A stretch of 64,000 bases of DNA, taken from NCBI RefSeq assembly GCF_003100395.1, contig NZ_CP029210.1, forward strand, positions 2,914,001 through 2,978,000. Reading direction: 5' to 3'. The DNA comes from Aquabacterium olei. Lineage in GTDB: Bacteria; Pseudomonadota; Gammaproteobacteria; Burkholderiales; Burkholderiaceae_C. Positions within the stretch are counted from its first letter, which is position 1; every line of letters begins with the position of its first letter. Of this stretch, positions 1 to 64,000 are shown piece by piece. The notes beneath the pieces were generated by a model. The model searched no databases. It was not told the DNA's origin and worked only from the letters and a program-made list of their open reading frames with translations. A program made the position numbers and the translations under genes.

Positions 1-156
1 CTAGCAGCAAAGAAAATGGGGTTGCGCTGAGAGAAAGCAGGAGAATCCCCCGTCCCGTTGCGAGTTGCACACGCCTTACAAGCCGTTGCAAACATCCGCA
101 ATCTGATGCTTCTTGTCGAATCAGGGTGGTGTAACGGCGCGGATGCAACTGGTTTC

Positions 157-162
157 TATAAT
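157..162 (+). promoter_or_regulatory. -10 element (TATAAT) for mrcA
   Basis: A perfect TATAAT lies 23 bases before the mrcA start codon, which predicts a leader of roughly 17 nt. No convincing -35 hexamer is visible at 16-18 bp spacing. The remainder of positions 1-185 shows no clear gene. In related genomes pilM is transcribed divergently from here, but its start could not be placed. Confidence 0.5.
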
Positions 163-185
163 CCGCGCACCTTCCACGGTCAGAG

Positions 186-2591
186 ATGATGAGCGACACG
201 CAGCAGCCTTCCAGCCCCCCTTCTCCCAGCGGCGCCCCCCCGCGTGGTGGCCGCCCCTGGTGGGCCACGTGGCTGCTGCGGCCCCTTGCGGCCCTGTTCG
301 GGCTGGCCCTGGCCGGCGTGCTCTCCGTGCTGCTGCTGGCCGCACTCGGCCTGGCAGTCGCCTATCCCAACCTCCCCGAGGTGCGCGGCCTTGCAGATTA
401 CCGGCCCAAGATCCCACTGCGCGTCTATTCGTCGGACGGCGTGCTGATTGGCGAATACGGCGAGGAAAAACGTGAATTCACCCCGATCCGGGCCATCCCG
501 AAGGTGATGCGCGACGCCGTGCTGGCCATCGAAGACGCCCGTTTCTACCAGCACGGGGGGGTCGACTACGTCGGTGTGCTGCGTGCCGGACTGGCGAACT
601 TCAGCGAGTCGCGCAGCCAGGGTGCATCGACCATCACGATGCAGGTCGCGCGCAATTTCTATCTGCCCACCGAAAAAACGTTCACCCGCAAGATCTACGA
701 GATCCTGCTCGCGATCAAGATCGAGCGGCAGTTGAGCAAGGACCAGATCCTCGAGCTCTACATGAACCAGATCTATCTGGGGCAGCGGGCTTATGGTTTC
801 GCCGCGGCCTGCGACACCTACTTCGGCAAGCCCCTGCGCGAGATCACGATTGCCGAGGCGGCCATGCTGGCCGGCCTGCCCAAGGCCCCGTCGGCCTACA
901 ACCCGGTGCGCAACCCGAAGCGCGCGACGCTGCGCCAGCAGTACATCATCGACCGCATGCTGGAGAACGGCTTCATCACCGCCGACGAGCGCGATGTCGC
1001 CAAGGCAGAAGCGCTGCGCTACCGGACGAAGGCCCCGATCCCGCTGCACGCGGATTACGCGGCCGAAGCCGCTCGCCTGCTGATGATCGAGCAATACGGC
1101 GCCGAGGCCTACACCCGCGGCCTGAACGTCTACACGTCGATCGACATGGCAGAGCAGACCGCCGCCTGGACGGCCCTGCGCAAGGGCCTGCTGGACTTCG
1201 ACCGGCGCCAGGCGTGGCGCGGGCCACAGGGCTCCATCGAGCTGCCGAGCGACCCGAAGCAGGTGGACGTGCGCGTGGCCGAGGCCCTGGAAGACCACCC
1301 GGACAGCGACACGAACCGCGCCGCCGTGGTGCTGCAGGCCGAACCCCGTCAGATCGTGGCCGTGCTGCAGAGCGGCGAACAGCTGGTGATCGGCCCAGAG
1401 GGTCTGAAGGCCGTGGGTCAGGCCCTGACCGACAAGGCGAGCCCCAAGCATCAAATCCGTCGCGGCGCCATCATCCGGGTCAACCGCAACGGCGAAGGCA
1501 AATGGTTCGTGCAACAGCTGCCCGACGTCGAAGGCGCCTTTGTGTCGATGGACCCCCGCACGGGCCTCATCCGGGCCATGGTGGGCGGCTTCGATTTCCG
1601 CCGCAACAAGTTCAACCACGTCACCCAGGCGTGGCGGCAGCCGGGTTCGAGCTTCAAGCCCTTCATCTATTCGGCCGCCCTTGAAAAGGGGTTCACCCCT
1701 GCCACAACGGTCAATGACGCCCCGCTGTTCTTCGACACCGGCGTGACCGGCAGCCAGCCGTGGGAGCCCAAGAACTACGACGGCAAGTACGAAGGCCCGA
1801 TGTCGCTGCGCCGCGGGCTTGCAAAGTCCAAGAACATGATTTCGATCCGCGTGCTGAAGTCGGTCGGTGCGCGCTACGCCCAGGACTGGATCACGCGCTT
1901 CGGTTTCGACGCCGAGAAGCACCCGGCCTACCTGACGATGGCGCTGGGCGCCGGCTCGGTGACGCCGCTGCAGATGGCGAACGCCTATGCGGTCTTTGCC
2001 AACGGGGGCTACCGCGTGAACCCCATGCTGGTGACGCGCGTGACCGACAACCGCGGCATGGTGCTCGCTCAGAATCGCCCCACGCCGCTGGACGAACGCA
2101 TGCGCAGCATCGACGCCCGCAACGCGTTCATCATGAGCAGCCTGCTGCAGGAGGTGACCCGCTCGGGCACGGCCGCGCGCGCACAGGCCACCCTCAAGCG
2201 CCCCGACCTGTACGGCAAGACCGGCACGACCAACGACTCGATGGACGCCTGGTTTGCGGGCTACAGCAGCACCAATGTGGCGGTGGTGTGGATCGGCTAC
2301 GACCAGCCGCGCAAGCTGGGTGACCGCGAGACCGGCGGCGGGCTGGCGCTGCCCGTGTGGATCGAATTCATGGGCACGGCGCTGCGCGACGTCCCCGTGA
2401 CCGAGCCCGTGGTGCCGCCCGGCGTGGTGCAGATCGGCGGCGAGTGGTTCTACGAGGAATACACCGCCGGCACGGGGGTGCGCGAGCTGGCGCCGGACGG
2501 CAGTGAGAGCCCAGCCAGCGCGCCGCCGCCCACCTCGGCCGAGGAGAAGCGCGGCATTCTCGACATGTTCGGCGGCGACAAGCAGCCCTGA
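186..2591 (+). CDS. mrcA: Penicillin-binding protein 1A (bifunctional PG glycosyltransferase/transpeptidase)
   Basis: Class A PBP of 801 aa that polymerises and cross-links peptidoglycan at the periplasmic face of the inner membrane. A Pro-rich cytoplasmic tail is followed by one membrane anchor (about residues 28-58). The glycosyltransferase domain shows the EDxxFxxHxG motif with catalytic Glu near residue 116. An OB-like insert and the transpeptidase domain follow, with SxxK at about 488-491 (SSFK), an SKN motif and KTGTT at about 678. The length is normal for PBP1A. Two ATGs are adjacent at 186 and 189; either may be used. It converges on cyaY with a 16-bp gap. Confidence 0.97.
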   Translation: MMSDTQQPSSPPSPSGAPPRGGRPWWATWLLRPLAALFGLALAGVLSVLLLAALGLAVAYPNLPEVRGLADYRPKIPLRVYSSDGVLIGEYGEEKREFTPIRAIPKVMRDAVLAIEDARFYQHGGVDYVGVLRAGLANFSESRSQGASTITMQVARNFYLPTEKTFTRKIYEILLAIKIERQLSKDQILELYMNQIYLGQRAYGFAAACDTYFGKPLREITIAEAAMLAGLPKAPSAYNPVRNPKRATLRQQYIIDRMLENGFITADERDVAKAEALRYRTKAPIPLHADYAAEAARLLMIEQYGAEAYTRGLNVYTSIDMAEQTAAWTALRKGLLDFDRRQAWRGPQGSIELPSDPKQVDVRVAEALEDHPDSDTNRAAVVLQAEPRQIVAVLQSGEQLVIGPEGLKAVGQALTDKASPKHQIRRGAIIRVNRNGEGKWFVQQLPDVEGAFVSMDPRTGLIRAMVGGFDFRRNKFNHVTQAWRQPGSSFKPFIYSAALEKGFTPATTVNDAPLFFDTGVTGSQPWEPKNYDGKYEGPMSLRRGLAKSKNMISIRVLKSVGARYAQDWITRFGFDAEKHPAYLTMALGAGSVTPLQMANAYAVFANGGYRVNPMLVTRVTDNRGMVLAQNRPTPLDERMRSIDARNAFIMSSLLQEVTRSGTAARAQATLKRPDLYGKTGTTNDSMDAWFAGYSSTNVAVVWIGYDQPRKLGDRETGGGLALPVWIEFMGTALRDVPVTEPVVPPGVVQIGGEWFYEEYTAGTGVRELAPDGSESPASAPPPTSAEEKRGILDMFGGDKQP

Positions 2592-2607
2592 GCTGCCTCG
2601 CCTGCCG

Positions 2608-2970
2608 TCAGAACTGCAGGCCGGGGCAATTGCCCTGTTCGCTGGCGCAACTGGAAAGCAGGCTGAAGAATTCCTCGCCCGTGCGCGTGTCCAGCCACCG
2701 GCCCGTGGCAAGGTCGTGGCGGAAATGGAAGCCGCCGCGCCGGGCCGCGAGCCACAGCTCGTGCAACGGCGGCTGCGCATTGACGATGAGCTGACTGCGG
2801 TTCGGCAGCGACAACGTGATCATGCTGCCCGTGCGCGCCGAGTCGATGTCGATCACGTCGTCCTCCAGCCAGCGGTCCACGGTGGTTTCGATGCGCGCGA
2901 GCGCGACCCGGATCGCCTCGTCGTACTGGGCGTCGGTGAGCCCGGAGGTCGTATCGAGGGAGGTGCTCAT
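2608..2970 (-). CDS. cyaY: Iron donor protein CyaY (bacterial frataxin)
   Basis: Small acidic cytoplasmic protein of 120 aa in the frataxin family. It binds iron and modulates Fe-S cluster assembly by the IscS/IscU machinery. The first helix is rich in Asp/Glu (the LEDDVIDID region), and the core shows the frataxin pattern of MITLSLPN, QLIVN, LHELWLA and GGFHF followed by a Trp. The length fits the family (about 105-120 aa). It is divergent from lptM with only 24 bp between the start codons, so promoters overlap. An AAGGAT sequence lies upstream of the ATG. Confidence 0.93.
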   Translation of the reverse strand: MSTSLDTTSGLTDAQYDEAIRVALARIETTVDRWLEDDVIDIDSARTGSMITLSLPNRSQLIVNAQPPLHELWLAARRGGFHFRHDLATGRWLDTRTGEEFFSLLSSCASEQGNCPGLQF

Positions 2971-2982
2971 GGCAGGGATCCT

Positions 2983-2988
2983 TAGAAT
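2983..2988 (+). promoter_or_regulatory. -10 element (TAGAAT) at -12 to -7 of lptM ATG
   Basis: TAGAAT matches five of six consensus bases and occupies exactly -12 to -7 relative to the A of the lptM start codon. Transcription would therefore begin on the ATG and give a leaderless mRNA. No good -35 hexamer is seen. The element lies within the 24-bp gap to divergent cyaY. Confidence 0.45.
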
Positions 2989-2994
2989 GTCGGA

Positions 2995-3210
2995 ATGAGT
3001 CGCAAGTTCGAAATTCTAGGCAGCCCGGAACCGCAAGGGCACCGCACCGACCGATCTCCACTGAAAACGTGGGGCCGGCGCCGCGCCGTTGTGGCGTGCG
3101 CGCTGCTTGGCGTCCTCGCGGGCCTGTCGGCCTGCGGCCAGAAAGGCTCGCTCTACCTGCCCGACCGAGACGGCAGCGAACCGCCACCCCCAACCCTCCC
3201 CAGAAAATGA
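2995..3210 (+). CDS. lptM: LPS translocon maturation lipoprotein LptM (YifL-like)
   Basis: Small lipoprotein of 71 aa. A basic N-region and hydrophobic core lead to the lipobox LSAC with the acylated Cys near residue 47, followed by the family signature GQKGSLYLP. LptM/YifL proteins assist maturation of the outer-membrane LptD/LptE LPS translocon, and lptM next to lysA is the normal betaproteobacterial order. The N-region of about 30 residues is long for a lipoprotein; no better in-frame start was found (a GTG at 3091 would lack basic residues). Its stop overlaps the lysA start (ATGA), so the two are translationally coupled. Confidence 0.85.
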   Translation: MSRKFEILGSPEPQGHRTDRSPLKTWGRRRAVVACALLGVLAGLSACGQKGSLYLPDRDGSEPPPPTLPRK

Positions 3211-4478
3211 CCCTTCCCGGCTCCCCCTTCCTGGCCTACCGCGGCAATGACCTTCACCTGGAAGGCGTTTCGCTGAAGGCCCTTGCTCAGACGCACGGCA
3301 CGCCGCTGTACGTGTACTCGCGCCAGGCCATGCTCGCGGCGCTCGCGCCCTATCAGAAGGCGCTGCAGGGCCGTCCTCACCTCGTCTGCTACGCGGTGAA
3401 GGCCAACTCGAACCTCGCCGTGCTGCAAACCTTTGCCGAGGCCGGCTGCGGCTTCGACATCGTGTCGGGCGGCGAGCTGGCCCGCGTGCTGGCCGCCGGC
3501 GGCGATCCGGCCAAGGTCGTCTTCTCGGGCGTGGGCAAGACGCGCGCCGAGATGAAGCAGGTCCTGGAGGCCGGCGTGCGCTGCTTCAACGTGGAGAGCA
3601 CCGCTGAACTGGAGGTGCTTTCGCAAGTGGCCTCGGGCCTGGGGCGCACGGCACAAGTCAGCCTGCGCGTGAATCCGGATGTGGATGCCGGCACGCACCC
3701 CTATATCTCGACCGGACTGAAAGGCAACAAGTTCGGCGTGGCGCACGAACTGGCTCTGGCCACCTACCGCCGCGCAGCCAGCCTGCCTGGCATCGCGGTG
3801 ACGGGGATCGACTGCCACATCGGCTCGCAGATCACCGAGGTGTCGCCTTACCTTGACGCCCTGGATCGCGTGCTGGACCTGGTCGAAGCCATCGAGGCGG
3901 CCGGCGTGCCGATCCACCATCTGGACCTGGGCGGTGGCCTGGGCATCACCTACACCGACGAGACGCCACCCGGCGCCGACGTGCTGATCGGCCAGCTGCT
4001 GGCCCGCATTGACGCGCGTGGCCATGGCCACCGCGAGCTGCTGTTCGAGCCGGGTCGCTCGCTGGTCGGGAACGCCGGGGTGCTGCTCACCGAGGTGATG
4101 TACCTCAAGCCGGGCGAGCACAAGAACTTCTGCGTGGTGGACGCGGCGATGAACGACCTGGCGCGCCCGGCGCTGTACGAAGCGTGGATGGCCATCGTGA
4201 ACACGCAGGTTCGCGAAGGCGACGCGCCGGTGTGGGACGTGGTGGGGCCGGTGTGCGAATCGGGTGACTGGCTGGGGCGCGACCGCGCGCTGGCCGTGCA
4301 GCCGGGCGACGTGCTGGCTGTGCTGTCGGCCGGAGCGTATGGCATGACCATGGCCAGCAACTACAACACGCGCGGGCGGGCCGCCGAATTGATGGTGGAC
4401 GGCGAGCAGGTGTGGGTGGTGCGCGAGCGCGAGGCCGTGAACGACCTGTTCCGCCTGGAACGCCGACTGCCGCGTTGA
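3207..4478 (+). CDS. lysA: Diaminopimelate decarboxylase
   Basis: PLP enzyme of 423 aa catalysing the last step of lysine synthesis, meso-DAP to L-lysine plus CO2. A fold III decarboxylase signature is visible: YAVKAN with the PLP lysine near residue 65, the HIGSQ segment, the Gly-rich phosphate site GGGLGI, EPGRS, and the C-terminal catalytic CESGD. The start at 3207 is chosen because it overlaps the lptM stop and gives the conserved N-terminus before TPLYVYS. The frame is open 46 codons further upstream, but that part lies inside lptM. A strong terminator follows. Confidence 0.96.
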   Translation: MTLPGSPFLAYRGNDLHLEGVSLKALAQTHGTPLYVYSRQAMLAALAPYQKALQGRPHLVCYAVKANSNLAVLQTFAEAGCGFDIVSGGELARVLAAGGDPAKVVFSGVGKTRAEMKQVLEAGVRCFNVESTAELEVLSQVASGLGRTAQVSLRVNPDVDAGTHPYISTGLKGNKFGVAHELALATYRRAASLPGIAVTGIDCHIGSQITEVSPYLDALDRVLDLVEAIEAAGVPIHHLDLGGGLGITYTDETPPGADVLIGQLLARIDARGHGHRELLFEPGRSLVGNAGVLLTEVMYLKPGEHKNFCVVDAAMNDLARPALYEAWMAIVNTQVREGDAPVWDVVGPVCESGDWLGRDRALAVQPGDVLAVLSAGAYGMTMASNYNTRGRAAELMVDGEQVWVVREREAVNDLFRLERRLPR

Positions 4479-4505
4479 GCACACGGGCCGCATGGCCAGC
4501 ATGAC

Positions 4506-4531
4506 AAAGGGGCGCCACAGGCGCCCCTTTT
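4506..4531 (+). terminator. Rho-independent terminator after lysA
   Basis: An 11-bp stem (AAAGGGGCGCC paired with GGCGCCCCTTT), a 3-nt loop and a short T-run. The reverse strand also gives a GC stem followed by TTTG, so it may stop transcription from both sides. Confidence 0.85.
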
Positions 4532-4561
4532 GCTTGTTGTTGTCGGGTCTGAACGGGAAGA

Positions 4562-4577
4562 CCGCCCCGAAGGGCGG
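4562..4577 (-). terminator. TTCG-tetraloop hairpin downstream of porin
   Basis: On the minus strand CCGCCC-TTCG-GGGCGG forms a 6-bp stem closed by a stable TTCG tetraloop, about 40 nt after the porin stop. No clean T-run follows, so it may be a weak terminator or a 3'-end stabiliser. Confidence 0.45.
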
Positions 4578-4616
4578 CTCCGTTTCTTCTTTTTATTGTC
4601 TCCTCGTCACCGAAGA

Positions 4617-5936
4617 TCAGAAGCTGTGGCGGATGCCGGCGCCCACGTAGCGGGCGGTGCCGCCGGGGTTGATGCCCGCGCCAGCGAAGACCGGGGTCTC
4701 GCGGAAGCCGAAGGTAGTGGCAATGACGTTCGGACCGCCAGCGATCGTGCCGATCGCTCCTGCGAAACCTGCGTCAGCGCGCTGGCCTTCATCGTCACGG
4801 ATCTGGACAGCACGGGCGAACAGCGAGGTCCGCTTCGACAGGGCGTATTCGGCGCCCAGCATCAGCCCGGTGTCCTTGCCCTTCGTGAAGTTGGCGAACT
4901 TGATCTGCGAGGCCTGCGCCGAGAAGGTCCACTTGTCCATCGGGATACGGGTGCCGACGGCAAAGAAGCGCAGACGCATGTGGTCGTCGCTCGTGGTGAA
5001 GTCATACCGACCTTGACCAAACGCACCGTCGATCATGATGCCGTTCTCGAACGTGTACTTCGCACCAAGGTTGGCCGCGTCGTAACGCTCCAGCTTGTAG
5101 GTGGAAGCAACCAGAGCACCGCCGCTGAATACACCGAACGATGCACCGCCAAACTGGTTACGGTGCAGACCCAAGGTAACGTTGAAATTGGGGCTGAAAG
5201 CGTAGTTACCGAAGGCGCCGAGCGCACGCCCAGTGTTCGTCGCGGACTCGGCACCAGCGCTAGCCGCACCCAAGATGCCACCCACCGTTGAAGTTACCTG
5301 GGCGCCACGAGCCGCAGAAACCACGCCCAGCGAGCCAGCATTCGGGGAGTACGCGACTGAGCCCGTGAAGCCACCGGCCTGCACCCAGTAGCTCACCTGG
5401 TTATCCCAACGAACCTGAAGGTTATTCGTGGCACCGCCCTCAATGAACAAGTCGGTCGCGCCGAAACGCTCGCCCGTCACGAATGCGGTCGAATAGAAGA
5501 TCGGGGCGTACTGACGGCCGAGACGAATCTCGCCGTAGGGTGTGGTCAGGCCAACGTAGCTCTGACGGCCGAAGATTCGACCATCTTGGCTCAGGCCGCC
5601 GGTGTCGTGGCTCAATTGCCCTTCCAGGACGAACGAGGCTTTGAAACCACCGCCCATGTCTTCCGTGCCGCGGAAACCGAAAGAGGTCTGCGAGGTTGCA
5701 CTTGGCGAAACACGAGACACAGTCGAGTCAGTGCCTTGGGTGGCTGCTGCAGCAGACTGACCATTCAAAACAGGCAAGGTGCCATTCAGCAGCGGGACAC
5801 CAGCGGTCTTGTGAACGTTGTCGAAGCTGACGTCGGCGTTGCCGTAGAGGGTCAGGCTCGACTGGGCAAACGCTGCACCAGCGCCGAAGGTGGCCAGGGC
5901 CAGCGTGACAGCGCTGGTGAGGACGGATTTCTGCAT
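4617..5936 (-). CDS. Outer-membrane porin (Porin_4 / Burkholderiales OmpC-like)
   Basis: Trimeric general-porin type protein of 439 aa. A Sec signal peptide ends at about residue 24 (AAFA-QSS) and the mature protein begins SSLTLYGNADVSFDN, the classical betaproteobacterial porin start. It has typical SRFG-like turns (FGFRGTEDMGGG, RQSYVGLTTPYGEIRLGRQ) and ends in HSF with the terminal Phe needed for BAM insertion. The length is above the usual 340-400 aa. A good ribosome site (AAGGAG) precedes the ATG. Substrate specificity cannot be read from sequence. Upstream bases 5937-6164 hold its promoter region and no gene. Confidence 0.92.
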   Translation of the reverse strand: MQKSVLTSAVTLALATFGAGAAFAQSSLTLYGNADVSFDNVHKTAGVPLLNGTLPVLNGQSAAAATQGTDSTVSRVSPSATSQTSFGFRGTEDMGGGFKASFVLEGQLSHDTGGLSQDGRIFGRQSYVGLTTPYGEIRLGRQYAPIFYSTAFVTGERFGATDLFIEGGATNNLQVRWDNQVSYWVQAGGFTGSVAYSPNAGSLGVVSAARGAQVTSTVGGILGAASAGAESATNTGRALGAFGNYAFSPNFNVTLGLHRNQFGGASFGVFSGGALVASTYKLERYDAANLGAKYTFENGIMIDGAFGQGRYDFTTSDDHMRLRFFAVGTRIPMDKWTFSAQASQIKFANFTKGKDTGLMLGAEYALSKRTSLFARAVQIRDDEGQRADAGFAGAIGTIAGGPNVIATTFGFRETPVFAGAGINPGGTARYVGAGIRHSF

Positions 5937-6164
5937 TTGTTTCTCCTTGGTACCCCCTCAGCAGAGGGACGAAGAAATTGTTGCGGAACGGTCGTTTGCC
6001 GCCTCTTGAGGTTTACGCGATGTGTCGCGAAATGACTACACCCGATGGGGGAGGTTTGACCTGCTGGGTTAAGTCGTTGAGGTGAAAGGCGAATGCATGC
6101 GGCGATGGAAAGCGCCAGCGCCCGCTATGGGAAGGGCTGAATTCACGCCCTGCGCACGGTCATG

Positions 6165-6189
6165 AAAAAAGGGCCCGAAGGCCCTTTTT
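6165..6189 (-). terminator. Rho-independent terminator of second porin
   Basis: A 10-bp stem (AAAAAGGGCC / GGCCCTTTTT) with a TTCG loop on the minus strand, ending in six T residues and lying about 20 nt after the stop codon at 6211. Confidence 0.9.
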
Positions 6190-6210
6190 GGAATGTCCGA
6201 TTAACTTGAA

Positions 6211-7302
6211 TCAGAACTTGTGGGCCACGCCCACAGCCAGACCACGGGCGGTGTTGCCAGCGGTGTTGGCGTAGCTGGCTACACCCAGGCTCGACGCGTC
6301 GCCGTTGTTCACGTTGGTGAACAGGCCGTAGACCGAGGTGCGCTTCGACAGGGCGTACACACCCTTCAAAGCGACGATGGTGGCGTTATCAGCATCGCCG
6401 GCAACGGTAGGTGCGCCATTAGCGTCAGCGCTAGTGTTCTTGGCCTTGGCCACCGAAGCCTGGACAGCGAATTGCTGGCTCACCGGCACGTCAACACGAA
6501 TGCCATACACGCGGCGGATTTCAGCGGCGTCAGTGGTCTTGTCCATGTTGTAGTAACCGGTCAGCTTTGCCACGGCAAAGTCATAACCCGCGTACACCAG
6601 CGCCGCGGAGTCCTTCACCGAACCGGCAGCGTTTGCCTTGCCGTTGACGTAGCCCAGACCTGCGACGAGACCGTTGGCAGCGTACTGAGCATTCAGGCCC
6701 CAGGTCTTGCCGATATCGCCACCCGTTTCACCGCCGCCGCTACCGGCGATTGTGTTCGTCGTGCCGTCAGCTTGCGTGCTGTATTGCACCTGAGCGCTCA
6801 GGCCCGGCAACAGGGTGGGCAGGACATAGGTGATGGCATTGTCCAGGCGACGATACTTGTTCGAGGCAAACGTATTAACGATGCGCAGATCGTCGTAGCC
6901 TTGAGCGCCCAGCAGCGAGGTGTTACCAGCGATCATGCCGATCGAGGAATCCTGACGGCCCAGACGCAGTTCGCCGAAGCCACCAGACAGACCCAGCCAT
7001 GCGGCGCGGTCAAAGAAGCGACCGTTGCTGCCGCTCACACCGGTGTCCGACTTCACGCCGGTTTCCAGAACGAAGTTGCCCTTCAGGCCACCACCCAGGT
7101 CTTCCGTGCCACGGAAGCCCAGGCGCGACGTCGCCAGGTTGTCCGACGACACACGGGTCACGGTGTTGGAGCCTGCGGCGGCAGTGCCGCCCTTGACGCT
7201 TTCCAGCGAGGCATCGACCACGCCGTACAGGGTGACGGACGATTGAGCGAAGGAAGCAGAGGATGCGGCGATGGCAGCCAGAGCCAGCAGAGTCTTTTTC
7301 AT
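6211..7302 (-). CDS. Outer-membrane porin (Porin_4 family)
   Basis: Second porin, 363 aa, in tandem with the one at 4617-5936 and separated from it by its own terminator, so the two are expressed separately. The signal peptide ([19 protein letters not shown]) is cleaved before [26 protein letters not shown] and [15 protein letters not shown] are hallmark porin segments, and the C-terminus is HKF. GGAGAA stands 6 nt before the ATG as ribosome site. It is divergent from ruvB across a 311-bp control region. Confidence 0.93.
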
Positions 7303-7613
7303 GGACTTCTCCAGTTAGTTTCGAACGCTTCAGACGGTTGCGATGGGGACCACAACGGATTCACCGTGTGAAAACTTGCCGACGCGAAAACGGGCAGGTC
7401 CGTCTGAAACTGAGATGCATTGCAGCAGACTTCTTCCGGCAAGGTGATGACACGGTTGTCATAAACGGGTCTCTCGGCCGGGCCACGTTGCCCGCCCGCA
7501 ACAATAATGTCCGAACAACTCATCATTCGACCTTGAGGCGGGGGCGGCGTCACGCCGGAAGAATGGCGGCACCAAGGCCGCCATCCGAAGCGAGATCGGC
7601 CGATAATCACTGT
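7303..7613. promoter_or_regulatory. Divergent porin/ruvB control region
   Basis: A 311-bp non-coding stretch with no ORF that looks real. It holds a perfect 6-bp dyad, ATGACA-CGGT-TGTCAT, at 7447-7462, about 145 bp from the porin start. It also holds the ruvB -10 element at its right end. I could not place the porin -35/-10 with confidence. Confidence 0.4.
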
Positions 7614-7625
7614 ATGAGTATCCAG
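7602..7625 (+). promoter_or_regulatory. ruvB -10 (GATAAT) and degenerate LexA-like half-sites
   Basis: GATAAT at 7602-7607 lies at -12 to -7 of the ruvB ATG, predicting a leaderless transcript. CTGT-N8-CCAG at 7610-7625 overlaps the start codon and differs from the LexA core CTGT-N8-ACAG by one base. ruvB is a classical SOS gene elsewhere, so the resemblance may be functional, but the interior is poorly conserved. Confidence 0.35.
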
Positions 7626-8729
7626 ACCGACGACTTCAGTCCGGCCCCCGCCCGCAAGGCTCGCACCGCGGGTGGGGCCTCGCCCTTCCTGGAAGAGCTG
7701 GGAGGCGCAGACCGTGTGGTGGGCGCTTCCGTGGCGTCCAGCAACGAGGATGCGCTGGAACGGGCGCTGCGCCCGAAGGATCTGGACGAGTATGTGGGAC
7801 AGGCGAAGGCGCGCGAGCAGCTGGAGATCTTCATCGGTGCGGCGCGCAAGCGTCAGGAGGCGCTCGACCACGTGCTGCTGTTCGGCCCGCCGGGGCTGGG
7901 CAAGACGACGCTGAGCCACATCATCGCGACCGAGCTGGGCGTGAACCTGCGCCAGACCTCGGGCCCGGTGCTGGAAAAGCCGAAGGACCTGGCGGCCATC
8001 CTGACCAACCTCGAGCGACACGATGTGCTGTTCATCGACGAAATCCACCGCCTGAGCCCCGTGGTCGAGGAAATCCTCTACCCCGCGCTGGAGGACTACC
8101 AGATCGACATCATGATCGGTGAAGGGCCGGCGGCGCGCTCGATCAAGCTGGATCTGCAGCCGTTCACGCTGGTGGGCGCCACCACGCGGGCCGGCATGCT
8201 GACCAACCCCTTGCGGGATCGCTTCGGCATCGTCGCGCGGCTGGAGTTCTATTCGGCCGAGGAACTGGGCCGCATCGTGACGCGCTCGGCCCGGCTGCTG
8301 GGCGCGCCGATCGACGAAGAAGGCGCGATGGAGGTGGCGCGACGTTCACGGGGCACCCCCCGGATCGCGAACCGCCTGCTGCGGCGCGTGCGCGACTATG
8401 CCGAGGTCAAGGGCGACGGGCGCATCACCCGGCCCATGGCCGACAAGGCCCTGGCCATGCTGGACGTGGACCCGGTGGGCTTTGACGTGATGGACCGCAA
8501 GCTGCTGGAGGCCATCATCCACCGCTTCGATGGCGGGCCGGTGGGGCTGGACAACGTGGCGGCGGCCATTGGCGAGGCACGCGACACGATCGAAGACGTG
8601 ATCGAGCCGTATCTGATTCAGCAAGGCTACCTGCAGCGTACGCCGCGCGGCCGCGTGGCCACGGCAACGGCGTTCCGGCATCTGGGGCTGCAGCCGCCAC
8701 AGGCTGGCGACCTGCTGGACGGGATCTGA
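7614..8729 (+). CDS. ruvB: Holliday junction branch migration helicase RuvB
   Basis: AAA+ ATPase of 371 aa that drives branch migration of Holliday junctions together with RuvA. Walker [10 protein letters not shown] is at about residues 91-99, Walker B is FIDEIHRL, sensor 1 is GATTRAG, the arginine-finger region is PLRDRFG, and the C-terminal winged-helix domain ends RTPRGR. The N-terminus has about 40 extra residues before the conserved [11 protein letters not shown]. The ATG at 7614 is the start that begins MSIQTDD. No ruvA or ruvC lies next to it here. A GC hairpin without a T-run (8736-8754) follows. Confidence 0.96.
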
Positions 8730-8735
8730 CTGGGC

Positions 8736-8754
8736 GCGGCCCGCCGAGGGCCGC
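8736..8754. other. GC hairpin between convergent ruvB and tusA-like gene
   Basis: GCGGCCC-GCCGA-GGGCCGC, a 7-bp stem without a T-run, in the 34-bp gap between two convergent stop codons. It may act as a weak bidirectional end. Confidence 0.4.
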
Positions 8755-8763
8755 CTCGACAAT

Positions 8764-9009
8764 TCAGCGGCGACGCAGCAGGTGGACGAATTCCTCGCGG
8801 CCCTCGGCCTCGTCGGCCTGCTGGTCGATCAGTTCGTTGCCTGTCTGGCGGGCAAAGGCCTGGAAGTCGCGCACGGAACCGGGGTCGGTGGCGAGCACCT
8901 TGAGGACTTCGCCGCTGTGCATGTCGGACAGCGCCTTCTTGGCCTTGAGGATGGGCAGCGGACACGTCAGGCCGCGGGCGTCGAGTTCTTTGGCGATGGT
9001 GATGGACAT
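8764..9009 (-). CDS. TusA-family sulfurtransferase (SirA/YeeD-like)
   Basis: Small soluble protein of 81 aa. The N-terminal strand-helix has the CPxP signature (LTCPLPIL) with the persulfide-carrying Cys at residue 16, followed by KAKKALSDMHSGEVLKVLATDPGSVRDF, split here by helices typical of the family. TusA proteins relay sulfur from cysteine desulfurase to tRNA thiolation or other acceptors. It lies 32 bp downstream of cysM on the same strand, so the pair is probably co-transcribed and joined by sulfur metabolism. Whether it is the tRNA-thiolation TusA or a paralogue cannot be decided. Confidence 0.85.
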   Translation of the reverse strand: MSITIAKELDARGLTCPLPILKAKKALSDMHSGEVLKVLATDPGSVRDFQAFARQTGNELIDQQADEAEGREEFVHLLRRR

Positions 9010-9041
9010 GGCTGGTGCCTTTTCAGGGGGAGCGCCGGTCG

Positions 9042-9944
9042 TCAGGCCGGGAAGACGCCGGTGGAGAGGTAGCGGTCGCCGCGATCACACACGATGAAGA
9101 CGATGGTGGCGTTGCTCAGATTCTGCGCCAGTTGCAGCGCCGCCCAGCAGGCCCCGGCTGCCGAAATGCCGCAGAACAGCCCTTCCTCGCGTGCGAGGCG
9201 GCGGGCCATGTCTTCGGCATCGGCCTGGCTCACGTAGATGAGCTCGTCGACCCGGCTGGGTTCGTAAATCTTGGGCAGGTAGGCTTCGGGCCACTTGCGG
9301 ATGCCGGGGATGCGCGAGCCTTCCTGCGGCTGGGCACCGACGATCCGAACCTCGCGGTTCTGCTCTTTCAGGAAGCGCGACGTGCCGGTGATGGTGCCTG
9401 TGGTGCCCATGGCGCTCACGAAGTGGGTGATGCGGCCCTGGGTGTCGGCCCAGATCTCGGGGCCCGTGGTGTCGTAGTGCACCGCGGGGTTGTCGGGGTT
9501 GGCGAACTGGTCGAGCACCACGCCCTTGCCTTCGCGCACCATCTGGTCGGCGAGGTCGCGGGCGTATTCCATGCCGCCGCTCTTGGGCGTGAGGATGAGC
9601 TCGGCGCCGAAGGCCTTCATGGTCTGCGCGCGCTCGATGGAGAGGTCCTCCGGCATGATGAGGATCATGCGGTAGCCGCGGATCGCGGCCGCCATGGCGA
9701 GCGCGATGCCGGTGTTGCCCGAGGTGGCCTCGATCAGCGTGTCACCGGGCTTGATGTGGCCGCGCTCTTCGGCACGGCGGATCATGTTGATGGCGGGGCG
9801 GTCCTTGACGGAGCCGGCCGGGTTGTTGCCCTCGAGCTTGGCGAGGATCACGTTGCCGCGGGCGTCGTTGTCAGCGCCGGGCACCCGTTGCAGGCGGACG
9901 AGCGGGGTCTTGCCGATGGCGTCTTCGAGGGTCGGGTAGTGCAT
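9042..9944 (-). CDS. cysM: Cysteine synthase B (O-acetylserine sulfhydrylase)
   Basis: PLP enzyme of 300 aa making cysteine from O-acetylserine and sulfide or thiosulfate. The fold II signature is clear: TPLVRL, LEGNNPAGSVKDRPA with the PLP lysine at residue 47, the substrate loop EATSGNTGIAL, and the phosphate-binding GTTGT. The CysM type is suggested by the short length and the EGSRIPGIRKWP segment. A CACAAT hexamer lies at -13 to -8 of the ATG, so its mRNA may have almost no leader. It precedes the TusA-like gene. Confidence 0.93.
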   Translation of the reverse strand: MHYPTLEDAIGKTPLVRLQRVPGADNDARGNVILAKLEGNNPAGSVKDRPAINMIRRAEERGHIKPGDTLIEATSGNTGIALAMAAAIRGYRMILIMPEDLSIERAQTMKAFGAELILTPKSGGMEYARDLADQMVREGKGVVLDQFANPDNPAVHYDTTGPEIWADTQGRITHFVSAMGTTGTITGTSRFLKEQNREVRIVGAQPQEGSRIPGIRKWPEAYLPKIYEPSRVDELIYVSQADAEDMARRLAREEGLFCGISAAGACWAALQLAQNLSNATIVFIVCDRGDRYLSTGVFPA

Positions 9945-9990
9945 GCCCGCTATTGTGGCAGGCTGCCGAAGCCCTCACGGGCGGCCCGAC

Positions 9991-10075
9991 TGGTGCCCCG
10001 GGCCGGACTCGAACCGGCACTCCTTGCGGAACCGGATTTTGAATCCGGCGCGTCTACCAATTTCACCACCAGGGC
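9991..10075 (-). tRNA. tRNA-Leu(CAA)
   Basis: An 85-nt class II tRNA read on the minus strand. It has a 7-bp acceptor stem (GCCCTGG with CCGGGGC, including one T-G pair), a D-loop with TTGGTAGACGCG, an anticodon stem CCGGA/TCCGG enclosing TTCAAAA (anticodon CAA at 10039-10041), a short variable arm (TTCCGCAAGGAGT region), the T-loop GTTCGAGTC, and an encoded CCA end. It lies between codA and cysM. Confidence 0.96.
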
Positions 10076-10127
10076 ACGGGGGAAAGTCCAAAAGGATAGC
10101 ACAGGGGTGCCGCGCCCTGGCGTCGTC

Positions 10128-11399
10128 TCAAGGCTGGAACGACACACTGGCCGGCCTGCCAGGCAGGTGAAGGGCGGCCGTGGCCGGTGGCGTTTGCGCC
10201 ACCAGCTGGCCGGCGCGCCACACCATCAGGCGGGTGGCGCGCAGGCGGATCGCCTCGACGGGGTCGCGCGCCTGCAACAGCACCAGGTCGGCGCGGCAGC
10301 CGGGGGCGATGCCGTAGCCGTCCAGGCCGAGGATGGCGGCCGGGGTGTGCGTGACGGCATCGAAGCACTGGCGCATGGCCGTCTGGCTGGTCATCTGCGC
10401 CACATGCAGCCCCATGTGCGCGACCTCGAGCATGTCGCCGCTGCCCAGGCCGTACCACGGGTCCATCACGCAGTCGTGCCCGAAGGCCACCGGGATGCCG
10501 GCGGCGAGCAGTTCGGGCACGCGGGTCATGCCGCGGCGCTTGGGATAGGTGTCGTGGCGGCCCTGCAGCGTGATGTTGATGAGCGGGTTGGCGATGGCGG
10601 CCACACCGGCCTCCCGCATCAGGGGCAGCAGTTTGCTGACGTAGTAGTTGTCCATGCTGTGCATGGAGGTGAGGTGCGAGCCGGCCACCCGGCCCTGCAA
10701 CCCGAGGCGCTGGGTGTGGAAGGCCAGTGTCTCGATGTGGCGCGACAGGGGGTCGTCGGTCTCGTCGCAATGCAGGTCGACGCGCAGGCCGCGCTCGGCG
10801 GCCAGTTCGCACAGCAGGCGCACGGATTCGGCGCCCTGCTCGGCCGTGCGCTCGAAGTGCGGAATCCCGCCCACCACGTCGACACCCATGTCGAGCGCGC
10901 GGCGCAGGGTATCGAACGCGCCGGGGCCGCGCAGCACGCCGTCCTGCGGGAAGGCCACCAGCTGCAGATCCAGATAAGGCTTCACGCATTCGCGCACGTG
11001 CAGCAGCGCTTCGACCGCGAGCAGACGCGGATCGCACACATCGACGTGCGACCGGATGGCAAGCAGCCCGCGGGCCACGGCCCAGTCGCAGTACGCCAGC
11101 GCCCGATCGACCAGCGCCTGCTGCGTGAGCAACGGCTTGAGTTCGCCCCACAGCGCGATGCCTTCCAGCAGGGTGCCGGACGCGTTGACGCGGGGCTTAC
11201 CGTAGCTCAGCGTCGAGTCCATGTGGAAGTGGGCGTCGACAAAGGGCGGCGTCAGCAGCTGGCCCTGGGCGTCGACCTCGTTGGCGGCCTGCGCGGCCAG
11301 AGCGGGCTGCACTGCGATGATGCGGCCGTTCTGGATGGCGACGTCCTGGTCGGTGCGCCCGTCAGGCAGCGTGCAGTGGCGGATGAGGAGGTCGAGCAC
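10128..11399 (-). CDS. codA: Cytosine deaminase (CodA-like amidohydrolase)
   Basis: Metal-dependent amidohydrolase of 423 aa that resembles E. coli CodA over its whole length and converts cytosine to uracil and ammonia. Metal-site and family motifs include VDAHFHMDS (His57, His59), RSHVDVCD, DLHCDETDDP, the GSHLTSMHS segment and FGHDCVMDPWY. GRHDTYPKRRG is a CodA hallmark. It begins 15 bp after upp and is the third gene of urc4-upp-codA, so the uracil made here can be used at once by Upp. Related isoguanine or pterin deaminases are the main alternatives. Confidence 0.87.
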   Translation of the reverse strand: MLDLLIRHCTLPDGRTDQDVAIQNGRIIAVQPALAAQAANEVDAQGQLLTPPFVDAHFHMDSTLSYGKPRVNASGTLLEGIALWGELKPLLTQQALVDRALAYCDWAVARGLLAIRSHVDVCDPRLLAVEALLHVRECVKPYLDLQLVAFPQDGVLRGPGAFDTLRRALDMGVDVVGGIPHFERTAEQGAESVRLLCELAAERGLRVDLHCDETDDPLSRHIETLAFHTQRLGLQGRVAGSHLTSMHSMDNYYVSKLLPLMREAGVAAIANPLINITLQGRHDTYPKRRGMTRVPELLAAGIPVAFGHDCVMDPWYGLGSGDMLEVAHMGLHVAQMTSQTAMRQCFDAVTHTPAAILGLDGYGIAPGCRADLVLLQARDPVEAIRLRATRLMVWRAGQLVAQTPPATAALHLPGRPASVSFQP

Positions 11400-11414
11400 C
11401 GTGGGGCCCTTTCG

Positions 11415-12056
11415 TCAGACCGTGCCGAAGATGCGGTCGCCGGCGTCGCCGAGGCCGGGCACGATGTAGCCGTGGTCGTTGAGGTGGCTGTCGAGCGCTG
11501 CCATGACGATGGGCACGTCGGGGTGGTGCTCGAGCATGTTGCGCACGCCTTCGGGCGCGCCCAGCAGGCACAGCAGCTTGATGCTGCCGCAGCCCAGGGC
11601 CTTGAGGCGGTCGATGGCCGCCACGGCGGAATTGCCGGTGGCGAGCATGGGGTCGACCACGATGATCTGGCGCTCGGCAATGTCGGACGGCGCCTTGAAG
11701 TAGTACTCGACGGGCTGCAGGGTCTGCGGATCGCGGTACAGGCCGAGGTGGGCCACGCGGGCCAGCGGCAGCACCGACAGCGCCCCATCCAGCAGGCCAT
11801 TGCCGGCGCGCAGGATGGACACGAGGCACAGCTTCTTGCCGCTGATGATGGGCGACTGCATCTCGCAGATCGGCGTGCGGATGGTCTGCAGTTCGGTGGG
11901 CAGGTCGCGCGTGGCCTCGTAGACCAGCATCTGGCTGACCTCGCGCAGCAGGTTGCGGAAGGAATCGGTGTTGGTCTCTTCGGCACGCAGCCAGGTCAGC
12001 TTGTGCTGAACGAGCGGGTGGTCGACGAGCGTGAGGTTGGGAAAGTCGATGGTCAT
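11415..12056 (-). CDS. upp: Uracil phosphoribosyltransferase
   Basis: Salvage enzyme of 213 aa making UMP from uracil and PRPP. Type I PRTase features are present: [21 protein letters not shown], the PRPP loop [12 protein letters not shown] and the uracil-binding C-terminal [17 protein letters not shown]. The ATG at 12056 (MTIDFPN) is preferred; a TTG three codons earlier is also open. It is 24 bp downstream of urc4 and 15 bp upstream of codA. In the eukaryotic URC pathway the corresponding uracil phosphoribosyltransferase is URC6. Confidence 0.95.
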
Positions 12057-12080
12057 GGTGGGCAAAGCATCGGATGTCGA

Positions 12081-13331
12081 TCAGAACACGGTGCCATCGC
12101 TGTCGATGTGCACGGGGGGCGGGCCACCGGGGCGCTTGGCCCTGGCGATGCGACGGCCTGCGGCCCGGCTGCCCCCTTCCAGCACGCGCGACAGCGGCAG
12201 CTGCTCGGGTGTGAGCCGCAACTCGCCCCGCACCGCCTCGGCCAGATGATCCATGATCACCACGGTCAGTGCACGCCATTCCACGATGGGCTCGGCATCG
12301 GCACGCCAGCGCGTGGTGTGGAAGGCACGGTCGCGCGCCTGCAGCAGCCCCAGGTCGAGCAGCAGCCCGCCGTTGCGGCAGTCGGGCAAGGCCGTCAGTT
12401 CATCGAGCCCCACCACGGTGAGGCCGACCTCTTCCAGCGGCTCGACGAGCGCATAGGTCATCCACTGGCTCAACTGGTGCAGCGGCACCCAGCCATCCGG
12501 GGCATCGGGGTGGGGCCAGCAATCGCCGAGCGGGGCGCCGTCCAGCGCGGGTCGCTCCGGCCAGATGCCGCCCAGTGTGGTGAGCAGCAGGCGCAACAGG
12601 GCTTCGGCCGGCACGCGCCCGGTGGGGTACAGCCGGATGAGCGTGTCGACCAGATGGCCGGGCCGCAGGCCGGACGCCCCTGGGTGGCCAAAGACATCGG
12701 GGCGGCTGCGCAGCGCGAGCGCAAGCTGACGCAACAGATTGGCCCGCCCTTCCAGCCCGGGCAACACGTTGTGCTCGTTCACCTGGAAGGCCAGCGCCAG
12801 ATCGGCGGTCGGCAGGCGCTCCAGCCCGACGGCATCGGCGCGACACGGATGATGGGGGTCGCTGGACAGCGCGCCGCCAGCCCACCAGTGCAGACTGGCC
12901 ACGCCCAGCCCTTCGGCCCCGGCCAGTTGCTGCCCCGTCGACAGGTCGGCATAGGCCCACGCCGCGCCCGCACTGGCATCCAGCAGCACGCTCGTGACGG
13001 CGAGATCGACACGGGCCCGAGCCCGCTCCAGTTGCATCGTGGGGCGATCCAGGCCGTGGCGCGCAGCGACCTGGGCCCAACGGTCCACGTTGCCCGCCTC
13101 GAAATGGCGCCAGCGGCTGTGGGGGGGCACCCGAAGATCGGGATGCCGCTCGCGGATGACCTGCGTGACGTAGGCCGACACCAGCGCCATGCGCTCGGGA
13201 TGCCAGGTGAAATGCCGGGCGAGACCGGCCTGGGCCTGCGCCATCAGCGCCTGGCAGTGCACGCGCACGGCCTGCGCGGACAGGAGGCGGTCGGCCAGCC
13301 CTGTCGGGGCGACACTTCGGCGGGCGCTCAT
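12081..13331 (-). CDS. URC4/Urg3 family protein (DUF1688), uracil catabolism type
   Basis: Cytoplasmic protein of 416 aa recognised as DUF1688 from the conserved segments LLSAQAVRVHC, HSRWRHFEAG (about 71-80), GDCWPH and LHQLSQWMTYALVEP. In yeast, URC4 is required for the URC route of uracil degradation, which goes through a ribosylated intermediate made with uracil PRTase; its chemical step is not established. The start at 13331 gives the normal N-terminus. The frame is open to 13643 but that part would overlap the divergent rhomboid gene. It heads the urc4-upp-codA operon. The usual partner URC1 (GTP cyclohydrolase II-like) is not in this window. Confidence 0.85.
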   Translation of the reverse strand: MSARRSVAPTGLADRLLSAQAVRVHCQALMAQAQAGLARHFTWHPERMALVSAYVTQVIRERHPDLRVPPHSRWRHFEAGNVDRWAQVAARHGLDRPTMQLERARARVDLAVTSVLLDASAGAAWAYADLSTGQQLAGAEGLGVASLHWWAGGALSSDPHHPCRADAVGLERLPTADLALAFQVNEHNVLPGLEGRANLLRQLALALRSRPDVFGHPGASGLRPGHLVDTLIRLYPTGRVPAEALLRLLLTTLGGIWPERPALDGAPLGDCWPHPDAPDGWVPLHQLSQWMTYALVEPLEEVGLTVVGLDELTALPDCRNGGLLLDLGLLQARDRAFHTTRWRADAEPIVEWRALTVVIMDHLAEAVRGELRLTPEQLPLSRVLEGGSRAAGRRIARAKRPGGPPPVHIDSDGTVF

Positions 13332-13357
13332 GAGCGGAACCCAGGGTGCGGTGACAT
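13328..13357 (-). CDS. Possible 9-aa leader peptide coupled to urc4
   Basis: A short frame reading MSPHPGFRS with a strong Shine-Dalgarno (AGGAGG at 13367-13372, 9 nt before its ATG). Its TGA stop overlaps the urc4 ATG as ATGA. urc4 itself has no comparable ribosome site, so ribosomes finishing the leader could restart on urc4. It is not recognisably an amino acid attenuator. It could be chance. Confidence 0.4.
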   Translation of the reverse strand: MSPHPGFRS

Positions 13358-13379
13358 GGTCTGCGGCCTCCTCTGCAAG

Positions 13380-13403
13380 AAGGGGCCCGGCAAACGGCCC
13401 CTT
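13380..13403 (-). promoter_or_regulatory. Stem-loop in the urc4 leader
   Basis: AAGGGGCC and GGCCCCTT form a perfect 8-bp stem with an 8-nt loop, just upstream of the leader peptide's ribosome site. The minus-strand sequence after it is CTTGCAG, so it is not a standard terminator. It may be an attenuator or a 5'-end stabiliser. Confidence 0.35.
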
Positions 13404-13507
13404 CCCTGCCTTAGCCAGTTGCGTGCCAAGGTGCCACGGTACCGACGCCTCCCCGCTCCCGGCCAGGGATCCGGGGCAGAGGCGCGATGCGAGCGGGCAG
13501 CCGGCCC

Positions 13508-13513
13508 TATGAT
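13508..13513 (+). promoter_or_regulatory. -10 element (TATGAT) for rhomboid gene
   Basis: TATGAT matches five of six consensus bases and would give a leader of about 26 nt that contains a GAGGA ribosome site. No clear -35 is seen. Confidence 0.35.
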
Positions 13514-13545
13514 GTCGGCTCACCGACTGAGGAAACCACCCGCGC

Positions 13546-14166
13546 ATGCCTCCGATGCCCCCGATCACCCAGGCCCTGCTCCTCGTGAATGTGGCCGTGT
13601 TCTGTCTGGACCTCGCTCTGGGCGGGATGTTGTCGCAGTTCATGGCCCTGTGGCCGGTGCAAGGGCCGTTCTTCTACCCCTGGCAGGTGGTGACCTATGC
13701 CTTCCTGCACGGCTCGTTCAGCCACCTGTTCTTCAACATGCTGGGCATCTGGATGTTCGGCTCGGAGCTGGAGCGCATCTGGGGTGGCCGACGCTACATG
13801 GAGTTCTTTGGTGCCAGCGTGCTGACCGCCGCGGCCACACAGCTGGTGATGTCGCTGCTGGGCGGCTGGCACAACCCGACGGTCGGTGCCTCGGGCGGGC
13901 TCTTCGGGCTGCTGCTGGCATTCGGCATGATGTTCCCGAACCGGACGATCATGCCGCTGTTCCCGCCGATTCCGATGAAGGCCAAGGTGTTCGTGGCGCT
14001 GTATGGCGGCCTGGAACTCTTCCTCGGCGTGACGGGCACCGCCTCCGGTGTGGCGCACTTCGCGCACCTGGGCGGCATGTTGGGTGGCTGGCTGATGCTG
14101 CGCTACTGGCGCGGTCAGCCGCCCTTCGGGTCCAACGGGCGGGGCGGCTCGCGTCGCCGTTTCTGA
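13546..14166 (+). CDS. Rhomboid family intramembrane serine protease
   Basis: Polytopic inner-membrane protein of 206 aa with about six hydrophobic segments. The catalytic dyad is visible as GASGG (Ser near residue 116) and AHLGG (His near 174), with the upstream HGSFSHLFFNM motif and ERIWGGRRY loop typical of bacterial rhomboids. The Ser/His dyad cleaves transmembrane substrates inside the bilayer. The basic tail (RGGSRRRF) is encoded where the 3' end overlaps the convergent EamA gene by 52 bp. The substrate is unknown. Confidence 0.93.
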   Translation: MPPMPPITQALLLVNVAVFCLDLALGGMLSQFMALWPVQGPFFYPWQVVTYAFLHGSFSHLFFNMLGIWMFGSELERIWGGRRYMEFFGASVLTAAATQLVMSLLGGWHNPTVGASGGLFGLLLAFGMMFPNRTIMPLFPPIPMKAKVFVALYGGLELFLGVTGTASGVAHFAHLGGMLGGWLMLRYWRGQPPFGSNGRGGSRRRF

Positions 14167-15083
14167 ATCCCGGAAGACACCGCGATGCCGGCCACGATGA
14201 GCAGCAGCGCCACGGGGTGATACCAGCGCGGATGCTCACCCAGGAGCAATGCGGCCCACACCGCGGCAAAGATGGGGGTGAGGTTGCTGAAGAAGGCGGC
14301 CATCGTGGGGCCTACGGTCTGCACGCCCAGGCCCCAGCAGCGGTACGCCACGATCGACGGCCCCACGGCGATGAACAGCATGCCGAGCCACGGCAGCAAG
14401 CCAGTGGGAATCAGGCCCGGGCCCTCGCCCGCTGACAGCACCGCTTCGACCCCGGAGCACGCCACGGCCCAGACGCTGCCGAACACCACCTGCACGAACA
14501 GAAAGGTCGCCCAGTCCCACGCGGGGCGACGCTCGCCCACCATGTGGGCCGGCGGATGGGCCAGCAGCCAGCTGTAGATGGCCCAGGCGAGGCTGGCCAG
14601 CAGCATCAGCATGTCGCCCGGCACGAGACGCAACCCGCTCAGCACGGCCAGATCGCCGTGCGCCATGACGAGCATGACGCCCAGCACCGAGAGCGCCGCG
14701 CCCACGAGTTGGCGCGCGTGGAGCGCCTGCCCGAAGCCGAAGCGCCCCACGAGCATCATCCACACCGGCACGCTCGATCCGATGAGGGTGACGTTGAGTG
14801 GTGAGGAGGTCTGCAGCGCCAGGTATTGCAGCGCGTTGTAGGTGCCGACACCCAATGTGCCGATCACGGCCAGATGGCGCCAGCGTGCACGGACGTCGCC
14901 CCACTGCAACCCGGAGCGTCGCACCAGCGGCCACAGCATGGCTGCCACCAGCAGCCACCGCAGCGCATTCATGGCCACGGGGGGCATGCTCCCCACCATC
15001 ATCCGCCCGACCACGGCATTGCCGGCCCACATCATGGGCGGCAGGAGCAGATAGACGAGGGTGCGGGATGACAGCAGGGACAC
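14115..15083 (-). CDS. EamA/DMT family transporter
   Basis: Inner-membrane protein of 322 aa with about ten hydrophobic helices arranged as two EamA repeats. Typical segments are MMWAGNAVVGR near the start, NALQYLALQTSSP in the first repeat, and WAALLLGEHP near the end of the second. The drug/metabolite transporter superfamily exports small metabolites, and the substrate cannot be inferred. The start is a GTG; a TCTAAT hexamer (15115-15120, minus strand) gives a likely -10 with a leader of about 25 nt. The last 17 codons (KRRREPPRPLDPKGG) run antisense over the end of the rhomboid gene. Confidence 0.88.
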   Translation of the reverse strand: MSLLSSRTLVYLLLPPMMWAGNAVVGRMMVGSMPPVAMNALRWLLVAAMLWPLVRRSGLQWGDVRARWRHLAVIGTLGVGTYNALQYLALQTSSPLNVTLIGSSVPVWMMLVGRFGFGQALHARQLVGAALSVLGVMLVMAHGDLAVLSGLRLVPGDMLMLLASLAWAIYSWLLAHPPAHMVGERRPAWDWATFLFVQVVFGSVWAVACSGVEAVLSAGEGPGLIPTGLLPWLGMLFIAVGPSIVAYRCWGLGVQTVGPTMAAFFSNLTPIFAAVWAALLLGEHPRWYHPVALLLIVAGIAVSSGIQKRRREPPRPLDPKGG

Positions 15084-15163
15084 GGTGCGGGGGTGTGATC
15101 AGCGACAGCCCCGCATTAGAACAGGCTGACCAAGGCGCCGCGCAGTCGCTGGCCTCAGCCCGG

Positions 15164-16090
15164 TCAGGCCCGCTGGCGGCGGCGTGCGTGCAGGCCGGCC
15201 ACGCCCAGGAGGCCAACCGCAGCCAGCGCGATGCTGGAAGGCTCGGGAACCGGCGCAGCAGTCAGGCCCACGATCGGGGCCTGCAGCACGACCCCGCCGA
15301 TGCCGAAAGCGCCCAGGGACGTGGCCTGACCGGTGGTCAGGTCGATGCGGTAGAGACCGCTGTAGCCGTCCTCGCCGGTCAGCGACGCAAAGGCCGCGCC
15401 GGTGTACGAGATGTCGAACGCGGACACCTGGATGCTGTCCACACCGAGGTCGCCGACCCACGTTGCGGCGCCCGTTGCAGGCACGATGGTGTAGAGGCCG
15501 TCGCCCTTGGTGTCGATGCCATACAGCGTGGTGCCCGTCATCGGGTTGCGGTCGTTGTTGGCGTAGGCGACCGACACGACGGTGGGCTGGGGCTTCACGC
15601 CGGTGATGCGGCCGTTTTCCACGACGGTCCCCGCGGCGCTGCCGTTGACATTGATCGCCAGGTTCTGACCCGAGTTCGAGATCACGCGCAGCGACGGGTT
15701 GACCTGCCCCAGGTCGGGCACCGGATTGAAATCGACGCCGAAGTTGTCACCCGCCAGCGGGGCACCCAGTGAGGCGACAAACGACGCCTCACCGCTGCCG
15801 GCATCCACGGTGTACAGGTTGCCGTCCTTGCTGAGCGTGTAGAGCAGGCCGGTGGCCGGGCGCGCATCCAGACCGAGCAGGCGTTCGTTGACCCGCTTCA
15901 GGCCGGTGATCTGCACCGCGGTGCCATTCATCGGACTGGCGCTGTCGAAGGTGATGAGCTGGTTCGTGTTGCTCAGGCCGTAAAGCGTCTCGGCCCGGGC
16001 CGTACCGTGCGCGCACAAGGTGGCTGCAGCGGCCAGGGTCAGGGCGCTCAGGCGGCGGAAGGTCGCAGGAAGGCGGTTGCTTGTCGTCAT
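15164..16090 (-). CDS. DUF4394 domain protein with PEP-CTERM sorting signal
   Basis: Exported protein of 308 aa. A signal peptide (hydrophobic LTLAAAATLCAHG, cleavage near ARA-ETLYG) is followed by a DUF4394 beta-rich domain with repeated LYGLSNTNQLITFD, LYTLSKDGNLYTVD and LYGIDTKGDGLYTI units. The C-terminus carries the sorting signal VPEPSS, a hydrophobic helix and an Arg-rich end (RRRQRA). PEP-CTERM proteins are handled by exosortase and often link to exopolysaccharide. No exosortase lies in this window. The start at 16090 is chosen because it begins directly before the signal peptide; the frame stays open further upstream. Confidence 0.88.
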   Translation of the reverse strand: MTTSNRLPATFRRLSALTLAAAATLCAHGTARAETLYGLSNTNQLITFDSASPMNGTAVQITGLKRVNERLLGLDARPATGLLYTLSKDGNLYTVDAGSGEASFVASLGAPLAGDNFGVDFNPVPDLGQVNPSLRVISNSGQNLAINVNGSAAGTVVENGRITGVKPQPTVVSVAYANNDRNPMTGTTLYGIDTKGDGLYTIVPATGAATWVGDLGVDSIQVSAFDISYTGAAFASLTGEDGYSGLYRIDLTTGQATSLGAFGIGGVVLQAPIVGLTAAPVPEPSSIALAAVGLLGVAGLHARRRQRA

Positions 16091-16286
16091 GTCGGGTCCT
16101 CGCAGTGTGGATGTCGACCGCCGGCCCCATGCCGACGGCGGCCGTGCCGAACGCCTCCGAGGAGGTCGCCGACACGCCTTCTCCACTACGAGGGGCCCCG
16201 CGGGATGGATTCACGCTGGCCCGCCAGAAAGGCCGAGCCACCCCCTTCATCCAGGGGGGGTGCAGAAACCGCGCGTCCGTCTCGTG

Positions 16287-17417
16287 TCAGTCCCGCGCGG
16301 AGGGCACCATCGTGGCTGCCCGATAGGCATGCCAGGACGCATGCCCCAACACCGGCCCCACCACCAGCAGCCCCAGGAAGCCGGGCGCCATGGCCAACAG
16401 CACCCCACCCGTGATGAGGGCGCCCCAGAACAGCATCACGCCAAACTGGGTGGTGACGAGACGCAGGCTGGCCAGCCCCGCCGAAATGGCGTCGACCGAA
16501 CGGTGGAGCATCATCGGCATGCTGATGACGCTGACCGCGTAGATCAGCCCGGCAAAGAGGCCACCCACCGCCACGTAGGTGACGAGGAAGGGGATGTTTT
16601 CGGCGATGAGCAGGCTGGTGAGCGAGCCGTCGAATTCGGCCATGCCATCGAAGCTGACGGCAAACACGATCATGGCGGCGCGGCCCCACAGCATCTCGAG
16701 CACCAGCAGCACAGTGGCAAACACGGCCAACTGGCCCTTGTTGTGCCGCCATGCGGTGAGGCTGTCGCGAAAGCCCGGGCGGGTGCCCTCATCCATGCGC
16801 CGGCTGGCCTGGTAGAGCCCCAGGCACAGGAACGGCCCCATCAACAGAAAGCCCGCGGACAGCGCCAGCGTGTAGGCCGGGGCATAGCGGAACACCGCGA
16901 GCAAGCCCCAGCCCATCAGCACGAAGCAGGCACCGTAGAACAGCCCGATCAGCGGCGCCTGGCGGAAGTCGCGCCAGCCCATGGCCAGCCAGTGCAAGGG
17001 GTCCGCCCAGCCGAGCTGGCGCAGCGGCATGTCGAGCACGCTGGGCTGGACGGCCGGGGCGGCGTCCAGCACGGGTGCCACATCGACTTGCCCGGGCAGC
17101 GCGCCCAGTGCCATACCGGCGCCGAGGGCGGCAGGCTGGGGAGGGCTCGGAGACAGCGCGGGCGCCTCGACAACGGCGGCGGGCGTGATCGCCTCGGCAT
17201 CGGTGCCGGCCGGTGGGCGATGGAGGCTGGCGTCCGGCCAATGGTGCAGGCGGCGGAGATGCTGCGGGCGACGCCGGTGTGTGCGGCGACGCGAGACCAG
17301 TGCGTGGTACGACAGTCGGCCAACCATTCCCATGCCTGCTCCTTGCATGACGGACACCGCCTCAAGGTACGCCCGGAAGGCCGGGCTGGCATCGGGAGAA
17401 ATGCGGAGCCCCGGCAC
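16287..17417 (-). CDS. DUF2189 family integral membrane protein
   Basis: Protein of up to 376 aa. The N-terminal ~130 residues are low complexity (basic, then Ala/Pro-rich). The C-terminal ~240 residues are the DUF2189 membrane domain, beginning PLHWLAMGWRDFRQAP and carrying about six hydrophobic helices, including GACFVLMGWGLLAVF and GLLVVGPVLGHASWHAYRA near the end. No function is established for the family. The start is uncertain: ATGs at 17417, 17348 and a few codons later are all possible. It follows lspA by 34 bp on the same strand and may be read from the ribF-ileS-lspA operon. Confidence 0.75.
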   Translation of the reverse strand: MPGLRISPDASPAFRAYLEAVSVMQGAGMGMVGRLSYHALVSRRRTHRRRPQHLRRLHHWPDASLHRPPAGTDAEAITPAAVVEAPALSPSPPQPAALGAGMALGALPGQVDVAPVLDAAPAVQPSVLDMPLRQLGWADPLHWLAMGWRDFRQAPLIGLFYGACFVLMGWGLLAVFRYAPAYTLALSAGFLLMGPFLCLGLYQASRRMDEGTRPGFRDSLTAWRHNKGQLAVFATVLLVLEMLWGRAAMIVFAVSFDGMAEFDGSLTSLLIAENIPFLVTYVAVGGLFAGLIYAVSVISMPMMLHRSVDAISAGLASLRLVTTQFGVMLFWGALITGGVLLAMAPGFLGLLVVGPVLGHASWHAYRAATMVPSARD

Positions 17418-17451
17418 GGGGCCCCGCGTCAGGCTGGCGTCGGGTGGCCGC

Positions 17452-17979
17452 TCAGCTGCGGCGCACGCGGCGCACTTCGTCCAGGATCAGCAGCGCCGCC
17501 CCGACCGTGATGGCGCAGTCGGCGATGTTGAAGGCAGGGAAATGGCCGCCCGGGAACATTGGCGCCAGGAAGCGCCAGTGGAAATCCAGGAAATCGACCA
17601 CATAGCCGTGCACCAGCCGGTCGATGACGTTGCCAATGGCGCCGCCCAGGATCAGCGTGAGCGCCCACGAGAACAGGCGCTGCCCGCCATGCTCCCGGAG
17701 CATGTAGATGATGAAGCCCGTGGCCACCGTGCCCAGCCCCACGAAGAACCAGCGCTGCCATCCACCGGCGTTGGCCAGGAAAGAGAAGGCCGCGCCGGTG
17801 TTGTGAGCCCGGACGATGTTGAAGAAGGACCAGACCTCGCGGCTTTCACCGTGCTGCAGCCAGCCGACGATGAGCACCTTGGTGAACTGGTCGAGCAGGA
17901 TGATGATGAAGGCGATGCCCAGCCAGGGCAGCAGGCCCTGGCGGGAAGCCGCCTTCGGGGCAGACTTGCGCGCGGCCAT
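17452..17979 (-). CDS. lspA: Lipoprotein signal peptidase (signal peptidase II)
   Basis: Inner-membrane aspartyl protease of 175 aa that cleaves prolipoproteins at the lipobox after diacylglyceryl transfer. Four hydrophobic helices are seen, with the two catalytic Asp motifs GNVIDRL (Asp near 120) and FNIADCAI (Asp near 154) and the NTGAAFSFL segment. The basic N-terminus ([13 protein letters not shown]) is cytoplasmic. Its ATG overlaps the ileS stop by one base (TGATG), so the genes are translationally coupled. Confidence 0.96.
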
Positions 17980-20918
17980 CAGGCGTGCGCGCGGGCTTCA
18001 CCCGCCCCGTGCAGATTGGTGTCGCAGCGCCCGCAGATCGTCGGGTGTTCTGCGTTGGTGCCGACGTCGTCGCGGTAGTGCCAGCAGCGCTCGCACTTCA
18101 CGGCCTTGGACGGGTTCACCTCGATCTGCGTGCTGTGGCCTTCGGCCAGCTCGACGCTGGAGACGATGAGCACAAACTTCAGGTCCTCGCCCAGGCTGCG
18201 CAGGTCGGCCAGCAGGCGGGCGCCCTGCTCGTCCTGCGTGCCGATGGTGACGAACAGGTTGGCCTGCAGCGAGGCCCCCACGTCACCGCGGGTGCGCACG
18301 TCTTCGATGCGGCGGTTGACCTCTTCCCGGAAAGCGCGGATGCGGGCCCACTTGGCCAGCAGCTCGGTGTCCTTGTCCGCCTCGTGGAAGTCCCAGTAGG
18401 TTTCGGTGAAGATGGTTTCGCCACCGTCGAACACCTTCCAGGCCTCTTCGGCCGTGAAGCTCAGGAACGGCGCCATCCAGCGCAGCATGCCGTGCGTGAT
18501 GTGCCACAGCGCGGTCTGCGCGGCGCGGCGGGCATGGCTCTTGGCGGCGCTGGTGTACAGGCGGTCCTTGAGCACGTCGAGGTAGAACGCGCCCAGGTCT
18601 TCCGAGCAGTACACCTGCAGCTTGGCCACCACGGGGTGGAACTCGTAGCGCTCGTAGTGCGCGAGGATGTCTTCCTGCAGCTGCGAGGCACGGGCCAGCG
18701 CGTAGCGGTCGATCTCGAGCAGCTCGTTCAGCGGCACGGCGTCCGTCTTCGGGTCGAAGTCGGCGGTGTTGGCCAGCAGGAAGCGCAGCGTGTTGCGGAT
18801 GCGACGGTAGCCGTCGACCACGCGGGCGAGGATCTTGTCGTCGATGCCCAGGTCGCCCGAGTAGTCGGTCGAGGCCGCCCACAGGCGGATGATCTCGGCG
18901 CCCATCTTGGTGCTGATTTCTTGCGGTGCGACGACGTTGCCGACCGACTTCGACATCTTGCGGCCCTGGCCGTCGACGGTGAAGCCGTGGGTCAGCAGGC
19001 CCTTGTACGGGGCACGGCCGTAGATGGCGCAGGCCGCCAGCAGCGAGCTGTGGAACCAGCCGCGGTGCTGGTCGTGGCCTTCCAGGTACAGATCGGCCTC
19101 GGGGCCTTCGTGGTGGCCGGCGTTCGGGTGGCTGCCGTTCTGCGCGTTGAGCACATGGAAGAACGTGGTGCCCGAGTCGAACCACACATCGAGGATGTCG
19201 GTGGACTTGCTGTATTCGGCGGCTTCAGCGCCCAGCCACTCGGCCGGGTCCAGCTTGGCCCAGGCCTCGACACCGCCCTGCTCCACCAGCTGCGCGGCGC
19301 GCTCCATGAGCGCCAGCGTGTCGGGGTGCAGCTCGCCCGTGACCTTGTGCAGGAAGAAGGGCAGCGGCACACCCCAGTTGCGCTGGCGGCTGATGCACCA
19401 GTCGGGGCGGTTGGCGATCATGTCGCGCAGGCGGGCGCGGCCGTTCTCGGGGTAAAAGGTGGTCTGGTCGATGGCGTCGAGCGCGGTCTGGCGCAGCGTC
19501 TTGTCGGCCTTGTTCGTCGTGAACACGCCCTCGCCTTCGTCCATGCGCACGAACCACTGCGCCGCGGCGCGGTAGATCACCGGCGTCTTGTGGCGCCAGC
19601 AGTGCGGGTAGCTGTGGACGATGTCCTGGGTGGCCATCAGGCGGCCGTGCTCGCGCAGGGTTTCGAGCACCACGGGCGCGGCCTTCCAGATGTGCTGGCC
19701 GCCGAACAGCGGCAGCTCGGCTTCGTACACGCCATTGCCCTGCACGGGGTTCAGGATGTCGTCGAACTTCAGGCCGTGGGCGACGCAGCTGTTGAAGTCG
19801 TCCACGCCATAGGCTGGCGACGAGTGCACGATGCCGGTGCCGTCTTCGGCGCTGACGTAGTCGGCCAGGTAGACCGGGCTGACGCGGTTGTAGCCCTCGT
19901 GCACGTGGGCGAGTGGGTGCTTGAAGGCCAGGCCGGCGAGCTTTTCGCCCACCGTGGTGGCCAGCACCTTGCAATCTTCGGCTGCGAAGCCGTAGCGTGC
20001 GCAGGCCTTCTCGACCAGCGACTCGGCCAGCACCAGCAGGCCCTTGGGGGTGTCGACCAGGGCGTAGCTCAGCTCGGGGTGCATGTTGAGCGCCTGGTTG
20101 GCCGGCAAGGTCCACGCGGTGGTGGTCCAGATCACGGCAAAGGCGTCCTTGGTCAGCGCGGGCAGGCCGAAGGCGGCGGCGAGCTTCTCGGGCTCGGCAC
20201 TCAGGAAGGCCACATCCAGCGTCTGCGACTTCTTGTCGGCGTACTCGATCTCGAACTCGGCGAGCGACGAGCCGCAGTCGAAGCACCAGTACACGGGCTT
20301 GAGGCCGCGGTACACATAGCCGCGCTCCATGATCTTCTTGAGCGCGCGGATCTCGTTGGCTTCGTTGCCGAAGTTCATCGTGAGATACGGGTGCGCCCAG
20401 TCGCCCAGCACGCCCAGGCGCTTGAAGTCGGTGCGCTGGCCGTCGATCTGCTCGCCGGCGTAGACGCGGGCCTTGGCCTGCACGTCGTCGCGGCTGAGGT
20501 TGCGGCCGAAGGTCTTCTCGATCTGGTTCTCGATCGGCAGGCCGTGGCAGTCCCAGCCGGGCACGTAGATGGCGTCATAGCCGGCCAGCTGGCGGGCCTT
20601 GACGATCATGTCCTTGAGCACCTTGTTGACGGCGTGCCCGATGTGGATGTTGCCGTTGGCATAGGGCGGGCCGTCGTGCAGCACGAACTTCGGGGCACCC
20701 TGGCGGGCGGCGCGCAGCTTGCCGTACAGGCCATTGGCCTCCCACTCGGCCACCCAGCCCGGCTCGCGCTTGGGCAGGTCCCCCCGCATCGGGAAGGGGG
20801 TGTCGGGCATGTTCAACGTGGCCCGGTACTTCGACTCGGGGGCCGAGTCGCTGGCTCTGGCGGCTTTGGCGCCGCCTTTCTTGGCGTTGTCGGGCTTGGC
20901 GTTGGCGTCTTGGCTCAT
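17979..20918 (-). CDS. ileS: Isoleucyl-tRNA synthetase
   Basis: Class I synthetase of 979 aa charging tRNA-Ile. It shows the HIGH-type motif [15 protein letters not shown], the CP1 editing domain ([27 protein letters not shown]), KMSKS in [10 protein letters not shown], the anticodon-binding domain and a C-terminal zinc knuckle with CERCWHY and CGRCDTN. A Lys/Ala-rich leader of about 30 residues (residues 1-30) precedes the conserved [15 protein letters not shown]. It is in the classical order ribF-ileS-lspA; 194 bp separate it from ribF, with a 12-bp palindrome GGTGCGCGCACC but no obvious terminator. Confidence 0.98.
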
Positions 20919-21112
20919 GGCAGTCTCTCAGGTCCGGCTTCAGCTCGGGCACGCGCCATCATCGGTGCGCGCACCCGCTTTGCTTGCCGGGGATTCAGGT
21001 TCAGCGGCCGCACGGGGCAGGCCGATGCAGTGCGGGGTCAGGCGGGCGAGACCTGCAGACCCTCCGACGGCCGACTGCACCGGGCAGGCAACGCGCGGAC
21101 GGTGCGCCCGCG

Positions 21113-22099
21113 TCAAATTCGGTCGCGGGTGGTCTGACGACGCTGGGCCTGGAAAAAGCCCTTGGCATCGGCGATGTCCTTGTGGATGGCGGCCTGCAAC
21201 GCCTCCAGCCCGTCATAACGGGCTTCGTCTCGGAGTTTGTGCAGCAGTTCCACCCGAACGATTTTACCGTAGCCCCCTTCGGCACCCAGTTCGGCGGGCC
21301 AATCGAAGCAATGCACCTCGAGCAGCACGCGCCCGGCCTCTTCCACCGTGGGGCGCACACCCAGGCTGGCGACGCCTTCCAGGGGCTCGCCCGCCAGACC
21401 GTGCGTGCGAACCACGAAGATGCCGGTGGTGGCCGGGCGTTCGTGGCCGAAGCGCACGTTGAGCGTGCGGCAATCCAGGTTGCGGCCCAGCTTCTGGCCA
21501 TGCACGACATGGCCGCTGATGGCATAGGGACGGCCCAGCAGCGTGGCCACGCGGGCCATGTCGCCGGCGGTCAGGGCCTCGCGCACGACCGACGAGGAGA
21601 CCCGCAGGCCGTGCACCTCGTAGCTCATCATGCGGGCGACGTCGAACCCGCGGGCATCGCCGGCCGCATCGAGCAGCGGGTAATCGCCAGCGCGTCTTGC
21701 ACCGAAGCGGAAATCGTCGCCGACCAGCACGTAGCGGGCGTGCAGGCCCTGAACAATCACCTGGTCAATGAAAGCGTCGGGAGAAAGGGACGCCAGTTTC
21801 TGGTCGAACGGGAGGATCACCACCTGGTCGATGCCACAACGCTCGAGTTCCGAGAGCTTGTCGCGCAGGGTGGCAATGCGGCTGGGCGCCAGTTCGGGCT
21901 TGCCGGCCAGGGCGGCGAAGTAATCGCGCGGGTGGGGCTCGAAGGTCAGCACCGTGCTGGGCAGGCCGCGGTGCTCGGCCTCGCTGCGCAGCAGGGCCAG
22001 CATGGCCTGATGCCCACGGTGCACGCCATCGAAGTTGCCGATGGTCAGCGCGCAGGCCGGCGCCAGAGCCGCATGGTGAAAACCGCGAAAGACTTGCAT
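21113..22099 (-). CDS. ribF: Bifunctional riboflavin kinase / FAD synthetase
   Basis: Cytoplasmic enzyme of 328 aa making FMN and then FAD from riboflavin and ATP. The N-terminal nucleotidyltransferase domain shows IGNFDGVHRGHQ, FEPHPRDYF and SSSVVREAL; the C-terminal flavokinase domain shows RPYAISGHVVHGQKLGR, GVASLGVRPTV and LEVHCFDW. First gene of ribF-ileS-lspA. A GATAAT hexamer at -14 to -9 of the ATG (22108-22113) suggests a leader of 0-2 nt. Confidence 0.96.
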   Translation of the reverse strand: MQVFRGFHHAALAPACALTIGNFDGVHRGHQAMLALLRSEAEHRGLPSTVLTFEPHPRDYFAALAGKPELAPSRIATLRDKLSELERCGIDQVVILPFDQKLASLSPDAFIDQVIVQGLHARYVLVGDDFRFGARRAGDYPLLDAAGDARGFDVARMMSYEVHGLRVSSSVVREALTAGDMARVATLLGRPYAISGHVVHGQKLGRNLDCRTLNVRFGHERPATTGIFVVRTHGLAGEPLEGVASLGVRPTVEEAGRVLLEVHCFDWPAELGAEGGYGKIVRVELLHKLRDEARYDGLEALQAAIHKDIADAKGFFQAQRRQTTRDRI

Positions 22100-22133
22100 G
22101 GCTGCAGATTATCCCGCCTCAGGGGCTCGTGCT

Positions 22134-22889
22134 TCAGGGCAGCACGAGGGCCACGTCGTCCAGCCAGCGCCACTGGCCGGGCGCCAGGTCGTCCGGCAGG
22201 GTCAGGCGGCCGATCTGGCTGCGGTGCAGGCCCTCGACACGGTTGCCCACCGCGGCCACCATGCGCTTGACCTGGTGGTACTTGCCCTGCAGCAGGGTGA
22301 GCCGCAGGTGGAAGGTGTCGGCGTCGGGCGCCGTGCCCTCGGGCAGCACCCGCTCGGCGGCATGGGCAGCCACCGGCAACGGATCGTCGTCCAGCACCAC
22401 GCCCTTGAGCAGCTTGTCGCACATGGCCTGGGTCACGGGGTGTTTGCACGTCACCTCGTACACCTTGGGCACGTGGTGCTTGGGCGAAGTGAGCTTGTGC
22501 AGCAGCGGGCCGTCGTCCGTCATCAGCAGCAGGCCTGTGGTGTCCTGGTCCAGCCGACCCACCGGCTGCAGGCCACGCCGACGCAACGGCACCGGCAGCA
22601 GGTTGTGCACGCCAGGCCAGGCGCCCGGTTTGAGCGAGCACTCGTAGCCGGCGGGCTTGTGCAGCAGCACGATGGCCCGCACGTGGCTCACCCAGGACTG
22701 CCCATCCACATCGAGCACCAGCCCGTCTTCCGGAAAGACGGCGTCGGGGTCGTCCACCACCGCGCCCGCGACCTGGACCAGACCGTTGAGCACGAGCCCG
22801 TCGCATTCCCGACGGGCACCGAAGCCCTGGTCGAACAGGATCTGAGAAAGCGTGTTGTGGCCTGCTGGCAGGCGTGGTCGGCGAGGCAT
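22134..22889 (-). CDS. RsuA/RluB-family rRNA pseudouridine synthase
   Basis: Protein of 251 aa. The N-terminal S4-like RNA-binding part (TLSQILFDQGFGARRECDGLV) is followed by the catalytic domain with LLHKPAGYECS, the active-site motif GRLDQDTTGLLLMTDDG (catalytic Asp) and QGKYHQVKRMVAAVGN. Closest by feel to RsuA, which modifies 16S rRNA U516, but RluB/RluE-like targets are possible. The ATG at 22889 is chosen; the frame is open further up, but those codons lie in the gltI control region. A CATACT hexamer lies at -12 to -7. Confidence 0.88.
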   Translation of the reverse strand: MPRRPRLPAGHNTLSQILFDQGFGARRECDGLVLNGLVQVAGAVVDDPDAVFPEDGLVLDVDGQSWVSHVRAIVLLHKPAGYECSLKPGAWPGVHNLLPVPLRRRGLQPVGRLDQDTTGLLLMTDDGPLLHKLTSPKHHVPKVYEVTCKHPVTQAMCDKLLKGVVLDDDPLPVAAHAAERVLPEGTAPDADTFHLRLTLLQGKYHQVKRMVAAVGNRVEGLHRSQIGRLTLPDDLAPGQWRWLDDVALVLP

Positions 22890-22982
22890 GAAAGGAGTAT
22901 GGTCTGGACAGCGAACGGCCCACATGATGCCAGCGGGCACACGCCGTTCGTACGATGAAACGTACAGGCCGTCGGCGCACCG

Positions 22983-22996
22983 TCCGGGATTCCGAA
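22983..22996 (+). promoter_or_regulatory. AauR-like activator site
   Basis: TCCGG-GATT-CCGAA differs by one base from the dyad TTCGG-N4-CCGAA that I recall for AauR, the acidic amino acid regulator of Pseudomonas putida. It lies 74 bp upstream of the sigma-54 promoter, a normal distance for an enhancer site, and an AauR-like gene ends this locus. Confidence 0.6.
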
Positions 22997-23070
22997 CCAC
23001 TTGACGCAGCACCGCGTAAAAACCTTAAGCGAATCAAGGAGTTGCAACAACTGCCCCAGAAGTGGAAAGC

Positions 23071-23085
23071 TGGCACGTGGCGTGC
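23071..23085 (+). promoter_or_regulatory. Sigma-54 promoter (-24/-12) of gltI locus
   Basis: TGGCAC-GTGGC-GTGC keeps the essential GG and GC dinucleotides separated by 10 bp and matches the consensus TGGCAC-N5-TTGC except for one T. The start site would be near 23097, giving a 46-nt leader that carries AAAGGA before the gltI ATG. Confidence 0.75.
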
Positions 23086-23142
23086 GATACATCACGGCAC
23101 CGATCCTCTTCCCTGTTGGCCAAACCGATCAAAGGACCTTTC

Positions 23143-24042
23143 ATGAAGAACACGATCCTCCGTTCCGCGGTGCTGGGCTTGTGCCTGACGTCTGCCGCCC
23201 TGCAGGCAGGCGCCCAGACTTCCCCCACGCTGCAGAAGATCGCCGAGACCGGCACGATCAGCCTGGGTCACCGCGAGTCGTCGATCCCGTTCTCGTATTA
23301 CGACGACAAGCAGCAGGTGGTGGGTTACTCGCATGAACTGATGCTGAAGGCCGTGGACGCCGTCAAGGCCCAGCTGAAGAAGCCCGGCCTGCAGATCAAG
23401 CTGGTGCCGGTGACCTCGCAGAACCGCATCCCGCTGGTGCTCAACGGCACGGTGGACCTCGAGTGCGGCTCGACCACCAACAACAAGGAACGCGCCAAGC
23501 AGGTCGACTTCTCGACCAACATCTTCGTGGTCGGCACCCGCCTGATGACGAAGAAGGATTCGGGCGTGAAGGACTTCGCCGACCTGAAGGGCAAGAACGT
23601 GGTGGTGACCGCCGGCACGACGTCGGAACGCCTGCTGCGCCAGTACAACGAGGCCAACAAGGCGGAGATGCGCATCATCTCGGCCAAGGACCACGGTGAA
23701 TCCTTCCTGACGCTGGAAACCGGCCGCGCCGTCGCTTTCATGATGGACGACGCCCTGCTGTACGGCGAAAAGGCCAAGGCCAAGAAGCCCGACGAGTGGG
23801 TGGTGGTGGGCAAGCCGATGTCGGAAGAAGCCTACGGCTGCATGATGCGCAAGGGCGACCCCGAGTTCAAGAAGCTGGTGGACACCGCCATCACCAAGGC
23901 CATGACCTCGGGCGAAGCCGCCAAGATCTACGCCAAGTGGTTCCAGCAGCCCATTCCCCCGAAGGGCCTGAACCTGAACTGGCCGATGTCCGACGACGTC
24001 ATCCAGCTGTACAAGGCGCCGAACGACCGCCCGTTCGAATAA
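23143..24042 (+). CDS. gltI: Glutamate/aspartate ABC transporter substrate-binding protein
   Basis: Periplasmic binding protein of 299 aa. The signal peptide (MKNTILRSAVLGLCLTSAA) is cleaved near AGAQ-TSPTL. The SBP_bac_3 fold is clear: IAETGTISLGHRESSIPFSYYD, the ligand-site IPLVLNGTVDLECGSTTNN and VVVTAGTTSERLL, split here by hinge strands. It resembles E. coli GltI (302 aa) in sequence and length and should bind Glu and Asp. The ATG at 23143 follows AAAGGA and the signal peptide starts at once. First gene of the sigma-54-dependent locus; its permease genes come only after ansB and a porin. Confidence 0.95.
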   Translation: MKNTILRSAVLGLCLTSAALQAGAQTSPTLQKIAETGTISLGHRESSIPFSYYDDKQQVVGYSHELMLKAVDAVKAQLKKPGLQIKLVPVTSQNRIPLVLNGTVDLECGSTTNNKERAKQVDFSTNIFVVGTRLMTKKDSGVKDFADLKGKNVVVTAGTTSERLLRQYNEANKAEMRIISAKDHGESFLTLETGRAVAFMMDDALLYGEKAKAKKPDEWVVVGKPMSEEAYGCMMRKGDPEFKKLVDTAITKAMTSGEAAKIYAKWFQQPIPPKGLNLNWPMSDDVIQLYKAPNDRPFE

Positions 24043-24051
24043 GCCAGACCC

Positions 24052-25301
<1,250 letters not shown>

Positions 25302-25302
25302 T

Positions 25303-26343
25303 ATGCACACCAAGCTCGCTACCATCGCCCTGGCTGCTGCTGCAGCCGCCGCCCCCATCGCCGCCTCGGCGCAGTCGTCGGTGACCGTGTACGGTCTGCT
25401 CGACATGTACATGCAGTACGGCAAGGGTGACGGCACCCAGACCCAGATCCAGTCGGGCGGCCCGCAGGGCTCGCGCCTGGGCTTCAAGGGCACCGAAGAA
25501 CTGGGCAACGGCCTGAAGGCGCTGTTCCAGCTGGAGATGGGCATCAACGCCGACACCGGCGCTTCGGGTCAGGGCGGTCTGGCCTTCGGCCGCCAGGCCT
25601 ACGTCGGCCTGTCGTCGAACGAACTGGGCACGCTGACGCTCGGCCGTCAGTACACCCCGCAGTTCGTGACCGTCGACTCGTATGACGCTTTCGCCACCGG
25701 CACGGGCTCCGTGGCCGCCAGCGGCGTGGTGTCGGCCATCGCACGTGCCAACAATGCCGTGGTCTATGCGTCGCCGAGCCTGAGTGGCTTCACCTTCACC
25801 GGCATGGCCTCGCTGGGTGAAAGCAGCACCGCCGGCCAGAAGTCGTTCGGCAACCTGTACTCGGCTTCGGTGAACTACGCCGCCGGCCCCTTCAGCGCCG
25901 CGCTCTCCACCATCCTTCAGAAGCGCAGCGCCACCACCGGTGAAGACGCGAAGTACGCGCTGGTGAGCTCGGCCTATGACTTCGGCACCCTCAAGCTGTA
26001 CGGTCTGTACCAGATCGTTCGCAACCAGGGCACCGTGGAAGCCAACGACCGCCGTGAAGCCATGTTCGGCGTGAACGTGCCGGTGAGCGCACAGGGCACC
26101 GTCGCTGGCGCCCTGGGTGGCAGCCGCATCAGCGGTGTCGATGGCGGCAGCGCCTCGCAGTTCAGCCTGGGCTACCTGCACAACCTGAGCAAGCGCACCC
26201 GCGTGTACGCCATTGCCTCGCGCATCAACAACAGCTCGGCAGCCACCTACACCACCACCTCGGCCACCGGCGACGGCCCGGTCAACACCGTGGGCGGCCA
26301 GGACGTGAAGGCGCTGATGCTCGGCGTGCGCCACGCCTTCTGA
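25303..26343 (+). CDS. Outer-membrane porin in the acidic amino acid locus
   Basis: Third Porin_4-type porin, 346 aa, with signal peptide MHTKLATIALAAAAAAAP and mature start near QSSVTVYGLLDMYMQYG. RLGFKGTEELGNGLKALFQLE and GTLTLGRQYTP are characteristic, and the C-terminus ends HAF. It is embedded between ansB (1-bp gap) and gltJ (44-bp gap). Co-expression suggests it provides entry for acidic amino acids or their amides, but selectivity cannot be read from the sequence. Confidence 0.92.
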   Translation: MHTKLATIALAAAAAAAPIAASAQSSVTVYGLLDMYMQYGKGDGTQTQIQSGGPQGSRLGFKGTEELGNGLKALFQLEMGINADTGASGQGGLAFGRQAYVGLSSNELGTLTLGRQYTPQFVTVDSYDAFATGTGSVAASGVVSAIARANNAVVYASPSLSGFTFTGMASLGESSTAGQKSFGNLYSASVNYAAGPFSAALSTILQKRSATTGEDAKYALVSSAYDFGTLKLYGLYQIVRNQGTVEANDRREAMFGVNVPVSAQGTVAGALGGSRISGVDGGSASQFSLGYLHNLSKRTRVYAIASRINNSSAATYTTTSATGDGPVNTVGGQDVKALMLGVRHAF

Positions 26344-26387
26344 TTGGCGCCTGACCCGAGCGCAGTAACCCTCTGACAGGAGCGACG

Positions 26388-27125
26388 ATGAGCTATCAAT
26401 GGAACTGGGCCGTGTTCGCACAGCCCTCCGCCGTCGGTGACGGCGGCACGTACGGCGACTGGATGCTGGCCGGTCTGAAGATGACCGTCTCCGTCTCGTT
26501 GAGCGCGTGGGTCATTGCGCTCGTCGTCGGTGCCCTGATGGGGGTGCTTCGCACGGTGCCGTCCAAGGGCCTGCAGCGTCTGGCAACCGGCTATGTCGAG
26601 TTGCTGCGCAACATCCCGCTGCTGGTGCAGCTGTTCATCTGGTACTTCATCGTGCCCGAACTGCTGCCCACCAGCTGGGGCAACGCCATCAAACAGCTTG
26701 CCCCGGAAACCCAGCAGTTCGGCGCCGCCGTGATCTGCCTGGGTCTGTTCACCAGTGCCCGCGTGTGCGAACAGGTGCGCGCGGGCATCCAGAGCCTGCC
26801 CATCGGGCAGACCCGGGCCGCCCTGGCCCTGGGTCTGACGCTGCCGCAGACCTACCGATACGTGCTCCTGCCCATGGCCTTCCGCCTGGTGGTGCCGCCG
26901 CTGACGTCGGAATTCCTCAACATCTTCAAGAACTCGGCGGTGTGCTCGACCATCGGCCTGCTGGAGCTGGCCGCGCAAGGCCGCCAGCTGGTGGACTACA
27001 CCGCACAGCCCTATGAATCCTTCATCGCCGTGACGCTGATGTACCTGCTGATCAATGTGATCGTGATGGCCCTGATGCACCTGCTCGAACGCAAGGTGAA
27101 GGTCCCCGGCTACATGGGCAGCTGA
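26388..27125 (+). CDS. gltJ: Glutamate/aspartate ABC transporter permease GltJ
   Basis: Inner-membrane permease of 245 aa of the HAAT type with about five helices. An N-terminal YQWNWAVF segment, typical of GltJ, is followed by the EAA-like loop [25 protein letters not shown] that contacts GltL, and by [21 protein letters not shown] precedes the ATG. It pairs with GltK, encoded 13 bp downstream. Confidence 0.94.
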
Positions 27126-27138
27126 ACAGGAGAACGCC

Positions 27139-27822
27139 ATGGCTTATGAATTCGACTGGAGCTCCATCCCCAACTCGCTGCCCTTTCTGGCCGAGGGGAT
27201 GCTCGTCTCGCTGGAGATCACCTTCACCGCACTGGTGGTCGGCATGGTGTGGGGCACGCTGCTGGCCGTGATGCGGCTGTCTGCCAGCGCCCCGCTGCGC
27301 TGGTTTGCCGCGGGCTACGTCAACCTGTTTCGCGCCGTGCCGCTGGTGATGGTGCTGCTGTGGTTCTTCCTCGTGATCCCGCAGCTGCTCACCACCTTCT
27401 TCAACCTGCAGCCCGGCACCGACGTGCGCATGGTGTCGGCCCTGGTCGGCTTTGCGCTGTTCGAGTCGGCCTACTACGCAGAAATCATCCGCGCGGGCAT
27501 CCAGTCCGTGCCCAAGGGTCAGCTGGCGGCGGCCACCGCCCTCGGCCTGAGCCGCTTCCAGGCCATGCGCCTGGTCGTGCTGCCCCAGGCGCTGCGCAAC
27601 ATGGTGCCCCTGCTGCTGACCCAGGCCATCGTGCTGTTCCAGGACACCTCGCTGGTGTACGTGTCGGCCCTGGCCGATTTCTTCGGTGCGGCCTACAAGG
27701 TGGGTGACCGCGACGGACGCCTCGTCGAGCTGCTGCTGTTTGCCGGCGCCGTGTACTTCGTCCTGTGTTTTGCCTTGTCCCGACTGGTCCAGGCGCTGCA
27801 GAAACCCCGTGTCCAGCACTGA
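27139..27822 (+). CDS. gltK: Glutamate/aspartate ABC transporter permease GltK
   Basis: Second inner-membrane permease, 227 aa, starting [20 protein letters not shown], with about five helices and the EAA loop [39 protein letters not shown] matches GltK-type permeases. AGGAG precedes the ATG. It forms the heterodimeric channel with GltJ. Confidence 0.94.
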
Positions 27823-27849
27823 CCCGAACAAAGCATCTGGAGCCCTCTC

Positions 27850-28578
<729 letters not shown>

Positions 28579-28687
28579 CCCGATACGCCGGGACCGGACG
28601 CTGCCCTCAGCAACCGGCCTCGGCGCTGGTTGGAGCAGGCCGCGCTCGCCCGTTGCCCCGATTCCCAACCACGCTGAGGAACCCGCG

Positions 28688-30016
28688 ATGAATCACCCTG
28701 ACACCGCCCTCCAGGCTGGCGCCACCCCGGCCAGCCGCAGCACCCGGCTGCCGTCCTACCTGAACGCAGCCGAACCCGGCCCGTGGGCCATGTTTCTGGA
28801 GCAACTGGACCGCGTCGAGCCCCACCTGGGCGACCTGGCGCGCTGGACCGACACCCTGCGCCGCCCCAAGCGCACCCTGGTGGTCGACATCCCCGTGCGC
28901 ATGGACGACGGGCGGATCGAGCACTTCGAGGGCTTCCGCGTGCACCACAACCTCTCGCGGGGGCCCGGCAAGGGCGGCGTGCGCTTCCACCACGCGGTGA
29001 ATCTGTCGGAGGTGATGGCGCTGGCGGGCTGGATGACCATCAAGAACGCCGCGGTGAACCTGCCCTATGGCGGTGCCAAGGGCGGGGTGCGGGTGGACCC
29101 GTCGCAGCTCAGCCGCACAGAACTCGAGCGCCTGACGCGCCGCTACACCAGTGAACTGGGTGACCTCATCGGCCCGGACTGTGACATCCCCGCGCCGGAC
29201 GTCGGCACCAACGACCAGGTGATGGCCTGGATGATGGACACCTACGCCATCAACCACGGGGCCACGCACACGGGCGTCGTGACGGGCAAACCGATCAGCA
29301 TGGGGGGCAGCCTCGGGCGGCGCGATGCCACCGGGCGCGGCTGCTTCGTCGTGGCCCGCGAGGCGATGAAGCGCCTGAACCGCGAGATGAAGGATGCGCG
29401 AATCGCCATTCAGGGCTTCGGCAACGTGGGCAACGCCTCGGCACGGGTGTTCCATGACGAGGGGGCACGCATCGTCGCCATCCAGGACATCCACGGCACG
29501 CTGTTCAACGAGGCGGGCTTCGACCCGCACGCCCTGCTGCGCCACCTGACCGTCGAAGGCGGTGCCTGGGCCGACTTCCCGGGCGCCACCCTGATCCCGT
29601 CCGACCAATTCTGGTCGGTGGACTGCGACGTGATGCTGCCGGCCGCGCTCGAAGGCCAGATCACCAAGGACAATGCACCGCACATTCGTGCACGACTCAT
29701 CGTGGAAGGCGCCAACGGCCCCACAACACCCGAGGCGGAGGATATCCTCCATGCTCAGGGCTGTACCGTGCTGCCCGACGTGCTGGCCAACGCCGGCGGT
29801 GTGACCGTGAGCTACTTCGAATGGGTTCAGAACGCGACCAGCTTCTTCTGGACGGAACAGGACATCCACGCGCGACTCGACCGCGTGCTGTCCGAGGCCT
29901 TCGACAGCATCTGGCGCAGCGCCCAGGACAAAGGCGTCAACCTTCGCACGGCGACTTTTATCACCGCGTGCTCGCGGGTGCTCGAGGCCCGGGCGCTGCG
30001 CGGGCTCTACCCCTGA
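28688..30016 (+). CDS. Glutamate dehydrogenase (Glu/Leu/Phe/Val family)
   Basis: Cytoplasmic dehydrogenase of 442 aa interconverting glutamate with 2-oxoglutarate and ammonia. The N-terminal domain shows [11 protein letters not shown] and the active-site [13 protein letters not shown], then [14 protein letters not shown]; the Rossmann domain has [15 protein letters not shown]. Family length is normal (about 420-450). It is placed after gltL and should channel imported glutamate into the TCA cycle, which favours a catabolic NAD-linked type, but the cofactor is not proven by the sequence. The start at 28688 gives MNHPDTAL; the frame is open earlier but lies inside gltL. AGGA precedes the ATG. 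Confidence 0.92.
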
Positions 30017-30025
30017 TTTCTGCCC

Positions 30026-32070
30026 ATGTCCCTGGCCCCGGCCGCATCGCCTGACGACCCCTCGTCCGCTCCGCCATCCAGCCGCACCGCGCTGGAGCGG
30101 GTCTCCGCACGCGACGTGCTGTCGCGCAGCCGGCGGCTGATGGTCGGGCTGCTGGCGGTGCTGGCCATTCTGGGCGTCGGGGTGGTGAGCTACCGCGCCT
30201 CCTGGAACCAGGGCCTGGCAGGCATCCGGACCAACGCCAACCACCGACTGGACCTGTTTGCCTCGGCGCTGGAAGGCATGCTGAACCGGCTCGAGCACGT
30301 GCCGGCCACCATCCAGCTCAACCGCGACGTGGTGGCCCTGCTGCAGCCCCGCAGCGGCCCGGCTTCGGCCGATGCGGTCAACGGCTTCCTGCGCAAGCTC
30401 AATGCGCAACTGGGCAGCATGGCGGTCTACGTCATCAACGAGCGGGGCTATGTGGTCGCCTCCAGCAACGCCGGCGAGCCCCTGAGCTTCATCGGCGAGG
30501 ACCTGTCCTTCCGGCCCTACTTCATCGAGGCGCTGTCCGGTCAGGTCGGGCGCCACTTCGCCATCGGCCACACCAGCAAGCAACCTGGCTATTACCTCGC
30601 CAACCCCATCCGAGATCAGGGGCGGGTGATCGGCGTGGCGGTCATCAAGATCTCGCTCGCCCCCGTGGCCGAGGCCTGGTCGATGCTCGGGGTGCCGGCC
30701 TTCATCACGGACGACAACCAGGTCATCATCCTGTCGTCGCGCCCGGACTGGCTCTACCAGAGCGTGGGAGACCAGGGCCTCGACAAGGTCGTCGACTTCC
30801 AGATCCGGCAGCTGTACTTGAACACCCGGCCGCGCCGTTTTGCCGCCAGCACGGCGCTGCAAGGCGCCAGCAGCCCGGACGCCGCCGACGGCGTGCTGGT
30901 GCAGGGGCGCAGCCTGGGCGCGGGGCAGGGGCGCACGGTGCTGGCCCAGGCCAAGTCCTTGCCGAAGATGCACTGGCATCTGTGGGTCTTCACCGACGTC
31001 GACCCGGTGCGCAGCCAGGCCTTCACGGTGGGTCTGCTGTCGGCCGTGGCCGCGGGCTTTGTCGGCCTGCTGTGGCTGGCCCTGGCCCAGCGCCAGCGGC
31101 TGGTGCGACACAAGCTGGCGGCGCGCCACATGCTCGAGCGCGCCAACGCGCAACTCGAAGCCAAGGTGGCCCGCCGCACCAGCGCGCTGGCGCAGACCAA
31201 CGAGCGCCTGCGCCGCGAGGTGGCCGAGCGCATCCAGACCGAACAGAACCTGCGCGAAGCCCAGGACGAGCTGGTGCAGGCGGCCAAGCTCGCGGTCGTG
31301 GGGCAGATGTCGGCAGGAATCACGCACGAGCTGGCCCAGCCCATCGGCGCCATTCGCACGCTCTCGGGCAACTCGGCCGAGTTCCTCAAGCGGGGCGACC
31401 TGCCCACGGTGGACAGCAACCTCACGCTGATCAACCGGCTGGCCGACCAGATGGGCGACATCATCCAGTCGCTCAAGGCCTTTGCCCGCAAGGCGCCCGC
31501 GACGCCGGTGGCCACCGACATGGCCCAGGCGGTCAACAACGCGCTGCTGCTGTTCATGGCGCGCATCAAGAAGGACGGCATCACGCTGGTCAATGACTGC
31601 GTGGAAGGCCAGGCGCTGGTGTGGTGCGATCCGAACCGGCTCGAGCAGGTCGTCGTCAACCTCATCGGCAACGCGCTCGACGCGGTGCGCGATGCGCCCG
31701 AGCGCCGTGTGCACGTCTACACCGAGCACACTGGCAACCAGCGTGTGTGCCTGGTGGTGAGCGACAGCGGCTGCGGCATCCCGGCCGAACTGCTGCCCCG
31801 GATGTTCGAGCCGTTTTTCACCACCAAGCCGCGCGGCGTGGGCCTCGGTCTCGGCCTGCACATTTCGCGTGACATCATCCGGGCTTTCCGCGGCGAGTTG
31901 CGTGCCGAGAACCAGCCCGAGGGCGGCGCCCGCTTCATCGTCGAACTGCCCGAGCGCACCGATGCCGACGTGACGCCGCTGCCGCCCGGTTGGACCAGCG
32001 GGGGACTGCCCTCGCGCCGCCCTGCCGATCTGCCTCCGCCCCTGCCCGATTCCGACTCCCCGCCGCCGCC

Positions 32071-32074
<4 letters not shown>
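30026..32074 (+). CDS. Sensor histidine kinase, DctB/AauS-like
   Basis: Membrane sensor of 682 aa. A first membrane helix (about 37-57) and a second (about 332-352) flank a periplasmic double-CACHE-like domain (GYVVASSNAGEPLSFIGED, QPGYYLANPI). A coiled coil (RTSALAQTNERLRREVAERI) leads to the HisKA domain with MSAGITHELAQPIGAIR (His near 434), then the N, G1 and G2 boxes NLIGNALDAV, DSGCGIP and GVGLGLGLHIS. The Pro-rich tail is dispensable-looking. It overlaps the regulator gene by 4 bp. Position at the end of the glt locus suggests it senses acidic amino acids; C4-dicarboxylates are the alternative. Confidence 0.88.
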
Positions 32075-33426
<1,352 letters not shown>

Positions 33427-33429
33427 AGC

Positions 33430-33450
33430 GGCCCGCGCCGTGGCGCGGCC
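33430..33450. other. GC hairpin between convergent aauR-like gene and retropepsin gene
   Basis: GGCC(C)GCGCC-GT-GGCGCGGCC, a 9-bp stem with a bulged C that fills the 24-bp gap between the two stop codons. No T-run on either strand. Confidence 0.4.
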
Positions 33451-34101
33451 TCAGAAACGGCGCGTGAGCGTGAGCGTGTCGTTCTCGCGCTTCATCTGGA
33501 AGCGCGTCAGAAAGGTGTTGCCCAGCAGGATGTGGGGCATGGGCAGCGGCAGCACCGCCGCCTCGACGTTGTGCACCTCGACATCCTGGATGCGCACCGA
33601 AGTCAGCGTGACCCGGTAGCCGGTGACCGGCCCGTTGGCGGTGTTGCCGTAGATCTTCGGGCCGTTCTCGAACGCCAGGCCGAGCCGGCGGGCCTCCTCG
33701 GCGCTCATGGCGATCGACGTGGCGCCGGTGTCCACCATGAACTGCGTCGAGCGCCCGTTGATCTGACCGAGCGTGAGGAAATGGCCGCCCTGCCCCGCCG
33801 TCAGCACGATGTGCGTGCCACCGGCACTGCCACCGCGCCCCCCGATGCTGACAGGCGCACCGCCGAGCATCACCGTCTGCCGCTGACCGGCCACCTCGAC
33901 CACGGCGCGGTCGGAGGCCACGCTCACGACACGCACGCCCTGGTGGGTGTCGCCCGCGGCCAGCGCACGCGGCGCGCCACCGTTGACGACGAGCAGCACC
34001 TTGCTGCCCATGCCGCCCGTCATGGCGACGCTCTGGGCCTCGGCCGGACCCGCAGCCAGCGTCAGGCCAGCCACCAGACACCCCATCAGGCGCGCGCGCA
34101 C
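33451..34101 (-). CDS. Retropepsin-like aspartic protease (clan AA)
   Basis: Exported protein of 216 aa (211 aa if the ATG at 34086 is used instead of the GTG at 34101). After a signal peptide ending near AEA-QSV comes a region of small beta strands, then a single retropepsin domain with the catalytic triad residues in FMVDTGATSIAMS, a flap-like NTANGPVTGYRV and a C-terminal LLGNTFLTRF. Bacterial members act as homodimers. It lies 4 bp downstream of yajQ on the same strand. The substrate is unknown. Confidence 0.85.
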   Translation of the reverse strand: MRARLMGCLVAGLTLAAGPAEAQSVAMTGGMGSKVLLVVNGGAPRALAAGDTHQGVRVVSVASDRAVVEVAGQRQTVMLGGAPVSIGGRGGSAGGTHIVLTAGQGGHFLTLGQINGRSTQFMVDTGATSIAMSAEEARRLGLAFENGPKIYGNTANGPVTGYRVTLTSVRIQDVEVHNVEAAVLPLPMPHILLGNTFLTRFQMKRENDTLTLTRRF

Positions 34102-34105
34102 CCGA

Positions 34106-34594
34106 TCAGTCCCGGTAGTTGCCGAACGAGAACGGGTAATCCAGCTCCTTGCGGATCAGGCCCTGGGCCGCCTGCAGGTCGTCGAGCTTGTTGCCTTGCA
34201 CGCGCACCTCCTCGCCCTGGATGCTGGCGTTGACCTTCATCTTGCTGTCCTTGAGGACCTTGACGATCTTCTTGGCCAGTTCGGATTCGATGCCGGCCTT
34301 GACCTTCACGATCTGCTTGACCTTGTCGCCACCGATCTTTTCGACCTTGCCCACGTCCATGAAGCGGATGTCGACCTTCTGCTTGGTCAACTTGTTGTAG
34401 AGCACGTCGCGGACCTGGTCGATCTGGAAGTCGCTGTCACCGTAGACGACGATTTCCTTTTCCTTCTTCTTGAATTCGACGGCGGCGCTGGTGCCCTTGA
34501 AATCGAAGCGGGTGCCGATCTCCTTCTGGCTGGTGTTGACGGCGTTGTCAACGGCTTCCAGGTTGGGATCGAGCTTGGTGTCAAAACTGGGCAT
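34106..34594 (-). CDS. yajQ: YajQ family nucleotide/cyclic-di-GMP-binding protein
   Basis: Cytoplasmic protein of 162 aa with two ferredoxin-like halves. It starts [19 protein letters not shown], followed by TRFDFKG, and ends [14 protein letters not shown], which are near-universal YajQ landmarks. Family members bind nucleotides; in Xanthomonas a homologue binds cyclic di-GMP and acts with a transcription factor. The start at 34594 gives the exact family N-terminus. Divergent from murB with 34 bp between the start codons. Confidence 0.96.
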
Positions 34595-34628
34595 GGGAAT
34601 CTCTGTGGTTGTCTGCGAAAATTCTGCC

Positions 34629-35693
34629 ATGCCCACGTCCTCCGCCGCAGCCACTTTCGCCGAAACCCCACCGCCGCTCGATCTGGAGCGCGGTGCCAGC
34701 CTGCGCGCGTTCAACACGTTTGGGCTGCCCTGCGTGGCCACCACGCTGGTGCGCGTGCACAGCGAGGGCGACCTCAAGCGCGTCGTCAACGACCCGGAGC
34801 TGGGCCGCGCGCCCAAGTTCGTGCTGGGTGGCGGCAGCAACCTCGTGCTCACACGGGACGTCGATCGGTGCGTGCTGAAGGTCGAAATCCGCGGCCGCAA
34901 GGTGCTGGAGACCCGCGAGGACGCAGTGATCGTCGAAGTGGGCGCCGGCGAATCCTGGCACGACACCGTGCAATGGTGCCTGGACCACGACCTGCCCGGC
35001 CTGGAAAACATGGCGCTGATCCCCGGCACGGTGGGCGCCGCGCCGGTGCAGAACATCGGCGCCTACGGGGTGGAGCTGAAAGACCGCTTCGACTCGCTCG
35101 ATGCGGTGGACCTCATCACGGGCCGCACCGTCACGCTGACGGCCGAGCAATGCCACTTCGGTTACCGCGACTCGGTGTTCAAGCAGCACCTGGCCAACAA
35201 GAGCGTGATCACGCGCGTGCGCCTGCGCCTGCCGCGCCCCTGGGTGCCGGTGCTGGGCTACCTCGAGCTCGAACGCAAGATCGCCGAAACCGGCAACACG
35301 CACCCCACCGCCCGCCAGATCTTCGACTGGATCTGCGAGGTGCGTCGAGCCAAGCTCCCCGACCCGGCCGTGATCGGCAACGCCGGCAGCTTCTTCAAGA
35401 ACCCCGTGGTGACGGCCGAGCAGTGCCGCGACATCATCGGCCGAGACCCCGAGATCGTCCATTACCCGCTGGACGACGGCAGCTTCAAGCTGGCGGCCGG
35501 CTGGATGATCGACGCCTGTGGCTGGAAGGGCAAGTCCATCGGCCGCGCGGGCGTCTACGAGCGCCAGGCGCTGGTGCTCGTCAACCGCGGCGGGGCCAGC
35601 GGGGCCGAGGTGGTGACGCTCGCACGCGCCATCCAGGAAAGCGTCTACGGGCGATTCGGCATCCGGCTGGAGCCGGAGCCCGTCGTGCTCTGA
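34629..35693 (+). CDS. murB: UDP-N-acetylenolpyruvoylglucosamine reductase
   Basis: FAD enzyme of 354 aa that reduces UDP-GlcNAc-enolpyruvate to UDP-MurNAc in peptidoglycan synthesis. FAD-binding segments [10 protein letters not shown] and [15 protein letters not shown] are present, with the catalytic Ser in [11 protein letters not shown] and a terminal Glu in the [10 protein letters not shown] segment. The length and the YRDSVFK motif fit the E. coli (type I) form. A GAAAAT hexamer at -12 to -7 of the ATG may be a leaderless -10. A terminator follows at 35732. Confidence 0.96.
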
Positions 35694-35731
35694 GGAGCGC
35701 GCGGCGTGGCGCATCCGAGGCGACAACGACA

Positions 35732-35755
35732 AGGGGCGCCGAAGCGCCCCTCTTT
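35732..35755 (+). terminator. Rho-independent terminator after murB
   Basis: AGGGGCGC-CGAA-GCGCCCCT forms an 8-bp stem followed by CTTT. It sits between convergent murB and ppnP and may also end the argG-ppnP transcript. Confidence 0.75.
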
Positions 35756-35798
35756 CAGCCTGAGCCGTGTACGCCCCGCGCCACGGCCCCGTGCCGGA

Positions 35799-36116
35799 TC
35801 AGCCGAAGTGGCAGATGTAGTGGTAGGGCTCGCCTTCCACCTTGATCTCGAACGACGAGTTGCCCGGCACATTGAAGCTCTCGCCAGCGGCGTACGTCTT
35901 CCACTCGTCAGAGCCGGCCAGCTTGATGGTGGCCTTGCCGGCGACGGTTTCCATGATCTCCGGCGCGCCCGTGTTGAAGGTCAGCGTGGCGGGCAGGATG
36001 ACGCCAACCGACTTGCGGGTGCCGTCGGTCAGGGTCACGGTGTGCGAGACGCACTTGCCGTCGAAGTACACATTGGCTTGCGTGGCAACGCTGCCAGCGA
36101 GGGTCGTGGTGGTCAT
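35799..36116 (-). CDS. ppnP: Pyrimidine/purine nucleoside phosphorylase PpnP (DUF1255)
   Basis: Single small cupin of 105 aa. The family landmarks [29 protein letters not shown] and the C-terminal [16 protein letters not shown] are present. PpnP splits nucleosides with phosphate into base and ribose-1-phosphate with broad specificity. It lies 26 bp downstream of argG on the same strand. No functional tie to arginine synthesis is evident. Confidence 0.93.
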
Positions 36117-36142
36117 GCGGATGTCCAGTTCAGGTTTGGCGA

Positions 36143-37582
<1,440 letters not shown>

Positions 37583-37716
37583 GGTGAGGTGGTACAGAGG
37601 TGGGAAACCTGCGATTTTAGTGCGCGCACGCGTAGCCCATCGCAACGGCCGAACGGAGCAGGAGCTCGACCGCATCGGCGGCCTCACCCAGCGCGCTTTT
37701 CACCCATCTTTACGGC

Positions 37717-37772
37717 CCCTGTACAGGGCCCGTGTCGGCGCGCCGACCGGCCCTTGCGTTGAACCCTTCAAC
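37717..37772 (+). promoter_or_regulatory. Two palindromes upstream of the glycine-zipper gene
   Basis: A perfect 12-bp palindrome CCCTGTACAGGG (37717-37728) and an inverted repeat GTTGAA-CCC-TTCAAC (37758-37772) lie 87 and 45 bp before the start codon at 37804. Either could be an operator or an RNA hairpin. No T-run follows, so they are not terminators. Confidence 0.4.
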
Positions 37773-37803
37773 GGGCGCCCGCCCGGCCCTTCAGGAGTAG
37801 ACG

Positions 37804-38517
37804 ATGACAAGCCGCATGCACACCCCGCGCTCGTTTCTGGCCCTGGCATGCATGGCCGTGGCGGCCGGTGCGGCCTGCGCCGGGCCGGCCGTCGGCACGG
37901 TGGTTGGCGTGCCCTCCACCACCAGCACCATGGTGCAGGCGCGCGTCGTTGCGGCGACGCCCGTCGTGGCCCAGGTGACCACACCACGCCAGATCTGCCG
38001 CGACGAACAGCAGGCGGTGGCCGCGCAAGGCACGGGCGCAGGCGCCCTCATGGGCGCGATTGCGGGCGGCGCCATGGGCAACGCAGTCGGCAAGGGATCG
38101 GGCAATGCACTGGCCACCGGCATCGGCATCATCGGTGGCGCCATCCTGGGCGACAAGGTCGAGACCAATGGCAAGTCCGGCCTGCAGACGGTGCGCCGCT
38201 GCGAGCAGCAGAACGCGTACGAGCAGCGCGTCATCGCCTACAACGTCGTCTATGAGTACAACGGCCAGCAGTTCAGCACACAGATGACTCAGGAGCCCGG
38301 CCCGACCATCCCGATTCAGGTCACGCTGGCCCCGGCCGGGGCGATGCCGCCGGGCGTGATGACCGCCCCGGTCGAGACCGAGATGGTGATCGAACCGCCT
38401 CCGCCGGTCGTGCGCTACGCCCCACCCGTGCGTTATGCACCGCCGACGGTGGTGTATCCCGGCACGTGGTGGTGGGGCCCCCCCGGTCCGTATGGCGGCC
38501 ACCGCCACCGGTGGTGA
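37804..38517 (+). CDS. Glycine-zipper 2TM domain envelope protein
   Basis: Exported protein of 237 aa. The signal peptide (FLALACMAVAAGAACAG) is followed by a glycine-zipper segment GTGAGALMGAIAGGAMGNAVG with a second GIGIIGGAILGDKVE stretch, related to the outer-membrane lipoprotein SlyB/RcsF-like group. A central region has two Cys (RRCEQQ and RQICRDE). The C-terminus is Pro/Tyr-rich with repeated RYAPP, and ends GGHRHRW. No lipobox Cys is placed for acylation with confidence. AGGAG precedes the ATG. Function unknown. Confidence 0.8.
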   Translation: MTSRMHTPRSFLALACMAVAAGAACAGPAVGTVVGVPSTTSTMVQARVVAATPVVAQVTTPRQICRDEQQAVAAQGTGAGALMGAIAGGAMGNAVGKGSGNALATGIGIIGGAILGDKVETNGKSGLQTVRRCEQQNAYEQRVIAYNVVYEYNGQQFSTQMTQEPGPTIPIQVTLAPAGAMPPGVMTAPVETEMVIEPPPPVVRYAPPVRYAPPTVVYPGTWWWGPPGPYGGHRHRW

Positions 38518-38523
38518 TTGCGG

Positions 38524-39699
38524 TCAATCGAACAGGCGGGCCTGTCCCGCGGCGGCATTCCGGCCCGGCGGCGCCCGGAAGGGTTGCACATCCAGCACGG
38601 GCGGGCGCCCATCGACGCCATGGCGCGCGGCTGCCTTGCGCACGCGCTGGCGGATCAGGTCGGCCCAGATGCCGGCGCCCTTCATGCGCCGGGCAAAGTC
38701 GGCTTCGTAGTCCCGCCCGCCGTGCAGTTCACGGATGCGGGCCATGATGCGCTCGGCCTTGTCGGGCACATGGTCGGCCAGCCAGCCCTGAAACAGCGGG
38801 TTCACCTCCCAGGGCAGGCGCACCACGGTGTAGTGAATGCTGGCGGCCCCGGCCTGCGCAGCCGCTTCGATGATGCGCTCGATCTCCGGCTCGTTAAGGA
38901 AGGGAATGATGGGCGCGACGTTGACCCCCACCGGCACGCCCGCTGCCGCAAGCCGCCGCACGGTCTCCAGTCGCCGCCACGGCGCTGCGGCGCGAGGCTC
39001 CAGCCTGAGCGACAGGCCCGCATCCAAGCTCGTGATGCTCACCATCACGTAGACCTGCTTGCGGTCGGCAGCCCGCGCCAGCAGGTCGATGTCGCGCTCC
39101 ACACCGCTGGACTTGGTGACGATGGTGTAGGGATGCCGACAGGCATCGAGCACCTCCAGCACCTGCCGGGTCAGGCGCCATTCGCGCTCCACGGGTTGGT
39201 AGGCGTCGGTGGCCGAGCCGATCTGGATGGGACTCGGCTGATAGCCCGGCCGGGCCAGTTCGCGCTGCAACGCCTGGGCCGCGTTGACCTTGGCGATCAG
39301 CCGCGTCTCGAAATCCAGCCCCGGTGAGAGGTTCAGGTAGCTGTGCGTGGGCCGCGCGTAGCAGTAGATACAGCCGTGCTCGCAGCCGCGGTAGGGGTTG
39401 ATGGCCCAGGTGAAGGGGATGTCGGGGGAATCGTTGCGAGACAGGATGGTGCGGGCCGTCTCGGCCTGGCATGTGGTGGGCTGCACCGCCGGCGGGGCCT
39501 CGAACGGATCATCGGTCTTTTGATCATCCGAGCGCAGAGCTGGCTGCCACTGCATGGGCTCCCAGCCGGTCTGATCGCGCTCGCGCGTACGGGCCTCGAA
39601 GCGATGCGCCAGCCGCGTGGCCGTGCCGCGGCCCTTGACGGGCGCGGCCGCCCGCCGGGCATCCGGGAACGCGTCAGACGGGGGAACGGGCTTGGGCAT
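38524..39699 (-). CDS. PA0069 family radical SAM protein (SplB-related)
   Basis: Cytoplasmic Fe-S protein of 391 aa. The radical SAM cluster motif CxxxCxxC is in NPYRGCEHGCIYCYARP, and the family N-terminal motif KGRGTATRLAHRFE is present at about 23-36. SPGLDFETRLIAKVNAA and TKSSGVERDIDLL are further landmarks. The family is distantly related to spore photoproduct lyase, but its activity is not established. The only reasonable start, ATG at 39699, coincides with the edge of a near-perfect LexA box, so the gene is probably SOS-induced. Confidence 0.88.
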   Translation of the reverse strand: MPKPVPPSDAFPDARRAAAPVKGRGTATRLAHRFEARTRERDQTGWEPMQWQPALRSDDQKTDDPFEAPPAVQPTTCQAETARTILSRNDSPDIPFTWAINPYRGCEHGCIYCYARPTHSYLNLSPGLDFETRLIAKVNAAQALQRELARPGYQPSPIQIGSATDAYQPVEREWRLTRQVLEVLDACRHPYTIVTKSSGVERDIDLLARAADRKQVYVMVSITSLDAGLSLRLEPRAAAPWRRLETVRRLAAAGVPVGVNVAPIIPFLNEPEIERIIEAAAQAGAASIHYTVVRLPWEVNPLFQGWLADHVPDKAERIMARIRELHGGRDYEADFARRMKGAGIWADLIRQRVRKAAARHGVDGRPPVLDVQPFRAPPGRNAAAGQARLFD

Positions 39700-39718
39700 A
39701 CTGTATTTTCATACAGTA
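39699..39718 (-). promoter_or_regulatory. LexA (SOS) box overlapping radical SAM gene start
   Basis: TACTGTATTTTCATACAGTA carries the LexA core CTGT-N8-ACAG and matches the E. coli consensus TACTGTATATATATACAGTA at 17 of 20 positions. It is the only LexA box of this quality noticed in the window. It overlaps the first base of the start codon and very likely the -10 region. Confidence 0.85.
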
Positions 39719-39746
39719 TCGCGCGCTGCGCAAACCCCTTCGCCCG

Positions 39747-40493
39747 TCAGGACCAGCTGACGCTCGCCGAGAACACATACCCCGCGCCATACACCGTCTT
39801 GATGATGCGCGGGTCCATCGGGTCGATCTCGATCTTGCGGCGCAGCCGCGAGATGCGCACGTCGATGCTGCGGTCCATGGGCGAGAGGCCACGGTGGCCG
39901 ACCAGTTGCTCGCGGCTGAGGATCTGGTGGGGGCGTTCGAGAAACGTCCGCAGCACCTGCACCTCGGCCACGCCCAGCACATGCTCGGTGCCGTCTTCCG
40001 CGCGCAGGATGTTGGCGGCGCAGTCCAGCGTCCAGCCGGCAAACGAGGCCAGCCGGCGCGCCGAGCCCACGGCCGTCCCCGTATGGGGCGCCCGCCGACG
40101 CAGGATGCTGCGCACCCGCGCCACCAGTTCACGCGGCTCGAACGGCTTGGTCACGTAGTCATCGCCGCCCAGTTCCAGCCCCATCACGCGGTCCACCGTG
40201 TGGCCGCGGCCGGTCAGGATCAGCACCCCGGCATGCGACTGCAGGGCGATCTGGCGCACCAGTTCGATCCCGTCCATGTCAGGCAGGCCGAGGTCGACGA
40301 TGCACAGGTCGGGTCGCGTGGTCTGCAGGCGGCGCAACACCGCCGCCCCGGTTCCGAAGGCTTCGGCCAGAAAGCCGAACTCGGTCAGCACATGCGTCAG
40401 CAGGCGGGCGATCGACAGGTCGTCGTCGACGATGTAGATCAGCGCCGGTGCCTGGCCGTCCTGCTCCGCTGTGGGAAGGTGTGGCTCGCTCAT
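39747..40493 (-). CDS. OmpR-family response regulator
   Basis: Two-domain regulator of 248 aa. The receiver has an acidic pocket (YIVDDDLSIARLL), a phospho-Asp in LCIVDLGLPDMDG, and the conserved Thr/Lys (LILTGRG, YVTKPFEPREL). The C-terminal winged helix shows LGVAEVQVLRTFLERP and RSIDVRISRLRRKIE with the terminal wing YGAGYVFS. It overlaps the hybrid kinase stop by 4 bp (ATGA), so it is the cognate partner. It may control the divergent acyl-CoA/acetate genes. Confidence 0.92.
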   Translation of the reverse strand: MSEPHLPTAEQDGQAPALIYIVDDDLSIARLLTHVLTEFGFLAEAFGTGAAVLRRLQTTRPDLCIVDLGLPDMDGIELVRQIALQSHAGVLILTGRGHTVDRVMGLELGGDDYVTKPFEPRELVARVRSILRRRAPHTGTAVGSARRLASFAGWTLDCAANILRAEDGTEHVLGVAEVQVLRTFLERPHQILSREQLVGHRGLSPMDRSIDVRISRLRRKIEIDPMDPRIIKTVYGAGYVFSASVSWS

Positions 40494-42454
40494 ACAGTGA
40501 GCTCCTCGATGGCAGCAGCCAGTTCGCTGGTGGTGAAGGGCTTGGCCAACAAGGGCAAGTCGGTCAGGGTGTCGATGCCGGGCGCGTACCCGCTCATCAG
40601 CAGCACCTGCTGGGCCTGGCCGCGTTCCCGCGCCTGACGGGCCAGGGCACGGCCGTCGATCTCGCCGGGCATCATGATGTCGGACAGCAGCAGCGTGATG
40701 CCGCTCATCTGCGCCAGGATCTCCTGGGCCTCGTGACCGTTGGCGGCCTCGATCACGGCAAAGCCCAGGTCCAGCAGGCTGCGCCGCACCACCTTGCGCA
40801 CGTCCCCGTCGTCCTCGACGAGCAGCGCCACACCGCGGCGCGCACTACCGGGCACATGGCCCGGTTCGTCCAGCGCGGGCAGCTCGGCCGGGGCCTCGGT
40901 GGCGGGCAGCCACAGGCTCACCGTGGTGCCCTGCCCCGGGGCGCTGCGCACGTCCACCGCACCGCCAGACTGCCGAACGAAGCCATACACCATGGCCATG
41001 CCCAGCCCGGTGCCACTGCCGTGCCGCTTGGTGGTGAAGAAGGGCTCGAACACACGCGCCAGTGTGGCGGCATCCATGCCGACCCCCTGGTCCTGCACCT
41101 CGATGCAGACATGCGGACCGGTCTGCAGTTGCAGCGCACGCGCCCGCGGGCCATCCAGATCACTGCACCGCGCACGCACGTCAATGCGGCCGCTGCCGGG
41201 CGTGGCATCGCGCGCATTCAGGATCAGGTTGACCAGCGCGTTCTCGAGCTGCGTGGCGTCCACCCAGGTCCACGCGGCGTCGTCGCCCGCGTGGGCCTGC
41301 AGCGTGAGGCAGGCCGGCAGCGCAGGCCGCACCAGGCGCACCACCGACGACACCAGGGCGCCGACATCGACGGCGGCAGCCTGCAGCGGCTGCTGCCGCG
41401 CAAACGTCATCAGGCCGCGGATCAGCTCGGCGCCACGGCGCGCGGCCGCCACGGCGGGCTGCGTGAACTCGCTCACCAGTTGATCCTGTGGCCGCGCATC
41501 GCCCAGCGCCGCCAGGTTGCCGATGATGACGGTGAGGATGTTGTTGAAGTCGTGGGCCAGGCCACCCGCGAGCTGGCCCATGGCCTCCATTTTCTGGGCG
41601 CGCTCGATCAGCGCCTGCGAACGCTTCTGCTCGGTCACATCGAAGGTCAGCTCGAAGCAGCCCACCACCTCGCCATCGGCCGTGCGGTCGGGGATGAGCG
41701 TGGTGCGCACCGACAGCGTCTCGCCCTGGATGGTGTGCAGCTCGTAGTCGAAGGTGACGGACTCGCCAGCCAGCGCCCGCTTCACATTGGGCTTGATGCC
41801 TTCGTAGACCTCGGGGCCCAGGAAGGCACGCGCACTCACGCGCTCCGGTCGCTTCGGGTCCAGCCCGAACCAGTCCTGGTAGCCGCGGTTGATGTACTCG
41901 TAGCCTCGGTCGCGCCGGAAGTAAGCCACAAGCGCCGGGATGGAGTCGGTCACCAGCCGCATCTGCTGCTCGCTGCGCTGCAACTCGGCGGTACGGGACC
42001 GCACGCGCGACTCCAGCTCGAGGTTGGCCTGCCGCAGCGCCTGCTCGGTGCGGCGCTGCTCGGTCACGTCCGAATACAGCGTGACGAAGCCGTGCCCCGG
42101 CAAGGGTTGGCCCGTGATGCGCAGGATGCGGCCGTCGGGCCGCGTGCGCTCGATGTCATGCGGCAGGAACTTGAGGGCGAGGTCGACACGCCGGCGCACG
42201 GCTTCGTCTTCGGGCTCGTCGCCGTACTCGCCACGGCGGGCGTTGTAGCGGATGAAGTCCTCGAAGGGCGCGCCGATGCGCGTCATCTCGGGTGGGAACG
42301 AGAGCAGCTCCAGAAAGGCCCGGTTCCAGGCCACCAGGTGCAACGAGGCGTCGAAGACCGTCAGGCCCTGGTCGAGCAGATCCAGACCGGCCTGCAGCGT
42401 CTGCTGCCGCCAGCTGCCGCCATCGGCAGGGGAAGAGGGGGGGGTGGCCGTCAC
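40490..42454 (-). CDS. PAS-containing hybrid sensor histidine kinase
   Basis: Soluble hybrid kinase of about 654 aa with two PAS domains (AGLDLLDQGLTVFD and IPALVAYFRRDRGYEYINRG), a HisKA domain (MGQLAGGLAHDFNNILT), HATPase boxes (NALVNLILNARDA, DQGVGMD, GLGMAMVYGF) and a C-terminal receiver (LLVEDDGDVRKV, LLSDIMMPGEIDG). There is no membrane segment. A GTG start at 42454 is chosen because GAGGAG lies 6 nt upstream; the frame is also open to 42559. It is cotranscribed with the regulator downstream. Confidence 0.88.
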   Translation of the reverse strand: MTATPPSSPADGGSWRQQTLQAGLDLLDQGLTVFDASLHLVAWNRAFLELLSFPPEMTRIGAPFEDFIRYNARRGEYGDEPEDEAVRRRVDLALKFLPHDIERTRPDGRILRITGQPLPGHGFVTLYSDVTEQRRTEQALRQANLELESRVRSRTAELQRSEQQMRLVTDSIPALVAYFRRDRGYEYINRGYQDWFGLDPKRPERVSARAFLGPEVYEGIKPNVKRALAGESVTFDYELHTIQGETLSVRTTLIPDRTADGEVVGCFELTFDVTEQKRSQALIERAQKMEAMGQLAGGLAHDFNNILTVIIGNLAALGDARPQDQLVSEFTQPAVAAARRGAELIRGLMTFARQQPLQAAAVDVGALVSSVVRLVRPALPACLTLQAHAGDDAAWTWVDATQLENALVNLILNARDATPGSGRIDVRARCSDLDGPRARALQLQTGPHVCIEVQDQGVGMDAATLARVFEPFFTTKRHGSGTGLGMAMVYGFVRQSGGAVDVRSAPGQGTTVSLWLPATEAPAELPALDEPGHVPGSARRGVALLVEDDGDVRKVVRRSLLDLGFAVIEAANGHEAQEILAQMSGITLLLSDIMMPGEIDGRALARQARERGQAQQVLLMSGYAPGIDTLTDLPLLAKPFTTSELAAAIEELTV

Positions 42455-42539
42455 GCTGTCTCCTCGTGGGCGGGCCTCGGACGGGCCCTTTGACTGCTGG
42501 ATTCTAGGCAGCAACGGGCCGGATCGCCGGCCACGACCG

Positions 42540-42559
42540 GTGACGCAAAGATTCGTCAC
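42540..42559. promoter_or_regulatory. Perfect dyad between hybrid kinase and acyl-CoA synthetase genes
   Basis: GTGACG-N8-CGTCAC, 6-bp arms, 20 bp in all, located in the divergent control region 85 bp from the kinase start and 116 bp from the synthetase start. It is a candidate site for the adjacent response regulator. The other bases of 42455-42675 show no gene. Confidence 0.4.
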
Positions 42560-42675
42560 ATTTGATGGGAGGTCGTGAAAAGGTCCTTGGCCATCATCGC
42601 CGCCGACAACGCTTGCCGCGTCATCGTCCGGCTCTGAATCCGGGCGCGGCAGGCACCGCCGCCACGGAGACCACG

Positions 42676-44316
42676 ATGACTAGTATAAACCCTTATAAGC
42701 TTGGCCTGGACAAGAACGCCGCCAACCATGTCAGCCTTTCGCCACTGAGCTTTCTGCGCCGGGCGGCGGCCGTCTACCCGAACCGCGCGGCCATCGTCTA
42801 CGGCGAGCGCCGCCAGACCTGGGCCGAGACCGACGCGCGCTGCCGCCGGCTGGCCAGCGCCCTCGCCGCCCGCGGCATCGCCCAGGGCGACACCGTGGCC
42901 GTGATGCTGCCCAACGTGCCGGCCATGCTGGAGGCCCACTTCGGCATCCCGATGGTGGGCGCGGTGCTCAACACGCTCAACACGCGCCTGGACGCGGAAG
43001 CCATCGCGTTCCAGCTGCAGCACGGCGAAGCCAAGGCCCTGCTGACCGACCGCGAGTTCTCGCGTGTCATCTCCAAGGCACTGGAGATGGCTGGCCTCGA
43101 CATCCTCGTCATCGATGTGGAGGACGAGACGGCACCGGCGGGTGACAATGTCGGCTCGCTCACGTACGAGCAACTGCTGGCCGAGGGCGACCCGGCCTAT
43201 GAGTGGCAGCTGCCGGACGACGAGTGGAACGCCATCGCGCTGAACTACACCTCGGGCACGACGGGCAACCCCAAGGGCGTGGTCACCCACCACCGCGGCG
43301 CCTACCTGAACTCGGCCAGCAACGTGATCTCGTGGGGCCTGCCACAGCACGCCACCTACCTGTGGACGCTGCCGATGTTCCACTGCAACGGCTGGTGCTT
43401 CCCGTGGACGATGGCGCTGATCGCCGGCACCAGCGTGTGCCTGCGCCGCATCGATCCGTCGGTGATCTTCTGGCTGATCAAGAGCCACCACGTGACCCAC
43501 ATGTGCGGCGCGCCGATCGTCTACAACATGCTGATCAGCGCCCCGGCCAAGCTCCGCGAGGGCCTGAACCACACGGTCAATGGTCTGATCGCGGGCGCCG
43601 CGCCCCCGATCGCCGTGATCGAAGGCTGCGAGGCTGCAGGCATCAACCTGACCCACGTTTATGGCCTGACCGAGGTGTATGGCCCCGCCGCGGTGTGCGC
43701 CAAGCAGGCCGAATGGGACGACCTGCCACTGGACGAGCGTGCCCGCCTAAACGGCCGCCAGGGCGTGCCCTACGCGCTGCAGGAAGCCGTGACCGTGCTC
43801 AACCCCGACACGATGGAGCCCGTGCCGTGCGACGGCGTGACCATCGGCGAGATCTGCTTCCGCGGCAACGTCGTGATGAAGGGCTACCTGAAGAACGAGA
43901 AGGCCACGAAGGAAGCGTTCGCGGGCGGCTGGTTCCACACCGGTGACCTGGCCGTGCGCGATGCCAGCGGCTACATCAAGATCAAGGACCGCAGCAAGGA
44001 CGTGATCATCTCCGGCGGCGAGAACATCTCGTCCGTCGAGGTGGAAGACGCGCTGTTCCACCACCCGGCCGTGATGTCGGCGGCCGTCGTGGCCGAGCCC
44101 GATCCGAAGTGGGGCGAAGTGCCGTGCGCCTTCGTCGAACTCAAGGCGGATCAGCATGTGACGGAAGAAGAGTTGATCGCCTTCTGCCGCGAACACATCG
44201 CCCGCTACAAGGTGCCCAAGCGCATCGTGTTCGGTGAGCTGCCCAAGACGGCCACCGGCAAGGTGCAGAAGTTCGTGCTGCGTGAGCGGGTGAAGTCCGC
44301 CAGCGCCATCGAGTGA
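42676..44316 (+). CDS. Acyl-CoA synthetase (DmdB-like AMP-binding enzyme)
   Basis: ANL superfamily ligase of 546 aa that activates a carboxylic acid as acyl-AMP and then acyl-CoA. Core motifs are YTSGTTGNPKGV (P-loop), HVYGLTEVYGP, GWFHTGDLAV, IKDRSKDVIISGGENIS and the catalytic Lys in PKTATGKVQKF. Length and sequence resemble the medium/long-chain and 3-methylmercaptopropionyl-CoA ligases (DmdB); the substrate is not fixed. The first ten codons are strikingly AT-rich compared with the rest. GGAG precedes the ATG. First gene of an operon with a DUF485 protein, ActP-like symporter and acyl-CoA dehydrogenase. Confidence 0.9.
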   Translation: MTSINPYKLGLDKNAANHVSLSPLSFLRRAAAVYPNRAAIVYGERRQTWAETDARCRRLASALAARGIAQGDTVAVMLPNVPAMLEAHFGIPMVGAVLNTLNTRLDAEAIAFQLQHGEAKALLTDREFSRVISKALEMAGLDILVIDVEDETAPAGDNVGSLTYEQLLAEGDPAYEWQLPDDEWNAIALNYTSGTTGNPKGVVTHHRGAYLNSASNVISWGLPQHATYLWTLPMFHCNGWCFPWTMALIAGTSVCLRRIDPSVIFWLIKSHHVTHMCGAPIVYNMLISAPAKLREGLNHTVNGLIAGAAPPIAVIEGCEAAGINLTHVYGLTEVYGPAAVCAKQAEWDDLPLDERARLNGRQGVPYALQEAVTVLNPDTMEPVPCDGVTIGEICFRGNVVMKGYLKNEKATKEAFAGGWFHTGDLAVRDASGYIKIKDRSKDVIISGGENISSVEVEDALFHHPAVMSAAVVAEPDPKWGEVPCAFVELKADQHVTEEELIAFCREHIARYKVPKRIVFGELPKTATGKVQKFVLRERVKSASAIE

Positions 44317-44376
44317 CCCCGTGCGGCCCGCCACGGTGGGCCGCTCCCTCAATCCCTGGAGAAATTGGAGAGAGAC

Positions 44377-44685
44377 ATGAGCCAGGACATCTATCGGCGC
44401 GTAGAGGCCGACCCTGCCTTCCGCGAATTGAAAAGCAGCCGCAACCGGCTGGCCGTCACCCTGTCGGTGCTGGTGCTCGGCGCCTACTACGGCTTCATGG
44501 CCATCGTGGCCTTCGCGCCCGGCATCTTCGGCCAACCGCTGTTCGCGGGCAGCACCCTGACGCTCGGCATCCCGGTCGGGGCCGCCCTCATCGTCGGCTC
44601 GTGGCTGCTGACCGGCTGGTACGTGCGCTGCGCCAACGGCCAATTCGACCGCCTGACCCGTGAAATCGTGGAGCGCAACACATGA
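44377..44685 (+). CDS. DUF485 membrane protein (YjcH-like)
   Basis: Small inner-membrane protein of 102 aa with two membrane helices ([20 protein letters not shown] and [20 protein letters not shown]). DUF485 proteins accompany sodium/acetate symporters (yjcH before actP in E. coli). The ATG at 44377 follows a GGAGA site; a TTG four codons earlier is in frame. A GC hairpin (GCGGCCC/GGGCCGC, 44323-44344) lies upstream. Its end overlaps actP by 4 bp. Confidence 0.9.
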
Positions 44686-46355
44686 AAGCCCATCTGAAAG
44701 CCCTTGCCGCTTCGGCGGCCCTGTTGGCCATGGGCTGTGCCCTCGCCGCCCCCGGTGATGTCGGTCAGGTGCAGAAGCAGCCGATCAACGTCACCGCCAT
44801 CGGCATGTTCCTGGTGTTCGTGCTGTTCACGCTCGGCATCACCTGGTGGGCCGCCAAGCGCACCACGTCGGCCGCGCACTTCTACACCGCCGGTGGCGGC
44901 ATCACCGGCTTCCAGAACGGTCTGGCCATTGCCGGCGACTACATGTCGGCCGCCACGCTGCTGGGCCTGAGCTCGCTGGTGTTCATGCGCGGCTACGACG
45001 GCTTCGTCTACACCATCAGCTTCTTCATCGGCTGGCCGGTGATCCTGTTCCTGCTGGCCGAGCGCATGCGCAACCTGGGCCGCTTCACGTTCGCCGACAT
45101 CGCGTCGTACCGGCTGCAGCAGGGCTCGATCCGCACCTTCGCCGCCTTCTCGTCGCTGACCGTGGTGTGCTTCTACCTCATCGTGCAGATGGTGGGCGCG
45201 GGCCAGCTGATCAAGCTGCTGTTCGGCCTGGACTACCCTGTGGCCGTGGCCGTGGTGGGCGTGCTGATGGTCGTGTACGTGACCTTCGGCGGCATGATCG
45301 CCACGACCTGGGTGCAGATCATCAAGGCCGTGCTGCTGCTGACCGGTGGCGTGCTGATGCTCGGCCTGGCGCTGAGCCAGTTCGGCTTCAACATCGAGAC
45401 GCTGGCCACCAAGGCCGTCGCTGCGCACAAGGATGGCGAGGCCATCATGCGTCCGGGCAGCATGCTCGCCGACCCGATCACCGCGACCTCGCTGTCGCTG
45501 GGTCTGGTCTTCGGCACCGCCGGTCTGCCGCACATCATGATGCGCTTCTTCACCGTGCCCAACGCCAAGGAAGCACGCAAGTCGGTGTTCGTGGCCTCGG
45601 GCTTCATCGGGCTGTTCTTCCTGATCGTGTGCCTGCTGGGTCTGGCCGCCATCGTGATCGTCGGCCAGGATCCGAAGTTCTTTGAAGGCGGCGTCATCGG
45701 CGGCAAGATCATCGGCGGCAACAACATGCCCGTGATGCACCTGGCCAACGCCGTCGGCGGCAACCTGTTCCTGGGCTTCCTGTCGGCCGTGGCCTTCGCG
45801 ACCATCCTCGCGGTGGTGGCCGGCCTGGCCCTGGCCGGTGCCTCGTCCATCGCCCACGACATCTATGCCCGCGTGCTGCGCCAGGGCAAGGCCACCGAGG
45901 CCGAAGAAATGCGCGTGTCGAAGTTCGCTTCGATCGGCCTGGGCGTGGTGGCCGTCGTGCTCGGCATCATGTTCGAGAAGCAGAACGTCGCCTTCCTGGT
46001 GGGCCTCACCTTCGGCATCGCCGCGTCGGCCAACTTCCCGGTGCTGATCCTGTCGCTGTACTGGAAGGGCCTGACCACGCGCGGTGCCCTGCTGGGTGGC
46101 ATCGCCGGTCTGGTGTCGGCCGTGATGTTCGTCGTGCTGTCCAAGGCGGTGTGGGTCGTGGTGCTCGGCAACGAGAAGCCCATCTTCCCGTACGAACACC
46201 CTGCCCTGTTCTCGATGCCGCTGGCGTTCTTCTTCACGTGGCTGTTCTCGGTGACCGACAGCAGCGCCCGTGCCAAGCAGGACAAGGCCGGCTTCCATGA
46301 CCAGAGCGTGCGCGCCGAAACCGGCATCGGTGCGGCCCAGGCCAGCGCGCACTGA
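44682..46355 (+). CDS. actP: Cation/acetate symporter ActP-like (SSS family)
   Basis: Inner-membrane symporter of 557 aa with a signal-like N-terminus followed by about 13 helices. SSS-family landmarks include [24 protein letters not shown], shown here across helix 1-2, [19 protein letters not shown] and [14 protein letters not shown]. The ATGA overlap with the DUF485 gene is the standard yjcH-actP arrangement, which supports acetate or a similar short carboxylate as substrate. Flanked by acyl-CoA enzymes. Confidence 0.93.
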
Positions 46356-46389
46356 GTCCTTTCCCAAGTCTGAACTGGAGTAACGAACG

Positions 46390-48174
46390 ATGTCCGTCTA
46401 CAGCGCGCCCCTGCGCGACATGGCCTTCACGATGAAGGAGGTGGCCGGCCTGGACGCCGTGTGCGCCCAGCCTGGTTTCGAAGAAACCTCGCCCGATCTC
46501 GTGGAGGCCATCCTCGAGGAAGCCGGTCGGTTTGCCAGCGGTGTGCTGGACCCTCTGAACTGGCCCGGCGACCAGCAGGGTGCACGCTGGGACAACGGCG
46601 TCGTTCACGCGGCCGATGGCTTCAAGCAAGCCTACGCCCAGTTCTGCGAAACGGGCTGGAACGGCATGCCCGCCGCCACCGAGTTCGGTGGCCAGGGCCT
46701 GCCGACGCTGGTCAGCACCGCGGTGCTGGAAATGTGGAAGTCGTCGAACATGGCGTTCTCGCTGTGCCAGATGCTGACGCTGGGCGCCGTCGAGGCCCTG
46801 GCGCGCCACGGCAGCCCCGAGTTGCAACAGCGCTTCCTGCCCAAGATGGTGTCCGGCCAGTGGACGGGCACCATGAACCTGACCGAGCCACAGGCCGGCT
46901 CGGACCTCTCGGCCATCCGCAGCCGCGCGGTGCCCGAGGGCGACCACTATCGCATCACGGGCACCAAGATCTTCATCACCTGGGGTGAGCACGACATGGC
47001 CGAGAACATCGTCCATCTGGTGCTGGCCCGCCTGCCGGACGCACCGGAAGGCGTGAAGGGGATCTCGCTGTTCGTGTGCCCCAAATACCTCGTGAATGCC
47101 GATGGCTCACTCGGTGAGCGCAACGACCTGATGTGCTCGTCCATCGAGCACAAGCTCGGCATCCACGCCAGCCCCACGGCCGTGATGTCCTTTGGTGACC
47201 AGGGCGGCGCCATTGGCTACCTGGTGGGCGAGGCCCACAAGGGCCTGGGCTACATGTTCACGATGATGAACCACGCCCGCCTGAACGTCGGCCTGGAAGG
47301 TGTGGCGATCTCGGAGCGAGCCTACCAGCGGGCCCGCGCCTATGCCATCGAGCGGGTGCAGGGCCGCACGCTGACCGAGGGCAGCCGCGGCATCATCGGC
47401 CACCCCGATGTGCGCCGCATGCTGATGGACATGAAGGCCCGTGTGGAAGCCATGCGCGCGCTGGCCTACTACGCGGCCGGCCAGATGGACCGCGCCCACG
47501 GCCACACCGACGCCACCGTGCGCCAGCAGAGCCAGGCCATGGTCGACCTGCTGATTCCGGTGGTCAAGGGCTGGTGCACGGAAACCGCCCAGCAGGTGGT
47601 GGCCGACGGCGTGCAGGTGCACGGCGGCATGGGCTTCATCGAAGAAACCGGTGCAGCGCAGTACGTGCGTGACGCCCGCATCACCACCATCTACGAGGGC
47701 ACGACCGGCATCCAGGCCAACGACCTGATCGGCCGCAAGCTGGCCCGCGAAGGCGGCGTGACCATGAAGGCGCTGATGCGCACGATGTCGGCCGACGCTC
47801 ACCGACTGAGCGAGCATCCGGATGCGTCGCTGCGCCAGCTGGGCCAGGGCCTGCAGCGCGGCCTCGACGCCCTGTCGCAGGCGACCGACTGGCTGCTGAC
47901 GGTGGGCACCCAGCAACCGGCGGCCAGCGCGGCCGGTGCCGTGCCCTACCTGAAGCTCAGCGGCACCGTGATCGGTGGCTGGCTGATGAGCCGATCGGCC
48001 GAGGCGGCCCAGGCCCAGCTGTCGGGCGCCGCGGGCGATGAAGGCTTCCTCAGCGCCAAGGTCGGCACGGCGCTGCACTTCCTGCACCACATGCTGGTCG
48101 AGGCGCCGGCCTGGCGCGACCGCGTCGTCAACGGCGCGAGCAGCACGCTGGCCCTGCGCGAGGACCAATTCTGA
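46390..48174 (+). CDS. Acyl-CoA dehydrogenase (DmdC-like, 594 aa)
   Basis: FAD enzyme of 594 aa oxidising an acyl-CoA to the enoyl-CoA. Typical features are MNLTEPQAGSDLSAIRSRA, the FAD-site segment ITGTKIFITWGEHD, the DVRRMLMDMKARVEAMRAL helix and VHGGMGFIEETGAAQYVRDARI. The long C-terminal domain and the N-terminus MSVYSAPLRDMAF are typical of the DmdC-type subgroup of long acyl-CoA dehydrogenases. It lies 34 bp after actP; GGAG is upstream. A strong terminator follows at 48234. Whether it acts on fatty acyl or methylmercaptopropionyl-CoA is open. Confidence 0.92.
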   Translation: MSVYSAPLRDMAFTMKEVAGLDAVCAQPGFEETSPDLVEAILEEAGRFASGVLDPLNWPGDQQGARWDNGVVHAADGFKQAYAQFCETGWNGMPAATEFGGQGLPTLVSTAVLEMWKSSNMAFSLCQMLTLGAVEALARHGSPELQQRFLPKMVSGQWTGTMNLTEPQAGSDLSAIRSRAVPEGDHYRITGTKIFITWGEHDMAENIVHLVLARLPDAPEGVKGISLFVCPKYLVNADGSLGERNDLMCSSIEHKLGIHASPTAVMSFGDQGGAIGYLVGEAHKGLGYMFTMMNHARLNVGLEGVAISERAYQRARAYAIERVQGRTLTEGSRGIIGHPDVRRMLMDMKARVEAMRALAYYAAGQMDRAHGHTDATVRQQSQAMVDLLIPVVKGWCTETAQQVVADGVQVHGGMGFIEETGAAQYVRDARITTIYEGTTGIQANDLIGRKLAREGGVTMKALMRTMSADAHRLSEHPDASLRQLGQGLQRGLDALSQATDWLLTVGTQQPAASAAGAVPYLKLSGTVIGGWLMSRSAEAAQAQLSGAAGDEGFLSAKVGTALHFLHHMLVEAPAWRDRVVNGASSTLALREDQF

Positions 48175-48233
48175 TTCTGACCTGATCACCAGCAGATCAG
48201 CGGCGGGTGGGCCTCGTGGCCTGCCCTCTTTTC

Positions 48234-48271
48234 AGGCACATGGCGCTCCACGGCATGTGCCTGCTTTTTTT
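48234..48271 (+). terminator. Rho-independent terminator of the acyl-CoA operon
   Basis: AGGCACATG and CATGTGCCT form a perfect 9-bp stem with an 11-nt loop, followed by GC and seven T residues. It lies 60 nt past the acyl-CoA dehydrogenase stop. Confidence 0.88.
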
Positions 48272-48281
48272 GGTGGGCCGC

Positions 48282-51200
48282 TCAGCCTTCGCCGTACACC
48301 ACCGTGGCCTGGGCGTCGGGCATCAGTTCCTTGAAGCGCAGCATCGCGGCCTCGGTCGGGTACACCTTGGCCTGGTCGCCCAGCTCCAGCTCGGCCCGCG
48401 CCGACAGCGTCGGTGTCCGCCGCTCCACCATCACGCGCAGCGGCAGGCCCTGCAGAATGGGCGGCAGGTCCGGCTGGTCGGACTCGATGCGTCGAGCCGG
48501 GTGCTCGCGCAGCACCTCGGCCACGGGCAGCTTCTGGTCGCGCGCCACCAGCCGCACGAAGCGGGCATAGCGGCACCGCGCCGACGCCAGGCTCATCACT
48601 TCCTGTACGTTCAGCCGCAGTCCACCCGAGAAGCGGTCCGTCTGCACCTTACCCTGGATGATGACCAGTTCGTCGTCCTTCAGCAGGTCCTTGTTGGCGT
48701 CCAGCGTGCTCTGGTTGGCCACGGCCTCGATGGTCTCGCTCTTGTCGTCCAGCTTGAAGATGGCCACACGCCCGCGGGTGCCGTTGATGATGCGCAGCTC
48801 GCTGATGATGCCGGCCACCAACTGCGGATCGCGGCTGTCCTTGAGGTCACCGATGCGCTGCTTGCAGAAGCGCCGCACCTCGGGCTCGGCCTCGTCGAAC
48901 AGGTGGCCCGACAGGTAGAAGCCGATGGCGGTCTTCTCGAGGCTCAGGCGCTCCTTGAGCGTCCACGGCTCGGTCGGCACCAGGTCCGGCTCGTTGGTCG
49001 AAGCCGCGTGGCTGTCGCCGAAGTCGAACAGCCCGCCCTGGTCGGCGTTGGCCGCCAGCGTGTCGGCGTACTCGAAGGCCAGCGACACACTCGCCAGCAA
49101 GCCCGATCGATGCGGCTCCAGCAGGTCGAACGCACCGGCCTTGATCAGCGCCTCCACCACGCGCTTGTTCACCAGCTTGCGGTCCACACGCGAGCAGAAC
49201 TCGAAGAAGCTCTTGAACGGGCCGTTGGCCTCGCGCTCGCGCACGATGGCCTCGATCGCGCCCTGGCCCGTGCCCTTGACCGCACCCAGTGCGTAGCAGA
49301 TGGTCTTGTCGTCGACCGGCATGAAGCGCCACTGGCCCTGGTTCACATCCGGCGGGGTGAACGTGATGCCGAAGTTCTGCGTCGCGTCGTCGTGGAAGAT
49401 CTTGAGCTTGTCGGTGTCGTCGCTGGCAATCGTCATGTTGCCCGCGAAGAACTCGGCGGTGTAATGGTGCTTCAGCCAGGCCGTGTGATAGGCCAGCAGC
49501 GCATAGGCGGCCGCGTGCGACTTGTTGAAGCCATAGCCCGCGAACTTCTCCATCAAGTCGAAGATCTCGTCGGCCAGTTCCTTGCTGATGCCGTTCTTGG
49601 CTGCGCCTTCGGAGAAGATGCCGCGGTGGTGCTGCATCTCCTCGACCTTCTTCTTGCCCATCGCGCGGCGCAGCAGGTCGGCGCCGCCGAGCGAGTAGCC
49701 CCCGACGATCTGGGCCACCTGCATCACCTGCTCCTGGTACACCATGATCCCGTAGGTTTCCTTGAGCACCGTCTCCATCAGCGGGTGCGGGTAGGTCACC
49801 TCTTCCTTGCCGTGCTTGCGCGCGCAGAACGAAGGGATCAGGTCCATCGGGCCCGGACGGTAGAGCGCCACCAGCGCGATGATGTCCTCGAAGACGCTGG
49901 GCTTGGCGTCGCGCAGCATGCCCTGCATCCCGCGGGATTCCAGCTGGAACACGGCCACCGTCTTGCCTTCGGACAGCAGCCGGAACGTGGGCGCGTCGTC
50001 GAGCGGAATCTTCGCGAAATCGAAGTCCTTCTGGTCCGGATGCCGGGCCATGATGAACTCCTTGGCCGTCTCCAGAATGGTCAGCGTCGCCAGGCCCAGA
50101 AAGTCGAACTTCACCAGGCCGATGGCTTCGACGTCGTCCTTGTCGTACTGGCTCACGGCCGAGTCACTGCCCGGCTGCATATAGAGCGGGCAGAAGTCGG
50201 TGATCTTGCCCGGCGCAATCAGCACGCCCCCGGCGTGCATGCCGATGTTGCGCACCATGCCTTCCACGCGCTCGGCCAGCGTCAGCAGCGCGGCCACTTC
50301 TTCTTCGGCCTTTTCGCGCTCTTCCAGTTCAGGCGCTTCCTTGCGGGCGTAGATGATGCCAGGGTCGGGCTCGGCGGGCACTTTGGCCAGCGTCACCGTC
50401 TTGCCTGGCGGCGCCGGGATCAGCTTGGCAATGCTGTCGACGTGGCCGTAGCCCATGCCCAGCACGCGGCCCACGTCGCGCAGCGCGGCCTTGGCGGCCA
50501 TGGTGCCGAACGTGGCGATCTGCGAAACCGCATCGCGCCCGTAGCGGTCCTTCACGTAGTCGATGACGCGGTCGCGGTTGCCCTGGCAGAAGTCGATGTC
50601 GAAGTCGGGCATCGAGACCCGCTCGGGGTTCAGGAAGCGCTCGAACAGCAGGTTGTACTTCAGCGGGTCGAGGTCGGTGATCTTCAGCGCGTAGGCCACC
50701 AGCGAACCGGCGCCCGAGCCCCGGCCCGGGCCCACCGGGCAGCCGTTGTTCTTTGCCCAGTTGATGAAGTCCTGCACGATCAGGAAGTAGCCCGGAAAGC
50801 CCATCTTCAGGATCGTGTTGATCTCGAAGTCCAGGCGCTCCACATAGGTCGGGCGCTGCGCGTTGCGCTCGGCCTCGTCGGGAAACAGGTGGGCCAGCCG
50901 CTCTTCCAGGCCCTGGTGCGACAGCTCACGGAAGAAGTCTTCCATCGGCTGAGGCTGACCGTCCGGCATGATCGGCGTCGGGAAGTCGGGCAGTTGCGGT
51001 TTGCCCAGCACCAGCGTCAGCGCGCAACGGCGGGCAATGGCCACCGTGTTGGCGATGGCCGAGGGGATGTCGGCGAACAGCGCCGACATCTCGGCGGTGG
51101 TCTTGAAGTGCTGCTCCTTCGTGAAGCGCTTGATGCGCTTGGGGTTGCCCAGCGTCTCGCCCTCGGCAATGCACACGCGGGCCTCATGCGCCTCGAAGTC

Positions 51201-51815
51201 ATCGGGCGTCATGAACTGGATCGGGTGCGTCGCCACCACGGGCAGACCCAGCCGCGCAGCCATGGGCACCACAGCACGGATGTGCGGCTCGTTCGTGGCA
51301 TGGCCACCGCGCTGCAATTCCAGGTAGAAGCGGCCCGGAAAGATCTCGGCCAGCTTGCGCACCCACATTTCGGCCTTGGCCAGGTCGCCCATCAGGACTG
51401 CCTGGCCCACCGGCCCCAGGTCGGCTCCGGACAGGCAGATCAGGCCTTCGTTGCGCTGCGCCAGCGAGTCCCACGCCACCCAGGCGTGCGTGCGCTGCCC
51501 CGGGGCCGTCCAGGCCTCGCCCAGCAGTTCGCACAACCGGAGGTAGCCCTGGCGGTTCTGAATGACGAGCAGCAGCCGGGTGGGCGCCTTGCCGGCCTCT
51601 TCGGGCTCCAGCCAGACGTCGGCCGCGATGATGGGCTGAACGCCCTTCTTCTGCGCGCTCTTGTACAGCTTCAGCGCCCCGAACAGGTTGCTCAGGTCGG
51701 AAATGGCCACCGCGGGCTGGTTGTCCTTGGCCGCGGCCTTGACCAGGTCGTCGATCCGGACGGTGCCGTCGACGACGGAAAATTCGGTGTGGGAGCGCAG
51801 GTGAACGAAAGGCAT
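48282..51815 (-). CDS. dnaE: DNA polymerase III subunit alpha
   Basis: Replicative polymerase of 1177 aa. An N-terminal PHP domain (FVHLRSHTEFSVVDG) precedes the C-family polymerase core with PDFDIDFCQGNRDRVIDYV (catalytic Asp pair), GPGRGSGAGSLVAYAL and YQEQVMQVAQIVGGYS, then helix-hairpin-helix and OB parts (GVISELRIINGTRGR-like) and a divergent C-terminus. The length is normal for DnaE1. A TACAAT hexamer sits at -13 to -8 of the ATG (51823-51828 on the plus strand), predicting an almost leaderless transcript. It converges on the acyl-CoA operon. Confidence 0.98.
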   Translation of the reverse strand: MPFVHLRSHTEFSVVDGTVRIDDLVKAAAKDNQPAVAISDLSNLFGALKLYKSAQKKGVQPIIAADVWLEPEEAGKAPTRLLLVIQNRQGYLRLCELLGEAWTAPGQRTHAWVAWDSLAQRNEGLICLSGADLGPVGQAVLMGDLAKAEMWVRKLAEIFPGRFYLELQRGGHATNEPHIRAVVPMAARLGLPVVATHPIQFMTPDDFEAHEARVCIAEGETLGNPKRIKRFTKEQHFKTTAEMSALFADIPSAIANTVAIARRCALTLVLGKPQLPDFPTPIMPDGQPQPMEDFFRELSHQGLEERLAHLFPDEAERNAQRPTYVERLDFEINTILKMGFPGYFLIVQDFINWAKNNGCPVGPGRGSGAGSLVAYALKITDLDPLKYNLLFERFLNPERVSMPDFDIDFCQGNRDRVIDYVKDRYGRDAVSQIATFGTMAAKAALRDVGRVLGMGYGHVDSIAKLIPAPPGKTVTLAKVPAEPDPGIIYARKEAPELEEREKAEEEVAALLTLAERVEGMVRNIGMHAGGVLIAPGKITDFCPLYMQPGSDSAVSQYDKDDVEAIGLVKFDFLGLATLTILETAKEFIMARHPDQKDFDFAKIPLDDAPTFRLLSEGKTVAVFQLESRGMQGMLRDAKPSVFEDIIALVALYRPGPMDLIPSFCARKHGKEEVTYPHPLMETVLKETYGIMVYQEQVMQVAQIVGGYSLGGADLLRRAMGKKKVEEMQHHRGIFSEGAAKNGISKELADEIFDLMEKFAGYGFNKSHAAAYALLAYHTAWLKHHYTAEFFAGNMTIASDDTDKLKIFHDDATQNFGITFTPPDVNQGQWRFMPVDDKTICYALGAVKGTGQGAIEAIVREREANGPFKSFFEFCSRVDRKLVNKRVVEALIKAGAFDLLEPHRSGLLASVSLAFEYADTLAANADQGGLFDFGDSHAASTNEPDLVPTEPWTLKERLSLEKTAIGFYLSGHLFDEAEPEVRRFCKQRIGDLKDSRDPQLVAGIISELRIINGTRGRVAIFKLDDKSETIEAVANQSTLDANKDLLKDDELVIIQGKVQTDRFSGGLRLNVQEVMSLASARCRYARFVRLVARDQKLPVAEVLREHPARRIESDQPDLPPILQGLPLRVMVERRTPTLSARAELELGDQAKVYPTEAAMLRFKELMPDAQATVVYGEG

Positions 51816-51874
51816 GGGCGCGATTGTAGGGAGGCCGGCGCCTCCCGGTGCCCGCCCCTTCGCGCCTTGTCCGT

Positions 51875-52540
51875 TCAGGCCCTGCGCGGGGCGCCCGCCA
51901 GTACGAAAAGCCCGCGATAAGGCAGCAGATTGGTCGCGACCACCTTGTCGATGGGCTCGGCAAAGCCGTCCTGCATCCAGCGTGCGGCCAGCAGCACGTT
52001 CAGGCCGATCATCCCCTCGGCCAGCAGGTCCAGGCTGATGTCGTCGCGCTTCAGATCAGGCACCAGCTGGGTCAGGTGCGAGCGCAGCATGTTCGAATAA
52101 TCGCGCGCCGTGGCGCCGCTCACGGCCGCCACCTCGTCGTTCACGGCCAGCGAGTCGACCAGCATGATGCGGCCACGCCGCGGGTCGTCGCGGATGAACT
52201 CGAGAAACACCCGCATCGCAGGCTCCAGCAAGCCCAGCGGCGTGGGCTCGGCCTGCGACAGCGCCGCCAGCGTCAGCCGCATCAGCTCTTCGCGCAGCGT
52301 TTCATAGGTGGCCAGGTAGAGCTGGGGCAGCGTCTTGAACGATTCGTAGAAGTAACGCTCGGTCAGGTGCGCGGCCACGCACACCTCACGCACCGTGGTG
52401 GCATGGAAGCCCTTGGTGCCGAACACCGCCAGCGCCCCCTCAATGAGCTTGGCACGGCGCTGCCGCTGCCGCTCTTCGGGCAGCACGCCGCCGTAACGGC
52501 GCTTGTTCGCGGGGGAAGGATCAGGGCGTGGGCTTTCCAT
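51875..52540 (-). CDS. TetR family transcriptional repressor
   Basis: Regulator of about 221 aa. The N-terminal TetR helix-turn-helix is KLIEGALAVFGTKGFHATTVREVCVAAHLTERYFYESF in pattern, with the recognition region HLTERYFYESF. The C-terminal half is all-helical and ligand-binding, with no recognisable ligand. The start at 52540 is chosen so that the two operators stay outside the gene; an ATG at 52567 is possible. It is divergent from the monooxygenase operon it very likely represses. Confidence 0.9.
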   Translation of the reverse strand: MESPRPDPSPANKRRYGGVLPEERQRQRRAKLIEGALAVFGTKGFHATTVREVCVAAHLTERYFYESFKTLPQLYLATYETLREELMRLTLAALSQAEPTPLGLLEPAMRVFLEFIRDDPRRGRIMLVDSLAVNDEVAAVSGATARDYSNMLRSHLTQLVPDLKRDDISLDLLAEGMIGLNVLLAARWMQDGFAEPIDKVVATNLLPYRGLFVLAGAPRRA

Positions 52541-52553
52541 AGGGATGCCTATG

Positions 52554-52599
52554 TTGACATGGTCCATTGTCAAAGCTATTGTGACAAGCGTCCTTGTCA
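52554..52599 (+). promoter_or_regulatory. Promoter overlapped by two TetR operators
   Basis: TTGACA (52554-52559), a 17-bp spacer and TATTGT (52577-52582) form a good sigma-70 promoter for the monooxygenase operon. Two dyads of the same form, TGACA-N8-TGTCA, lie at 52555-52572 and 52582-52599, with centres 27 bp apart. One covers the -35 and the other the -10/start site, so bound repressor would block RNA polymerase. Confidence 0.75.
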
Positions 52600-52619
52600 G
52601 AAATCAACCCTCCCCTCGC

Positions 52620-54125
52620 ATGAAACCCCAGGCTTACGCTCAGCCGGCGACCCCGTCGGGCACCGCGCCGTCCCGGCACCGCGTCATCGTGGTGGGCACG
52701 GGGTTTTCGGGCCTGTGCATGGGCGTGAAGCTGCGGGAAGCGGGCGAGGAGGATTTCGTCCTGCTCGAACGCGCCAGCGAGGTCGGCGGCACGTGGCGCG
52801 ACAACACCTACCCGGGCTGCGGCTGTGACGTGCAATCGCACCTCTATTCGTTCTCGTTCGCGCCGAACCCCAACTGGTCGCGAATGTATGCACCCCAGGC
52901 CGAGATCTTTGCCTACCTGAAGGACGTGGCCCGGCGCTTCGACCTGATGCGGCACATCCACTTCAACGCCAACCTCGTTGGCGCGCGTTACGACGAGGCC
53001 CGCCGGTTGTGGGTGGTGCAGGCGGAAGACGGCCGGGTCTTCGAAGGCGAGGTGCTGGTGTCCGGCATGGGCGGCCTGAGCAACCCGATGGTGCCGGACC
53101 TGCCGGGACTGGCGCGTTTCAAGGGGCCGGTGTTCCATTCGGCCACCTGGCAGCACGGGGTCGACCTGCGTGGCTTGCGCGTGGCGGTGGTCGGCAGTGG
53201 CGCCAGCGCCATCCAGTTCGTGCCGGCCATTGCCCCACTGGTCGACCGGCTCGATTACTACCAGCGCACCCCACCCTGGGTGGTGCCCAAGGACGACCGC
53301 CCGCTGACCGAGCGCGAACGTGCCGACTTCAGCGCCCATCCCTGGCGTCAGCGGCTGCAGCGCATCAAGCTCTACTGGATGCTCGAGGCCCGCTTCCTGG
53401 CCTTCAAATACAAGCCCGAGTGGATGAAGCTGGTGGCCAAAGTCGGCAAGCACCGCATCGCCAAGGCCATCCGGGATCCGGAGGTGCGGGCCAAGGTGAC
53501 ACCCGACTACACGCCCGGTTGCAAGCGCCTGTTGATCTCCAACGACTACTACCCGGCGCTCGCGCGCACGAACGTGCACGTGATCACCGACGGCATCCGG
53601 GAAGTGACGGAAACCGGCGTGGTCACACGGGACGGCACGCTGCGCGACGTGGACGCACTCATCTTCGGCACGGGCTTCAAGGTCTCGGACCCGATCCCGC
53701 CCGGCGTGGTCTTCGGCCGTGGCGGCGCCGACCTGGCCGACGTCTGGCGCAACGGCCCGGAGGCCTACATGGGCATCACCGTGGCGGGGTTTCCGAACTT
53801 CTTCATGCTGATGGGCCCCAACACCGGCCTGGGCCACAACTCCATGGTCTTCATGATCGAGTCGCAGGCGCATTACATCGTCGAGGCGTTGAAAGCCATG
53901 CGGGAACGCCGACTGCGCACGCTGGAAGTCCGCCCGCAGGCGCAGGCCCGCTTCGTGGACGAGGTGCAGCAGCAACTGCAGCGCACCGTGTGGCAGTCGG
54001 GGTGCAAGAGCTGGTACCTCACGGCCCAGGGGCGCAACATCTCGCTGTGGCCCGGCTTCACCTTTGCCTACCGCCTCAAGACCCGCCGTTTCAACCTCAA
54101 GCCTTACCTGAGCGAGCCCGCATGA
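52620..54125 (+). CDS. Baeyer-Villiger-type flavin monooxygenase
   Basis: FAD/NADPH enzyme of 501 aa. The first Rossmann motif is VIVVGTGFSGLCMG and the second VAVVGSGASAIQ. Between them the Baeyer-Villiger fingerprint FxGxxxHxxxW is seen as FKGPVFHSATW. The fingerprint separates it from ordinary flavin monooxygenases, and such enzymes turn ketones into esters or lactones (EthA is a relative). The start at 52620 gives a leader of about 31 nt from the predicted promoter and no strong ribosome site. Its end overlaps the next gene by 4 bp. Confidence 0.9.
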   Translation: MKPQAYAQPATPSGTAPSRHRVIVVGTGFSGLCMGVKLREAGEEDFVLLERASEVGGTWRDNTYPGCGCDVQSHLYSFSFAPNPNWSRMYAPQAEIFAYLKDVARRFDLMRHIHFNANLVGARYDEARRLWVVQAEDGRVFEGEVLVSGMGGLSNPMVPDLPGLARFKGPVFHSATWQHGVDLRGLRVAVVGSGASAIQFVPAIAPLVDRLDYYQRTPPWVVPKDDRPLTERERADFSAHPWRQRLQRIKLYWMLEARFLAFKYKPEWMKLVAKVGKHRIAKAIRDPEVRAKVTPDYTPGCKRLLISNDYYPALARTNVHVITDGIREVTETGVVTRDGTLRDVDALIFGTGFKVSDPIPPGVVFGRGGADLADVWRNGPEAYMGITVAGFPNFFMLMGPNTGLGHNSMVFMIESQAHYIVEALKAMRERRLRTLEVRPQAQARFVDEVQQQLQRTVWQSGCKSWYLTAQGRNISLWPGFTFAYRLKTRRFNLKPYLSEPA

Positions 54126-55063
54126 GCATCCAGTCCGTCCTCACCAACCTGGTCCTTCGCTGGCAGTTCAAGCGGGGCAGCCGTGGCCCGCTGAACGTGG
54201 CCGCCGCCCGTCACAAGGTCGATCAGATGGCACGCCGCTACCCGCCGCCGCCCGCCAGCATCCGGCACACGCCGGTGGCCGCCAACCCCGCCGCCGGCCT
54301 GTGCGCGGCCGAATGGCTCAGCGTGGCCAACCCGAAGCGCACCGTGCTGTATTTCCACGGTGGAGGCTACTTCTTCTGCAGCCTCACCACCCACCGGCCC
54401 ACGTGCGCCTACCTGGCGCGCACCGCCGAGGCCCGCGTGCTCTCCGTCGATTACCGCATGGCCCCTGAGCACCCGTGCCCGGCCGCGGTCGATGACGCCC
54501 TCGCCTGGTGGAAAGCCGTGCAGGCCGAAGGCACCCGCCCCGAGGACGTCGTGTTTGCCGGCGACTCGGCCGGCGGCGGCCTGGCGCTGGCCACGTTGGT
54601 GGCGGCACGTGATGCCGGTCTGCCGCTGCCCGCCGGCGCCGTGCTGTTCTCGCCCTGGTGTGACCTGACCTGCTCCGGCGAGACCATGCAGACGCAGGCC
54701 AAGGCCGACGTGATGTTCAACCCGCACCTGCTGCCCGAAGCGGCGAAGCTCTACCTGGCCGGCCGGCCCGCGAACGACCCCGTGGCCTCGCCGCTGTTTG
54801 CCGACCTGCGCGGGCTGCCCCCGCTGATGATCCACGCCAGCCGCCACGAGATCCTGCTGGCCGACTCGACCCGGCTGCATGACCGGGCCGTGGTGCAGGG
54901 CGTCACCAGCGAATTGCACCTCAAGCCCCGCATGCCCCACGTGTGGCCGACGATGCTGATGCTGCCCGAGGCGCGCCGCACGTTGACCGACTGCGGCACC
55001 TGGATCGCCCGCCGTACCCAGGCCGCCCAGGCGGCCGCCGATGCCGCCCGCCGCGCGGCCTGA
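54122..55063 (+). CDS. HSL-family alpha/beta hydrolase (esterase)
   Basis: Esterase of 313 aa. The oxyanion-hole motif is YFHGGGYFF, the nucleophile motif GDSAGGG, and the catalytic His is in MPHVWPTM. The acid is probably the Glu in HEILLADS rather than the usual Asp. The GTSAG/GDSAG hormone-sensitive-lipase family cleaves short to medium acyl esters. ATGA overlap with the monooxygenase suggests that it hydrolyses the ester product of that enzyme. An Ala-rich helix ends the protein. Confidence 0.88.
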   Translation: MSIQSVLTNLVLRWQFKRGSRGPLNVAAARHKVDQMARRYPPPPASIRHTPVAANPAAGLCAAEWLSVANPKRTVLYFHGGGYFFCSLTTHRPTCAYLARTAEARVLSVDYRMAPEHPCPAAVDDALAWWKAVQAEGTRPEDVVFAGDSAGGGLALATLVAARDAGLPLPAGAVLFSPWCDLTCSGETMQTQAKADVMFNPHLLPEAAKLYLAGRPANDPVASPLFADLRGLPPLMIHASRHEILLADSTRLHDRAVVQGVTSELHLKPRMPHVWPTMLMLPEARRTLTDCGTWIARRTQAAQAAADAARRAA

Positions 55064-55080
55064 TTGTTCTCACTACCCGC

Positions 55081-55932
55081 ATGAAGTCATTCAAGGACAA
55101 GGTCGCCGCCATCACCGGCGCGGCTTCCGGCATGGGCCGCACCCTCGCCGTCGAACTGGCCCGCCGCGGCTGCCATCTGGCCCTCAGCGACGTGAACGAG
55201 ACCGAGCTGGTCCGCACTGCCGAGCTGGCCAGCCAGCACGGCGTGCGCGTCACCCTGCGCAAGCTCGACGTGGCCGACCGCGCCGCCGTCTTCGCCTGGG
55301 CCGACGAAGTCGTGCGCGACCACGGCCGCGTCAACCTGGTGTTCAACAACGCCGGGGTGGCGCTGACCGTGCCTGTCGAGCACGCGAAGATCAGCGATTT
55401 CGAGTGGATCATGGGCATCAACTTCTGGGGGGTGGTGCACGGCACGCAGGCCTTCCTGCCGCACCTCCGGGCCTCGGGCGATGGCCACATCGTCAACACC
55501 TCGAGCCTGTTCGGGCTGATGGCCATTCCCACGCAGGGCACCTACAACGCCACCAAGTTCGCGGTGCGCGGCTTCACGGAAGCCTTGCGCATGGAGCTGG
55601 AGATGGAAGGCGCGTGCGTGAGCGCCACCTGCGTGCATCCGGGCGGCATCGCCACCAACATCGCGATGGCCGGCAAGGTTGACCCGGCGATGGAGAAGCT
55701 CACCGGCGCCACCATCGAACAGCACAAGCGCCGCGCCAACAAGATGATCAGCACGACCACCGCCGAGTCGGCCGCGCTGCAGATCCTCACGGCCGTCGAA
55801 CGCAACGCCCGCCGCGTGCTGGTCGGCCCCGACGCGAAGTTCCTCGACAAGCTCGTGCGCCTGCTGGGCAGCACCTACCAGGCGCTCGTGATCCGCCAGA
55901 TGCGCAAGCTCAACAGCCGGAAACCGCGCTGA
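55081..55932 (+). CDS. Short-chain dehydrogenase/reductase
   Basis: NAD(P)-dependent oxidoreductase of 283 aa, classical SDR. The cofactor motif TGxxxGxG appears as TGAASGMG, the NNAG strand as FNNAGVAL, and the catalytic Ser/Tyr/Lys as NTSSLFG and YNATK. The Asp after strand 2 (LALSDVNE) suggests NAD preference. It lies 17 bp after the esterase gene. In this operon it could oxidise a secondary alcohol to the ketone that feeds the Baeyer-Villiger monooxygenase. Confidence 0.9.
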   Translation: MKSFKDKVAAITGAASGMGRTLAVELARRGCHLALSDVNETELVRTAELASQHGVRVTLRKLDVADRAAVFAWADEVVRDHGRVNLVFNNAGVALTVPVEHAKISDFEWIMGINFWGVVHGTQAFLPHLRASGDGHIVNTSSLFGLMAIPTQGTYNATKFAVRGFTEALRMELEMEGACVSATCVHPGGIATNIAMAGKVDPAMEKLTGATIEQHKRRANKMISTTTAESAALQILTAVERNARRVLVGPDAKFLDKLVRLLGSTYQALVIRQMRKLNSRKPR

Positions 55933-55953
55933 AGCAAGGCATGATGTCGGCCC

Positions 55954-56898
55954 ATGGAGTGGTTGAAACGTCTGTGGTGGGCCATCGTGCTGTTCGCCGC
56001 CGTGCTGGCGGGGGTGGTGGCCACCACCTGGGAACCTGACCGCCAGCTCGGGCAGCTCGTGGCCCGCTGGGCGCCGGACCCATCGATCTTCATCGAGCTC
56101 GATGGCATGCAGGTGCACGTGCGCGACACGGGTCCGCGCGACGACCGGACGCCCATCGTGCTGCTGCACGGCATGGCTTCCAGCCTGCATACCTTCGACG
56201 GCTGGCAGCGCGGTCTGCAGGCCCGCCACCGCGTCATCACGGTCGACCTCCCCGGCTTCGGCCTGACCGGCCCGTCGCCCCAGGGCGACTACCGCATCGA
56301 CGCCTACACCCGCTTCGTGCTGCGCCTGCTGGACAACCTCGGCCTGCGCCAGGTGATTCTGGGCGGCAATGCGCTGGGCGGCGAAGTGGCCTGGCAGACC
56401 GCCGTGCTGGCGCCCGACCGCGTCAGCAAACTCATCCTGATCGACGCCGATGGCTATGAGCCGTCGGTGCTGTCCATGCCTCTGGCCTTTCAGGTGGCCA
56501 GCACGCGGGGCCTGCGCTGGGTGTCGGAGCGCATCCTGCCGAAGTCGCTGGTGGCGTCGAGCGTGCGCAGCGTGTTCGGCGCGCCGGAACGGGTCACCCA
56601 GGAACAGGTCGATCGCTATTTCGAGATGGCCCTGCGCGTGGGCAACCGCGGCGCGCTTTTCCAGCGCATGGACCAGGCCCAGTTCGGCGCCTCGGCCCTG
56701 CTGATCAAGCGCGTGCGGCAGCCCACCCTGGTGATCTGGGGCGAGCGCGACGAAATGATCTCGCCCGAACACGGCCGCCTGTTCTGCCGCGACATCCCGC
56801 AGTGCCGGCTCGTGACCTACCCCGACCTGGGCCACCTCCCGCAGGAAGAGGCCCCGGCCGCCACGCTGAGCGCGGTCCGCGAGTTTCTCGGCAGCTGA
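55954..56898 (+). CDS. Alpha/beta hydrolase-fold protein lacking the nucleophile Ser
   Basis: Protein of 314 aa with one N-terminal membrane helix (WWAIVLFAAVLAGVVATTW) and an alpha/beta hydrolase domain. The oxyanion region LLHGMASSLHTF, an acid in GERDEMISP and a His in LGHLPQEE are present. The nucleophile elbow, however, reads GGNALGGEVAW where GNSxGG is expected: codon GCG (Ala) instead of Ser, one base from TCG. The protein is either non-hydrolytic or altered. It is the fourth gene of the monooxygenase operon, 21 bp after the SDR gene. Its stop abuts the convergent FMN reductase stop (TGATCA). Confidence 0.82.
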   Translation: MEWLKRLWWAIVLFAAVLAGVVATTWEPDRQLGQLVARWAPDPSIFIELDGMQVHVRDTGPRDDRTPIVLLHGMASSLHTFDGWQRGLQARHRVITVDLPGFGLTGPSPQGDYRIDAYTRFVLRLLDNLGLRQVILGGNALGGEVAWQTAVLAPDRVSKLILIDADGYEPSVLSMPLAFQVASTRGLRWVSERILPKSLVASSVRSVFGAPERVTQEQVDRYFEMALRVGNRGALFQRMDQAQFGASALLIKRVRQPTLVIWGERDEMISPEHGRLFCRDIPQCRLVTYPDLGHLPQEEAPAATLSAVREFLGS

Positions 56899-57510
56899 TC
56901 AGCCCTGCAGGCGCCAGTTGGCCTGGCGCACCACCGAAGCCACGAGGCGGTCCAGCATCTGGTCGAGTGCATCGCTCGCCAGACGACCCGGCGCGGTGAA
57001 CTGCTGATCGGCTGCGGGCACGCCCACCTGCTCGGGTACCACCACCATCGCGAAGTTGGTGCTCAGGAAGGTGCGCACGATGGGCAACGCCCGCACGCCA
57101 CCCAGTGCACCCGGCGAAGCGGCCATCAGGCCCACCGGTTTGCCCGCGGTGGCGGCCGTGCCACCAGGCAGCTCACCCTCGGCCTGCACGACAGACAGCC
57201 AGTCGAGCGCGTTGATCAGCAGCGGGGTCGGCAAGGCGTTGTACTCGGGGCTGGCCAGCAGCACGCCGTCGTGCGCCGCCATCAGGTCACGCAACTGGCG
57301 CGCTCCGGCGGGCAGCCCTTCGGCCGCGATCAGGTCGGCATCGAACACCGGCAGGGCCAGTGCGCGCAAGTCCACCGAGGTGACCTCGGCCCCCAGGGCG
57401 GTGGCCTTGGCGGTGGCCACCGCCACCAGTTTGCCGTTGATCGAACCCTCGCGGGCGCTGCCACTCAACGCCAGCAGGCGGGGGGCACGGTTCGGATGGG
57501 AGGCGGTCAT
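56899..57510 (-). CDS. NADPH-dependent FMN reductase family protein
   Basis: Flavodoxin-fold protein of 203 aa. The FMN phosphate loop is LALSGSAREGSINGKL and the second flavin-contact is ASPEYNALPTPLLINALDWLS, both typical of the FMN_red family (chromate/azo/quinone reductases). It lies 23 bp after another flavodoxin-like gene on the same strand and is probably cotranscribed with it. The physiological acceptor is unknown. Confidence 0.9.
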   Translation of the reverse strand: MTASHPNRAPRLLALSGSAREGSINGKLVAVATAKATALGAEVTSVDLRALALPVFDADLIAAEGLPAGARQLRDLMAAHDGVLLASPEYNALPTPLLINALDWLSVVQAEGELPGGTAATAGKPVGLMAASPGALGGVRALPIVRTFLSTNFAMVVVPEQVGVPAADQQFTAPGRLASDALDQMLDRLVASVVRQANWRLQG

Positions 57511-57533
57511 GCAGGTCGTCCTTCAGGTGTCGT

Positions 57534-58091
57534 TCAGGCGTTGAAGCGGCTGGCCACGGCGCGCACGCGCTCGCCAAACAGGCGGGCGGTCTCGAGGTCC
57601 CCCGGCAGCATCTCGTCCACGCTGGCGTCCGAGGGGGTCGAGGCCATGGCGCCGCTGAACGAGGCCACGTAGTTCACGTCGTTGCGCGTCGCAGCCTTGC
57701 TGTTGCTCGGCATCATGCCCGTGCCGACCCACACCATGCTGTGTTGCATGGCCAGGGTAAACAGGTAGTGCAACGTCGACAGCTTGTCGCCGTTCATCGA
57801 GGCCGAGTTGGTGAAGCCGGCGGCCAGCTTGTCCTTCCAGCCTTGCGTGTACCAGATGCGCGATGTTGCATCGATGAACTTCTTGAACTGCCAGGGCACG
57901 TTGCCCATGTAGGTCGGCGCGCCGAACACGATGGCGTCGGCAGCGGCCAGCGTGGCCCAGCCGCTGTCGGGCAGGTTGCCTTCGGCGTCCACGGCCACCA
58001 GGGTCGCACCGGCGCCCTCGGCGACGGCCTCGGCCATGCGTCGGGTGTGGCCGTAGCCGCTGAAATACACGATGGCGATCTGCTTGCTCAT
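57534..58091 (-). CDS. Flavodoxin-like NAD(P)H:quinone oxidoreductase (WrbA-like)
   Basis: Protein of 185 aa beginning IAIVYFSGYGHTRRMAEAV, the FMN-binding loop of the WrbA/flavodoxin group, with FGAPTYMGNVPWQFKKF and a long central GWKDKLAAGFTNSASMNGDKL region. WrbA-type enzymes reduce quinones by two electrons and protect from oxidative stress. It is shorter than canonical WrbA (about 198 aa), and the assignment to that subgroup is moderate. Divergent from rlmJ with an 88-bp gap. Confidence 0.85.
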   Translation of the reverse strand: MSKQIAIVYFSGYGHTRRMAEAVAEGAGATLVAVDAEGNLPDSGWATLAAADAIVFGAPTYMGNVPWQFKKFIDATSRIWYTQGWKDKLAAGFTNSASMNGDKLSTLHYLFTLAMQHSMVWVGTGMMPSNSKAATRNDVNYVASFSGAMASTPSDASVDEMLPGDLETARLFGERVRAVASRFNA

Positions 58092-58179
58092 GACGGAATC
58101 CTTTCAGGGAGACAGAGGGAACGGGAAAAAGACAAGGACATCAGCCGCAGGCAGCGCCATCCGCTGCTACCCTTGGGCC

Positions 58180-59046
58180 ATGTTCAGTTATCGACACGGC
58201 TTCCACGCGGGCAACCACGCCGATGTGCTCAAGCACACGGTGCTGGTGCAGTTGCTTTCGCACCTGCTGCAGAAAGACAAACCCTTCTGGGTGATCGACA
58301 CCCATGCGGGCGGCGGCCTGTACGACCTCACCGCGGGCTACGCCGCACGCAGCGGCGAGGCGGCCTCGGGCATCCAGGCCTTGTGGCCCAAGCGGCACGA
58401 CCCGGCCATGCCGGAAGCCGTCAAGGCCTTTGTGAAACAGGTGGCGGCCGTGAACCACGGCGACACGCTCCAGTGGTATCCCGGCTCGCCGCAACTGGCG
58501 GCGCAGATGCTGCGCGAGGGCGACCACCTGCGCCTGTATGAGCTGCATCCCACCGAAAGCAAGGTGCTGGAGCAGCACTTCGAGTCGGTGCGGCGCGGCG
58601 TCAGCATCCAGGTGGCCGATGGTTTTGCAGGCCTCCGCGGCGTGCTGCCGCCTCCACCACGCCGCGGCCTGGTGCACATCGACCCGCCGTACGAGGTCAA
58701 GGACGACTACAAGATCGTGGTCCAGACGCTGAAGGATGCCGTGCCGCGCTTTGCCACCGGCACGTACGCCATCTGGTACCCCGAGGTGGCGCGCCATGAG
58801 GCGCAACAGCTGCCAGGCCAACTCAAGCGCGTGGCGGCGTCGCTGCCCAAGGTTGACTGGCTCCACGCCACGCTGCGCGTCAAGGCCGCTGCCCGCGACG
58901 GTGTGGGCCTGTTCGGCAGCGGCATGTTCATCATCAACCCGCCGTGGACGCTGTACGACCGCCTGGCCGAAGCGCTGCCCTGGCTGGTCGAGAAGCTCGG
59001 CGAAGACGACCACGCCGCCTACACCCTCGAAGCCCAGCAGAACTGA
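58180..59046 (+). CDS. rlmJ: 23S rRNA (adenine2030-N6)-methyltransferase RlmJ
   Basis: Methyltransferase of 288 aa. The N-terminus MFSYRHGFHAGNHADVLKH is diagnostic, followed by VIDTHAGGGLYDL (SAM site), HIDPPYEVKDDY (catalytic DPPY) and GSGMFIINPPWTL. It acts on adenine 2030 of 23S rRNA during ribosome assembly. The ATG at 58180 gives the exact family start; a TACCCT hexamer at -12 to -7 may mark a leaderless -10. Confidence 0.96.
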   Translation: MFSYRHGFHAGNHADVLKHTVLVQLLSHLLQKDKPFWVIDTHAGGGLYDLTAGYAARSGEAASGIQALWPKRHDPAMPEAVKAFVKQVAAVNHGDTLQWYPGSPQLAAQMLREGDHLRLYELHPTESKVLEQHFESVRRGVSIQVADGFAGLRGVLPPPPRRGLVHIDPPYEVKDDYKIVVQTLKDAVPRFATGTYAIWYPEVARHEAQQLPGQLKRVAASLPKVDWLHATLRVKAAARDGVGLFGSGMFIINPPWTLYDRLAEALPWLVEKLGEDDHAAYTLEAQQN

Positions 59047-59090
59047 GCCAGGGTCGAGACATCGGCCGAGCATGGTGTGCACCCCGGTGC

Positions 59091-59792
59091 TCAGGCGGCC
59101 AGATCGAACACCAGCACTTCGGCCTGGCGCCCGCCGTCCAGACGCAGCAGCGCCTCGCCCTCCAGCATCGCGGCATCCCCGGCCTTCAGCGCCTGACCGT
59201 TGACGGCCAGTTCGCCCAGCGCCACATGCACATAGGCCTTGCGACGCGGGTCGAGCGCCAGTTCGGCCGCTTCAGCGCCGTCGAACAGGCCGGCATACAG
59301 CAGCGCGTCGGCCGTCATGCCGACCGAGCCCTCGCGGCCGTCGGGTGACGCCACCAGGCGCAGTTGCCCGCGTTTGTCGGCCGCACCGAAGTGCTTCTGC
59401 TCGTAGCTCGGGCGGATGCCGCGCGCCGTGGGCTGGATCCAGATCTGCAGCAGGTGCGTGGCGGACGCCGTCTCGTGGTTGAACTCGCTGTGCAGGATGC
59501 CCTTGCCGGCACTCATGCGCTGCACATCGCCCGGCAGGATGGTGGCGCCATTGCCCAGACTGTCCTGGTGGGCCAGCGCGCCGTCCAGCACGTAGGTCAC
59601 GATCTCCATGTCGCGGTGGCCGTGCATGCCGAAGCCCCGCCCGGGGGCGATCACGTCGTCGTTGATGACGCGCAGCGGGCCGAACCCCATGAAGGCCGGG
59701 TCGTGGTAGTCCGCGAACGAGAAGCTGTGGAAGCTCTGCAGCCAGCCGTGGTCGGCATAGCCGCGGTCTTCGGATCGGCGCAGCGTGAGCAT
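59091..59792 (-). CDS. Pirin family protein
   Basis: Bicupin of 233 aa. The N-terminal cupin has the metal ligands in GMHGHRDMEIVTYVLDG and HSEFNHE, followed by RMSAGKGILHSEFN. Pirins bind iron; some (YhhW) have quercetinase activity. The start at 59792 begins MLTLRRSEDRG, the family norm. Divergent from a LysR gene with a TTCAA/TTGAA dyad between them, so the LysR protein probably regulates pirin. Confidence 0.93.
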   Translation of the reverse strand: MLTLRRSEDRGYADHGWLQSFHSFSFADYHDPAFMGFGPLRVINDDVIAPGRGFGMHGHRDMEIVTYVLDGALAHQDSLGNGATILPGDVQRMSAGKGILHSEFNHETASATHLLQIWIQPTARGIRPSYEQKHFGAADKRGQLRLVASPDGREGSVGMTADALLYAGLFDGAEAAELALDPRRKAYVHVALGELAVNGQALKAGDAAMLEGEALLRLDGGRQAEVLVFDLAA

Positions 59793-59890
59793 GAGGGGTC
59801 TCCTGAGAGGGGGTCGGGCGCCCACTGGACGCATGACCTCACTGTAGGCACCGACAACCCCTCGGTGGCTGCGGCCTTCTGATGGCATCA

Positions 59891-59905
59891 TTCAAACCAA
59901 TTGAA
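59891..59905. promoter_or_regulatory. LysR-type operator between pirin and lysR
   Basis: TTCAA-ACCAA-TTGAA is a perfect 5-bp inverted repeat of LysR-box form. It is 16 bp from the lysR start codon and 98 bp from pirin, a common place for an autoregulated LysR site. Confidence 0.55.
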
Positions 59906-59921
59906 CGAAACGAGTCGAACG

Positions 59922-60866
59922 ATGCAGGATCGCCGCCACGTCCTCACGCCCGACGCCCTGCTGATGATGGACACCATCGCCCGCACCGGCAGCTTCGCGG
60001 CCGCCGCCCGGGAGCTCGGCAAGGTGCCTTCGGCCCTCACCTACAGCGTGCGCCAGCTGGAAGACGCGCTCGATGTGCTGCTGTTCGACCGGCGCAGCCG
60101 CCAGGCCCGCCTGACGACGGCCGGCGAGGAACTGCTGCGCGAAGGCCGCCTGTTGCTGCAGCAGATGGCCGCCGTGGCCAACCGGGTGCAACGTGTGGCC
60201 TCGGGGTGGGAAGCCGAGCTGACGATTGCCGTCGACAAGGCCATGGCGCCCCACGCGATCTTCGACCTGATGGAGGCGTTCTATGCGCTCAAGCCCCCCA
60301 CCCGCCTGCGCATGCGCAGCGAGGTCATGACCGGCACCTGGGAGGCCCTGACCACCGGCAAGGCCGATCTCGCCATTGGCGTGCCGGCCGATCGCGTGGT
60401 GGGTTCCGACATGCGGCAGGAGCTGATCGGCGAGTTCAAGTTCATCTTCGCGGTGGCGCCCCACCACCCGCTCGCTGCCGAACCCGGCCCGCTGAGCCCG
60501 GCCGAGATCGCCCGCCACCGCATCATCGCCGTGGCCGACACGGCGCAGGGGCTGACCCCGATGACGGTCGGCATCCTTCCCGGCCAGGACGTGCTCACCC
60601 TGCCCTCCATGTCGGCGAAGCTCGAAGCCCAACTGCGGGGCCTGGGCTGCGGCTACCTGCCCGAGCCCATGTTGCGCCCCTATCTGGATCAGGGCCGACT
60701 GGTGCACAAGCCGGTGACCGGCCCGGAACGCCTGATCCGCTCGTTCTACGCCTGGCGCCAGCCCAGCGCCCAGCCGGGGCTGGGGCTCACGTGGTGGCTG
60801 CACCAACTCGCCAGCCCGACCACCCGGCGCGCGCTGCTCGAGCGCCATGAGGGCCTGCTGCTGTGA
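59922..60866 (+). CDS. LysR family transcriptional regulator
   Basis: Regulator of 314 aa. The winged HTH is [35 protein letters not shown] in pattern, ending [12 protein letters not shown], followed by a coiled linker and a substrate-binding domain. ATG at 59922 is used; a TTG seven codons upstream is open. It faces pirin and overlaps gluQRS by 4 bp (GTGA), an unusual coupling of a regulator with a tRNA-modification gene. Confidence 0.93.
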
Positions 60867-61801
60867 GCGCTGGCGCCCCCTACGTCGGCCGCTTTGCGCC
60901 GTCGCCCACCGGCCCATTGCATGCGGGTTCCTTGGTGGCGGCCCTGGCCAGCTGGCTGGACGCGCGCGCGCACGGCGGGCAGTGGCTGGTGCGCATCGAA
61001 GACGTCGACACCCCGCGCTGCGTGCCGGGTGCCGACACGCTGATCCTGCAGCAGCTGGCGACCTGCGGCCTGTACCCCGACGCGCCGCCGCTGTGGCAGA
61101 GCCACCGGGGAGACCGCTATCAGGCTGCGCTCGACCGGCTCATCGCCCAGGGCACGGCCTACGGTTGCGCCTGCACCCGCAGCGACATCGCGCGCGCGAA
61201 CGCCGAGCTGGGCCGCATCAAGCCCCGGCATGGCGATCTGGTCTACCCCGGGACCTGCCGCCCCGACCACACGGGCCTGCGGGGTCGCGCGCCCCGCGCC
61301 TGGCGGGTCTCTGTACCGCAAGGCGCCGCCGGGCACTGGCTCTGGGTCGACCGGCGGCTGGGCCCGCAGTCACAGCAGCTGGACGAGGCCGTCGGCGACT
61401 TTGTGGTGCGCCGGGCGGACGGCCTGTGGGCCTACCAGCTGGCGGTGGTGGTGGACGATGCCGAGCAGGGCATCACCGACGTCGTGCGGGGCGAAGACCT
61501 CGCGGACAACACGCCCCGCCAGATGTGGCTGCAGCAGCAACTGGGCTGGCCTCACCCGCGCTACCTGCACACGCCGCTGGTGATGGGCGACAACGGCGAG
61601 AAACTGTCGAAGCAGAACGGTGCGGCGGCCCTGGCGCTCGATGATCCGCTGGACGCGCTGCGGCGGGCGGGTGCCGTGCTGGGCCTGTCCGCTGTGGCCG
61701 GCGGCACTGTGAGCGAGTGGCTCGGCGCCGCCATTCCGGCCTGGCGGGCCAGGCTGGCGTGCTGGGCCTCCTCCGCTCCCCGCGCCGAAACCATCGCCTG
61801 A
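60863..61801 (+). CDS. gluQRS: Glutamyl-Q tRNA(Asp) synthetase
   Basis: Enzyme of 312 aa related to the catalytic half of GluRS. It attaches glutamate to the queuosine base at position 34 of tRNA-Asp. [15 protein letters not shown] is the HIGH-like motif, IEDVDTPR the amino acid site, [11 protein letters not shown] the KMSKS equivalent. Zinc ligands appear as [10 protein letters not shown] and YPGTCR. It lacks an anticodon domain, as expected. The GTG start overlaps the lysR stop (GTGA). Confidence 0.95.
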
Positions 61802-61810
61802 CGACACGCT

Positions 61811-61833
61811 GCCGTGCGACGGCGTGGCACGGC
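61811..61833. other. Hairpin between convergent gluQRS and cupin gene
   Basis: GCCGTGC and GCACGGC form a 7-bp stem with a 9-nt loop in the 43-bp gap. No T-run. Possible bidirectional end. Confidence 0.35.
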
Positions 61834-61844
61834 GTGCCCGTGGC

Positions 61845-62219
61845 TCAGCCGCCCACGAGCACGAAGTGCTTGCGCACGGGCTCGATCACCTCGAACGCCC
61901 CGACAAACCCGCCGGGGATGACGGCACCTTCCCCGGCACGCACGTCCGTCCAGCCACCGGCCGCGTCATGCAGACGCACATGGCCTTCCAGCACGAAGAA
62001 ATACTCGTGCTTGCCCGGCGGAAACACGATGCGCCAGCGGCCCACCTCACAGGCCCAGATGCCGGCCGACAGGTCGCCCGCGGCCGGCTCGTACAGCGTC
62101 CAGGTCTCGCGACGCGGGTTGCCCTGCTCCAGCCGGTCCGGCCGCGGATGGTCGATCGCACCGCCGCCCACCGGGGCGTCGAACCGGACGATGCCCGGCC
62201 GATCTGCATGCTGCGTCAT
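61845..62219 (-). CDS. Cupin domain protein
   Basis: Single cupin of 124 aa (Cupin_3 type). Metal-site pattern: PGKHEYFFVLEGHVRLHD and a second motif GEGAVIPGGFVGAFEV, which lacks a clear His, so metal binding may be incomplete. It lies 10 bp after orn on the same strand. The reaction is unknown. Confidence 0.83.
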   Translation of the reverse strand: MTQHADRPGIVRFDAPVGGGAIDHPRPDRLEQGNPRRETWTLYEPAAGDLSAGIWACEVGRWRIVFPPGKHEYFFVLEGHVRLHDAAGGWTDVRAGEGAVIPGGFVGAFEVIEPVRKHFVLVGG

Positions 62220-62229
62220 CGGCCCGGCC

Positions 62230-62811
62230 TCACTTCACCAGGAAATGCTCGCGGTAATAGGCCAGCTCGTCGATGGATTCGTGGATGTCGGCCAGCGCAG
62301 TGTGCTTCTGCGCCTTCTTGAAGCCTTCGGCCAGGCCCGGCTTCCAGCGCTTGGCCAGTTCCTTCAGCGTGCTGACATCCAGGTTGCGGTAGTGGAAGAA
62401 GGCTTCCAGCTTCGGCATGTAGTTCGCCAGAAAGCGACGGTCCTGGCAGATCGAGTTGCCGCACATCGGCGACTTGTTGGCCGGCACGTACTGCTTCAGG
62501 AAGTCGATCACGGCCTGGGCGGCCTCATCTTCGCTCACGGTCGAGGCCTTGACGCGGTCGATCAGGCCGCTGCGGCCGTGCGTGCCCTTGTTCCAGTTGT
62601 CCATCTTGTCGAGCACGGCGTCGCTCTGGTGCACGGCAAACACCGGCCCTTCCACGCGCACAGCCAGGTTGGCGTCGGTCACCACCACCGCGATTTCGAT
62701 GATGCGGTCGCTCTCGGGCTTGAGGCCCGTCATCTCGAGGTCGATCCAGATCAGGTTCTGGTCGCTCTTGGCCAGGGTCACGGGGGTGTCGGGGGCGGTG
62801 GTGTCGGTCAT
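62230..62811 (-). CDS. orn: Oligoribonuclease
   Basis: 3'-5' exoribonuclease of 193 aa that degrades 2-5-nt RNAs and pGpG, ending RNA decay and cyclic-di-GMP turnover. The DEDDh residues are visible: [10 protein letters not shown] (Asp, Glu), [11 protein letters not shown] (Asp) and [11 protein letters not shown] (His, Asp). The start at 62811 (MTDTTAPD) is placed by the conserved [11 protein letters not shown]; the frame is open further up. Divergent from the M48 gene with an 88-bp gap. Confidence 0.97.
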
Positions 62812-62899
62812 GTCGGCAGAGGTCAAAACAGGCGCTGGCGTCACGGTCTTGTGCACGCCAGCCCGGCAGCCGATTGTGCGGCAAACGTACACTCCCGAC

Positions 62900-64000
62900 A
62901 TGCCATCCAGCACCGTCACCCTGCTTTTTGCCTTTTTCGTCGCGGCCTCCGTGCTCGTGAAGCTCTGGCTCGACACCCGCCAGGCCCGCCACGTCGCACG
63001 CCACCGCGCCGCTGTGCCACCCGCGTTTGCCGACGAGGTGACGCTGCGCAGCCACCAGCGCGCCGCCGACTACACGCTCGACAAGTTGCGTTTCGGCCTG
63101 GTGAACACCGTCGTGACCACCGCCGTGCTGCTCGGCTGGACGCTGCTGGGCGGCCTCGACGTGCTGAACCACGCGGTGCGCGATCTGGTCTTCCCCCGCT
63201 GGGGCGGCCTGGCCTACCAGCTTGTGCTGCTCGGCGCCTTCAGTGCCATCGGGGCCCTCATCGAGATGCCGCTCGAAGCGTGGCACACCTTCCGCATCGA
63301 GCAGCGCCACGGCTTCAACCGCATGGGCTTCGGCATGTGGGTGGGCGATCACATCAAGCAGGCGCTTGTTGGTGTCGTGATCGGTGCCCCGATTGCCGCC
63401 CTCATCCTGTGGCTGATGGGCGCGGCTGGCAACACCTGGTGGCTGTGGGCCTGGGCGGCCTGGGTGTCGTTCAGCCTGCTGCTGATGGTGGTCTTTCCGA
63501 TCTTCATCGCACCGCTGTTCAACAAGTTCGAGCCGCTGCAGGACGACGGCCTGGCCCAGCGCGTGACCGGCCTGATGCAACGCTGTGGGTTCAAGGCCAA
63601 GGGCTTTTTCGTGATGGACGGCAGCCGCCGCTCTGCGCACGCCAACGCCTACTTCACCGGGCTGGGGTCGTCCAAGCGTGTGGTGTTCTTCGACACCTTG
63701 CTGTCCAAGCTCTCGCATGGCGAGGTCGAGGCCGTGCTGGCGCACGAACTGGGGCACTTCAAGCACAAACACGTGCTCAAGCGCATGATCATGATGTTCG
63801 TGATGAGCCTGATCGGCTTTGCGCTGCTGGGCTGGCTCTCGCGCCAGATGGCCTTCTACACCGGCCTGGGCGCCTCGCCCAACCTGGGCGCGCCGAACGA
63901 TGCGCTGGCCCTGCTGCTGTTCATGCTCGCGTTGCCGCCCGTGATGTTCTTCGTCGCGCCGGTGTTCTCGGCCTTCTCGCGCCGTGACGAGTACCAGGCC
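62900..64000 (+). CDS. M48 family metallopeptidase (Ste24/CaaX-protease-like), 3' truncated by the window
   Basis: Membrane peptidase, 367 codons visible and open at the window edge. Several membrane helices ([58 protein letters not shown]) precede the zinc motif HELGH in [13 protein letters not shown] and another two-helix segment. The family is related to Ste24p and cleaves membrane or prenylated proteins in eukaryotes; the bacterial substrate is unknown. Typical length is about 415-430 aa, so perhaps 50 residues are missing. A TACACT hexamer at -12 to -7 of the ATG may be a leaderless -10. Confidence 0.9.

Follow-up and report, generated by a model that had tools for sequence, protein, structure and literature searches.

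The window, that is the whole stretch of 64,000 nucleotides of Aquabacterium olei DNA that was analysed (contig NZ_CP029210.1), carries on its minus strand a gene for a radical SAM protein of the PA0069 family (38524..39699; 391 aa; NF033668, 440.3 bits, over the cut-off of 360; PF04055, 51.3 bits). Its ATG start codon lies at 39697..39699 (minus strand), codons 106-113 encode the CxxxCxxC iron-sulphur motif CEHGCIYC (39361..39384, minus strand), and codons 386-390 of 391 encode QARLF, a putative beta sliding-clamp-binding motif at the C-terminus (38530..38544, minus strand). A LexA (SOS) box, TACTGTATTTTCATACAGTA, with a complete CTGT-N8-ACAG core, occupies 39699..39718 (no strand assigned). 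Directly upstream, 39747-42559 on the minus strand holds two genes with a 4-nt overlap, one for a PAS hybrid histidine kinase and one for a response regulator of OmpR type.

The box matches the consensus TACTGTATATATATACAGTA at 17 of 20 positions. The CTGT-N8-ACAG core is by itself no evidence, because it occurs at close to chance frequency both in the window (0.91 expected, at least one in 58 of 100 shuffles) and in the genome (23 cores, against 20 for the backwards pattern used as a control), and we rejected it as a stand-alone argument. The full 20-mer, allowing up to 3 mismatches, was found at one place in the window and in none of 100 shuffles. Searched at the same tolerance through the 4.26-Mb genome, CTGTATATATATACAG gave two places (backwards control, 0), namely the box at the radical SAM gene and one upstream of a umuD-type gene. 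An earlier note on this DNA had claimed a 17/20 LexA box with a perfect core at 39699-39718, overlapped by the gene's only credible ATG; direct reading and scoring confirm that the box is real. The box and the ATG share one base, which is the last of the box and the A of the start codon; an in-frame TGA falls within the box. From the ATG to residue 22, where the family profile begins on the window protein, there is no further ATG, GTG or TTG, so that the ATG at 39699 is indeed the sole credible usual start.

This layout, with the start codon beginning on the final base of the box, recurs in 28/102 boxed loci and in 14/41 in the family of A. olei. Across the 26 unique start-in-box loci, TTG stands at −16 to −14 from the box (1.0, 0.76, and 0.56 bits), the strongest signal apart from the A-rich bases that touch the box (up to 0.62), and none of the 26 has a Shine-Dalgarno-like sequence; at the other 73 loci, TTG is scattered and keeps no fixed spacing. 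In the window, a putative −35 element, TTGCGC (39728..39733, minus strand), with this TTG at the spacing enriched in the 26 loci, stands 17 nt before a putative −10 element read from the sequence, GAAAAT (39705..39710, minus strand), which falls within the box, 5 nt ahead of the ATG. The arrangement TTGCGC-17 nt-GAAAAT-5 nt-ATG would suit a promoter from which transcription begins at the start codon itself. A strict promoter consensus scan called no promoter at this locus, so the promoter reading here comes from the comparison between loci. In a subset of loci the LexA box thus appears fused to the −10 region and the start codon, implying a leaderless mRNA, and the near-leaderless mRNA predicted by the earlier note gains support from the recurrent TTG spacing and the missing Shine-Dalgarno-like sequences, the negative strict scan notwithstanding. 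LexA bound at 39699-39718 would sit over the −10 region and over both starts, of transcription and of translation, for which reason repression is expected to be tight.

The genome encodes a canonical LexA (218.6 bits) and DnaN, the latter by a dnaN gene, and holds further SOS-type sites. Two near-boxes lie upstream of lexA (14/20 and 13/20) and one weaker site upstream of recA (12/20), while imuA (NF033429, 190.7 bits) and umuD (NF007621, 155.1 bits) each have a site of 16/20. At 17/20, the box of the radical SAM gene is the best of these six sites, which were the ones scored over 20 positions out of all cores in the genome. Elsewhere in the genome (C2:30895-30910; L103:1497-1512), a phage-type integrase gene is preceded, at a distance of 15 nt, by a CTGT-N8-ACAG core, possibly marking an SOS-controlled mobile element, or possibly a chance occurrence.

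Homologous loci were scored by a relaxed rule (8/8 of the core, or at least 6/8 of the core with at least 14/20 overall). In the same GTDB family, the gene was present in 43/60 genomes, and a box was found in 38 of the 41 with usable upstream DNA (31 with a full core), two partial cases (G500 and G526) being left out. Across the order, where the gene was found in 92 of 200 genomes drawn, 38/87 analysed loci had a box (26 with a full core) and the same rule applied inside the same genes returned 0/87; five partial matches (G035, G052, G059, G120, and G144) were left out. This was the check proposed in the earlier note, a search for the box at homologues in other Burkholderiales. A set of 80 named contigs, biased in that it holds the best hits of one scan, had a box at 63/80 (53 with a full core; gene-interior control, 0/80), the interior controls covering this set and the order set. 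Its boxed members include Burkholderia, Paraburkholderia, Caballeronia, Cupriavidus, Variovorax, Herbaspirillum, Massilia, and Duganella, and those lacking a box include one Cupriavidus (L066) and a Pseudoduganella locus (L061). All five Pseudomonas loci have a box, and PA0069 itself is reportedly part of the experimental Pseudomonas aeruginosa LexA regulon described by Cirz et al. in 2006.

Elsewhere in the class, outside the order, a box was found at only 10/85 loci (of 102, with G000 and G049 belonging to the order set, G250 and G261 having no upstream DNA, and 13 being fragments). One genome, G036, in which lexA gave no match, meets the relaxed rule at −245, probably a chance hit. Six Xanthomonadales loci (L076, L079, L080, L081, L088, and L096) yielded no site of the CTGT-N8-ACAG, TTAG, or TAGTA pattern. 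By eye, the same six loci carry a CTGAGA-type hexamer about 20 to 45 nt ahead of the start region, which may point to another class of promoter. Judged from these distributions, LexA control is widespread within the order, occurs in some groups outside it, and is not a property of the family as a whole.

Where the LexA motif type changes, the site upstream of the gene changes with it. Within the order, a box accompanies the gene in 36/65 genomes with a canonical LexA versus 2/22 without one (raw counts, kinship ignored), and 29 of the 65 have no box by the relaxed rule. In the f22 genomes, which are of Gallionella type and whose LexA-like proteins score far below the cut-off, GAAC-N4-GTTC lies about 50 nt before the conserved part of the gene in 4/4 genomes and in 0/83 of the other order genomes; the same pattern occurs at Nitrosomonadales and Gallionellaceae loci (L084 and L087). 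Two f22 genomes were examined further: both carry tandem GAACGNNCGTTC sites at imuA, and one of them also has a site before recA, which makes this type plausibly the SOS motif of f22. It is position and not count that carries weight here, since GAACGNNCGTTC occurs 8 and 8 times genome-wide against 6 and 24 times backwards, and several other sites adjoin no identified gene. A noncanonical betaproteobacterial LexA motif has been published; its consensus is reported to be GAACGaaCGTTC. At one further locus (L132, genome G013, f14), a long inverted repeat seen by eye, TTGATCAATATAGTACGATCGTTCTATATTGATCA, precedes the gene in a genome whose LexA-like match is weak; it is a possible operator of another regulator.

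The pattern extends beyond the class, under the alphaproteobacterial and actinobacterial LexA motifs, which we take to be GTTC-N7-GTTC and GAAC-N4-GTTC. In the alphaproteobacterial records, GTTC-N7-GTTC lies just upstream of the gene in 5/7 (Paracoccus, Shinella, Sinorhizobium meliloti, Methylobacterium, and Sphingomonas); Azospirillum has no upstream site by the chosen start and one 41 nt before a later in-frame start, and Pseudorhodobacter has only a one-mismatch site, seen by eye. Among four actinobacterial relatives, one (Streptomyces) has a clear upstream GAAC-N4-GTTC; the site in Nonomuraea depends on the start chosen, Tsukamurella has GAAC-N5-GTTC by eye, and no LexA-type site was found upstream in Arthrobacter. 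This turnover of motifs is the strongest argument for LexA control.

The box might instead be a palindrome that arose by chance, or act as a terminator, or belong to the two-component operon, with no role as a LexA site for the radical SAM gene. The near-chance frequency of the core would allow this, as would the position of the gene, which shares its strand with the response regulator and follows it after 47 nt, so that read-through is possible. Yet the box is conserved (38/41 in its own family) where the interior controls found nothing, the motif turns over with the LexA type, no terminator was found at the locus, and relatives of the regulator and the kinase, at about 30% identity, stand beside only 4/80 and 2/80 homologues, respectively. 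We therefore assign the box to the radical SAM gene, discard control by the neighbouring two-component genes and the terminator reading, and regard a non-LexA origin of the box as highly improbable. LexA control of the radical SAM gene, proposed in the earlier note as SOS control, is strongly supported: conservation, the other SOS-type sites of the genome, and motif turnover together make it very likely.

The protein gives some guidance as to what is being controlled. Its three motif cysteines are kept in 170/170 aligned sequences and are the only invariant Cys columns, the commonest extra Cys column reaching 84/170. The nearest solved fold is that of spore photoproduct lyase (SPL; PDB 4fhc and mutants), which supports the distant link to that enzyme drawn in the earlier note. 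The two share the fold and a CxxxCxxC motif with Tyr before the third Cys; the range aligned with SPL ends at residue 366 and leaves the QxxLF tail outside. The structure alignment drew on 28 of the 80 named loci, chosen for diversity. SPL uses an additional catalytic Cys, C140 of the solved enzyme, whereas the columns of the 170 aligned sequences show no conserved fourth Cys.

By sequence, the two are far apart. A search found no SPL match at E values up to 10, no SPL model in NCBIfam or Pfam matched the window protein at E 0.001, and relatives of the window protein matched SPL models weakly, far below cut-off. The gene might nevertheless encode an ordinary SPL that reverses 5-thyminyl-5,6-dihydrothymine in UV-damaged DNA, its SOS control being that of a gene for UV repair, in line with the name splB. 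Apart from the sequence distance and the apparent lack of a conserved fourth Cys, it counts against this that the spore photoproduct lesion is typical of dry spores and that we know of no clamp motif on SPL; we consider this reading improbable.

Another comparison is with the sister family Rv2578c (NF038135), an actinobacterial family with its own NCBIfam equivalog, against which the window protein scores 230.5 bits, below the cut-off of 430. The four actinobacterial relatives end in QLTLL, QLRLL, QEPLF, and QESLF; the two that were checked (Streptomyces, QLTLL; Tsukamurella, QESLF) both exceed the NF038135 cut-off. SOS control in the Rv2578c family has as its basis one clear site among the four examined.

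These endings have a counterpart throughout the PA0069 family. In 173 of 197 proteins, that is those left after 24 with an open 3′ end were set aside (the three sets overlap slightly), a QxxLF end was found in 159 and a relaxed version in 171, of which the relaxed match of G123 looks like an artefact, as does the odd end of G473. In the family of A. olei, 40/41 proteins end in QxxLF. The pattern occurs nowhere else in the same proteins (0 in 58,969 residues), and 20,000 shuffled tails gave it 66 times (relaxed pattern, 425). Of the 170 aligned sequences, 169 keep the Q, 165 the L, and 161 the F, and the Q-x-x-L-F stands at the very end of the alignment, preceded by a variable linker. Seven alphaproteobacterial tails read QLSLF, QLSLL (two), QYSLF, QLTMF, QGELF, and QLRLF. 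The predicted structure has low confidence at the QxxLF end, as expected of a flexible peptide.

The bacterial clamp-binding motif is given as QL[S/D]LF, more generally QxxLF, with positions 1, 4, and 5 weighing most, in the available passages of one source (PMC12309361). Of the 171 motif-bearing proteins, 90 have D or S at position 3, and at position 2 there are 69 with L, 37 with M, and 35 with G; the QARLF of the window protein has neither the preferred L at position 2 nor S/D at position 3. On this comparison of tails, PA0069-type proteins probably dock on the sliding clamp, and we rate clamp binding as likely, although less so than LexA control. The tail is not tied to SOS control, since members without a LexA box have it as well. 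A search of the open-licence literature found no mention of a clamp-binding tail on a radical SAM protein, which is weak evidence of absence.

The gene could be LexA-controlled and its product act on a tRNA, a protein, or a small molecule, with QxxLF serving some other contact. We think this unlikely, if less so than an ordinary SPL. Against it stand the identity of QxxLF with the consensus clamp motif, whose Q, L, and F are described as essential in the passages available from PMC12309361, the place of the tail at the very end after a variable linker, the similar ends of the four actinobacterial sister proteins, and the recurrence of SOS control under several LexA motifs, which argues for a role in DNA damage. 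Given LexA control and clamp binding, we would expect a DNA substrate with fair confidence, at odds of around three to one.

There is precedent for such a combination. SOS proteins such as ImuB and DinB are switched on when LexA is cleaved, and a QxxLF-like peptide holds them on the sliding clamp. PA0069 proteins resemble them in having a LexA box, with predicted control, and a QxxLF-like peptide; ImuB- and DinB-type proteins have a polymerase fold and are not radical SAM enzymes.

Our preferred reading, with a probability of about 0.58, is that the gene encodes an SOS-induced, clamp-tethered radical SAM enzyme that acts on damaged DNA. The LexA operator would keep the gene off until DNA is damaged; RecA would then trigger LexA cleavage, and the leaderless mRNA would be made. 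The product would be a radical SAM enzyme of SPL-like fold whose C-terminal QxxLF peptide holds it on the beta sliding clamp. It would act at replication forks or behind them on DNA that has been damaged, alongside the ImuA and UmuD systems, which have similar boxes in the same genome. The box, its conservation, the way it follows the LexA motif type, the protein family, the fold match, and the C-terminal motif are what the analysis demonstrates; LexA binding, induction by damage, clamp binding, and the DNA substrate are the parts of this explanation that we infer.

Part of this has precedent in print. LexA control of splB was predicted in alpha- and betaproteobacteria in 2012 in a paper that called splB the first evidence of an SOS-regulated photoreactivation enzyme (PMC3323433), COG1533 SplB was placed in SOS regulons in 2021 (PMC8565304), and SplB-like photolyases were linked to SOS operons (PMC3765255), as far as the passages available from these sources go. 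The splB of these papers is a homologue of SPL, and LexA sites were predicted for it in Burkholderia, Ralstonia, Cupriavidus, Variovorax, and alphaproteobacteria (PMC3323433, PMC8565304). Those genera carry the PA0069 gene with a box, which makes the published LexA-regulated splB almost certainly the same gene. SOS control of a PA0069-type gene is thus not new, having already been predicted (PMC3323433, PMC8565304). The earlier note had argued that SOS control would point to a DNA-damage role for the family; the inference is sound, but it is not new, and LexA control is limited to some lineages, as the 10/85 outside the order indicates.

The published accounts differ from ours in some respects. 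In their available passages, splB is treated as a photolyase and as absent from the gammaproteobacterial regulon, whereas we found boxes at all five Pseudomonas loci, and those passages mention neither a clamp motif nor a start codon inside the box. What the present analysis adds is the clamp-binding-like tail and the fused operator-start layout, neither of which limited searches found in print. No paper in the open-licence literature was found to treat PA0069 together with LexA, again weak evidence of absence. In available passages of two expression studies, PA0069 is listed in a microarray table with PA0669 and PA0670 (PMC6546240) and SplB is raised by tea polyphenol in P. fluorescens (PMC5435343), neither passage showing SOS control.

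PA0069 proteins are widely annotated as DNA repair photolyases, and no demonstrated substrate for the family was found in the open-licence literature. With a conserved clamp-like tail and SOS control, both the place and the time of the enzyme's action would be indicated, and an orphan family would become testable for a chemistry on DNA that is induced by damage and depends on the clamp; taken together, the tail and the fused operator-start layout make DNA repair at the replication clamp the leading hypothesis. Whether PA0069 and Rv2578c together form a clamp-tethered class of radical SAM DNA-repair enzymes, within the SOS response under several LexA motifs, we would put at even odds. If they do, direct-reversal or base-modifying chemistry would be brought to the replication clamp in the way that translesion polymerases are. 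The fused operator, −10 element, and start codon would be a compact example of their kind, at which the repressor would block transcription and the leaderless start together.

Queries with the ImuA, UmuD, LexA, RecA, and DnaN of A. olei at 140 loci matched near the gene at only two, an imuA relative at L056 and a umuD/lexA-like peptidase at L230, and we rejected a general linkage of the gene with SOS genes. On a Sphingomonas plasmid (L314), the PA0069 gene lies near an oppositely oriented gene annotated as dnaE. Two further loci (L192:460-2547, minus strand; L193:451-2538, plus strand) carry about 1 kb of extra sequence, inserted in frame immediately ahead of the iron-sulphur motif. The insertions match LAGLIDADG_3 over its cut-off and Intein_splicing below its cut-off and are probable inteins, of the sort that the NCBIfam model for intein-containing Rv2578c proteins suggests in the sister family.
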